Of a DNA stretch of 36,492 nucleotides, positions 1-36,492 are shown piece after piece. Origin of the DNA: a virus. The stretch spans positions 1 through 36,492 of IMG/VR virus record IMGVR_UViG_3300034168_000727. One strand, written 5' to 3'. The position numbers and the translations under genes are program-made. The notes beneath the pieces are model-generated. The model saw only the letters and a program-made list of their open reading frames with translations. It was not told where the DNA came from and did no database searches. Positions within the stretch are counted from its first letter, which is position 1, and each line of letters opens with the position of its first letter.

Positions 1-89
1 TGGTGCATCCAACGATGGAGAGCGAATACAACGACATCGACCAGCGGCTCGCCGTCTGCAACACTCAATGGAAGGGAATAACTAAATGA
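1..89 (+). CDS. Portal protein, C-terminal end (duplicate of the gene ending at 36454)
   Basis: This is the last 29 codons and TGA stop of the portal gene, appearing a second time because the circular contig was cut inside it. The full gene is at 34379-36454. The stop at 87-89 overlaps the ATG of the next gene at 86 (ATGA), as in most junctions of this genome. It is not a separate gene. Confidence 0.9.
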   Translation, partial: VHPTMESEYNDIDQRLAVCNTQWKGITK

Positions 90-127
90 TCGCACAAGGC
101 ATCGCACTCGAAGCAAAGCGCCAATTT
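1..127. repeat. Left copy of a 127-bp exact terminal direct repeat
   Basis: Positions 1-127 are identical to 36366-36492. The repeat covers the last codons of the portal gene and the first 14 codons of the next gene, so it is ordinary coding sequence rather than a specialised phage end. A length of exactly 127 is the usual largest k-mer of short-read assemblers, so this is most likely the overlap left when a circular contig is written out linearly. The unique genome is then 36,365 bp. Confidence 0.95.
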
Positions 128-499
128 TTGATTGGCATGCACCAACCGACGGACACCTACAAGCTCGCCCTTTACGCTAGGCGCGCAAACATCGGGCCGG
201 CCACCGAGCACTACACCGACGAAGGAGAAGTGAGCGGCCAGGGCTACACTCGCGGCGGAATCACGCTCACCGGGTTCAAGGCTGAGATGGTCGGCAAAAA
301 CGCGGCGATTACTTTCGCGGATGTCAAGATCGACCGCGCTACCTTCACCGCGCACGGGGCTATGGTTTACAATGCCAGCAAAAACAACTCGGTGCTCTGC
401 ACCCTAAACTTCGGCAACGATCGTCCTGTCTTCGACGGTGCGTTTGAGATTCGCTTTCCTCAACCTAACGAAAATTCTGCTCTGATTTTATTCGCATAA
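86..499 (+). CDS. Conserved phage virion-type protein, function unknown
   Basis: The 137-residue protein starts at an ATG that overlaps the portal stop. A purine-rich stretch (GGAAGGGA) lies about 8 nt upstream and may act as a ribosome binding site. The body has the pattern TYKLALYAR, then a block around EVSGQGYTRGGITLTG, then TFTAHGAMVYNAS. From memory this arrangement recurs in small beta-rich proteins of many siphophages near head or fibre genes, usually unnamed. No catalytic motif, signal peptide or membrane segment is seen. Its place between portal and a beta-helix fibre suggests a structural or fibre-attachment role, but that is inference. Its first 14 codons are repeated at the right end of the window (36451-36492). 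Confidence 0.8.
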   Translation: MIAQGIALEAKRQFLIGMHQPTDTYKLALYARRANIGPATEHYTDEGEVSGQGYTRGGITLTGFKAEMVGKNAAITFADVKIDRATFTAHGAMVYNASKNNSVLCTLNFGNDRPVFDGAFEIRFPQPNENSALILFA

Positions 500-501
500 A
501 T

Positions 502-780
502 ATGAACGCCACAAACCCCATCACCATCGACGGCAAAACCTACGACCGCTACTCCATGACGCTCGCCGTTTCCGGACGCTACACCGCCCCCGACCAGCCG
601 GACGCCAGCGTTGTCCTCACCCTCACGCCCACACGTTTTGAAGGCGACCAGATCGAGCAAGCCGCCGAATCCCGCACAGTCCTCTTTGGCTCCCTCGCCG
701 TAGCCGACGACGACGCCCGCACCGCTGTCGCTGAAGTGCAAGCCGCCCTACAAAAATTCATCCTCGCGAAAGGACTCTAA
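502..780 (+). CDS. Hypothetical protein upstream of the fibre gene
   Basis: A 92-residue protein beginning 2 nt after the previous stop. There is no Shine-Dalgarno sequence; the leader is ATTCGCATAAAT. The N-terminal half (TIDGKTYDRYSMTLAVSG) looks like beta strands and the C-terminal third, from about residue 62, looks helical (RTAVAEVQAALQKFILAKG). Three nucleotides separate it from the beta-helix fibre gene, so it is probably co-translated with it. A small partner or assembly factor of the fibre is possible, but no family was recognised. Confidence 0.75.
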   Translation: MNATNPITIDGKTYDRYSMTLAVSGRYTAPDQPDASVVLTLTPTRFEGDQIEQAAESRTVLFGSLAVADDDARTAVAEVQAALQKFILAKGL

Positions 781-783
781 ACC

Positions 784-2919
784 ATGGCCATCCGCAAAGC
801 CGTCGCCACCGGAAACTGGAGCGCCACCGCCACATGGGACGGCGGTATCATCCCCAGCCTTGAAGACACCGTTTACGCAAACGGCTACACGGTAACCATC
901 GACCAAGCCATCGACCTCACAGGCTCCACCGTCGATCAATCCGGAAGTTTCATCCCCGGCCACATTTACGAGATCGTCAGCCTCGGCACGACAAACTTCG
1001 CCCTCACTGCGAATGCCATCGTCCCCGGCACAAACGCCACCACCGCTGTTGCAGTAACCGCTGCCATCGGCACCATCTTCCAAGCCGTCAACGCAGGCAC
1101 AGCCACCACAGGCACAGCCCGCCGCGTCGGCGCTCTGCTCAATTATGTGAACACCCCCATCTCCGTAGTCACGGGCGGAGGGTTCACGATGAGCGGGAAC
1201 CACAACATCACTGGGGCCTACATCCAAGCAGGCAGCGCAAACTGCCTCACCTTCACCAGCACCGCCACATCCACGCTCGCCGGATGCCGCGCCACAGGCT
1301 CCGCGTTCAACCTATCCACCCGCGCCATTTCCTTCGGCTCCACCGGAACGCTCACGCTCGACGGCATCATCGCGCTTGGCGGCAGGGTTACAGGAACAAC
1401 AGTTGCCAACGGCGGGCACGCAATTGAAAACACATCGACCGGAACAATTGACATCATCAATGCCAGCACGCTGACGGGTGGGGTTGGCGGGTTTGCTTTT
1501 GCGCTAAATAACAACAGCACAGGCACAGTTACTGTGACATCGGGAACTTTGAATGGTGGAACTGGAAGCACATCCTATTCAATAAACAACAATGTTGGCG
1601 GGAGTATTTCAATCACTTCAAGCTCGGCGCTTGGAGCCGGAAATTTCGTGCCAGCACTAAACAATAACGGAGTAGGAAGTTTTACAATCACATCTTCCAC
1701 ACTTACTGCTGGAACTGGAACAGGTGCATTTGCAATTCAAAATAGCAGCACAGGAAGTATCACGATAACATCAAGCACAATAACCGGAGGAAGCGGCAGC
1801 ACTGGACACGGCATTCAAAACGCCAGCACAGGCACAATCACCGTCACAACCAGCACGCTAACAGGCGGAAGCGGAGCAAATGCCCACGGCCTCAACAACG
1901 CCAGCACAGGCACAATCGTCTCCACAGGCGACATCACCGCCACCAACTCCGCGCATGGGTTGGCATCAGCCAGCACCGCCGCAAGCGTCAAAGTCAGCGG
2001 CTCATTTATCGGCAGCGCAAACGGATTTGCCGCCATCTACGCCAGCAAATTCCTCGTTGATCCCACCCCCGCCACCGCCAAAATCCGCCAAGCCAAAAAC
2101 GGCACCAGCACCTACAGTGACTTTTTCACCGCCGACAATGCCCTCACCCAAGCCGCCCCCGCCGATGTCCGCAGCGGCACTGTCTATGCCGATGGCAACC
2201 TCACAGGCACCTGTGCCGTCCCCGCCGCCGCCTCGGTTGGTTTCGGCGTCCCCGTCGATGCGACTACTGGCACGGCTGCACTCACGCCTGCGAGTGTGTG
2301 GGATCATTTACTCACTGCCATCACAACAAGCAGCACTATCGGCGCCCTTCTAAAAACAAACATCGACGCCACAATCTCAAGCCGCAGCACCGCCACCACC
2401 GCAGGCATCGCAGATGCCGTCTGGGATGAAGTTCTCAACGGCGCAACGCACAACATCGCAAGCTCGGCAGGCCGCAGGCTGCGCATTCTTGATGACGAGC
2501 GCATCATCACCGACGGGCAGGTTGTTGCCGCAGCGGCGAGCACCGTTACTCTCGAGCCGGTTGGCACACTGTGCGTGGGGCAGACGATCGTTGTAACCGA
2601 TCAGGATACAGGCGACAAGCAGGTGCGGTTTATTTTGATCTACGACACCGGCACAAACACGGCAACCGTTGACACGCCTTGGTGCAATATCCCAACCTCA
2701 GGCGACGAGTATCAGCTCACCACAGTTCGGGATCCGCTCATCACCCGCAACAACCATCCCGCCGGGACTCTCGGTTCAGAGATCGACGAGATGTATTTGA
2801 TCCACGGACTCAAAGACGGCGAGACCCTCACCGTCACGCCAACAAGCCGCACTGCCGGTGCCATCGCGCAAACGATCAGCGGTGACGGGACAACAACGAC
2901 AACAGTGAGCCGCGACTGA
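784..2919 (+). CDS. Beta-helix fibre/spike-like structural protein
   Basis: A 711-residue Gly/Ser/Thr/Asn-rich protein. The N-terminus (ATGNWSATATWDGG, residues 8-21) has the W-x-G and TVTI pattern that often opens phage right-handed beta-helix proteins. Residues about 56-110 carry a motif (GHIYEIVSLGTTNFAL) that I recall from aquatic phage fibres. Residues 215-393 hold six imperfect repeats of about 26 residues, typical of a solenoid. The C-terminal third has a WDEVLNG...AGRRL segment and a beta domain ending in PTSGDEYQL, both common in phage virion proteins. No catalytic residues were recognised. The gene lies between portal and protease, not after the tail module, so it may be a head fibre or capsid-bound adhesin rather than a tail spike. 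The start lacks a Shine-Dalgarno sequence (CTAAACC before ATGG). Confidence 0.85.
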   Translation: MAIRKAVATGNWSATATWDGGIIPSLEDTVYANGYTVTIDQAIDLTGSTVDQSGSFIPGHIYEIVSLGTTNFALTANAIVPGTNATTAVAVTAAIGTIFQAVNAGTATTGTARRVGALLNYVNTPISVVTGGGFTMSGNHNITGAYIQAGSANCLTFTSTATSTLAGCRATGSAFNLSTRAISFGSTGTLTLDGIIALGGRVTGTTVANGGHAIENTSTGTIDIINASTLTGGVGGFAFALNNNSTGTVTVTSGTLNGGTGSTSYSINNNVGGSISITSSSALGAGNFVPALNNNGVGSFTITSSTLTAGTGTGAFAIQNSSTGSITITSSTITGGSGSTGHGIQNASTGTITVTTSTLTGGSGANAHGLNNASTGTIVSTGDITATNSAHGLASASTAASVKVSGSFIGSANGFAAIYASKFLVDPTPATAKIRQAKNGTSTYSDFFTADNALTQAAPADVRSGTVYADGNLTGTCAVPAAASVGFGVPVDATTGTAALTPASVWDHLLTAITTSSTIGALLKTNIDATISSRSTATTAGIADAVWDEVLNGATHNIASSAGRRLRILDDERIITDGQVVAAAASTVTLEPVGTLCVGQTIVVTDQDTGDKQVRFILIYDTGTNTATVDTPWCNIPTSGDEYQLTTVRDPLITRNNHPAGTLGSEIDEMYLIHGLKDGETLTVTPTSRTAGAIAQTISGDGTTTTTVSRD
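1426..1962 (+). repeat. Six tandem imperfect repeats of about 78 bp in the fibre gene
   Basis: Each unit encodes about 26 residues opening with a [NQE]N-x-x-x-G block, followed by a T/S-rich strand and a GG-x-G turn. The six units begin near residues 215, 242, 268, 293, 319 and 345. The last is shorter (23 residues) and degenerate. Units four and five are the most alike, which suggests recent duplication. The array probably sets the length of the beta-solenoid. Confidence 0.8.
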
Positions 2920-3404
2920 TGACAATTCTTACAAGCCTGCTCATCGCTACGCAGGGCTTGCTGCCAAGCCCAACGCCGCTGTCGATCGGCACGCAGGGTT
3001 TGCTGCAAACACCGGGCGGTCCACCGCCCCCGCCGCCGGTAATCACTCCCGACCAAAGCGGCAACTTTGGCAGGTTCGGAAGATACGAAAAATCGCCAGT
3101 CATCGTCCGCGTCAACGGAGTCGTTGCTAGGATCGTCGGCTCGTCGGTCGAGATTCGGATTTCCGCTTGCATAACAAGCCCAGGCACGCAGGCGTGCATC
3201 GGCCTGCAGGCACCGTCGCAACATATCGGCGCGACCACCGATATAATCGGCTGCACGCAGAATCTCTCCGCATCCCGAATCAAGCCGCAAATCTCAACCG
3301 CATTCGAACTCGTGGGCTGCATCGAAGAAAATGAAGGCGAGATTCGTGCGCTCGCACAGGCAGCACTAGAGCGGTTCATCCTAGATTCCGAAACATTTTC
3401 TTGA
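2919..3404 (+). CDS. Hypothetical protein with a proline-rich linker
   Basis: A 161-residue protein whose ATG shares one base with the fibre stop (TGATG). The first 35 residues carry a twice-repeated ATQGLL/GTQGLL motif followed by a linker with six consecutive prolines. After that come about 70 residues with several cysteines that look beta-rich, and a short helical C-terminus (IRALAQAALERFIL). I recall similar 'TQGLL' leaders in small proteins next to phage fibres. It has no recognised domain. The tight coupling to the beta-helix gene suggests it caps, anchors or accompanies that fibre. It is the last gene before a 147-bp gap. Confidence 0.7.
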   Translation: MTILTSLLIATQGLLPSPTPLSIGTQGLLQTPGGPPPPPPVITPDQSGNFGRFGRYEKSPVIVRVNGVVARIVGSSVEIRISACITSPGTQACIGLQAPSQHIGATTDIIGCTQNLSASRIKPQISTAFELVGCIEENEGEIRALAQAALERFILDSETFS

Positions 3405-3551
3405 CGTCGGTTCCAGCTCTAGCGACACTTGCGCTCTCCCGTGGGATTCCGCTCGGCATGTGTCGAGATCGCCGGTTGTCGAACTAAATAGAAAAAGGGG
3501 GAGGCAACCAGCGGCGGGAGACCTTCCTTATTTTGACATCCGCGCCACGGC
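3405..3551. promoter_or_regulatory. 147-bp non-coding gap before the protease gene
   Basis: No convincing gene is seen here. An inverted repeat CGACAC/GTGTCG (3423-3428 and 3460-3465) has a 31-nt spacer and no T-run, so it is a weak terminator candidate at best. TTGACA occurs at 3533-3538, 13 nt before the protease ATG, matching the spacing seen at several other late genes. The gap separates the inserted fibre block from the head-maturation block, so a transcription start is plausible. Confidence 0.45.
3533..3538 (+). promoter_or_regulatory. TTGACA element 13 nt before the protease-scaffold start
   Basis: The hexamer TTGACA is followed by 13 nt and then ATG at 3552. The same core at 13-17 nt spacing precedes six other late genes. 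TATCAT lies 18 nt downstream but inside the gene, so a standard promoter would start within the coding sequence. The role is unknown; it could be a phage late-gene control element. Confidence 0.4.
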
Positions 3552-4418
3552 ATGGATATCATCGAAGGCGTCTCAATCATCAGCGTGGGCGAAGCGCGTG
3601 GGCACGACATGTATGTGGACATGCAGACCCTGCGCGAAGTCAAAGCTTGCGCAGAAGAGTATAAGGGCGGAGTCAAGGTCAATCTCAATCACGGTGCTGA
3701 TATCGAAGGCATCGTGGGCTACGCAGACAATTTTCGCATCGTCGGCGAGAAACTTCTTGCCGACATCAATCTGCTCAAGTCATCGCCGCACCGCGAGTAT
3801 GTCTACGAGATTTCTGAGAAGCTCCCCGACGCGTTCGGCGTTTCGATTGAGTTTGCTGGGCCGCTCCGCGAGATAGACGGCAAGCGGTTCGCGAGTTGCG
3901 AAGAGTTGTTTGCCGCAGCGATCGTTCAGACCCCGGCAGCTAACGCTACAGGGTTGTTTTCGTTCCAAGCGCGGGCTTCGCGAGTTGACAAATTTTCCCA
4001 ACAAATGGAAGACGCACCCAAACCGGAACTCGAAAACGGAGAAAACGAGATCAGCATCGCTGATATCGTTTCTCGCTTGGTCGCCCTTGAAACCGCCTTC
4101 GGCGATTACAAGAGCAAAATGGAGGAGATGCCTAAAGAAGAGATGGCTGAAGAGAAAAAGGACGAAGAGAGCGCAATGGCTGCTCAGTTCTCCACTCTCA
4201 ATTCCAAGCTTGACACGGTGATTAAAACCTTCGGAGCCGCTCCCATGAAAGGTTCCGCCGCTGCCGTCGGTAAATCCGACGAAGCACTCGATCTCAAGAA
4301 AGTGATCGAGAAGAAAACCGGCGAACTCGGTAGCCGCACCGCCGCTATCAAATTCGCAATGAATAACCACCCCGCCGAATACATCGCACTCCGCGATTCC
4401 AATCAGCTCAATTTCTAA
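3552..4418 (+). CDS. Capsid maturation protease fused to scaffold
   Basis: A 288-residue protein. Residues about 1-125 look like an HK97/S78-type prohead protease: His47 lies in VNLNHG and Ser98 in AFGVSIEF, a spacing of 51 residues that fits the catalytic His and Ser of that family. Residues about 130-230 are charged and rich in Glu, Lys and Ala, as expected of a coiled-coil scaffold, and the C-terminus is helical (residues 245-288). Fusion of protease and scaffold matches the lambda C/Nu3 arrangement and the position between portal and capsid genes. It should direct prohead assembly and then cleave the scaffold. The ATG at 3552 has no Shine-Dalgarno sequence. The protease assignment is from motif and context; the third catalytic residue was not identified. 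Confidence 0.85.
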   Translation: MDIIEGVSIISVGEARGHDMYVDMQTLREVKACAEEYKGGVKVNLNHGADIEGIVGYADNFRIVGEKLLADINLLKSSPHREYVYEISEKLPDAFGVSIEFAGPLREIDGKRFASCEELFAAAIVQTPAANATGLFSFQARASRVDKFSQQMEDAPKPELENGENEISIADIVSRLVALETAFGDYKSKMEEMPKEEMAEEKKDEESAMAAQFSTLNSKLDTVIKTFGAAPMKGSAAAVGKSDEALDLKKVIEKKTGELGSRTAAIKFAMNNHPAEYIALRDSNQLNF

Positions 4419-4430
4419 ATCCCACTCAAT

Positions 4431-4784
4431 ATGGCTACACAAATCGACAACACATTTCGCAGTCTCTCGTTCGCTTCGGCGATCTCTGCGAACACCCTCG
4501 TCCGCATTAGCGGAGACAATGCCGGAGCTGCTCTGGTAACCGCTGGCGAAGCCGTCGGTGTGACTCAAGAAGACGTCGCCGCCACCGGGGTCGGTGCGGT
4601 CAAGCTCTTCGGCCCAACTCAATTTGGGATCGTATCCCCAGGCCCAGTCACAGCGGGATCCAACGTATTCGCCACCACCGGCGGAGTGATCGTTGGCACG
4701 CTCGTTACATCCGGCCTGACACTCGGCACCGCCATCAACTCTGGCACAACCGGCGACATCGTCGAATACGCGGTCAAACTCTAA
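4431..4784 (+). CDS. Head decoration protein (DUF2190-like)
   Basis: A 117-residue, Gly/Ala/Thr/Val-rich beta protein with almost no aromatic or charged clusters. The pattern (NTLVRISGDNAG, then AVGVTQEDVAATG, then ending GDIVEYAVKL) resembles the DUF2190 family of capsid cement or decoration proteins. Its position directly before the major capsid gene is that of lambda gpD. It probably binds the outside of the expanded capsid and stabilises it. Start: ATGG behind an A/C-rich leader (CCCACTCAAT) with no Shine-Dalgarno sequence. It lies 12 nt after the protease stop and 12 nt before the capsid gene, in the same transcript. Confidence 0.75.
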   Translation: MATQIDNTFRSLSFASAISANTLVRISGDNAGAALVTAGEAVGVTQEDVAATGVGAVKLFGPTQFGIVSPGPVTAGSNVFATTGGVIVGTLVTSGLTLGTAINSGTTGDIVEYAVKL

Positions 4785-4796
4785 TCACCCACTACT

Positions 4797-5753
4797 ATGG
4801 TATCTTCTACTACAATTCGCGGAGACATTGCACAGGCCGTTTACGAAGGCCGCTCCAACAAGCAAAACCTTTTCATCGGCGCAGAAGTGATGCCGATCTA
4901 CGTGGCCGATATTCGCTCGGGCGAGTATCTCAAAATCAATCTCGGTCAGAGCGAAGCGTTGAATGACGATGCCACCAAGATCGCCGCTGGAGCCGCCTAT
5001 CCCCGCGTGTCCCGCAAGTTTGTCTCCGACACATTTGCCACCACCGAATACGGTCTTGAGGAAGTTCTCCCTGACGCCACCCAGCGTGATCTCGCTCGTT
5101 TCCTGGACGTCGAAGTTGCGGTCGCCGACATGCTTCTCAGCCAAATTCAAATTGGCCACGAAGCTCGCGTCGCTGCTCTCACCTACGCAGCTAACGGCAT
5201 CACCGCTATCTCAGGCACCGGCGCAACTGCCGCCTACTCCGAAGCGAATATCACAACCTTTGATCTTCCTGCCGACGTTGCCGCTGGCAAGTTGGAGCTC
5301 GCCAAATACGGTGTGCTTCCCAACACGCTGGTTCTCTCGGCCACATTGTTTGAGCGTGTTCGCCGCTCGACCAAAGTTCAAAACCAAATGTTCGGCGTCG
5401 TCGCCACTAACAGCACTCGTTTGCTCTCCGAGCAAGAGGTCGCTCAGGCGGTCGGAGTCGATCAGGTTCTCGTCGGTCGTGCTCCTAAAAACAGCGCGAA
5501 AAAAGGTCAGAGCTACAGCGGATCGTTCATTTGGGGCGACAGCTACATCGCTCTCGGCTACGTGGCTGGTGGTGAGTTTGCCGCTGGCGGATTTGGCCGC
5601 TCGATCCTCTGGGGTGCCGACTCCCCAGTCCCTTTCGTGACTGAGACCTATCGCGACGAAGCTCGTCGTAGCAACGTTCTGCGCGTGCGTCAGCACGTTT
5701 CAGAGAAGGTTGTTGACGGCAGCTCCATCATTCGCATTACGACTGGTCTGTAG
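4797..5753 (+). CDS. Major capsid protein
   Basis: A 318-residue protein, the typical length of HK97-fold capsid proteins without a delta domain. It follows the protease-scaffold and decoration genes, the canonical place. Features seen: an N-terminal arm, a helix around RDLARFLDVEVAVADMLLSQ (the spine-helix region), an LPNTLVLSATLFERVR segment near residue 180, the DQVLVGRA motif and a C-terminal stretch RRSNVLRVRQHVSEKVVDG. These match the general pattern of capsid proteins in which a 'DxVLVGxA' strand precedes a hydrophobic domain and a final beta strand. The assignment is from pattern and synteny. The leader (CACCCACTACT) has no Shine-Dalgarno sequence. A strong terminator lies about 50 bp downstream. 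Confidence 0.9.
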   Translation: MVSSTTIRGDIAQAVYEGRSNKQNLFIGAEVMPIYVADIRSGEYLKINLGQSEALNDDATKIAAGAAYPRVSRKFVSDTFATTEYGLEEVLPDATQRDLARFLDVEVAVADMLLSQIQIGHEARVAALTYAANGITAISGTGATAAYSEANITTFDLPADVAAGKLELAKYGVLPNTLVLSATLFERVRRSTKVQNQMFGVVATNSTRLLSEQEVAQAVGVDQVLVGRAPKNSAKKGQSYSGSFIWGDSYIALGYVAGGEFAAGGFGRSILWGADSPVPFVTETYRDEARRSNVLRVRQHVSEKVVDGSSIIRITTGL

Positions 5754-5801
5754 GCGCTGGCGTTGGTGTTTGTGGTATTGGTTGTTTTGGTTGTTCATAC
5801 C

Positions 5802-5834
5802 AAAAACCCACCCTTGAAAAAGGGTGGGTTTTTT
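5802..5834 (+). terminator. Rho-independent terminator after the capsid gene
   Basis: A perfect 14-bp stem (5802-5815 with 5820-5833), core CCCACCC/GGGTGGG flanked by A:T pairs, closed by a GAAA tetraloop (5816-5819) and running into a T6 tract. It ends the head-gene transcript and would limit read-through into the glycosyltransferase cassette. The flanking A and T tracts would also allow it to work on the opposite strand, although no gene is seen there. Confidence 0.93.
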
Positions 5835-5838
5835 GTTA

Positions 5839-5844
5839 TTGACA
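5839..5844 (+). promoter_or_regulatory. TTGACA element just after the terminator, before the glycosyltransferase cassette
   Basis: TTGACA starts 5 bp after the T-run of the capsid terminator and 17 nt before the ATG at 5862. A new transcript must begin near here if the terminator is efficient. No -10-like hexamer lies at 16-18 bp spacing before the start codon, so a plain sigma-70 reading is not supported. Confidence 0.45.
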
Positions 5845-5861
5845 TCACCACCCAAGCAGAC

Positions 5862-7532
5862 ATGAACCAAAAAAACCGCCTTGTCGCAGGCATGATTTGC
5901 GGCAACGAAGAAGAACGTATCGAGCGATGCGTTAAGTCCCTGCAAAAAGTATGCGATGAAATTGTTATCATTCGCGCCGTGGGATCACTGCAACCAGACG
6001 AGACGAAAAGCATCGCTAAAGGGCTCGGGTGCTACACCGGCGAGTATCTCAACTCGCCACTGTGTCGGCATTGGCCGCATCTCGATGACTTCGCCGCTGC
6101 GCGAAATATGGCATTTGAGAAAGCCTACGATCTGGCGAGCGAGAACGGTTGGGTTACATGGGCGGACTGCGACGACGTGCTCAAAGACAACATGGTGGAG
6201 CCAACGCTTAAGGCGCTACGAGACTGCCCGCCTGAGTGCGACTGGATCCTAAGCGACTACGTTATCCCAGAGCAGAACAAGCGCGCTCCCCGGGAGCGGT
6301 TTTTCCGTTATCACACCGGATGGTGGTGGCGCGCTGTGCATGAGAACGTCCACCCAACGAAAACGATCAAAATCCACATGCGCAGAGATGTTGAAATCCA
6401 CCACATGCCGCCGCTCGGTCAACGCAAAAGCAACGATCGCAACCAACGGATCTTGGAGTGGCAAGATCAATTCGCGCCGCACTGGAAATTCTACCTGCAC
6501 TACGAAAAGATGATCACCAACCAACGCGATCTCTCGCTGCGCTACGGCGCCGAAGCATTAGCGATGAAGGGACTCGACGGCGTGCATAAATACGAAACGC
6601 TCATGAATATGAGCAACATGACGGATGGAGACTCCGCGCTCCGCTTTGCGCAAGCCGCCCGCAAGCTCGATCCTGAACGCCGCGAAGCCGTCGCGCTTGA
6701 GGCTTCGATCCTGCTGGACGCAGGCAAGCCGGCCGAGTCGCTGGCGTTACTTGATGAGATGGATAAAATCCCAGTGCCGGCATTTACGCAGTGGACGCAC
6801 AAGGCCGAGTATTATGGTGGTAAAGCCAAGCAGCTCCGAGCTTGGGCGCTTAGAATGGCAGGTAAAAAGGAAGAAGCATTCAAGCTCGAAATGCAGGTGC
6901 TCGACGCAGCACCGCGTCCCCGCATCTCGTTGCTGCACGCTACGCGTGGGAGGCCGCTGCAGGCCGCGCAAAACATGAACCTGTGGCTCACTCGCGCAAG
7001 CAAGCCTGAGCGCGTGGAGCACATCTTCGCGGTCGATTCTGACGACGAGTCTGCAGCACTGCTGCAACGATTCGCGGGTGTTTGCCAACAACCGGACGGT
7101 TTTTCTGTCGGCGCTTGGAACCTGGCAGCCCAGCACAGCACCGGAGATATTCTTGTGCAGTTTTCTGATGACTTTGAATGCCCACCAGGGTGGGACGACA
7201 TGCTCGAAAGCCGCCTAGACATTTCGAAGGAAAAAGTGCTACATATTTCCGACGGCCACCGAACCGACGAGTTGCTGGCGATGGTTATCTGCACGCGGAA
7301 ATATTACAAAGCACATGGCCTATTTAATCCTCAATTCCGAAACCAATACAGCGACGCAGAGTTCACCGTTCGTGCCGCGAAGGTTGGCGCGATTGTTGAT
7401 GCTCGCGATATTGTTTGCGTCCATCACAACCCGGCTTTCGAGAATATTCCGACCGACGAAACCTATGCGAGAGTCAATGACCCGAAAGAATCAACCCGAG
7501 CAAAAGAAATATTTGAAAAACTAACAAAATGA
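5862..7532 (+). CDS. Two-domain GT-A glycosyltransferase with a TPR-like middle
   Basis: A 556-residue protein. The N-terminal GT2-like domain opens with LVAGMICGNEEERIERCVKS and has a DxD-type motif in WADCDD near residues 101-106. Residues about 240-360 look like TPR-type helical repeats. A second GT-A-like domain begins near residue 364 with ISLLHATRGRP and has FSDDF near 434-438. The reading frame stays open upstream to 5763, but that extension runs through the terminator, so the ATG at 5862 was chosen. Substrate and acceptor are unknown. Its place right after the capsid gene suggests virion-protein glycosylation, though host surface-glycan modification cannot be excluded. The second domain resembles the N-terminus of the next gene product. 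Confidence 0.82.
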   Translation: MNQKNRLVAGMICGNEEERIERCVKSLQKVCDEIVIIRAVGSLQPDETKSIAKGLGCYTGEYLNSPLCRHWPHLDDFAAARNMAFEKAYDLASENGWVTWADCDDVLKDNMVEPTLKALRDCPPECDWILSDYVIPEQNKRAPRERFFRYHTGWWWRAVHENVHPTKTIKIHMRRDVEIHHMPPLGQRKSNDRNQRILEWQDQFAPHWKFYLHYEKMITNQRDLSLRYGAEALAMKGLDGVHKYETLMNMSNMTDGDSALRFAQAARKLDPERREAVALEASILLDAGKPAESLALLDEMDKIPVPAFTQWTHKAEYYGGKAKQLRAWALRMAGKKEEAFKLEMQVLDAAPRPRISLLHATRGRPLQAAQNMNLWLTRASKPERVEHIFAVDSDDESAALLQRFAGVCQQPDGFSVGAWNLAAQHSTGDILVQFSDDFECPPGWDDMLESRLDISKEKVLHISDGHRTDELLAMVICTRKYYKAHGLFNPQFRNQYSDAEFTVRAAKVGAIVDARDIVCVHHNPAFENIPTDETYARVNDPKESTRAKEIFEKLTK

Positions 7533-8698
7533 AAATCCTAAGCCTACTCCACGCCACCCGTGGCACGCCCGAACGCGCACTTGAAACACGCAAGGTTTGG
7601 CTTGACCGAGCCGACGATGCCGATCATGTCGAGCATATTTTCGGGATTCAAAGCGACGATCTTGAAAGCATCAAGGCATTCGCTGCAGCGAAGGTCTACT
7701 GGTCGTGCACGACCCCACCGCCAGCGTGGGCATCGTCGAGCGTGGCAAACTGGAATATCTGCGCGGAGTTTTCGACCGGGCATATCTTGGTCGTGATTGC
7801 CGACGATCTCACACCACCGCAGGGATGGGATACCAAGCTGCGCAAGCTTCCAGACCCCGAAACAAAATGGGCTTGCTACGTTCCCGACTCCCTGCGGCAA
7901 GACGGACTCATTTGCCATCCCGTGATCTCCCGGGCGCTCTACAACAAGCGCGGGTATGTCTTCCATCCTGATTTTTTCGGAGTTTACTGCGACAACGATT
8001 TCAATGTGCGCACGCAGCTAGAAGCACCGATTTATTCCGTGCGCGATCTGGAGTGGCAGCACGACCACCCAACCAACGGCTCGAGAGAAAGCGATAGCAT
8101 CGTGGAGCACCAGAACAGCGAGACGGCATACGCTTACGGTGGAGCGAAGTTTATGCAGAAGTGGCCGTTGAATAATATCTTTCAGCGCAGTCGCGGGATT
8201 TGCGGAGACATCAACGAGCATATGTTACGGCTGGCTCAGTTGGCGCGGCAGTGCGAGCACGTCACCGAGTTCGGCGTGCGCACCGGTATGAGCACGTATT
8301 CGTTTCTGCACGGACTCTCCGACAAACCTAGAGCGATTCTTCGGAGCTACGATCTGCACGATTTCTTCAACGTTTTCGCTATCCGGAACCAACTCGAAAT
8401 CGACTGGACGTTTCGGCAGGGTAGCACGCTAGAAGCTGATGTCATCGAGCCAACCGACCTGCTCTTCATCGACACGCTGCACACTTACGCGCAGGTCAAA
8501 GGCGAGCTAGAGCGGCACGGCAACCAGGCGAGAAAATATATCGCGTTTCACGACACGGTGGCTTTCGGGAGTCTTGGAGAAGACAACGGCACCGGCATTA
8601 ATTTGGCAATTCAAGAATGGATGCGGGACAACGAGCATTGGCGGGTCTTGGAGCATCACGAAAACTGCAACGGTCTAACAATTCTTGCGAGGAAATGA
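7529..8698 (+). CDS. Glycosyltransferase fused to a class I methyltransferase
   Basis: A 389-residue protein overlapping the previous gene by 4 nt (ATGA). Residues 1-205 form a GT-A-like domain that opens with ILSLLHATRGTPERAL and has VEHIFGIQSDD, close to the second domain of the upstream protein. Residues about 220-389 look like a class I SAM methyltransferase of the Methyltransf_24/CmcI type: motif I VTEFGVRTGMSTYSF near 245 and LLFIDTLHTYAQVKGEL near 310, then IAFHDT. One chain could thus transfer a sugar and methylate it or its acceptor, which is inference from the fusion. The product is unknown. Translational coupling on both sides makes it the middle of a three-gene cassette. Confidence 0.82.
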   Translation: MKILSLLHATRGTPERALETRKVWLDRADDADHVEHIFGIQSDDLESIKAFAAAKVYWSCTTPPPAWASSSVANWNICAEFSTGHILVVIADDLTPPQGWDTKLRKLPDPETKWACYVPDSLRQDGLICHPVISRALYNKRGYVFHPDFFGVYCDNDFNVRTQLEAPIYSVRDLEWQHDHPTNGSRESDSIVEHQNSETAYAYGGAKFMQKWPLNNIFQRSRGICGDINEHMLRLAQLARQCEHVTEFGVRTGMSTYSFLHGLSDKPRAILRSYDLHDFFNVFAIRNQLEIDWTFRQGSTLEADVIEPTDLLFIDTLHTYAQVKGELERHGNQARKYIAFHDTVAFGSLGEDNGTGINLAIQEWMRDNEHWRVLEHHENCNGLTILARK

Positions 8699-9381
8699 TC
8701 ACGCATTCAGTTTGGATCGGCCCGAAACTCGGGCTAATGGAAAAGCTCACGCTCATGCTCCTTGAGCGCAGCGGCAACAAACCCACCTTGTGGGTCAAGG
8801 GTAAGGTTGAAGGCGTCCCGGACGGCGTGAAGGTCGAGCAACTACCGAAAGACGTGCTCGCTCCCGTAGGGTTCGCAGGCAATCCACACGATTACATCCC
8901 TAATGGCGGCATCGGGAGCTTTGCGCATTGGAGCGATTACTTTGCGATGGAAACGCTCTACCGCCACGGTGGCGTGTGGGTGCAGATGGATTGCGCCGTG
9001 ACGGTGAAACTTGACCTAGAAGACTACACATTTTCTCCGTGGCTCTCGAGTATTTCGCCAGTCGTCATGCGGATCCCCGAAGGCAGTGCGTTTGCGATTG
9101 ATCTTGCAACCAAGCTTCGCGATATGCTCGCCGACGGCATGGCTGGTCGCGACTGGCACGAAGCCATGCTGCTCATCCACGCGGGCCTGCAGCGCCACGG
9201 CATCGCTTACAAGACGCTGCCTAATTACTGCGACTGCGGTGGCCTGACCTTCTCACCCTACTCGCACCCAATCACCGCAGACGTGATTCACTGGAGCAAT
9301 GCCACCCACAACCAGAGCAAGGAGAAGCCGATCAAGGGCAGCGAATACGAGCGGCTTTGCAAAGAGTGCGGCCTTATTTGA
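8695..9381 (+). CDS. GT32-like sugar transferase (DXD-type)
   Basis: A 228-residue protein. The ATG at 8695 overlaps the previous stop (ATGA) with GAGGAA just upstream; an in-frame ATG at 8617 would add 26 residues lying inside the methyltransferase gene and was rejected. It opens with ITHSVWIGP, like the IPKIIHxIW start of Gly_transf_sug/OCH1 proteins. The core WSDYFAMETLYRHGGVWVQM (residues 79-98) matches the family's 'SDxxRxxxLxxxGGxYxDxD' block, with D81 and D99, although the usual second Asp of the DXD is replaced (MDCAV), which may affect metal binding. It is the last gene of the cassette and probably acts on the same glycan as its neighbours. Confidence 0.8.
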   Translation: MITHSVWIGPKLGLMEKLTLMLLERSGNKPTLWVKGKVEGVPDGVKVEQLPKDVLAPVGFAGNPHDYIPNGGIGSFAHWSDYFAMETLYRHGGVWVQMDCAVTVKLDLEDYTFSPWLSSISPVVMRIPEGSAFAIDLATKLRDMLADGMAGRDWHEAMLLIHAGLQRHGIAYKTLPNYCDCGGLTFSPYSHPITADVIHWSNATHNQSKEKPIKGSEYERLCKECGLI

Positions 9382-9383
9382 CG
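9378..9383 (+). promoter_or_regulatory. TTGACG element 13 nt before the head-tail joining gene
   Basis: A one-base variant of the TTGACA motif, here including the TGA stop of the glycosyltransferase gene (9379-9381). Spacing to the GTG start at 9397 is 13 nt, within the 13-17 nt range of the other sites. A stop codon followed by C could produce this by chance, so it is weaker than the intergenic copies. Confidence 0.3.
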
Positions 9384-9396
9384 ATACCAGCATGTT

Positions 9397-9705
9397 GTGA
9401 GTCTCGCTTCTTATTTCGCTACTGATTTTGCTGCCGTGCTTGGCGAGCTGCCGATTACTGTTATCCATCAAGGCGCATCGTTTACGGCAAACCGCACAAC
9501 ATTCCGCAAAGAGAACGATCTCGGAGACGGTGGTTTCATGGCAACGGTTGCGATGGCAATAACTGCCGCCTACGACGCCGTGACTCAGCGCATTGATCTG
9601 GGAGACGTCGTCACGATAGACGGCTCAAAGTTTCGCGTGCTTTCAGCAGAGCTTGCTCAGGATGCGGTGTCGGTTGATTTCACTCTGCAGGACGTAAACA
9701 AATGA
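9397..9705 (+). CDS. Putative head-tail joining (gpFII-like) protein
   Basis: A 102-residue protein with a GTG start at 9397, the only usable start between the upstream in-frame TGA (9379) and the conserved body. TTGACG lies 13 nt before the start. The C-terminal half (LGDVVTIDGSKFRVLSAEL) has the 'D..xIDGxxYxV' beta pattern of small head-completion proteins, and the length fits lambda gpFII or similar stoppers. Lambda order (E, FII, Z/U, V) places a head-tail joining gene here, with only the glycosyltransferase cassette intervening. Assignment rests on synteny and size more than on motif. Confidence 0.6.
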   Translation: MSLASYFATDFAAVLGELPITVIHQGASFTANRTTFRKENDLGDGGFMATVAMAITAAYDAVTQRIDLGDVVTIDGSKFRVLSAELAQDAVSVDFTLQDVNK

Positions 9706-10187
9706 GCCTATTTTTCTTTCCCCAACTCGCCTTGCCGCAACCGAAAAAGCCCGTGGCGACTGTCACGCTCACGCTCGAGAAGGCGCTTACAGACACTATT
9801 ATTCAAGCTCTGCAGGCCGAGATGACATCCGCACTCGTTGTTACGGCTGCAGAGAATTTTGAGACGATGACACTGCCGGCGTGTTTCGTAAAGTCGACTC
9901 GCCAGGCTGAGTCGATAACGAACAGCGCAATTTTTCAGTTCAACGTTGATGTTGTTCTTGCGGTGCAGGCGGACGACTCGGACGCTCAAACACTCGAGAC
10001 GCTGTGGTCGGAGGTTCTATGCGTGACGCACGATATTTTTGGCTTGCGTGACAAGCTAAACTCCATCCGCCCGCAGTATTGTTACATCTACGGAATTCTC
10101 CGCAACGGTCCGATTGCGCTCTCAACTACCGACAGGCATTTCTTGCGCAGCGTTTCGATCACCGTTCACACATCTCTGGTGAGTTGA
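9702..10187 (+). CDS. Putative tail terminator/minor tail protein (gpU/gpZ position)
   Basis: A 161-residue protein overlapping the upstream stop by 4 nt. It is an alpha/beta protein: a helix (LTDTIIQALQAEMTSALVV, residues about 29-47), the strand ATLPACFV-like region LPACFVKST, and later strands FNVDVVLAVQ and SVSITVHTSL. This helix-strand-strand order and length are those of tail terminator or tail completion proteins, which sit between head-closure and tail tube genes. It has no enzyme motif. The assignment is from position and general shape. Confidence 0.6.
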   Translation: MSLFFFPQLALPQPKKPVATVTLTLEKALTDTIIQALQAEMTSALVVTAAENFETMTLPACFVKSTRQAESITNSAIFQFNVDVVLAVQADDSDAQTLETLWSEVLCVTHDIFGLRDKLNSIRPQYCYIYGILRNGPIALSTTDRHFLRSVSITVHTSLVS

Positions 10188-10189
10188 CA
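10184..10189 (+). promoter_or_regulatory. TTGACA element 13 nt before the first tail-tube-like gene
   Basis: TTGACA overlaps the TGA stop of the preceding gene and lies 13 nt before the ATG at 10203, the same spacing as at the protease-scaffold gene. The start codon has no Shine-Dalgarno sequence. Confidence 0.35.
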
Positions 10190-10202
10190 ATTTCGGCCAG
10201 AT

Positions 10203-10547
10203 ATGGCCGCTACAATCATTGGAACCGCGATATCTTTCGGCACCGCCGTTTCGGCGAGCGGAGTTATCGTTAATTCCGCATCGCTCACAAAAAACGCACA
10301 AAAAGCCGAGATCGTCGGCCCGCAGGGCAACGTTGTTGCCGTTTCATTTTACGGCAAAACAAACGAAATCTCCATCGAGGGATCAACCAACGGGTCGGTT
10401 ACTGCAGCCGTCGCATCCTCACTGTCAGTGAGCGGCTTTGCCATCACCGGGTCTGGCGCGATCCGCGTCGAGTCGGTGGACATCTCTGCAAGCCCTGACG
10501 GGTTCAAGCAGGTTTCAATCTCCGCAACCCAATTCCCAAGCATTTAA
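10203..10547 (+). CDS. Putative tail tube protein, copy 1
   Basis: A 114-residue, Ser/Ala/Gly/Val-rich beta protein with no cysteines. It is recognisably related to the product of the next gene: both start MAAT, both have a central block (AEIVGPQGNVVAVSFYG here; AEIMDADGDIVTVGYYN there), then an ISIEGS/ISLSGA strand, and both end with a 'VESVDISASPDGFKQVSIS'-like strand pair. Position between tail terminator and tail assembly chaperone is that of the major tail (tube) protein. The size is small for lambda gpV but fits single-domain tube proteins. Which copy makes the tube cannot be told from sequence. Confidence 0.6.
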   Translation: MAATIIGTAISFGTAVSASGVIVNSASLTKNAQKAEIVGPQGNVVAVSFYGKTNEISIEGSTNGSVTAAVASSLSVSGFAITGSGAIRVESVDISASPDGFKQVSISATQFPSI

Positions 10548-10551
10548 TTTT

Positions 10552-10917
10552 ATGGCCGCTACAGTTTTAGATTCAAGCACAGCATCATCCGTCTCTTTCG
10601 GTCTCGAAGCCGAATCGGGAATGTTGGTTCAGTCATTCTCGCGTTCGGTCAGTGCCTCGAAGGCTGAAATTATGGATGCCGATGGCGATATTGTGACCGT
10701 TGGATATTACAACCAAACAGCATCCATTTCCTTGAGTGGCGCGCTTAATGGCTTTAGCGATGACGTCGGCTCGATCCTTACAATATCCAACCCTAACAGC
10801 GGAAACGGTGGCGCGGATGGCACGATTGTCATCGACTCGGTTACCGAGAGCCAGAGTGCAGACGGGTTCCGGCAGATCGAAGTGTCGGGGACGCAATACG
10901 AGGCGACTCTCTCGTAA
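10552..10917 (+). CDS. Putative tail tube protein, copy 2 (paralogue of the upstream gene)
   Basis: A 121-residue protein starting at ATG 10552, 4 nt after the previous stop; an open frame extends upstream inside copy 1 but the MAATVLDSS start aligns with copy 1 and follows a TTTAATTTT leader. It shares the strand pattern of copy 1, most clearly SASKAEIMDADGDIVTVGYY and the C-terminal VTESQSADGFRQIEVSGTQ. It has a short insert (NPNSGNGGADG) before the last strands. The two proteins may co-assemble or one may cap or start the tube. A GCGGC/GCCGC hairpin (10925-10937) follows the stop without a T-run, so it is not a clear terminator. Confidence 0.6.
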   Translation: MAATVLDSSTASSVSFGLEAESGMLVQSFSRSVSASKAEIMDADGDIVTVGYYNQTASISLSGALNGFSDDVGSILTISNPNSGNGGADGTIVIDSVTESQSADGFRQIEVSGTQYEATLS

Positions 10918-10961
10918 CAAGCGGGCGGCAATGCCGCGCAGAAAAATTAAAATAAAAAATT

Positions 10962-11357
10962 ATGCAACAAGGAACCTACAGTTACACGTCCAATCTTAAG
11001 GCGGCCACCGCGCTTGCAACGCTTGGATTTAAATTCGCACCAGGAAACCCGGTCACCCGCATCGTTCGAACCGATGGGAAGGAATCAACGGTCTTTTGGT
11101 TTGAGGCAGTCAACAGCGAAGGACGAAAGGCGGCAGAGGTTATTTTAGGGATGACCAAGGGAGGAGAAGACCTAGACAAGTCCGATCCTGAAAACATAGT
11201 CAACTATCTGAGATCCTTTGCGGCGAATAGAGATGTCTTAGTGGATATCATCCGTGGGACTCCCAGAATGATCGAGATCGAACGCAACGGAAAACGAATT
11301 GCAATCTCAGAAAATGCCTCCGAGGAGATGAAAAGAAAATTCGCGTCCAAGCTCTAA
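10962..11357 (+). CDS. Hypothetical protein in the tail module
   Basis: A 131-residue protein behind a strongly A-rich leader (AAAATTAAAATAAAAAATT) with no Shine-Dalgarno sequence. The N-terminal half (SNLKAATALATLGFKFAPG, then PVTRIVRTDGKESTVFWFE) is alpha/beta and the C-terminal half is helical and charged, ending EEMKRKFASKL. I recall similar small phage proteins with a 'TRxxRxDGxExxxFWFE' block but no assigned function. It lies where a tail assembly chaperone could begin, yet a better chaperone pair with a frameshift site follows at 11646. The frame stays open for 90 more codons after its TAA. Confidence 0.7.
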   Translation: MQQGTYSYTSNLKAATALATLGFKFAPGNPVTRIVRTDGKESTVFWFEAVNSEGRKAAEVILGMTKGGEDLDKSDPENIVNYLRSFAANRDVLVDIIRGTPRMIEIERNGKRIAISENASEEMKRKFASKL

Positions 11358-11369
11358 GCGTTATATCCC

Positions 11370-11642
11370 GTGGCCACCTACGAGCAAGCCTGCCAGTGCG
11401 CAGCCAAGAAAAAGCCCACAAGTGAAGGGGCTGGCGAATCAGAGGAAAATACAGAAAAAACAAGGGAATTTGTAGCTCAGAAGTCCCGTGTAGCCGGTCA
11501 GGCTGGATCAAAGGGGGGCTATGGTCGAAGCGGCAAGCCCGGCGAAAATGCAAAGCCGAACAGGGGTCTGACTAAAAAAACGCGCGCTTGCATTTGTGGC
11601 GATTATGGCCAGCGAGGAAATAGAGGGCAACACGGAAGATAA
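11370..11642 (+). CDS. Possible small basic protein (GTG start) or read-through extension
   Basis: An open frame of 90 codons in the same frame as the upstream gene, separated from it only by one TAA and four codons. The only likely start is GTG at 11370, with no Shine-Dalgarno sequence. The predicted protein is low-complexity and charged, rich in Lys, Gly, Glu and Gln, with Cys pairs near each end (CQC near residue 8, CIC near 74). It ends 3 nt before the next ATG, and it fills a stretch otherwise empty between two tail genes. It could be a real small gene, a TAA read-through tail on the upstream protein, or chance. Not recognised. Confidence 0.4.
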   Translation: MATYEQACQCAAKKKPTSEGAGESEENTEKTREFVAQKSRVAGQAGSKGGYGRSGKPGENAKPNRGLTKKTRACICGDYGQRGNRGQHGR

Positions 11643-11645
11643 TTT

Positions 11646-12050
11646 ATGAAAAAAGTAAAACCTGAATACGAAAAAGACGACGAAATCCTGCGCGAAGAAG
11701 GCCTCACCGACGGAACGAAAACAATCATCGGACTCGACTTCCGACCTGTCACGGCACTCTCGGTATCGTGGATGCATCGCAACGAAATCTTTTCCGACAA
11801 AAAAGATTTGATTTGGAAAAGTGCTGCTTTTGCGTTCCTCCATTCTGCTCCGTTCCCGGCGATCCGCTCGGTTGTTAACGACAAGACTACATTCATCGAC
11901 GCCGTGGACGTGTGGATCGAGAAAAACATAAGCCACCACACCGAACTTGATGCTGTAGGAGTCGCCATGAACGATGGCTTTAAGGCCTACGCAGCGAGCG
12001 CCAGTCACCCTTCAGGCAATAACCAGAAAGGTTCGGCGCCGGGAAACTAG
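11646..12050 (+). CDS. Tail assembly chaperone, short form (gpG-like)
   Basis: A 134-residue protein with a charged N-terminus (MKKVKPEYEKDDEILREEG), a beta-like middle and a helical segment around DAVDVWIEKNI. It ends GSAPGN followed by TAG. The last two sense codons before the stop form the slippery heptamer G GGA AAC (12041-12047), and the -1 frame is open from there to 12277. That layout, upstream of the tape measure gene and downstream of tail tube genes, is that of lambda G/GT. The chaperone is expected to coat the tape measure protein before tube polymerisation and is not in the virion. Its role rests on position and the frameshift signal, since these proteins diverge strongly in sequence. 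Confidence 0.75.
   Translation: MKKVKPEYEKDDEILREEGLTDGTKTIIGLDFRPVTALSVSWMHRNEIFSDKKDLIWKSAAFAFLHSAPFPAIRSVVNDKTTFIDAVDVWIEKNISHHTELDAVGVAMNDGFKAYAASASHPSGNNQKGSAPGN
12041..12047 (+). other. Programmed -1 ribosomal frameshift site (GGGAAAC)
   Basis: The sequence reads CCG GGA AAC TAG in the zero frame; G GGA AAC fits the X XXY YYZ rule, so both tRNAs can re-pair one base back. The stop codon directly follows the site, which tends to increase slipping. A purine stretch AGAAAGG ends about 10 nt upstream and could act as an internal Shine-Dalgarno stimulator, as in dnaX. The downstream fold is weak by eye (TCCC at 12055-12058 with GGGA at 12070-12073). The -1 frame has no ATG or GTG of its own before its conserved body; only a TTG at 12065. 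Confidence 0.85.
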
Positions 12051-12277
12051 CATCTCCCAGTTGGTTGTCGGGATACGTTTATCGTATCGCAAAAATCACC
12101 GGCTGGGGATTCCGCGAGATTGTCGAAGAGCTGCCGTTTGCTGCAGGCCTGCAGTTGCTGCATTGCGACGGCATGGCGAGCGGCCAGACGCGGGTTTGGA
12201 CGAATACGCAGGCAGGCAACAGCGTTGACGCTCTCGCCTTATTAGACGAGGCATTTGCAAAATATGGCAAAATTTAA
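12047..12277 (+). CDS. Tail assembly chaperone, -1 frameshift extension (gpGT-like)
   Basis: Reading continues in the -1 frame from base 12047 and adds 76 residues to the 134 of the short form, giving a 210-residue fusion. The extension starts LASPSWLSGYVYRIAK and contains GWGFREIVEELPFAAGLQLL, a 'W-x-x-x-x-x-x-LP-x-x-x-x-x-x-x' helical pattern typical of the small T-like domain before tape measure genes. A TTG at 12065 could in principle start it independently, but the frameshift site gives a simpler explanation. In lambda the T part binds the tape measure and recruits tube protein. The 3' end overlaps the next gene by 14 nt. Confidence 0.75.
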   Translation, partial: LASPSWLSGYVYRIAKITGWGFREIVEELPFAAGLQLLHCDGMASGQTRVWTNTQAGNSVDALALLDEAFAKYGKI

Positions 12278-13049
12278 ATTCGACGCAACCAAGTTCGAAG
12301 AAATCATGAAGGACTATGCCGAGATTGTTGAAAAAACAATCCCGGACGCGGTTGCTCTGAGTGCTCGCCTGCTCTGCGTGGAACTGGCTCGACGGACTCA
12401 GCCGTTCGGGAATAAGGCCGAATCAGGCATCGGTAGAACGACGAAAGATATCCAGAAAATCATCAAGGACGATTCGCACATCACCGAGATGATTGGCGCG
12501 GTCGGGAATGACAAAATCAAAGCGCGGCTCAACACGTTGCTTGCGGCCAAACGTTACGACGTTCTGAAAATAGTTTTTTCAAATATCGGATTCCTGAATA
12601 AGTGGGGCGGAATGGAAATCACTTCTAACTACGCAACCGTGCATCAGGCCAATCGAAATGCGCGCACAGGCCGCACGAAGGCACGCGGCTCGCAACTCTA
12701 CATCGCGGCGAGTGATCTCCAGCCATATATCGACGGCGTGGTGAAGCGTGTCGGTATTGCCAAATCAGGATGGGCTCGGTGCGCGGAGCAACTGCCGCAG
12801 GTAATATCTGGTTCGATGACGCGGTCAATCCCGAGCTGGGTTTCGGATCAATCGAAATCCAACGGATCTATCACAAACAACCTAGATAGCCCAACAAATC
12901 CGCGCGTCACTTTGACAAATTCGACTCCCTGGGTAAGCCAAATCTTGCCACCTGGAGAACAGGTCAACGCGACGTCGATTGTTGTTTCAAAAATGAAAGC
13001 TCAAATGAACCGAATCTTAAAAAAGCGCAAGAAAACTTTGACTGAATAA
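12264..13049 (+). CDS. Putative minor tail/neck protein (HK97 gp10-like)
   Basis: A 261-residue basic protein. ATG 12264 is preferred over the upstream in-frame TTG at 12255; it lies inside the end of the chaperone extension. The N-terminus (FDATKFEEIMKDYAEIVEKT, then ALSARLLCVELARRTQPFG) is helical with a short basic loop, resembling the HK97 gp10/gpZ family of tail completion proteins, but the protein is about twice as long as those. The rest is rich in Asn, Ser and Lys, and the C-terminus is very basic (ILKKRKKTLTE). Lambda Z lies before the tube gene, so this would be a displaced position, and the family call is tentative. Confidence 0.55.
   Translation: MAKFKFDATKFEEIMKDYAEIVEKTIPDAVALSARLLCVELARRTQPFGNKAESGIGRTTKDIQKIIKDDSHITEMIGAVGNDKIKARLNTLLAAKRYDVLKIVFSNIGFLNKWGGMEITSNYATVHQANRNARTGRTKARGSQLYIAASDLQPYIDGVVKRVGIAKSGWARCAEQLPQVISGSMTRSIPSWVSDQSKSNGSITNNLDSPTNPRVTLTNSTPWVSQILPPGEQVNATSIVVSKMKAQMNRILKKRKKTLTE
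13038..13043 (+). promoter_or_regulatory. TTGACT element 15 nt before the tape measure gene
   Basis: A variant of the TTGACA motif within the last codons of the upstream gene, 15 nt before the ATG at 13059. The leader between them is AT-rich (CCATATTATATGG) and has no Shine-Dalgarno sequence. Confidence 0.3.
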
Positions 13050-13058
13050 CCATATTAT

Positions 13059-15809
13059 ATGGCGGACGTATCAGTCGAATTTGGGGCCAGTGACACTGGC
13101 CTAGCGCAAACGCTCAAGAACATTCAAAGCGAGCTTGCGACTTTAGACGCGCAGCAGAAAACTACGGCGATGTCGGCTGAAGAATTTCAAAAGTCTCTCA
13201 GCAAAATAAAGCAACTGGAAGGGCTGGAGACAAAAATCCAGAACATGGCAACAGCTACAACGGATGCAGGCACAGCCGCATCCGCTGCGTCGCCGAAGGT
13301 GGACGAACTCGGCAACTCGGCAAACAACGCCGGAAACAAGGCGGAAAATTCCGCAGGGATGTTCGACGCAAGCTTTACTAAAATTGCAGCAGCCTTCACG
13401 GTTGGGAATCTTGCGGCAAAGGGATTCGAAGCGATCATCGACGGTGTTTTCTCTGCAGGCCGAGCGATAGTCGATGGCTTCGGCCAAGCGCTTGATCTCG
13501 GAGGACGGCTCTCGGAACTTAGCGCAAGAACCGGCGAGACAGCAGGGAATTTGTTGGTGCTTGAAACGGCATTCAAGAATGCCGGCCTGTCTGGAGATCA
13601 GGTGGGCACGGTGATTAATAAACTCCAAAACTTCATGCAGGACGCTGCGAACGGTGGCGATAAGCAGAAGGCAGCGATGGATAATCTCGGCGTCTCGCTT
13701 TCCGCACTTGCAGGCAAGACACCCACCCAACAGATGGAAGTCTTTGCTGCGAAAATCGCAGCCATCGAAGACCCAACAGCACGCGCAGCGGCAGCATCCG
13801 AAGTGTTCGGCGACAAACTGGGCGGCAAGTTGCTTCCACTTTTGACTCAGTTTTCTCCGAGCCTGACGGATGCAGAGGGTAAGGTGGGATCGCTTGCGTC
13901 GGTCATGGACGAGCACGCGGGAACGTTCGACACTTTCGGAGAAAGCGTTGATGCGGTAAAGGGCAAATTCGCAGCATTCGCGGCAGGCATTCTTAGCGAA
14001 ACAATCCCGGCCTTGCAGGATTTGGGCAGTGAGATGGAGAATGTGGATGCTGCTGGGCTTGGGCAAAAAATTGGGTCTGCACTGAATGCACCTTTACAAG
14101 ACCTCAACGGTCTCGTGACGGATGCTAAACTTTTGCTCGATGGTTTGGCCTTTGCGGAACAACAGGCTGCGGAAGACACTGGTGCGCTCGGCGCGACGTA
14201 TGATACAACGCAGGGTGCCTTGGCATCATTTAATAATGGACTGTTTGATGCTCTTGCATATTTAACGCCGTTTGATGAGAGCGTTGAGTCTCTTCGCGAA
14301 ACATTTGTTGGATACAGAAAAGACCAAGATGGTGCAATCGTTGGAATGGGTGATCTTGGCGACGCCGCTGCTACAGCCGCACCCATACTAGACGCGACAG
14401 CTACAGCAGCAGATGGCGTGGCTACATCGCTGAATGCTATCGGCGGAGATAGCGGCGGCGCGTTTGCTAGTATCAACGAAGGCGCCACAACATTTAAATC
14501 CTTGATCGACGATGGCAAGGTATCCCTGAGCGACATGACCGGGGAGATTGGCTCTCAAATCCCGCTGACGACACAGCACGCGGAAATAATGGGAGAAATC
14601 AACGTCTCGCTCGGCGAGGCGAACGAAAAGGCAGGCGAACAATTAAATACGATTGAACAGCAAATAACAGCCGAACAGGAGAGGAATAATAAAATTGCTG
14701 CGCGGCAAGCGGACTCACTTGCTGAAATCATCGCACAAAACGAGATCAATGCAGCGCTGGCCGTAGGTAATACTACCCTAGCCGCTAGTCTGGAAACAAA
14801 AAAGCAGCATGCAGATTTGACGGAAAAAATAATGAAGGACACCGGGCTGTCCCGAGAGGAGGCTGAAAAGCTTGCCACAGAAACGGTCAATGTTGCTGAC
14901 GCCGCGCAGAAGGCAAAAAACCATGCTGCCGGACTAAAAACTAACCTTACCAATGCAACAACCGAAGCGGGCACAGTGCAGGAGGCCGTCAAGAAAATCG
15001 CTCAAGAGAAGATGGACGGCAGCGCCAAGGCGCTTAATGCCGCGCTAGTAGAGTCCCGAACAAAGCTTGGCGAAATGAAGGATTTTATCGGGGTGGATAT
15101 GTCCCAAATGAGCATCGAAGACATCATTAAAAAGCTCGGGCTCGATGTTGATAAAATGGCGACGCAGGAGACCAAGATTAAAGCCATCAACGCGGCTGTG
15201 CAGGCGATTGCTGACATGAAGGTGACAGACATCACGCCAACGGTTGATGAGATTGGCGTAAACAACAAGTTGCAGGCCGTCCAAACGGCTCTAGCAAACA
15301 TTAACGCTCCGACGGTCACGCCAGCTATCGGGAGCGTCTCAGGCGGGGTCGCTACGGCAAACACTGAGCTTGATGGGATAAAAACGCCAGACGTTACGCC
15401 ATCCGTAAACGAATCAGATTTAAATCAAACGGTTGCTGATGCAAAAAATACGCTCGAAACTGGGCTCGCAAGCGTAGCCGCCGTAGTAACTGTAACGGTA
15501 GACGGCACATCGCTGCAGAATGTGCGGGATGAGCTAGAAGCAACTGCCACCGACGTGCCGATGACAGTCAAGGCCGATCAGGCCCAAATCGACAGTGCTG
15601 TAGGAGCCCTGCAAGCCGAGATCACAAACAACTTCACAGGTGGCGAAGGTGGCGAAGGTGGCGAAGGTGGCAACGGTGGCAACGGTGGAGCGGGCGGGGC
15701 TGGCGGCGACGCTATTGCCGACGTAACGTCGATTACATCGATTCTCAACGGCTGGACCGACATTATTTCAACGATCCGGGACAGGCTCCCGATAACGGCG
15801 CTCGCATAA
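13059..15809 (+). CDS. Tape measure protein
   Basis: A 916-residue protein, the longest gene in the window, placed directly after the tail chaperone and neck genes. It is Ala/Asp/Thr-rich and mostly helical, with coiled-coil-like segments (residues 1-90 and about 530-650). A hydrophobic stretch around residues 107-150 (FTVGNLAAKGFEAIIDGVF) is of the kind that may insert into the host membrane. At about 0.15 nm per residue the tail would be near 137 nm, which is a family rule of thumb and not a measurement. Residues about 720-860 carry repeated VTPxxxE/VTP units, and residues 861-883 are a glycine triplet array. No lytic transglycosylase or peptidase domain was recognised. Confidence 0.9.
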   Translation: MADVSVEFGASDTGLAQTLKNIQSELATLDAQQKTTAMSAEEFQKSLSKIKQLEGLETKIQNMATATTDAGTAASAASPKVDELGNSANNAGNKAENSAGMFDASFTKIAAAFTVGNLAAKGFEAIIDGVFSAGRAIVDGFGQALDLGGRLSELSARTGETAGNLLVLETAFKNAGLSGDQVGTVINKLQNFMQDAANGGDKQKAAMDNLGVSLSALAGKTPTQQMEVFAAKIAAIEDPTARAAAASEVFGDKLGGKLLPLLTQFSPSLTDAEGKVGSLASVMDEHAGTFDTFGESVDAVKGKFAAFAAGILSETIPALQDLGSEMENVDAAGLGQKIGSALNAPLQDLNGLVTDAKLLLDGLAFAEQQAAEDTGALGATYDTTQGALASFNNGLFDALAYLTPFDESVESLRETFVGYRKDQDGAIVGMGDLGDAAATAAPILDATATAADGVATSLNAIGGDSGGAFASINEGATTFKSLIDDGKVSLSDMTGEIGSQIPLTTQHAEIMGEINVSLGEANEKAGEQLNTIEQQITAEQERNNKIAARQADSLAEIIAQNEINAALAVGNTTLAASLETKKQHADLTEKIMKDTGLSREEAEKLATETVNVADAAQKAKNHAAGLKTNLTNATTEAGTVQEAVKKIAQEKMDGSAKALNAALVESRTKLGEMKDFIGVDMSQMSIEDIIKKLGLDVDKMATQETKIKAINAAVQAIADMKVTDITPTVDEIGVNNKLQAVQTALANINAPTVTPAIGSVSGGVATANTELDGIKTPDVTPSVNESDLNQTVADAKNTLETGLASVAAVVTVTVDGTSLQNVRDELEATATDVPMTVKADQAQIDSAVGALQAEITNNFTGGEGGEGGEGGNGGNGGAGGAGGDAIADVTSITSILNGWTDIISTIRDRLPITALA
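15639..15707 (+). repeat. Glycine-triplet tandem repeat near the C-terminus of the tape measure protein
   Basis: Twenty-three codons reading GGE three times, GGN twice, GGA twice and a final GG, built on a 9-bp unit GGTGGCGAA. It looks like a young slippage array and would form a flexible hinge before the last 33 residues of the protein. Copy number may vary between strains. Confidence 0.85.
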
Positions 15810-15814
15810 AAATT

Positions 15815-16516
15815 ATGGCATATCAAATTATTAAAAGCGGAAGTGCGAAGAGATGGATAAAACAACCTAATCGACTCGTAAAAACATTTCCGAGCGGGTT
15901 GTGCATGATCCAACAGGACTATATCGCCGACCGCAACTTTATTAGCTACGAGGACTTCAGGGAGGGTGATATATTGTCTCCAGAGGACTCGAATCCATGT
16001 ATTAACAACGCATACATTTTCCCTGCGCCCGACTATCAGGATATGGGAAATGGCTTTGTTAAATGCACGGTTGTTGCGTATGGGCGGGTAAATACAACGG
16101 GCAATGTATTTGTTTCAAAAATCCTTTCAAACTTCAGTTATTTTTATTATCGTTATTTTGAGGAAGGAGATGATTATTTTGAAGATGTTGCCACTCGCTC
16201 GGGATTTTTGGATGTTGAAATAAAAAAAATAGTAATCGCCCCAGGCGAGACTATTAATTTCCAGCCAAGCAATATTTTAAATATTTATCTTGAGGACGGA
16301 ACAAAATTACCTTTACGTTTCCTAAATACTACCGTGCGACCATCGCAGGCCGGCATTTCTACCGAAGATCGAGATGAATATCTTATAAATACGAATATTA
16401 CGAGCAGGCTTAATAGTTATGATGAGCAAAGCTATGGATTTTTTAAGGAAGTAACGATCGCCATAATTGCTTCTACAAACGCATCCGGTGTAACCTTTAG
16501 TTATTCATTTGCATGA
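15815..16516 (+). CDS. Hypothetical tail protein, AT-rich
   Basis: A 233-residue protein starting 5 nt after the tape measure stop behind AAAAATT. No family was recognised. It is rich in aromatic residues (YFYYRYFEEGDDYFED near residue 115) and ends in a strand pair (VTIAIIASTNASGVTFSYSF). The pattern VKCTVVAYGRVNTTGN and a later NITSRLNSYDEQSYGFF suggests beta sheets. It occupies the place of distal tail or baseplate hub genes. Codon use is clearly more A/T-rich than the tape measure gene, as in the next two genes, which suggests a different origin from the surrounding tail genes. Confidence 0.7.
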   Translation: MAYQIIKSGSAKRWIKQPNRLVKTFPSGLCMIQQDYIADRNFISYEDFREGDILSPEDSNPCINNAYIFPAPDYQDMGNGFVKCTVVAYGRVNTTGNVFVSKILSNFSYFYYRYFEEGDDYFEDVATRSGFLDVEIKKIVIAPGETINFQPSNILNIYLEDGTKLPLRFLNTTVRPSQAGISTEDRDEYLINTNITSRLNSYDEQSYGFFKEVTIAIIASTNASGVTFSYSFA

Positions 16517-16902
16517 ATCAGTTTCCAATTAATTTTGAAACGTTAGCCCAATCCGGCGGAAATCCTGCTGCGGGAGGCTACCCCTATCAAATTAAGGGGG
16601 CCGATCTAATGCGCGACTTTGTATTTGCTGCACTTGATGCGGATGCCAGTTTAATTGACAACACTCTAGGCCAATTTGGCTACCCTCAACGAAAACTTAA
16701 AATCCCCGCCTTGCCAGGCTCCGGCACCTACGTGCTCGACTCGACTGACGGAGTGTTGAGTTGGGGGACCGGGACCGGCGGAAACACACGAGAATATATT
16801 GTTGCTATCAATGGCACGCTTTACAGAGAGGGGTTCCAATGTGCGACGCAAAATGCCGCCGGGGAACAATACCCCATAGAAATTCCCATAGAAACCACAT
16901 AA
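16513..16902 (+). CDS. Hypothetical small tail-region protein
   Basis: A 129-residue protein overlapping the previous stop by 4 nt. The N-terminus MNQFPINFETLAQSGGN leads into AGGYPYQIKGADLMRDFVFA and a C-terminal beta part (GTYVLDSTDGVLSWGTGTGG, then YIVAINGTLYREGF). The 'Y-V-L-x-S-x-x-G-x-L-x-W' strand resembles short fibre modules in phage tail proteins, recalled rather than checked. A small fibre attachment or chaperone role is possible from its place between two tail genes. Confidence 0.65.
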   Translation: MNQFPINFETLAQSGGNPAAGGYPYQIKGADLMRDFVFAALDADASLIDNTLGQFGYPQRKLKIPALPGSGTYVLDSTDGVLSWGTGTGGNTREYIVAINGTLYREGFQCATQNAAGEQYPIEIPIETT

Positions 16903-16906
16903 TTTT

Positions 16907-17623
16907 ATGGGACAAAGAGTAGCTTTTGGGACAAGGCAGGATAATTTTGCAATAAATTTCCAAAAGTTTAACTATTCTGGATTTAGTGGGTTCCCGTTTG
17001 CATTTTTTACAAAAGAAGAGACAGAAGAATATTACGAGAGAACTGACTTTTTGGGAGAAAGCGGAAGCCCTTATCCATTTGAATTTACATTGGATGAATT
17101 AGCTGAATTCTGGTGGAGGATTAAAAAAATTGATACTGGATCAATAACCTTCCCAGGAGATGATGATTTGATTCCAGAGTTTACAGTTTCTGGAACCATT
17201 GATTCTTATGAAGAAGAGATTCAATTGGTAGAGGAATTATCAAAAGAATTCCGTAAAAAATTTGATGATGCCTTCATATCTGAGGAGGAACCGCAGTCAG
17301 TAGTATTAAGTTTAACGAATGCAGACATAAATTGCGTTTTTCACAATGAAAAATATTATCCGTTTTTTTATTTTGCTATGTATGGTTTTGAGGGCGACTT
17401 ACAGCTACTTGGAACAGTGTCAGGATTCTTTAGTGATCTTGAAACCCCCATTGGAACGCTGACATATAAGGAAAAATCAACAACTCTTTACTCTTATTTT
17501 GAATCGGAGACAGCGGTAAATATTGATCTTACTCCGTCCGAATATTATGCCTACGCGGCAACCGATGGTTCCCCGATCTACAACACGACAACCGGCGAGA
17601 GGTTGCAAGACCCCAGAAATTGA
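16907..17623 (+). CDS. Hypothetical tail protein, AT-rich and acidic
   Basis: A 238-residue protein with an AATTTT leader and no Shine-Dalgarno sequence. It is acidic and aromatic (GFPFAFFTKEETEEYYER near residue 35; YYPFFYFAMYGFEGDLQ near 150). No domain was recognised. The C-terminus (SPIYNTTTGERLQDPRN) has the strand-turn look of a fibre connector. It belongs to the AT-rich patch at 15.8-17.6 kb and ends 18 nt before a GC-richer fibre gene. The three genes together take the place where lambda has M, L, K, I and J, but none resembles those. Confidence 0.7.
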   Translation: MGQRVAFGTRQDNFAINFQKFNYSGFSGFPFAFFTKEETEEYYERTDFLGESGSPYPFEFTLDELAEFWWRIKKIDTGSITFPGDDDLIPEFTVSGTIDSYEEEIQLVEELSKEFRKKFDDAFISEEEPQSVVLSLTNADINCVFHNEKYYPFFYFAMYGFEGDLQLLGTVSGFFSDLETPIGTLTYKEKSTTLYSYFESETAVNIDLTPSEYYAYAATDGSPIYNTTTGERLQDPRN

Positions 17624-17625
17624 CA
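17620..17625 (+). promoter_or_regulatory. TTGACA element 16 nt before the tail fibre gene
   Basis: TTGACA contains the TGA stop of the preceding gene and lies 16 nt before the ATG at 17642. The leader (CTCCCCCAAAATAAT) has the C-rich then A-rich look seen before several other late starts. Confidence 0.35.
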
Positions 17626-17641
17626 ACTCCCCCAAAATAAT

Positions 17642-19249
17642 ATGGCACGTGACCTTTTCATCGATCTCACCAACAACCGTCTCGCTGCGAGCGAGACAAA
17701 CCTAGCACCCGCCGGAAGCGTCCGGTTTACAAAGGGAGACAATGGCGCGTTCAACCTTTATTTTTTGCAAGCAACCGGAGTTATCAACCAGCCGTTCACG
17801 GTTGTCGATAAGAGCACGTCAAGCATCAAGTTCGGCATCGGCTCACGGCTTGCCACACCGGAGACAGGCACTTACTCGCTCACGTTTGGCGGAGATACGA
17901 CAACGGGACTCGATGCAGCGGTTACAGCAGGCCAGATCCAAAGCGCCTTAAACGGGCTCTCAGCGATATCTAGCGCGGGAGGAGTAACGGTGACCGGAGA
18001 ACTCGCAGATCACTTTACCGTCCGCTTTGCAACCGCCGGGACTCGCGGCAGCATTACCGCCGACGTCTCGCAATTGATCCCCGATACGGTTGCGGTTATC
18101 GACGAGCGCATCGCGGGCAGCGCAAGCACAAAGGAGGTTCAGGAGATCCAACTCCGGCTCACGCCTGCTGTCTATCAAGCCACATGGACCGATCTCTCAA
18201 CAACCGTCACCGCGACGGTTGCTACCACAGTAACCGGCAGCAGCCTAAACAACGAAGTCCAGCGGCTCTCGTTTTCGCAAGAGCCGTTCGCAGGCGATTA
18301 CCGCCTGACGGCGCCTAGCTCGTCCATCACGATCGGTTCGCTCGTCACGGCAGGTGTTTTCATCACGCCAGCGAACCACGGACTTATCACCAATCAGCCC
18401 GTGACTCTCACGGCATTCAGCGCGCTCACAGGCTATTCAAACGGGCAGCAGTATTTTGTTCGCACGATCCCCGAAGCAACACAGTTCACGGTCTCTGTTA
18501 CGGCAGGCGGCACCGCATTAACAGGCACGGCAACGACGGGCAACGTTCTCACGACGCTCCGCCAAACGTCGCCTATCGCTGCCAACGGTAGCGCGGCAGA
18601 TATCGAGTCCGCCCTTGCCGCTCTCGACTCTATCGGTGCAGGCGGCGCGACAGTCTCGGGCATCCAGGGCGAATATTTCGACATCGCGTTCGGCGGCCAA
18701 AAGGGCTACAGCGACCAGCCAACGCTTACCGTCCAAAGCGGCCTGAGCGCCAAGCCCGGCAAAACGGCAGACGTAAACTTCGCAACGTTCGCGCTGCGCG
18801 ATCTTGTCGGAAACAACTCCACCGTTGATCTCGATCTTGAGATCGAACTCACGGAGGGCGGAACTCGCCAGACGGTTATTCTAAGCGGGTGCACGGTTGC
18901 GGAGGAGCTGATCGACACGGCGGCGTTCTCGCCGGTGCCGCAGTTCTCGCTCCCGATCAACACTGTTTCGGTTACAGCCTACACACTCGCGCTCTCAGAC
19001 GCTTACGGACTCATTAACGCAACAACAGGCATGACGATCACCGTGCCGCCTAATACATCGGTGCCGTTCCCCACAGGCTCTCAGGTGCTGCTCTACCGCT
19101 CGGCGGTGAGTGGTGTGGCGATCACGGCAGGCTCGGGCGTTACGATCAACTCGCCGGGCGGGGCGGATGAGATAGCGCTTCAACACTCGATTGGAACTCT
19201 GATCAAGATCGGAACAAACAATTGGGTTCTTGGAGGAGATATTTTGTGA
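17642..19249 (+). CDS. Tail fibre/receptor-binding-type protein
   Basis: A 535-residue, Thr/Ser/Gly-rich beta protein. Two copies of a repeat are visible, near residues 83-150 and 305-365, each with a GQIQSALNGL / ADIESALAAL helix followed by a glycine turn and a strand ending FTVRFA / FDIAFGG. Between them are Ig-like strands. The C-terminal part (residues about 438-535) has MTITVPPNTSVPFPTGSQV and ends GTLIKIGTNNWVLGGDIL, a pattern that I know from the C-termini of many tail fibres and baseplate proteins. This is the first gene after the AT-rich patch and is followed by a LamG-type adhesin. A host-recognition role is likely but the receptor is unknown. Confidence 0.82.
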   Translation: MARDLFIDLTNNRLAASETNLAPAGSVRFTKGDNGAFNLYFLQATGVINQPFTVVDKSTSSIKFGIGSRLATPETGTYSLTFGGDTTTGLDAAVTAGQIQSALNGLSAISSAGGVTVTGELADHFTVRFATAGTRGSITADVSQLIPDTVAVIDERIAGSASTKEVQEIQLRLTPAVYQATWTDLSTTVTATVATTVTGSSLNNEVQRLSFSQEPFAGDYRLTAPSSSITIGSLVTAGVFITPANHGLITNQPVTLTAFSALTGYSNGQQYFVRTIPEATQFTVSVTAGGTALTGTATTGNVLTTLRQTSPIAANGSAADIESALAALDSIGAGGATVSGIQGEYFDIAFGGQKGYSDQPTLTVQSGLSAKPGKTADVNFATFALRDLVGNNSTVDLDLEIELTEGGTRQTVILSGCTVAEELIDTAAFSPVPQFSLPINTVSVTAYTLALSDAYGLINATTGMTITVPPNTSVPFPTGSQVLLYRSAVSGVAITAGSGVTINSPGGADEIALQHSIGTLIKIGTNNWVLGGDIL

Positions 19250-19941
19250 TCCTTGGATTTTCTGCACTTCAACGAACAGGGCTGCGTGATGGGCTGCTTG
19301 CTTTCTATAGATTAAGCAACACAAGCGACTCGTCTGGGCGTGGGAATACGCTGACAAATGATGGCGATCCTATGGTTGCCTTTGTTGCTGGCAAGATTGG
19401 AAATGCCGCAGAATTTGATGGTTTTAATTACCTAGAAACTGAGTCTGTAGATTTAACAGGACTAACTGCTTTGACTGTTTGTTTTTGGGTTCAGCATGAA
19501 GATCAAGAAGCGGAGACTCTTAATGAGGTGGCGGGCGATTGGGCTGCTGGAGTTGGTCCAATTATTATTGCTTTTGGTGGGCTTGGGCAATTTGGATTAT
19601 ATGGATACTCAACCTTAGGCATAAGAATAAATACAAGCGTCGATGATTTTACAGTAATTGACCCAACCGATCGAAACTCAGATTGGAGATTTATCGCTAT
19701 TAGATACACCGGAACAAGCCTGCAGCTTCGCACGAATAACGGGGCGTATACGACAACGGTTGTTACAGGGGCTCCGGCCCTTGATTTCAGCAATGGCTAT
19801 TTTAGACTTGGGGACGGAGGTGATGAGGTCCCGCTTGCTGGCGCAGATAAGCTTGACGCTTTCGGCATCTGGAACCGTGCTCTCTCCGACGGAGAAATTG
19901 ACGCTCTTTACAATAACGGAACAGGCCGAGAACTACCATGA
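19246..19941 (+). CDS. LamG/concanavalin A-like adhesin
   Basis: A 231-residue protein starting at GTG 19246, overlapping the fibre stop (GTGA), with a strong GGAGGAGA Shine-Dalgarno 7-8 nt upstream that lies within the fibre's last codons. The upstream TTG at 19222 was rejected for that reason. The domain signature is GLLAFYRLSNTSDSSGRGN at residues 16-34, an FDGFNYLE strand near 57-64, then ALTVCFWVQH, and a closing DAFGIWNRALSDGEIDALYN, all typical of Laminin_G_3 jelly-roll domains. Such domains bind carbohydrate and often form receptor-binding tips. It is more AT-rich than the fibre gene before it, so it may be a swapped adhesin module. Confidence 0.82.
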   Translation: MILGFSALQRTGLRDGLLAFYRLSNTSDSSGRGNTLTNDGDPMVAFVAGKIGNAAEFDGFNYLETESVDLTGLTALTVCFWVQHEDQEAETLNEVAGDWAAGVGPIIIAFGGLGQFGLYGYSTLGIRINTSVDDFTVIDPTDRNSDWRFIAIRYTGTSLQLRTNNGAYTTTVVTGAPALDFSNGYFRLGDGGDEVPLAGADKLDAFGIWNRALSDGEIDALYNNGTGRELP

Positions 19942-20111
19942 CCGACCACCCTTATTTTTCCGGCCTTCTCGGCACTAGCGCATCGTTCGGCGGTGTGTTT
20001 GTCTCTCTCCTCCCCCACATCGAAACCGGCATCCGCATCGCTTCGCTCTCTGTAGGGCTCGCGGTCGGGATCGCCACACTCATACACATGGTCAAACAAC
20101 TCCGAAAATGA
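19938..20111 (+). CDS. Small membrane protein, holin candidate 1
   Basis: A 57-residue protein overlapping the adhesin stop by 4 nt. Two hydrophobic segments are seen, about residues 8-25 (SGLLGTSASFGGVFVSLL) and 32-51 (IRIASLSVGLAVGIATLIH), separated by PHIETG, with a basic C-terminus (VKQLRK). Size, hairpin topology and position just before another holin-like gene and an endolysin suggest a holin or antiholin. Confidence 0.7.
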   Translation: MTDHPYFSGLLGTSASFGGVFVSLLPHIETGIRIASLSVGLAVGIATLIHMVKQLRK

Positions 20112-20287
20112 AAACTATAATCGACTCCCTGTTAGGTAAGCTCCGCGAAAGCTCCACTTGGACTGGCCTTGCCACCCTGTTGGCGCTGGCCGGCATTGTC
20201 ATCGATCCGGATCAGCTCGCGGCTGTAGGCTCATTAGTCATCGCGCTGATCGGTCTCTACGACGTTTTTCGGAAGGAGAAAAAATGA
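20108..20287 (+). CDS. Putative holin, holin candidate 2
   Basis: A 59-residue protein overlapping the previous gene by 4 nt. It has the pattern 'SSTWTGLATLLALAGIVIDP', then AAVGSLVIALIGLYDVFRKE, which I recognise from a widespread phage holin-like family ('TTWxGLxxLxGxxGxxxxPe ... AxxGLxEVFRkEK'). Two membrane segments lie at about residues 18-32 and 38-52. It should form pores that let the endolysin reach the cell wall. The gene ends AAGGAGAAAAAATGA, which also provides the Shine-Dalgarno sequence of the next gene. Confidence 0.8.
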   Translation: MKTIIDSLLGKLRESSTWTGLATLLALAGIVIDPDQLAAVGSLVIALIGLYDVFRKEKK

Positions 20288-20475
20288 ACTACGCAACTCT
20301 CGTTCATGGTATGTTTGCGGCGATGATATTCGCTGTCATTTTGCTGCTGACCGGATGCGCGGCCACCTGGCCGACAAAGGCAGGCAACGTGACGCTTTCG
20401 TTTCAGCCGCCGCCAGAGCTGATCTCGCAATACGGCGGGTATCTTTTTAATTCTCCCACCCGCCGAGATAAATGA
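20284..20475 (+). CDS. Small lipoprotein, possible outer-membrane spanin
   Basis: A 63-residue protein with an ATG that overlaps the holin stop and a good Shine-Dalgarno (AAGGAG, 5 nt upstream). Residues 10-24 are a hydrophobic signal followed by the lipobox LLTGC with Cys25. The mature part is short (38 residues) and proline-containing (FQPPPELISQYGGY), as in Rz1-type o-spanins. A separate inner-membrane i-spanin was not seen, so it might be a unimolecular or unrelated lysis lipoprotein. The lipobox and an outer-membrane role would mean a Gram-negative host. Confidence 0.7.
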   Translation: MNYATLVHGMFAAMIFAVILLLTGCAATWPTKAGNVTLSFQPPPELISQYGGYLFNSPTRRDK

Positions 20476-20906
20476 CCCAAGCGCATATCGACTTCCAAAA
20501 GTTGCTCGACCGCCAAGGGATCAAATATTTTAGAGCGAAGGAAGTTCTCACGCTCGGAGCCAGCAATTCTTACCTGCGTTGCAACAGGGTCCCCGCTCGC
20601 GCTCTCTGGGCTGACATCATCCCGACGCTCTACGCTGCGGACGCAATACGCGAGCGGCTCGGAGTGCCGGTGCGCATTATTTCGGCCTACCGAAACGAAA
20701 AATACAACAAGGCTATTGGCGGAGCGCTGCACAGCTACCACGTCAAGTTTATGGCGCTCGATATCATTGCCAAAGTGCCCGTGCCTGAGATCGTGAAGAT
20801 CGCCAAGCAGGTGCGCACAGAGGGCATTTTCTCAGGCGGTATCGGCATCTACGCAGGCTTTGTCCACATCGACTGCAGGGGTAAAAACACAGACTGGCAC
20901 GGGTAG
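20472..20906 (+). CDS. Endolysin, M15-type peptidoglycan peptidase
   Basis: A 144-residue protein overlapping the lipoprotein stop by 4 nt. The M15A/VanY-like signature is clear: SAYRNEKYNKAIGGALHSYH (residues 71-90), then ALDI (D97) and FVHID (H132 and D134). H90, D97 and H132 fit the three zinc ligands of the family. The expected activity is cleavage of the stem peptide (L-Ala-D-Glu or D-Ala-D-Ala bond). It has no signal peptide, so it needs the holin. The usual 'SxHxxGxAxD' is slightly altered here (HSYHVKFMALD), keeping the ligands. Confidence 0.88.
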   Translation: MTQAHIDFQKLLDRQGIKYFRAKEVLTLGASNSYLRCNRVPARALWADIIPTLYAADAIRERLGVPVRIISAYRNEKYNKAIGGALHSYHVKFMALDIIAKVPVPEIVKIAKQVRTEGIFSGGIGIYAGFVHIDCRGKNTDWHG

Positions 20907-21081
20907 GAAACGCCCGCAGAGCCGCTCTGGCATTGGCTGAGTGGGTATGTAAAGCTTTTTTTCGTCTCGGCGGAAAATATATTTTTAAAAAAAAGCTTTT
21001 CAATTTTTTGAGATGTTAGAAGGTCTGCACATCGAAAGAGGGATGAACCCTCCGACGAAGAAACCAAATAGAAATACAAAA
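20907..21081. other. 175-bp non-coding junction between lysis and early genes
   Basis: No gene is supported. It contains a CAGAG/CTCTG mini-hairpin just after the endolysin stop, an AT-rich inverted repeat at 20951-20999, and an A-rich leader into the first early gene. This is the boundary between late and early modules, so transcription should stop and restart here. No promoter could be placed with confidence. Confidence 0.5.
20951..20999 (+). terminator. AT-rich inverted repeat, candidate terminator after the lysis genes
   Basis: Perfect 12-bp arms AAAGCTTTTTTT (20951-20962) and AAAAAAAGCTTT (20988-20999) with a 25-nt loop. The stem is nearly all A:T and the following T-tract is broken (TTCAATTTTTT), so this is a weaker candidate than the one after the capsid gene. 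It could be read on either strand. Confidence 0.4.
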
Positions 21082-21447
21082 ATGAAAATCACAATCGAAC
21101 CAGCTCCTGCAGCTCTCAGCAAATACACTCACTCCGCCCCAGACAGCACAGCCAAAGAATTAGCCGAGAGTATCGCTAAATTAGAGGCCGCAGGATACAC
21201 CGTTTTATCCGCAACCGGGGAGCGCCACTCAGTCCCTAATACATATCGCAGCGCATACAAAATGCTCGCTCCTTATTACGCTTATTGCGGCACGAGCCGC
21301 GAAATTAAAATGGTATCTGCCAAGTTGGAGAACCGGCCACGGGGAGCAGCCATCCCAGCCCACATCATAATCAAAGGCTCGACGACTCCCGCCGGATACC
21401 GCGCGCTATCTAAGAGCAACAACATCGTTGACCTGATCCCAGCCTAA
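21082..21447 (+). CDS. Hypothetical early protein
   Basis: A 121-residue protein, the first gene of the early region. ATG 21082 is preferred over the in-frame ATG at 21013 because it follows the A-rich leader ATAGAAATACAAAA that is repeated before another early gene. The middle part is helical (AKELAESIAKLEAAGYTVLS) and the C-terminal half is beta-like. Nothing was recognised. The first 6 residues (MKITIE) are shared with the next gene product. Confidence 0.65.
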   Translation: MKITIEPAPAALSKYTHSAPDSTAKELAESIAKLEAAGYTVLSATGERHSVPNTYRSAYKMLAPYYAYCGTSREIKMVSAKLENRPRGAAIPAHIIIKGSTTPAGYRALSKSNNIVDLIPA

Positions 21448-21467
21448 AAAATTAACCTACTACAAAA

Positions 21468-21671
21468 ATGAAAATCACAATCGAATACAGCGACGGAGCC
21501 CGCCGCAGTGTCGGCGGAGCGAGAGACATCGCCACCTGCCTAGACATCGACTTAGGTAAAGGGTGGGTCGAGTCGCACGGAGAAGTTTGGGCCAGCGAAA
21601 CCAGCACGCACCCTAGCGCAAGGTTGCTGGTCAACGGACAAATCACCGCCTTGCACTGGATCACACAATGA
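21468..21671 (+). CDS. Small hypothetical early protein
   Basis: A 67-residue protein. Its leader and first six codons are identical over 25 nt to those of the upstream gene (21075-21099 and 21461-21485). The body (DGARRSVGGARDIATCLDID, then LLVNGQITALHW) is not recognised. It overlaps the next gene by 4 nt. Confidence 0.6.
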   Translation: MKITIEYSDGARRSVGGARDIATCLDIDLGKGWVESHGEVWASETSTHPSARLLVNGQITALHWITQ

Positions 21672-21820
21672 GCGCACAAGAATTTATTCTCATCTACTCC
21701 ATCGGCGGAGTAATGACATTCGCCGCCGGCTATTTCGTCGGCAAACTCAGAGCCGAAGACGAAGCCACGAAAATGCGGCGGTGGTGGTTCAACCGCCACA
21801 ACAAGGGAGAACGGAAATGA
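21668..21820 (+). CDS. Small single-pass membrane protein
   Basis: A 50-residue protein joined to its neighbours by ATGA overlaps at both ends. Residues about 6-24 (FILIYSIGGVMTFAAGYFV) form one membrane segment, followed by a charged tail rich in Arg, Lys and Trp (RRWWFNRHNKGERK) that would lie in the cytoplasm. No family is recognised. Early-gene membrane proteins of this size can interfere with host processes or block superinfection, but that is speculation. Confidence 0.6.
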   Translation: MSAQEFILIYSIGGVMTFAAGYFVGKLRAEDEATKMRRWWFNRHNKGERK

Positions 21821-22047
21821 GCGAGCCGATGTGCGATATGTTTGTGCGAAACATTCTCTGCGGGATGGTTGAGCTATCGATCATCGACGCCCAGAACGAT
21901 AAAGAGTATGCCAGCAAGTCGACTCGCCGGGAACAGACCGACAACAGGGCGAGCGCACTGCATTTTATTCGGAGCAAATCGTTCGGGCACATCTGCGAGA
22001 TTTTGGGCCTGCCTGCAGACAAACTCAAAAGGGCGGCACTTAAATGA
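21817..22047 (+). CDS. Small conserved-looking early protein
   Basis: A 76-residue protein; ATG 21817 overlaps the previous stop and has AGGGAGA about 7 nt upstream. The C-terminal part (SFGHICEILGLPADKLKRAA) has the pattern 'SFxxICxxLGLxxxxLRxxL' that I recall in small phage proteins encoded beside recombination genes, usually of unknown function. It may be a DNA-binding helical protein. It overlaps the RuvC-like gene by 4 nt, so the two are probably made together. Confidence 0.65.
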   Translation: MSEPMCDMFVRNILCGMVELSIIDAQNDKEYASKSTRREQTDNRASALHFIRSKSFGHICEILGLPADKLKRAALK

Positions 22048-22481
22048 TCGCACTCGACCCCGGCACAACGCACACCGCGTTTGTGCAGTTTGACCACAGC
22101 CTCATCGTTGACCACGGCCATCTGCCGAATGCGGAGATCAGGCAGATTCTGATCGGCCGCGAATACAACTCAGTCGCTTGTGAGATGATCGCCAGCTACG
22201 GCATGGCGGTAGGTGCTTCGACGTTCGAAACCTGTGTCTGGATCGGACGATTTATAGAAGTGGCGCGCACGCCGGTGCGGCTCTGCTACCGCAAGGACGT
22301 CAAGATGCACCTGTGCGGCTCCATGCGAGCAAAGGACGGCAACATCCGCCAGAGACTCATCGACATTTTCGGGCCGCAGGGCACGAAGAAGAAGCCGGGG
22401 GGAACCTACGGCATTAAATCCCACACATGGGCGGCACTGGCAGTGGCCGTATATGCTGCCGAAACCAAAGAAAATAAATAG
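22044..22481 (+). CDS. RuvC-like Holliday junction resolvase
   Basis: A 145-residue RNase H-fold protein. D5 lies in ALDPGTTHTAFV, E47 in VACEMIASYGMAVG and D98 in RAKDGNIRQ; the C-terminal GIKSHTWAALAVA (residues 123-135) takes the place of the final acidic motif. This 'ExIASYGMAVG ... GTKKxPGxxYGxxSHxWAAL' arrangement is a common phage resolvase family. It would cut branched DNA before packaging or during recombination. The usual last Asp of RuvC is not at the expected place (SHTW instead), as in other phage members I recall. It is 3 nt upstream of the Sak4-like gene. Confidence 0.85.
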   Translation: MIALDPGTTHTAFVQFDHSLIVDHGHLPNAEIRQILIGREYNSVACEMIASYGMAVGASTFETCVWIGRFIEVARTPVRLCYRKDVKMHLCGSMRAKDGNIRQRLIDIFGPQGTKKKPGGTYGIKSHTWAALAVAVYAAETKENK

Positions 22482-22484
22482 AAA

Positions 22485-23420
22485 ATGAAAATCACAAAAG
22501 GAAAACAAACACGCGCCCAGCGCGTAGTAATCTACGGCGTCGAGTCTGTAGGCAAATCAACCTTCGCGGCTCAATTCCCTAAACCGCTCTTTCTTGACAT
22601 CGAGCAGGGCACTAGCCACCTGGACGTTGACCGATGCGACATCGGCAACTGGAAGCAGTTGACCGACTCGCTGACAGAGTGCCGCAGCTCCGACTACAAA
22701 ACCATCGTGATCGACTCCGCTGACTGGGCCGAACGGCTCTGCATCGAAGACCTGCTGGCGACCACCAAAAAGACCAGCATCGAAGATTTCGGCTACGGCA
22801 AGGGCTGGGTGATGGTGGCCGAGCGGATGGCCCGGATGCTGTCTAGCGTTGATGCGCTGATCGAAGTCGGGAAAAACGTTGTGCTGATCGCTCACAGTAA
22901 AATCCACAAGTTCGAAGCACCGGACGCTCTGGCAGCATACGACCGCTACGAACTCAAGCTCTCAAAGCAGTGCTCGCCGCTGCTGAAGGAGTTTGCGGAT
23001 GAGCTCTGGTTCCTGCGATTTAAAACCAAAGTCTCAACCACTGACACCGGCAGAGGCAAAGGGATCGGCGGCAAGGAACGCATCATCCTAACAACGCACA
23101 GCGCGGCCTACGACGCCAAGACCCGCAGCGGGTTGGCGGAAGAGTTGCCGTTGCTCTGGGAGTCGGTGGCGCACCTGTTCGCCAAAGTGACGGAAAAAAC
23201 GGCAGAGATTTCCGTCGAAACCAAGCCAGAAGAAATCCCCGCATGGCAGGTGCCGATTGATGAATCTTGCATTTCTGTCGAGGCCTTCTTGCTTGCTAAA
23301 GGCCAGATCAAAGAAGGCCAATCATGGCGCGATGTCAGCGAAAAGGCTATGGGCCGCATCAAGGCTGATCCAGTAGCATTCCTTAAAACCGTTAGCGATT
23401 GGATGGAGGGGCAGCAATGA
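22485..23420 (+). CDS. Sak4-like RecA-fold ATPase
   Basis: A 311-residue protein behind an ATAGAAA leader. Walker A is GVESVGKST (residues 18-26) and Walker B is KTIVIDS with D77. The N-terminal 220 residues match the AAA_24/phage nucleotide-binding family (FAAQFPKPLFLDIEQGTSHL), which includes the Sak4 single-strand annealing/recombinase ATPases. Together with the SSB-like protein, the PD-(D/E)XK nuclease and the resolvase it forms a recombination module. The C-terminal 90 residues are variable and acidic, ending in a helical region (FLKTVSDWMEG). It overlaps the next gene by 4 nt. Confidence 0.85.
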   Translation: MKITKGKQTRAQRVVIYGVESVGKSTFAAQFPKPLFLDIEQGTSHLDVDRCDIGNWKQLTDSLTECRSSDYKTIVIDSADWAERLCIEDLLATTKKTSIEDFGYGKGWVMVAERMARMLSSVDALIEVGKNVVLIAHSKIHKFEAPDALAAYDRYELKLSKQCSPLLKEFADELWFLRFKTKVSTTDTGRGKGIGGKERIILTTHSAAYDAKTRSGLAEELPLLWESVAHLFAKVTEKTAEISVETKPEEIPAWQVPIDESCISVEAFLLAKGQIKEGQSWRDVSEKAMGRIKADPVAFLKTVSDWMEGQQ

Positions 23421-23593
23421 AACTTGAGCGATTGCTTTTTATATATGAGCAAACATTAGCAAACTATGACGGCGCGCAAATTTGCGGAGTCCTGCAAGAA
23501 TTAATAGTTGATGCATATGAAAAAGAAAACATGAAGGACGATCCTTATTTGCAAGAGATTAGCAAAATAGAACAAAATTCATTAAAAACATGA
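23417..23593 (+). CDS. Small hypothetical protein between recombination genes
   Basis: A 58-residue acidic, helical protein (LERLLFIYEQTLANY, then LQEISKIEQNSL) coupled by 4-nt overlaps to both neighbours. The ATG at 23417 is preferred over an in-frame ATG at 23399 because of the overlap with the upstream stop. It is AT-richer than its neighbours. No family was recognised. Confidence 0.6.
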   Translation: MKLERLLFIYEQTLANYDGAQICGVLQELIVDAYEKENMKDDPYLQEISKIEQNSLKT

Positions 23594-24609
23594 AAGAAAT
23601 ATCACCATCAATGTTGCCCAAGCTCGCAAGCTGCCCCGTATTCGTTGGCGCGAGTGGCGCGAGTGCAGCGGCAGAGCGCGGGACAAAACTTGATGCCATC
23701 ATTCGTTCAGCCTTTGGCGGGGATGCGCACAGGCACAAAATGATTGAACTGGAAGGCGATGATCTCGCTGCCTGCAAATGGGGAGTCGAAACATTAGAGC
23801 GTCTCGCAGCAGGCCACCCGATCGAAACCCGCGAGGAATACTTGCAAATGGATGTGCCGGGGCTATCACGCCCTGGCACCGCCGATGCGGTATGTCTCGG
23901 CGCCAAGTGGGTGGCAGATATCAAGACGGGCCAGATCAGGAATTATCGCGAGCAGCTAATGGCCTACTCATTGGCGTGCATGGATGCGACTTGGGAGGAT
24001 AAGTGGACGGCTCATGTCGTCTATGTCGATCAACAGGCCGTGCGCAGCTACGAGTTCACTCGCGAGCAATGCGAGCGCATCGTTGGCGAAGTCATCGCTA
24101 AGGCCACGGGGCCGCTGGCGCAGCCCGTGCCGTGCGAGTATTGCGGCTGGTGCAAACACCAAGACACCTGCAAGGCGCTCGTTGTGCAAAGCAAGGCCGC
24201 TCTCGCCGATGTCTCTGCAGTCAACGGAGATTCGCTCACGATCATTCGCGACAGGCTTCTCGCTGATCCAAAACAGCACGCAGACTTCGTGGCTCGATTC
24301 AAATTCTTCGTCAAGGAATTTGGCGACCCGCTCAACGACGCGTTAAAAGCACGGCTGGAGGCAGGAGAAACGATTGATGGGTGGGCACTGACCAACCCAA
24401 AAGATCGGCAATACATCGAGCCAGCAACGGCATTGATGATCGCAGCACAGCTCACGCCGCAGCACGCGTTTCTAACCGGCGGCGGCAAGATGAGCGCAGA
24501 ACAATTTCTCGAACTGGCTGAAGAGCTAGGTATCGAGAATCCCCAGACACTGGTAAAGACGGCTCCAGGCACAAAGCAAATGCGTCAATTTAAAAGGAAA
24601 GAAAAATAG
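23590..24609 (+). CDS. PD-(D/E)XK nuclease with four-cysteine cluster (DUF2800/Cas4-like)
   Basis: A 339-residue protein. The nuclease core is visible as E83, then GTADAVCLGAKWVADIKTG with D99, D110 and K112, followed by Q122 in YREQLMAYSL. Near residues 182-194 a CxxCxxCx5C motif (PCEYCGWCKHQDTCKAL) follows, which in Cas4/AddB-like nucleases often binds an iron-sulphur cluster. This layout is that of the DUF2800 phage exonuclease family. It probably resects DNA ends for the Sak4/SSB recombination system. The C-terminal third (from about 200) is a helical domain of unknown role. Confidence 0.83.
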   Translation: MKEISPSMLPKLASCPVFVGASGASAAAERGTKLDAIIRSAFGGDAHRHKMIELEGDDLAACKWGVETLERLAAGHPIETREEYLQMDVPGLSRPGTADAVCLGAKWVADIKTGQIRNYREQLMAYSLACMDATWEDKWTAHVVYVDQQAVRSYEFTREQCERIVGEVIAKATGPLAQPVPCEYCGWCKHQDTCKALVVQSKAALADVSAVNGDSLTIIRDRLLADPKQHADFVARFKFFVKEFGDPLNDALKARLEAGETIDGWALTNPKDRQYIEPATALMIAAQLTPQHAFLTGGGKMSAEQFLELAEELGIENPQTLVKTAPGTKQMRQFKRKEK

Positions 24610-24612
24610 AAA

Positions 24613-25116
24613 ATGCCAACATACAAAGCAAGCGAACCAAAACCAGCGGGAGTCTATCTCGTCCCGCCGGGTATCTACGACATCGAGGTTGCAAGTGCGA
24701 CCGAGAAAACAAGTCAAAGCGGCAACGCGATGATTAAACTCGTCTGCACGATCCTGCTGCCCGACGGCAGCGAAGGCCCAGAAGTGTGGGATCATCTTGT
24801 CTTTACGGCAAAGGCGAGCTGGAAGATCGATCAGTTTTTGGCGTCGATCGGTCGAGCAGTGATCCCCGGCGAAGACGTTGAGATCGAAGCGCTAGATATT
24901 GTCGGAGTCAAAGGCGTGGCGTTGATTGGCGAAGAGCCAGGAGCAACAAACCCAGATCACAAATTCAATTGTCTGGAGCGCTGGGTTTTCGGAGACGAGC
25001 GCAAGAAGTTCATGGCCGCGAAGGTCGCGGGCTCGGTGCGCGTTGCCCAAAAAGTTCAGGCCCCGACAGGGATAGTGTCGGCGATCGACCCGGACGGTGA
25101 CGACATCCCGTTCTGA
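24613..25116 (+). CDS. SSB-like protein with an acidic DDIPF tail
   Basis: A 167-residue protein three nt after the nuclease, behind ATAGAAA. Residues about 15-110 (VPPGIYDIEVASATEKTSQS, then IKLVCTILLPDGSEGPEVWD) resemble the DUF669/phage single-strand DNA-binding family with an OB-like sheet. The C-terminus DPDGDDIPF is the classic tail of bacterial SSB proteins, used to recruit partner enzymes. It therefore likely coats single-stranded DNA for the Sak4-like ATPase, the nuclease and the helicase. The tail is strong evidence; the family name is from memory. Confidence 0.82.
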   Translation: MPTYKASEPKPAGVYLVPPGIYDIEVASATEKTSQSGNAMIKLVCTILLPDGSEGPEVWDHLVFTAKASWKIDQFLASIGRAVIPGEDVEIEALDIVGVKGVALIGEEPGATNPDHKFNCLERWVFGDERKKFMAAKVAGSVRVAQKVQAPTGIVSAIDPDGDDIPF

Positions 25117-25172
25117 TCTCCCCCTAGCAGCAGGCACCGGGGCGCGGCGGGATACGCGCAGGAAAATAAAAT

Positions 25173-25370
25173 ATGCAACCGCTTTCGATCCGATTAGTAA
25201 TCTGTATGGCCGATGTGCCAATAGGATTCCGCCTGTCTCGCAACTTGCCGATGCCGCGATACGATACGAGCTATTCGGATGACGCGGACGGTCGAGCACT
25301 AGCAACGGCTCACATGCAGGCGGTCGAGAGATACATTGCAGAGACCAACCAACCTAAAAAAAAGAAATGA
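25173..25370 (+). CDS. Small hypothetical protein
   Basis: A 65-residue protein behind GGAAAATAAAAT. A second in-frame ATG at 25206 (MADVPIGF) is possible but lacks such a leader. The C-terminus is basic (QPKKKK). A 56-bp gap without recognised signals separates it from the SSB-like gene. Function unknown. Confidence 0.5.
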   Translation: MQPLSIRLVICMADVPIGFRLSRNLPMPRYDTSYSDDADGRALATAHMQAVERYIAETNQPKKKK

Positions 25371-25549
25371 AAACCAAAAAACAAGAACGTCCTTATCCAG
25401 CCTGGTCGTGCTGGGACTGCGGCGTAAAACACGGCAGCAAGGTCACGCGCATTACGAATTGGCATTACGGACAGTGCGACGTGTGCGGCAAAAATAACAA
25501 CGTGACGCAACCTAGAAATTTCGGACACTTTGCGAAGTGGTTCCGCTAA
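25367..25549 (+). CDS. Small zinc-ribbon protein
   Basis: A 60-residue protein with two CxxC knuckles, C15/C18 in WSCWDCG and C37/C40 in GQCDVCG, separated by 18 residues, which fits a zinc ribbon. The rest is basic and aromatic. It overlaps the previous gene by 4 nt. Small phage zinc ribbons may bind nucleic acid or host polymerase, but nothing here decides this. Confidence 0.65.
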   Translation: MKTKKQERPYPAWSCWDCGVKHGSKVTRITNWHYGQCDVCGKNNNVTQPRNFGHFAKWFR

Positions 25550-25556
25550 AAAAAAT

Positions 25557-25787
25557 ATGAAAATACAAAATACAATTACAATCGAAGGCGCAAGAGACCA
25601 TCTCTCCAGCAGCGGCAACATCGAACTATTTACGTTCGAAATTACATCTCAGAACGCCTTAACACGGCTCGCCGTCGAAGAGATCGCGAACCTCCACGGC
25701 TTCGGCGGCCAGTCGTTTGCAGTCGAGCACGCGCAGCACGACGGGACACATATATGGACAGGGCAATCGACTCGCTACAGCGACTGA
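25557..25787 (+). CDS. Small hypothetical protein
   Basis: A 76-residue protein; ATG 25557 follows an A-rich leader (CTAAAAAAAAT) and is preferred over an in-frame ATG at 25530 lying inside the zinc-ribbon gene. It reads MKIQNTITIEGARDHLSSSG, then FEITSQNALTRLAVEEIA. The start resembles other MKITI-type early starts in this genome. No family recognised. Confidence 0.55.
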   Translation: MKIQNTITIEGARDHLSSSGNIELFTFEITSQNALTRLAVEEIANLHGFGGQSFAVEHAQHDGTHIWTGQSTRYSD

Positions 25788-25789
25788 AT

Positions 25790-26008
25790 ATGGACACACC
25801 AGAGACAGATGCGGCGGAGCGGATGGCGTTTTCCCAAGAGCAAATGGTGCCGACGGAAGTGGCCCGCAAGTTGGAGCGCGAGCGAAACGAGGCGCAGCAG
25901 GATTTGGCCGAACTTTGCGCGCGCTACAATGAGTTGATTGGCGTCAAAGAGCCTAAATGGTTTAACGGTAGAGAGATTCCGGTAGCCAGCGAGGAGGAAA
26001 CAAAATGA
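25790..26008 (+). CDS. Small coiled-coil protein, paralogue 1
   Basis: A 72-residue protein beginning MDTPETDAAERMAF two nt after the previous stop. An ATG at 25754 would add 12 residues overlapping the upstream gene and was not chosen, since MDTPETDAA is the usual start of this type of phage protein. The middle (VARKLERERNEAQQDLAE) is a coiled coil. It is similar to the next gene product, which suggests tandem duplication. Function unknown. Confidence 0.6.
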   Translation: MDTPETDAAERMAFSQEQMVPTEVARKLERERNEAQQDLAELCARYNELIGVKEPKWFNGREIPVASEEETK

Positions 26009-26223
26009 GCGACATCTCTACACCAGAGACAGAAATCCTGTATAACAGGCTATTGGCGGAGAACCCAGGCAATCTCATCTATTTGGAGGAGATGCTAGAG
26101 CTGGCCCGCAAACTGGAGCGAGAGCGCGACGAGGCGCGGGAGGCTTTTAAAATAGCTTACAATGAACGAGTGAAAGTGGAACTTGAGCGCGACGAGGCGC
26201 GCCTTGACAAGCGCGGCGGATGA
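26005..26223 (+). CDS. Small coiled-coil protein, paralogue 2
   Basis: A 72-residue protein with a GAGGAGGA Shine-Dalgarno and a 4-nt overlap with the preceding gene. It shares STPETEI and ARKLERERDEAREAFK with its neighbour and is coiled-coil through most of its length, with a repeated ELERDEAR. Likely a duplicate of the upstream gene. Confidence 0.6.
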   Translation: MSDISTPETEILYNRLLAENPGNLIYLEEMLELARKLERERDEAREAFKIAYNERVKVELERDEARLDKRGG

Positions 26224-26351
26224 CGTAGGAATGATTCTGGCCGTGAGAAGCCTAACAAATATGCGAAACACAATTTCACCCTTCACGCCGACCGGAGCCT
26301 ATCGCATGGGCCAATTCTCAACCGGAAGGCGTGGAGGGTTTTTTTATTATT
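26224..26351. other. 128-bp non-coding gap with a candidate terminator before the HNH gene
   Basis: An open frame on the + strand (26231-26371) crosses this gap but runs through the stem-loop and into the HNH gene, and its product has no protein-like pattern, so the stretch is taken as non-coding. The only clear signal is the hairpin at 26284-26345. Confidence 0.45.
26284..26345 (+). terminator. Candidate rho-independent terminator before the HNH gene
   Basis: Arms CACGCCgaCCGG (26284-26295) and CCGGaaGGCGTG (26322-26333) pair with a two-base internal mismatch, and an inner GCCTAT/ATGGGC hairpin sits in the loop. A T7 tract follows at 26339-26345, 5 nt after the stem. This would end the run of small early genes just before the HNH start at 26352. 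Confidence 0.45.
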
Positions 26352-26795
26352 ATGGAAAATCTGAAAATTGAAAAAAATGGCAAATATCTTCGCGTTATAG
26401 ATATGCATGATCATCCGTTGGCCTGCACACGAGGAAGAATACCATATCACCGACTAGTCTTATTTGAAAAACTATGCGCGAATCAATATGCTCCATGCCA
26501 TTGGTGCAAGTATCCATTAACATGGAAAACAAACCTAAAGCCTGCATTTATGCATGTCATAAATGCAGATCATCTTGATGGCGACACAGTAAATAATCAT
26601 CCAGACAATCTTGTTCCTTCATGTTGGTGGTGCAACGCAAATAGATCGTGGGCTGAATCTTATTCTGTTTTTTGGGATAATTGGAAGAAATGGATGAAGC
26701 ACATTCCACCGGCAATGCGTCCAAATTTAATTGAGATAGCCAAAGATTGCGGGATAGAAGTTGAATTAAAAATGGAGGAGGATCATGGCCGCTGA
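26352..26795 (+). CDS. HNH endonuclease, free-standing
   Basis: A 147-residue protein. A C49-x2-C52 knuckle (APCHWCKYP) and a C91-x2-C94 knuckle (SCWWCN) flank ADHLDGDTVNNHPDNLV (residues 72-88), which holds the HNH core with H74 and N86. This is the phage HNH homing-endonuclease type. It starts 6 nt after the T-run of the preceding terminator and is clearly more AT-rich than both neighbours, which suggests a mobile gene inserted between the small early genes and the replication genes. It has no intron or inteps around it. Its last codons (GGAGGAGG) provide the Shine-Dalgarno sequence of the next gene. Confidence 0.82.
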   Translation: MENLKIEKNGKYLRVIDMHDHPLACTRGRIPYHRLVLFEKLCANQYAPCHWCKYPLTWKTNLKPAFMHVINADHLDGDTVNNHPDNLVPSCWWCNANRSWAESYSVFWDNWKKWMKHIPPAMRPNLIEIAKDCGIEVELKMEEDHGR

Positions 26796-27234
26796 ATGGA
26801 TAAAAATAGAAAACCACCTGCACGAAAAGCTGGAGGTGGCGATGATCGCCGAGCACACCGGATTGGAGGTGGATTCGGTGGTTGGGAAGTTGATTCGCGT
26901 CTGGGCCTGGCTGTCACGCAATTGTTACGGTGACGGCGTAACAGATGTTACGGCGATGCGCGTCATTCGTGAGATCACTCGTTCGGACACGTTTGATGAA
27001 GCGCTCATAAAGGCAGGGTGGTTGACGGTAAAGGGCGACAAAATCGCCTTCACGAACTTCGACCGTCACAACAGCCAAACCGCTAAGGAGCGAGCACTTG
27101 CATCAGCGCGGATGGCGAAGAAAAGAAGTTCGGAAAATGTTACGCTCGCGTTACGCTCCGGGCGTAACACGGGAGTAACTAGAATAGATAAGAAGAAGGG
27201 TGGCGAAGCCACCCCATATCCAAGCTGCATTTGA
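26785..27234 (+). CDS. Replication initiation-type protein (DnaT/DnaD-like N-terminal domain)
   Basis: A 149-residue protein with a strong GGAGGAGG Shine-Dalgarno. The sequence 'EWIKIENHLHEKLEVAMIAE', then VVGKLIRVWAWLSRNC and IAFTNFDRHNSQTAKERALA is the winged-helix N-terminal domain common to phage replication proteins. Related proteins usually have a longer C-terminus; here it ends soon after a basic stretch. It directly precedes the DnaB-type helicase and probably binds the origin or loads the helicase. Its stop at 27234 is 10 nt before that gene. Confidence 0.78.
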   Translation: MAAEWIKIENHLHEKLEVAMIAEHTGLEVDSVVGKLIRVWAWLSRNCYGDGVTDVTAMRVIREITRSDTFDEALIKAGWLTVKGDKIAFTNFDRHNSQTAKERALASARMAKKRSSENVTLALRSGRNTGVTRIDKKKGGEATPYPSCI

Positions 27235-27244
27235 GAGACAAAAC

Positions 27245-28519
27245 ATGACAAATCCATTCCCAAACATCATTCCGATAACACGCTCGGTGCCGCAAAGCGA
27301 GAGCAGTGAACGAGCCGCGATTTCATGCCTGCTTCAAAACTTTGAGCTACTGAACGCGATGACGTGGCCGGACGAATTATTTTTTACTCAGGCGCACCGA
27401 ACGATCCTAGCGGCGATCCGCGAGCTCCATGAAAAGGACGTGCGCACCGACTTCTTTGCCGTGCAGTCCCTGCTCGAGCGCAAGGGCCAGCTGGACGAAG
27501 TCGGCGGCATGCACGGACTGATGGAGCTGCAAGACGTTATGCCGACAGGCGATCCGGGCACAGCGGCTTGGCATCGGCAGACCTTGGCTGGAGCCGCTCG
27601 ATACCGGGGGGCGCTGCAGGCGGTGCGCAAGGCCGAAGGTGAGTTTGCGCGGCAGGAAGGCGACATTGCGGCGGTCTCGCTTGCGCTGTCGGAGATCGCC
27701 GCACAGGGTGAGACAGTGCGCGAGACTACGCACGATCTTCTGCACAAAATACTCAACGAGATGGAAAGCACGGAGCCTGTCGAAGCCTTCGGCACCGGCC
27801 TACGCGAACTCGACGAAGTCACGACTGGCGGAGTCAAGCGTGGCGAGCTGCTCACGATTGCCGCGCCGACGTCAGGCGGCAAGTCGATCCTGCTCGTTCA
27901 ACTCGCACTGCGCGCCATCGAAGCTGGAAAGAGCGTCGTCTTTTTCTCGCTCGAAATGCCGGCGAAGCAAGTTGCGTCGCGAATCCTTTCGTCGATGTGC
28001 GGATTCAACGTCAATGTTCTCAAATACGTCGATCGCTCCGACAACACCAACGAGCAAGTGACCGCATTCAGCCGACGCTTTTCGGAGCTGAGTCGGATGT
28101 CGCTGCAGATCGAGTCAGGCTATTCGGAGATCGAACAAATTGATTCCGCGGCACGCGAGTTGGTAGCCAAGGGCAAAGCGGATTTCATCGTTGTTGATTA
28201 TGTGCAACTTGTTCATCTCCGCGCGCTGGGCAGCAACGAGACGCGCGAGCAGCACGTTTCGGAGATCACCCGGCGGCTGAAGGCGCTCGCACTGCAGCTT
28301 AACATCGGAGTGGCGACGGCAAGCCAGCTCAACGACGAAGGCAAGCTGCGCGAGAGCCGAGCGATTGCGCACCACAGCGATCACGTCTGGTTCATCTGTC
28401 CTAGCGACCACGGCCCGAATATCGTCGTCAACAAAAACCGTGAAGGCGAGCGCGGCACGATCATACCTGTAGCGATGCACGGTGCGTGCTCTCGGTTCGT
28501 TCCGCGGGCTCTCAAATAG
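27245..28519 (+). CDS. Replicative DnaB-type helicase
   Basis: A 424-residue protein starting at ATG 27245; an upstream in-frame start at 27200 lies inside the previous gene and was not chosen. The N-terminal domain (SSERAAISCLLQN, then FFTQAHRTILAAIRELHEK) matches DnaB N-terminal helices. The RecA-like domain has Walker A APTSGGKS (207-214), a SLEMPAKQVASRILS block typical of DnaB motif H1a, and Walker B FIVVDYVQL. The C-terminal arginine-finger region is less clear, and the chain is slightly shorter than bacterial DnaB (about 470). It should unwind the fork for host polymerase, since no phage polymerase was seen. Confidence 0.9.
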   Translation: MTNPFPNIIPITRSVPQSESSERAAISCLLQNFELLNAMTWPDELFFTQAHRTILAAIRELHEKDVRTDFFAVQSLLERKGQLDEVGGMHGLMELQDVMPTGDPGTAAWHRQTLAGAARYRGALQAVRKAEGEFARQEGDIAAVSLALSEIAAQGETVRETTHDLLHKILNEMESTEPVEAFGTGLRELDEVTTGGVKRGELLTIAAPTSGGKSILLVQLALRAIEAGKSVVFFSLEMPAKQVASRILSSMCGFNVNVLKYVDRSDNTNEQVTAFSRRFSELSRMSLQIESGYSEIEQIDSAARELVAKGKADFIVVDYVQLVHLRALGSNETREQHVSEITRRLKALALQLNIGVATASQLNDEGKLRESRAIAHHSDHVWFICPSDHGPNIVVNKNREGERGTIIPVAMHGACSRFVPRALK

Positions 28520-28540
28520 TCGTTGCATTTTTGGCCACCT

Positions 28541-29005
28541 ATGCAACCATCCACCGACATGCACTCACCCCGAGACGCAGCGGAGTTCGACGAAGCCAGC
28601 TACGAAATTGACTTTGCAGGCATCTGCGACGGGGGCGCTGACGCCACGCTTGGGCACAGGTTGTTTCCAACCGAGCCGACGATGTCGGCCTATCGGGAAG
28701 CCAGCGAAAGAATGATGGGGACGTTGAACACGTTTATTACATTTCTCTCAGGCCACGGATACGGCAAGAGCAAAACGCTTTGGGGGATGGCCTATGCGCT
28801 CGGGCATCCGATGACTGCAGGGATGAGCATGCTGGAGGCTGCGCGTTACCTAGGCTGCACTAAGCAGGCGATATCCAAGATCGCCTGCGACTTTCTCGCC
28901 GAGACGGGTTTGCCTCCGTCCCCGGCGCTCAAGAGCGAAGAGGCAAAATCCACCTACAAACAAACAAATGGAAATCGTCGAACACAACACAACACTCACG
29001 CTTGA
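28541..29005 (+). CDS. HTH-domain protein, possible transcription regulator
   Basis: A 154-residue protein; ATG 28541 is preferred to the TTG at 28523. Residues about 97-118 (MLEAARYLGCTKQAISKIAC) form a clear helix-turn-helix, followed by LPPSPALKSEEAKSTY, similar to sigma-region-4 or small phage regulators. The N-terminal half is acidic. It is the only obvious DNA-binding regulator candidate in the genome and might control the late switch, which is inference. It overlaps the next gene by 38 nt. Confidence 0.7.
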   Translation: MQPSTDMHSPRDAAEFDEASYEIDFAGICDGGADATLGHRLFPTEPTMSAYREASERMMGTLNTFITFLSGHGYGKSKTLWGMAYALGHPMTAGMSMLEAARYLGCTKQAISKIACDFLAETGLPPSPALKSEEAKSTYKQTNGNRRTQHNTHA

Positions 29006-29501
29006 CGCCATCGAGCGGCAGGCCAAGCAACAATACGCTCTCGCCCAGAGCCTAGCCGCTGATGCCAAGGTCTCGGCTCGTCAGGCCATCCTAGCCATGG
29101 CGGACTGCGGCCAGATGCTGCTCATGGGACGCGAGCATGTGCGCGGTGGCAAGACTGAGTGGATAGCCAGCCTAGGCATCCCACTACCCGACGCAGACAA
29201 GGCGGTGTTCTTGGCACGCAACAGAGATCAGTTGGTGCTCGATCTGTGGCCGCAGGACGTCGCCAAAGTCGGTGCTCAGTTCGTCGGCTTGCTACCCCCA
29301 CCCGGCTCATCTAACCGCAGCACGGACGATCCTGAGCGCAGCACGGGTGCCGCCAACCATTGGTTGGCTTACGCTGGTAAACTCAACCGGGGGCTGAATG
29401 ATCTGTTCGGCTCAAGGCCCGTGGCGGCGTGGCGTGAAGACGAGCGGACGAATGTGAAGTTGGCGTTGAAACCGATCGTCGAACTTTACGAAACTTTGTG
29501 A
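28968..29501 (+). CDS. DUF3102-like hypothetical protein
   Basis: A 177-residue protein whose start lies within the end of the HTH gene. Residues about 30-72 (AILAMADCGQMLLMGREHVR, then GGKTEWIASLGI) follow the 'CGxxLxxAKxxxxHGxWxxWL' pattern of DUF3102 proteins. These are often near replication or plasmid genes. The C-terminal part has no recognised domain. It is the last gene before the AT-rich gap. Confidence 0.65.
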   Translation: MEIVEHNTTLTLDAIERQAKQQYALAQSLAADAKVSARQAILAMADCGQMLLMGREHVRGGKTEWIASLGIPLPDADKAVFLARNRDQLVLDLWPQDVAKVGAQFVGLLPPPGSSNRSTDDPERSTGAANHWLAYAGKLNRGLNDLFGSRPVAAWREDERTNVKLALKPIVELYETL

Positions 29502-29725
29502 AATATTTTTTCGAAAAATAAAAAAATAAAAAATGAAAAACAATTTTTTAAAAAATAAAAAAATAAAAAGTTTTTTAAAATTTAAAATTTGAAAATTTTA
29601 AAAAATGGAAAAAAATATTTTTCAAAATTTTAGAAGACTACTAAACAAAGTCAAAGCTTGGGGGTAAACGAACTACTGCAACACTCCTATGAATAGGCAA
29701 AAATTGCCGAGTTATAAAAAACATC
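29502..29725. promoter_or_regulatory. 224-bp AT-rich non-coding region (possible origin, cos/pac or promoter)
   Basis: Positions 29502-29640 contain only about nine G/C bases by eye, with several A- and T-runs and AAAATTT-type palindromes. A palindrome GGCAAAAATTGCC lies at 29696-29708, followed by TTATAAAAAA and the ParB ATG. The stretch divides the replication genes from the ParB/terminase genes. An origin, a late promoter region or an AT-rich packaging-site flank are all possible; nothing in the sequence decides between them. A 19-codon open frame at 29533 is meaningless low-complexity sequence. Confidence 0.6.
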
Positions 29726-30514
29726 ATGAAAATCGAACAAATACCGACAGAAAAACTTATCCCCTACGCTCGCAACGCCAAGAAGCACGACGCTGCGCAG
29801 GTTTCAAAACTTGCCGGTAGCATTCGCGAGTTTGGTTTCAACAACCCGGTCTTGATCGACAAGGACAACGGTATCATCGCCGGGCACGGGCGCGTGATGG
29901 CCGCGCAAAAGTTGGAGCTAAAGGACGTGCCCTGCATCCGGCTCGGCCACCTTACCGACACGCAGCGCCGAGCCTACATCCTCGCGGACAATCGGCTGGC
30001 AGAGATCGGCGGTGGCTGGGATGAAGAATTGCTAAAGCTCGAAATCAAGGACATCGACTGGGGCGAGCTGAAAGAAATTGGCATTGATGATTTTGATTTC
30101 GGAGAGATTGATTTCGGGGGACAAGATCAATCCGAGGGCGAGAATAATCCGGCCGAAGACACTAATTATTCTCGAAAAATTGAAGCTCCAATTTATGAGC
30201 CGCAGGGGGCAAAGCCATCTTTGACGGAATTGTTTGATGACAGCAAGACACTCCGGCTATGTAAAAAAATCGAGGAAAGCGTCATTCCGAAAGAAGAAAA
30301 AAACTTTTTAATTGCCGCAGCGCAAAGGCACACGGTTTTTCGATTCGACAAGATTGCCGAGTATTATGCGCAGAGCGATCATGCCTTGCAAGGGTTGTTC
30401 GAGGATTCCGCGGTTGTAATTATCGACTTCGACAAGGCGATTGAGGATGGATTTGTGGAAATGACGGAGAAAATTCGTGAGGCATATATGAAGGATTATC
30501 CTAATGAAGAATGA
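29726..30514 (+). CDS. ParB-domain protein with conserved C-terminal extension
   Basis: A 262-residue protein. Residues 1-95 are a ParB/sulfiredoxin-like domain: IPYARNAKKHDAAQVSKLAG, then NNPVLIDKDNGIIAGHGRVM with the GHGR box (residues 53-56). An acidic linker (about 110-145) precedes a C-terminal domain (residues 155-262) ending VVIIDFDKAIEDGFVEMTEK, which I recall with ParB domains in phages. In phages ParB-type domains often accompany DNA-modification enzymes. The neighbouring gene overlaps by 11 nt and encodes a TET-associated-type glycosyltransferase, so a joint DNA-modification role is plausible. It may alternatively be a CTP-binding partition-like or nuclease protein. Confidence 0.78.
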   Translation: MKIEQIPTEKLIPYARNAKKHDAAQVSKLAGSIREFGFNNPVLIDKDNGIIAGHGRVMAAQKLELKDVPCIRLGHLTDTQRRAYILADNRLAEIGGGWDEELLKLEIKDIDWGELKEIGIDDFDFGEIDFGGQDQSEGENNPAEDTNYSRKIEAPIYEPQGAKPSLTELFDDSKTLRLCKKIEESVIPKEEKNFLIAAAQRHTVFRFDKIAEYYAQSDHALQGLFEDSAVVIIDFDKAIEDGFVEMTEKIREAYMKDYPNEE

Positions 30515-31373
30515 ATTTGTGGTTTTAATTTTGACGCACGGAAGGCCGGATCGAATTTACACTTATGATTCCCTGCGCAAACATGGATATACCGGAACAA
30601 TTCGCATTGTGATAGATAACGAAGACAAGACAGCAGAAGAATATCACCGCAGATTCCCTGGAGAGGTGGTTGTTTTTGATAAGGACGAATGGGCTTCAAA
30701 GACCGACGCCATGGATAACTTCCCGCACAAACGGGCGATTGTTTATGCTCGCAATGCAGCATTTCAGATTGCACGCGATTTGGGTTACGAATGGTTTTTT
30801 CAATTTGATGATGATTATACGGATTGGCTTTTTAAGTTTGACGGGAGATTGAGATTTAAAACCAAAGGCATTTTGAGTCTTGATGAAGTTTTTAATTCCT
30901 TTATGCATTTTGCAAAAAAAACATCAGCGTTTGTATCTCCAGCTCAAGGCGGGGATTTCATAGGGGGCGGCGGAAGTATTTACACAAAAAATTTAGGCAC
31001 AAAACGAAAATGTATGAATGGATGGCTTTGCAAAACATCTGCATTGCTATCTTTTTGCGGTCACCTAAATGAAGATTGCACGGCGTATGTTTTGAACGGA
31101 TTACGAGGAGTTATTTTTATGCAAACCTATCAGGCTTGTATAACTCAAAAGCCAACTCAAGCAACAGCGGGAGGCATGACTGAAGCCTACAAAGAAAGCG
31201 GAACTTATCAAAAAAGTTTTTATACGGTGATGGCAGCGCCTTCCTGCACAAAGATAAACACCGTGACTCCTAGTGGCGGCAGATTGCATCATTCAATTAA
31301 ATGGAATAATTGCGCGCCTAAAATTCTGCGCGAATCAATAAAGAAAAATGCCCAAGAAAACACCACCGCCTGA
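30504..31373 (+). CDS. TET-associated-type glycosyltransferase (DNA hypermodification family)
   Basis: A 289-residue protein. The sequence pattern LILTHGRPDRIYTYDSLRK (residues 8-26), then TIRIVIDNEDKTAEEYHRRF, then RAIVYARNAAFQIARDLGY, and FFQFDDDYTDW with the triple Asp at 102-104 matches what I know of phage TET-associated glycosyltransferases (TAGT family). These glucosylate hydroxylated bases in DNA. No TET/JBP oxygenase or hydroxymethyl-nucleotide synthase was seen here, so the acceptor base is unknown. It is AT-richer than the terminase genes. It overlaps both the ParB gene (11 nt) and the small terminase gene (26 nt). A role on another substrate cannot be excluded. Confidence 0.75.
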   Translation: MKNEFVVLILTHGRPDRIYTYDSLRKHGYTGTIRIVIDNEDKTAEEYHRRFPGEVVVFDKDEWASKTDAMDNFPHKRAIVYARNAAFQIARDLGYEWFFQFDDDYTDWLFKFDGRLRFKTKGILSLDEVFNSFMHFAKKTSAFVSPAQGGDFIGGGGSIYTKNLGTKRKCMNGWLCKTSALLSFCGHLNEDCTAYVLNGLRGVIFMQTYQACITQKPTQATAGGMTEAYKESGTYQKSFYTVMAAPSCTKINTVTPSGGRLHHSIKWNNCAPKILRESIKKNAQENTTA

Positions 31374-31926
31374 ACCTGCATCCGATCTCCAGGGGAAGAT
31401 CCGAGAGGCTGAGTTCAAAAACATCCTTCAAAAGCTAAAGGATGGCAAAACTCTAACAGCGCGAGAGTCAAAGATCGCGGCAGAGTTTGCGGCAAAGCGG
31501 GACGGCAAGGGGTTGACGCAAGCAGAGCTTGCGGCGATGTGGGGGATGACGCAGCCCAACATTTACAAGATGGTTAAGCAGGGGATGCCGATGGACAGCA
31601 TCGAAGTGGCGACGGCGTGGAGAAAGCAATTTCTTGAAGAGCGCACGCCTGCCAGCTACAACGAAGCCCGCACCCGCAAGGCGCTGCTTGAGTGCGACAA
31701 ATTGGATATGCAGCTCGCCATCCTTCGCGGCGACTACGAAGAGAAGGCAAAGATGCGCGAGTCCGGCATCCGCATCGGCGCTATATTCTCCGCCAAGCTC
31801 GCCGCACTCGTCAACGACGCCAGCGGAGCGTTGGCGGGCTTGGGCGAAGCCGAACTGCGAAAGAAGTTACACGAGCGCACGCAGCAGATATTGAGTGAGA
31901 TCAGAGACGAACTTGAGAAGCTATGA
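31348..31926 (+). CDS. Terminase small subunit (Nu1-like)
   Basis: A 192-residue protein. Residues about 53-80 (GLTQAELAAMWGMTQPNIYK) form an HTH that would bind the packaging site. The following helices (TRKALLECDKLDMQLAILRG) show the 'LExxxLxxQIAxLRGEY' pattern of Nu1/terminase small subunits. The C-terminus is a long helix (RTQQILSEIRDELEKL) for contact with the large subunit. The start overlaps the glycosyltransferase gene by 26 nt, so the packaging genes are coupled to the modification pair. Confidence 0.82.
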   Translation: MPKKTPPPEPASDLQGKIREAEFKNILQKLKDGKTLTARESKIAAEFAAKRDGKGLTQAELAAMWGMTQPNIYKMVKQGMPMDSIEVATAWRKQFLEERTPASYNEARTRKALLECDKLDMQLAILRGDYEEKAKMRESGIRIGAIFSAKLAALVNDASGALAGLGEAELRKKLHERTQQILSEIRDELEKL

Positions 31927-32156
31927 CATACCAAACCCGAACCTTGAAGATCGCCGTCGGCGTGAAAGGCGAACCGATCTTCCATGTAGGCACAACCGAG
32001 ATCGAGATCGTTGATGAAGCTGCAGGCGAGTTCTTAAAAATTACGCAATCGCCTGATGATGCCGAGTTGGGCGTGATCAAGATCGATCCGCACGAATGGC
32101 CGATGCTGAAGGCTGCAATCGATCGCATGATGAAGGAGTCTCGCAGCCATGACTAA
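31923..32156 (+). CDS. Small conserved-type protein near terminase
   Basis: A 77-residue protein overlapping the small terminase by 4 nt. It reads TRTLKIAVGVKGEPIFHVGT, then EIEIVDEAAGEFLKITQ and IKIDPHEWPMLKAAIDRMM. The 'GEPIF ... DEAxGEF ... IDPxEWPxLxxAIxRM' pattern is familiar to me from unnamed proteins beside phage terminase genes. Function unknown. Confidence 0.65.
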   Translation: MTYQTRTLKIAVGVKGEPIFHVGTTEIEIVDEAAGEFLKITQSPDDAELGVIKIDPHEWPMLKAAIDRMMKESRSHD

Positions 32157-32364
32157 ATCTTCACTCTGGGCGATTTACTGCCGCAAGAATCCGAAATTCG
32201 CCGAAGATGGCGAAGTGACGCTGACGGCGCGTGGCCTGCGCAAGATGTTTGATACGACATGGGACACGGCCTTCTACGACGGCGAAGACGAGCCTTGTTC
32301 ATCAAAAGAGCAGCCTTCACCATCAGTTGAAACCTTAATGAAAATGTTTGGGATGAAACCATGA
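32149..32364 (+). CDS. Small hypothetical protein before the large terminase
   Basis: A 71-residue protein overlapping its upstream neighbour by 8 nt and the terminase start by 4 nt. The body (SSLWAIYCRKNPKFAEDGEV, then GLRKMFDTTWDTAF) is not a known domain. The C-terminus is SETLMKMFG-like (VETLMKMFGMKP). The three-gene coupling to terminase suggests a packaging accessory, which is inference. Confidence 0.6.
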   Translation: MTKSSLWAIYCRKNPKFAEDGEVTLTARGLRKMFDTTWDTAFYDGEDEPCSSKEQPSPSVETLMKMFGMKP

Positions 32365-34094
32365 ACCCGCTCGCCACAGGTATCTGCGAAGGCATCAAGC
32401 TCGCCTACGACGGGACGATCCTAGACTGGGCCGAAGCACACGTCAAATTTCCGAACTCGGATCGGGCGTCGCGCTTCGACCGCACCGTGGCGCCGTGGAT
32501 GAATGACGTTTTGCTGGCGGTAACGGACGACGAAGCGACGCAGGTGTTTTTGCGCGCCAGCACCGGAGCGGGCAAGACCACGATGATGGAGACGCTCGCG
32601 TGTTTTATCGTTGCGCAAAAGCCTGGCCCAACGCTCTTCGTGGGCCAAACCGATGATATGGTTAAAGACTGGACAGAGTCGCGACTGCTCCCGATCTTTC
32701 GAGACTGCGAGCCGGTGCGAGCGTTGTTCCCGGAAGATCGACACGCGCTTAGAAAGACGACGATATTCTTTCCCCACATGGTTCTTTTCGCGGGCGGCGC
32801 GAACATGACGAACCTTCAAGAAAAATCCATGCGCTATTGCATCGGCGATGAAGTCTGGCGCTGGAAGGATGGGATGATCAAAGAACTTAAAGCCCGACAT
32901 CACGACAGATGGAACCGCAAGACGTTTTTGTGCTCGCAGGGCGGCAGCAGCACGGACGAGATGGAGCACGAGTGGGACAGCGGGACTCGAGAAGTGTGGG
33001 GCTGGACGTGCCCGCAGTGCAGCACTTGGCAGCGATACACTTTTGACGCGATCAAATTCGAGCAACCTAAGAACGCCGCAGGCGAAATGCTCTGGGATCA
33101 GGTGCAGGACTCTGTATTTATGGAGTGCGAGCACTGCAAGGCGCAGTATCGCGACACCGCCGCGACTCGTCGCAACCTTTCAAACACTGCAACCTTTCGC
33201 TCGCTCAACCCGAACCCGGTGCGCGGCCATCGCTCATTCGAAGTCCCTGCCTACGCGGTGTGGTGGATCCCGTGGTTCTCGATTGTTAAAGAGTGGATCG
33301 AAGCGAACGAAGCGAAAAGCAACGGCAACTTGGAGCCGTTGAAACAATTTATCCAAAAACGCAAAGCACAGACTTGGCAAGAGGAGATCATCTCCGACTT
33401 GCCGGAGATAACGGCAGGCGACTACGCGAAAAGCGAATTTATTGACGGCCAGAAGATCGACGGTGAGCACCGGCGCTTTTTGTGCGTTGATAAACAGCGC
33501 GACCACTTCTGGTATGTTATCCGTGCCTTCCGAATGGACGGGAGCTCGATGCTGCTGGCGGAGGGAAAAATCTTGACTTGGGAAACCATCGAGTCCCTTG
33601 CGCTGCAATACAACATCCCGAACCGGGCGGTTGTTATCGACGCAGGCTACGACACGCCGCTCGTCTACGAACGCTGCGCACGCAATGGCTGGACCGCATC
33701 GCACGGCTCGGGGCAGGATGGATTTTCGCATACGGAGTCGAACGGGCGTAGAGTAAAAAAGTTTGTCTCGAAAATAGAAACAGCCGTGGCTGGGAGCGAT
33801 AATTTGCGGGCGTTTTATTTCTTTCACAGCAACGAAAAAATAAAAGACAAGTTGGCGGCGATGCGGCAACCGGATGCCGTGCCGAAATGGGAGACGCCAC
33901 GGGACGCGAGTAACGACTACCGAGCGCAGATGGTGGCCGAGATGAAAAAGGACATCGTGAACTCAAAAACCAAACAGGTTGAGACTCGATGGGTGCGTAT
34001 CGGCGGCAGGCCCAACCACCTTTTCGACTGCGAATGCATCGCCTTGGCGTCGGCAATGTTGGCGGGCGTCTTGCCTATCGGCTCGGAGAGCTAG
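32361..34094 (+). CDS. Terminase large subunit (GpA-like)
   Basis: A 577-residue protein. The ATPase domain has Walker A ASTGAGKT (residues 66-73) and Walker B YCIGDEVW with D163 and E164. Between the ATPase and nuclease halves a zinc-binding pair WTCPQCSTW / MECEHCKAQY is seen, typical of the lambda GpA family. The C-terminal nuclease has VVIDAGYDT (around residue 428) and a final FDCECIALA. It translocates DNA into the prohead and cuts it. Length is close to lambda gpA (641). The GpA family plus Nu1-like small subunit makes cos packaging likely, but no cos site could be located. Confidence 0.92.
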   Translation: MNPLATGICEGIKLAYDGTILDWAEAHVKFPNSDRASRFDRTVAPWMNDVLLAVTDDEATQVFLRASTGAGKTTMMETLACFIVAQKPGPTLFVGQTDDMVKDWTESRLLPIFRDCEPVRALFPEDRHALRKTTIFFPHMVLFAGGANMTNLQEKSMRYCIGDEVWRWKDGMIKELKARHHDRWNRKTFLCSQGGSSTDEMEHEWDSGTREVWGWTCPQCSTWQRYTFDAIKFEQPKNAAGEMLWDQVQDSVFMECEHCKAQYRDTAATRRNLSNTATFRSLNPNPVRGHRSFEVPAYAVWWIPWFSIVKEWIEANEAKSNGNLEPLKQFIQKRKAQTWQEEIISDLPEITAGDYAKSEFIDGQKIDGEHRRFLCVDKQRDHFWYVIRAFRMDGSSMLLAEGKILTWETIESLALQYNIPNRAVVIDAGYDTPLVYERCARNGWTASHGSGQDGFSHTESNGRRVKKFVSKIETAVAGSDNLRAFYFFHSNEKIKDKLAAMRQPDAVPKWETPRDASNDYRAQMVAEMKKDIVNSKTKQVETRWVRIGGRPNHLFDCECIALASAMLAGVLPIGSES

Positions 34095-34103
34095 TGCATT
34101 GAT

Positions 34104-34109
34104 TTGACA
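34104..34109 (+). promoter_or_regulatory. TTGACA element 14 nt before the gpW-like gene
   Basis: Lies in the 29-bp gap after the terminase stop, so it is not produced by a stop codon. The leader that follows (CACAACCACCCAAACA) closely matches the one at 5844-5861 (ATCACCACCCAAGCAGAC). This pair is the best evidence that the motif and the A/C-rich leader belong together. Confidence 0.45.
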
Positions 34110-34123
34110 CAACCACCCAAACA

Positions 34124-34372
34124 ATGGCACTTTCAAAAACCTTCTTCGGCTTACCGCTCGCCACCCTGCAGGGATTGCAAGCAAAATATATCGCCTGTCT
34201 CGAAGCGATCGCTGTGGCGGGATCGAGCTACAGCATCGCAGGGCGCTCGTTCACTCGTGCCAACTTGAGCGAAGTCGCGCAGATGATAAAAGAACTCCAG
34301 GCGGCCATAGAGAACTCCACCGGTGCGAGAGTTAGGCGCACGGTGACGGCGTTCCCAACCCAGCTTCCCTAA
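34124..34372 (+). CDS. Head-tail connector protein (gpW-like)
   Basis: An 82-residue protein between terminase and portal, exactly where lambda W lies. The first half (PLATLQGLQAKYIACLEAIA) is a helix, the middle has a beta hairpin (SSYSIAGRSFTRAN), and a second helix (LSEVAQMIKELQAAIENS) follows: the gpW fold order. It should plug the portal after packaging and provide the site for FII. The residual C-terminus is short. Confidence 0.78.
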   Translation: MALSKTFFGLPLATLQGLQAKYIACLEAIAVAGSSYSIAGRSFTRANLSEVAQMIKELQAAIENSTGARVRRTVTAFPTQLP

Positions 34373-34378
34373 AAAAAC

Positions 34379-36454
34379 ATGACACAAGACCTCATTACCA
34401 AGACGCTTGCAGTGTTCTCACCGCAGGCAGCGATGTCTCGGATGGTTTCGCAAGCGAAGTTGCGAAACTTCGGGCGGTTCGACTCGGCGCTCGACAGCAC
34501 GAAGCGCGGCATCTCTCGCAATATCAGCGGAGCCGAAGACACCGCAGGCACCGCAGAGCGATACAAACTCATCCGCGCCGCGCGGGATCTCGCCGACAAT
34601 TTCCCCCCGGTTCGTTCGTTGCTTCTCAAATTTTCCACCTACGTCTCCGGGCGGCTGGCCTACCAAGCGCGCACGGGCGACCGCGATATCGACGAGCAGG
34701 TCGAACGGTATTGGCGCGAGTGGTGCAGGGACTGCGATTTTCTGCGTCGGCACGATTTCGTCACGCTTCTCCAGCTCGCCGTTATGGCAATGCTGCGAGA
34801 TGGCGACTGCGGCTTTGCCATCGTTCGCGACGGTGAAGATTTGCGCTTGCAATCCGTCGAAGCCGACCGCATCGGTTCGCCCTACAATCGAACGATTGAC
34901 TCGGATGTTTACATCGGCGGCATCAATTTGGACGAGTATGGCAGGCCGGTGAGCTATCAGGTTTTTGTTCGAAACATTTCGAACCAATACATCGAGCCAA
35001 CCGATATTCCTGCGAGCGAATTTATTCACCTGTTCGACGCAACGCGGCTCGACGAATACCGTGGTCGCTCGGCATTCGCCACGGCGTTGAATGCAACTCG
35101 GGACTTGCAAGAAGCACTCAAAGCCGAAATCTCTGCCATCAAATTTGCGAGCTACCAGACCGGCGTGATCGTCTCCGAGAATGGTGGCGCTGATGCCAGC
35201 GACTACTTCTCGTCAAGCGGGGTGAACGATCTCGGCCAGCGTGCGAAGTTGGAGAACGTCGATCCCGGCACGATGAACTACCTGTCTCCAGGAGAGAAAA
35301 TCGAGATGTTCAAGTCCGATCGTCCCGGCGGAGCGTTCGGAGAGTTTGTTCGTCTCGTTCAGTCTCACATCTGCATGAGTGTCGGCTTGCCGTATGGCTT
35401 TGCTTTTGATGCAGACAAGAGTGGCCCGATGGCGAGGATGGAAGCTGAGATGGCGGAGCGCACGTTTGCACGGTGGCGTAGGTTGCTGGAGTCTCAATTT
35501 CTGGATCGAATTAAAAATATCGTGCTGCTCGACGCGGCTTCTCGCGGATTGATTCCAGATAGCGAGTATTTGCTAGATGGCCGCTGGGGGTGGCCAAAGA
35601 AGGCCAGTATCGACTACGGTCGCGAAGCTCGCGCCGACATCGACCTGTGGAAGGCGGGCCTGAAAACCGCTGCGCAAATTTATACCGAGCAGGGTGAAGA
35701 CTACGAAGAAGCATTTCGATCAAGAGCGAAGGAAGCGTCGCTTATCGTGGAGCTTGCCGATGCCTACAAAGTCCCGCCGCAATACATCTCGGATTCGGTG
35801 CCGATGCCGAACAGCAGGGAAGCGCAACCGGCAGGAGCGCCAGAAATAGAAATTCCAGAAGCAGCGCAAGCCGCCCCACCCGCACCCGCACTAGCGCAGG
35901 CGTCGTTTGAAGAGTCGTATAAGCCGACACAGGGCATGATTGCCGAAGCCAAGAAGGGTCTGGAGTGGAGAGCGAAATACGGTCGCGGCGGAACGAATAT
36001 CGGGGTTGCTCGTGCTCGCGACATCTCCAACGGCAAGAACCTGTCGGAAGATACCGTTAAAAGAATGAACTCGTTTTTTGCACGGCATGAAGTTGATAAA
36101 AAGGGTGAGGGTTTTCAACAAGGCGAAGATGGGTTCCCCTCCGCCGGGCGTATTGCTTGGGCGCTGTGGGGCGGAGACGCTGGGCAGGTTTGGGCGGCAG
36201 ATAAAGCCAAGGGAATGAAGCTGGCGACTCGCCCAGAGCGCAAGCACTTGGCCATCGCCATACGAGACGCGCACGGCCACTTTCAGGGCATCGGGCATCA
36301 AACGGATCTCGTTATGCCGTCGCCAGAGCGGCGCGAAGAAGAAGAAGATTTTATAGAGCGGTGCATGGTGCATCCAACGATGGAGAGCGAATACAACGAC
36401 ATCGACCAGCGGCTCGCCGTCTGCAACACTCAATGGAAGGGAATAACTAAATGA
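34379..36454 (+). CDS. Portal protein (gpB-like) with a fused C-terminal domain
   Basis: A 691-residue protein. Residues about 1-500 match the lambda gpB/SPP1-type portal: YKLIRAARDLADNFPPVRSL at the start, then FVTLLQLAVMAMLRDGDCGF, SEFIHLFDATRLDEYRGRSA, and ICMSVGLPYGFAFDADKSG. After an Ala/Pro-rich linker (about 480-512), a separate domain GLEWRAKYGRGGTNIGVARA appears, followed by IAWALWGGDAGQVWA. I know this from free-standing phage proteins or protease fusions. The last 40 residues (ERREEEEDFIERCMVHPTME onward) match another short motif of that type. The portal dodecamer is the DNA entry point; the extension probably adds a head assembly function. The gene runs across the contig junction. 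Confidence 0.88.
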   Translation: MTQDLITKTLAVFSPQAAMSRMVSQAKLRNFGRFDSALDSTKRGISRNISGAEDTAGTAERYKLIRAARDLADNFPPVRSLLLKFSTYVSGRLAYQARTGDRDIDEQVERYWREWCRDCDFLRRHDFVTLLQLAVMAMLRDGDCGFAIVRDGEDLRLQSVEADRIGSPYNRTIDSDVYIGGINLDEYGRPVSYQVFVRNISNQYIEPTDIPASEFIHLFDATRLDEYRGRSAFATALNATRDLQEALKAEISAIKFASYQTGVIVSENGGADASDYFSSSGVNDLGQRAKLENVDPGTMNYLSPGEKIEMFKSDRPGGAFGEFVRLVQSHICMSVGLPYGFAFDADKSGPMARMEAEMAERTFARWRRLLESQFLDRIKNIVLLDAASRGLIPDSEYLLDGRWGWPKKASIDYGREARADIDLWKAGLKTAAQIYTEQGEDYEEAFRSRAKEASLIVELADAYKVPPQYISDSVPMPNSREAQPAGAPEIEIPEAAQAAPPAPALAQASFEESYKPTQGMIAEAKKGLEWRAKYGRGGTNIGVARARDISNGKNLSEDTVKRMNSFFARHEVDKKGEGFQQGEDGFPSAGRIAWALWGGDAGQVWAADKAKGMKLATRPERKHLAIAIRDAHGHFQGIGHQTDLVMPSPERREEEEDFIERCMVHPTMESEYNDIDQRLAVCNTQWKGITK

Positions 36455-36492
36455 TCGCACAAGGCATCGCACTCGAAGCAAAGCGCCAATTT
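36366..36492. repeat. Right copy of the 127-bp exact terminal direct repeat
   Basis: Identical to positions 1-127. It carries the end of the portal gene and the first 14 codons of the gene at 86-499. See the left copy for the circularity argument. Confidence 0.95.

Follow-up and report, generated by a model that had tools for sequence, protein, structure and literature searches.

A ParB-TAD-TAGT cassette in the packaging operon of a tailed phage and its probable role in the glycosylation of phage DNA

The locus and its genomic setting

What does a phage glycosyltransferase of the TAGT type modify when it is encoded together with a ParB-domain protein, next to the terminase genes, in a genome with no recognizable base-hydroxylating enzyme? 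The question is raised by a stretch of viral DNA of 36,492 bases (hereafter the window), which is one whole IMG/VR virus record. Positions 1-127 are repeated exactly at 36366-36492, and these identical contig ends therefore define a closed, complete genome of 36,365 bases. The repeat rules out that the locus is an artefact of a fragment, and since it closes the genome the absence of an enzyme cannot be blamed on a missing end. The record is grouped with records classed as linear, despite its closing terminal repeat. Gene order is typical of a tailed phage: head, tail, endolysin, recombination (resolvase, Sak4, exonuclease and SSB), HNH, Rep, DnaB-type helicase, ParB-TAGT, small terminase (TerS), large terminase (TerL) and portal.

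All genes of the locus lie on the plus strand. The ParB-domain protein (262 residues, 29726-30514) and the glycosyltransferase (289 residues, 30504-31373) are encoded by open reading frames that overlap by 11 nt (30504-30514), as an initial annotation of this DNA had described. That annotation had also coupled the pair to the small terminase gene (31348-31926; PHROG 57, 7.6e-8), and the glycosyltransferase frame indeed runs 26 nt into it (31348-31373), over a protein start, MPKK..DLQGKIREAEFKN, that is conserved in relatives. The GpA-type large terminase (32361-34094; PF05876, 3e-30; PF20454, 1.9e-17) and the portal protein (34379-36454; PF05136, 3.4e-52) follow.

About a dozen sister contigs start at a homologous GGT[TA]A located 64-87 bases before parB, and in phages c5 and LL-Ku the annotated cos covers bases 1-11 and ORF1 starts 79 bases further on, at base 90. 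Probably, then, the left genome end opens with this cassette, as part of the packaging operon. From these relatives we infer a cos-like end in the window at 29661-29670 (GGGTAAAC; unstranded), about 60 bases upstream of parB. A very AT-rich intergenic stretch (29502-29700) lies ahead of parB and adjoins this putative end. The cassette is dispensable, because it is partly deleted in some Lactobacillus phages: LL-Ku has lost the ParB gene, and most of both genes is deleted in Ld25A.

The glycosyltransferase belongs to a separate TAGT clade

The 289-residue protein matches the Pfam family TAGT (PF20691) with an E value of 1.5e-26 and 94 bits (cut-off 27.5), and PHROG 842, labelled 'beta-glucosyl-HMC-alpha-glucosyltransferase', at 5e-56. 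The phylogenetic tree has long branches and separates the clade of this protein, here named TAGT-I, with support 99/98 from lineages II and III and from the TET-linked TAGT of Nonlabens phage P12024L.

An AlphaFold2 model built from 64 relatives has a mean pLDDT of 90.5 and adopts a GT-A fold. Foldseek comparisons with solved structures returned GT-A enzymes, among them TarP, SunS and AvpGT, at TM-scores that are modest (about 0.4-0.5), TarP being the top match (TM about 0.4), while a sequence search against the PDB gave baseplate hits at chance level only. Among the nearest solved folds are enzymes whose substrates are wall teichoic acid, peptides and nucleosides, and the acceptor of TAGT-I therefore cannot be read from its fold. 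The catalytic residues are conserved: an acidic metal-binding DDD motif occupies residues 102-104, and D103, D104, N189, D191, R260, H262 and H263 are invariant in 64/64 sequences. Comparison with two relatives gave dN/dS values of about 0.07-0.11, with synonymous sites near saturation, and the enzyme is under strong purifying selection.

A two-module ParB protein and a constant partner domain

The 262-residue protein scores 26.2 bits with Pfam ParB_N, just below the cut-off of 26.3. The profile of its family finds solved ParB/Noc proteins at E 6e-9, its N-domain matches PHROG 620/498, and the AlphaFold2 model of this domain resembles the Noc/ParB fold. The protein is composed of two modules that the initial annotation had not separated. 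The ParB N-domain (residues 1-130, 29726-30115), a putative targeting module that is exchangeable, is common to other modification enzymes. The helical C-terminal domain (about residues 145-262, 30158-30514), here called TAD, is associated with TAGT; neither Pfam nor, by sequence or by fold, the PDB contains a match to it, and within this domain the model is confident for no more than about residues 161-215. Partition ParB proteins of plasmids and chromosomes carry an HTH after ParB_N and have a ParA partner. Neither was found here (the ParA search covering the scanned ORFs), and TAD fills the C-terminus, so a true partition ParB was rejected.

TAD is the constant partner of TAGT-I. It is encoded immediately upstream of 132 of the 149 TAGT-I genes with enough upstream sequence, and 135 of 142 TAD-TAGT pairs overlap or abut, mostly by 8 or 11 nt. 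ParB is present in 121/149 TAGT-I loci and is fused to TAD in 109/149, and TerL lies at most 4.5 kb downstream of TAGT-I in 88/125. Every one of the 28 records in the phage collection that contain TAD carries TAGT-I as well. The gene order of the window is kept in complete phages of E. coli, Lactobacillus, Nocardia, Porphyromonas and Haloarcula. Eight viral loci (L006-L012 and Vibrio phage pv27) carry a stand-alone TAD gene of 130-144 residues, free of ParB, just upstream of TAGT; in pv27 the TAD-TAGT pair is far from the terminase.

Exchange of modification enzymes behind a conserved ParB domain

Scanning with the ParB protein revealed loci with an identity of up to 99% over the first 99-130 residues and a different remainder. 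These sister phages have N6/N4-methyltransferases, C5-methyltransferases, Mom, TET or other TAGTs in the same slot. A census of the best 80 of 151 loci, a sample biased to close ParB relatives, counted 32 N6/N4-methyltransferases, 10 TAGT-I, 10 Mom, 9 C5-methyltransferases, 6 TAGT-II, 3 TAGT-III, 4 GNAT/ABC-like proteins and 2 TET, together with 2 loci without family assignment and 2 that were cut. The clearest cassette swap is provided by L041, which matches the window at 81% of nucleotides over 29301-30027 and at 88-93% over 31347-34300, with no match between; its counterpart to window positions 30028-31346 is a PF01555 methyltransferase, joined to the same ParB in one protein. This exchange for methyltransferases, Mom and TET constitutes the strongest argument that the target is DNA. 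It also bears out the DNA-modification context that the initial annotation had proposed for the pair, while weakening its suggestion that the acceptor might not be DNA at all; the enzymes that occupy the same spot in sister phages had escaped it.

Two of the exchanged cassettes pair ParB with TET (L046, 680-2196; L051, 556-2363) and are followed by an FkbM-type methyltransferase in L046 and by an unrecognized 292-aa protein in L051. The GNAT/ABC-like protein found in the slot of L053, L060, L062 and L071 belongs to PHROG 11143, which has no annotated function, and perhaps carries out an undescribed acyl modification of DNA.

A TAGT clade without recognizable hydroxylases

Profile searches of the closed window genome for TET/JBP (PF12851), thymidylate synthase (PF00303), C5-methyltransferase (PF00145) and N6/N4-methyltransferase (PF01555) were empty, with positive controls that matched; no hidden member of these four families came to light. 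Family scans of the larger ORFs found no nucleotide kinase, and Pfam and PHROG scans of the same ORFs found no alpha- or beta-glucosyltransferase that could add a first sugar; many of the small window ORFs matched no family. The absences of TET/JBP and thymidylate-synthase-like enzyme noted in the initial annotation thus hold, as does that of a kinase among the larger ORFs.

What had been missed is that such absence is normal for the clade. PF12851 matched in 0/56 TAGT-I records (the window and 55 others), with L046, L051, Stinger and P12024L all matching as positive controls; these TET-free records include complete phages of E. coli, Lactobacillus, Nocardia, Porphyromonas, Vibrio and Haloarcula. 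Neither PF00145 nor PF00303 was found among the TAGT-I records tested, with the exception of one protein of the thymidylate synthase family in pv27. This protein carries a PFN motif, the mark of an ordinary thymidylate synthase and not of a dCMP hydroxymethylase. The lack of a recognizable hydroxylase is therefore the rule in the TAGT-I clade.

A proposed mechanism and its competitors

We propose, with a probability of about 0.7, that the locus is an exchangeable cassette for the protective glycosylation of phage DNA by TAGT-I, under the direction of ParB-TAD and ahead of packaging. The ParB N-domain would bring the complex onto phage DNA and TAD would dock the glycosyltransferase, which could then move a sugar from a host nucleotide-sugar onto a base of replicated phage DNA just before it is packaged. 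The sugar may block restriction or other defences that sense DNA. The slot beside cos and the terminase would accept various modification enzymes, the phage of the window having the sugar version. That DNA is the acceptor of TAGT-I is suggested by the exchange for known DNA-modifying enzymes. Counting against this proposal are the dispensability of the pair and the arrangement in pv27, with its TAD-TAGT pair unfused to ParB and away from the terminase. A further difficulty is that the TAGT targets known so far require a base that is hydroxymethylated or already glucosylated. Tentatively, TAGT-I held by ParB-TAD may put its sugar directly on an unmodified base in one step, with no prior hydroxylation, although we hold this version to be doubtful.

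The nearest competitor shares DNA as the target, so that its likelihood, somewhat short of even, overlaps with that of our proposal: an unrecognized enzyme of the phage or the host would have to hydroxylate a base, or prepare it in some other way, before it could be glycosylated. All characterized DNA glycosylation of the TAGT type takes place on hydroxymethylated or already glucosylated bases (PMC13216743), P12024L encodes TET directly before a related TAGT, and the unmatched small ORFs of the window could supply candidates. Against a prepared base stand the lack of TET throughout the 56 TAGT-I records, the lack of C5-methyltransferases in those tested and the PFN motif of their single thymidylate synthase family member. 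The hosts, moreover, span bacteria and archaea, for which no modified base is known in common, and this also weakens the host-made base that the initial annotation had offered as an option. It is improbable that modification is confined to the nearby packaging site, with ParB-TAD serving to regulate genome cutting or packaging and not to mask the whole genome. The cassette adjoins the inferred cos end and the terminase, and ParB proteins load at specific sites; but no such site was identified, the pair of pv27 is distant from the terminase, and Mom and TET, which occupy the same slot, usually modify DNA widely.

Targets other than DNA are less probable, being hard to reconcile with the exchange pattern. 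A virion or packaging protein (terminase, portal or capsid) is an unlikely acceptor. Location in the terminase operon and overlap with terS would agree with it, as would the second glycosyltransferase cluster adjoining the major head protein, but DNA methyltransferases, Mom and TET take its place behind near-identical ParB domains, and the packaging proteins of phages with the pair are unrelated or very distant. We consider it very unlikely that the enzyme decorates the host envelope in seroconversion, like the prophage-encoded TarP. In favour of this are the first rank of TarP among the structural matches and the many prophages among the carriers, but TM-scores are just 0.4-0.5, the overlap with the ParB-TAD gene is conserved, the gene sits in the packaging operon, the slot is exchanged for DNA-modifying enzymes, and the TAGT-I family is also found in an archaeal virus and in phages of both Gram-positive and Gram-negative bacteria.

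The second cluster mentioned above spans 5763-9381, directly after the major head protein gene (4797-5753), and encodes three proteins, one with two GT2 domains, one of the glycosyltransferase/Methyltransf_24 type and one with a weak Gly_transf_sug match. Capsid glycosylation is a possible function.

Relation to known systems and significance

The TAGT of phage T6 adds a second glucose to glucosylated hmC, and TAGTs have the GT-A fold (PMC13216743). TAGT-I shares with this beta-glucosyl-HMC-alpha-glucosyltransferase the family PF20691, the fold and the phage origin. It differs in forming a separate clade (99/98) that lacks TET, hydroxymethylase and TS-like enzyme and that has a dedicated TAD partner and a ParB fusion. 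Diglucosylation of the T6 type needs a TS-family hydroxymethylase to produce hmC, and PF00303 is absent from the window. TET/JBP-TAGT cassettes such as that of P12024L likewise place a TAGT in a DNA-modification operon, but there TET lies directly upstream, it is absent in the window, and the TAGTs are only distantly related. The 2026 paper listed 288 of 753 phage genomes with TAGT homologues that lack an alpha- or beta-glucosyltransferase, and suggested potentially novel transferases (PMC13216743).

The closest architectural parallels are cassettes of ParB_N with a PF01555 methyltransferase, in which the same ParB domain (up to 96-97% identical) occupies the same place before terS; the window has TAD and a glycosyltransferase gene instead. 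Mycobacterium phage Stinger has the same order (ParB-TET-TerS-TerL, gp1-gp2-TerS-TerL), again with an overlapping pair by the terminase, but with an oxygenase (its TET match falling below the Pfam curated cut-off) where the window has a glycosyltransferase. ParBc proteins also accompany base-modification enzymes in the CmoX/CmoY carboxymethylcytosine systems, whose chemistry differs in using a carboxymethyl handle and an amide ligase (PMC12783734). In the window, ParB_N is coupled to a putative modification enzyme beside the terminase, the arrangement that defines ParB-guided phage modification cassettes.

In the literature searched, which did not include the 2013 survey of TET/JBP-TAGT systems that defined TAGTs or a PNAS paper of 2021, we found no description of a ParB-TAD-TAGT cassette, and nothing useful on the restriction sensitivity of HHTV-2 or c5. 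Our analysis ties one large clade of TAGTs to a partner domain, a putative ParB targeting module and a fixed slot of exchanged DNA-modifying enzymes. It also suggests a likely role for the ParBc domains that occur fused to phage DNA methyltransferases, whose function there has been described as unknown (PMC12783734). Should unmodified bases prove to be the acceptor, DNA glycosylation would gain a new type, and one-step transfer would represent a new DNA-modification chemistry common to bacterial and archaeal viruses. Isolated TAGT-I phages (c5, phi jlb1, HHTV-2, E. coli 666R9 and NTR1) offer virion DNA in which these predictions can be tested.

Accessory genes in related cassettes

Some relatives encode an extra gene between TAD and TAGT, either a histidine-phosphatase/cytidylyltransferase fusion, a SAM methyltransferase or a second TAGT, and such inserted genes may be ways of making or decorating the activated sugar. 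The fusion, encoded between ParB-TAD and TAGT in L144 (5013-6008) and L181-L183, is likely to make a sugar- or polyol-nucleotide. Tandem TAGT genes were seen in L011 (976-2517), L012, L196, L205, L217 and L233, one copy often being diverged, and L011 and L012 have tandem TAD-TAGT pairs; the products of such tandems could possibly build a disaccharide or form a heterodimer. Finally, TET-like proteins of mycobacteriophages (L102, 776-1744; PHROG 6059) are publicly labelled 'queuine tRNA-ribosyltransferase', while Pfam points to TET/JBP with a score below the cut-off.
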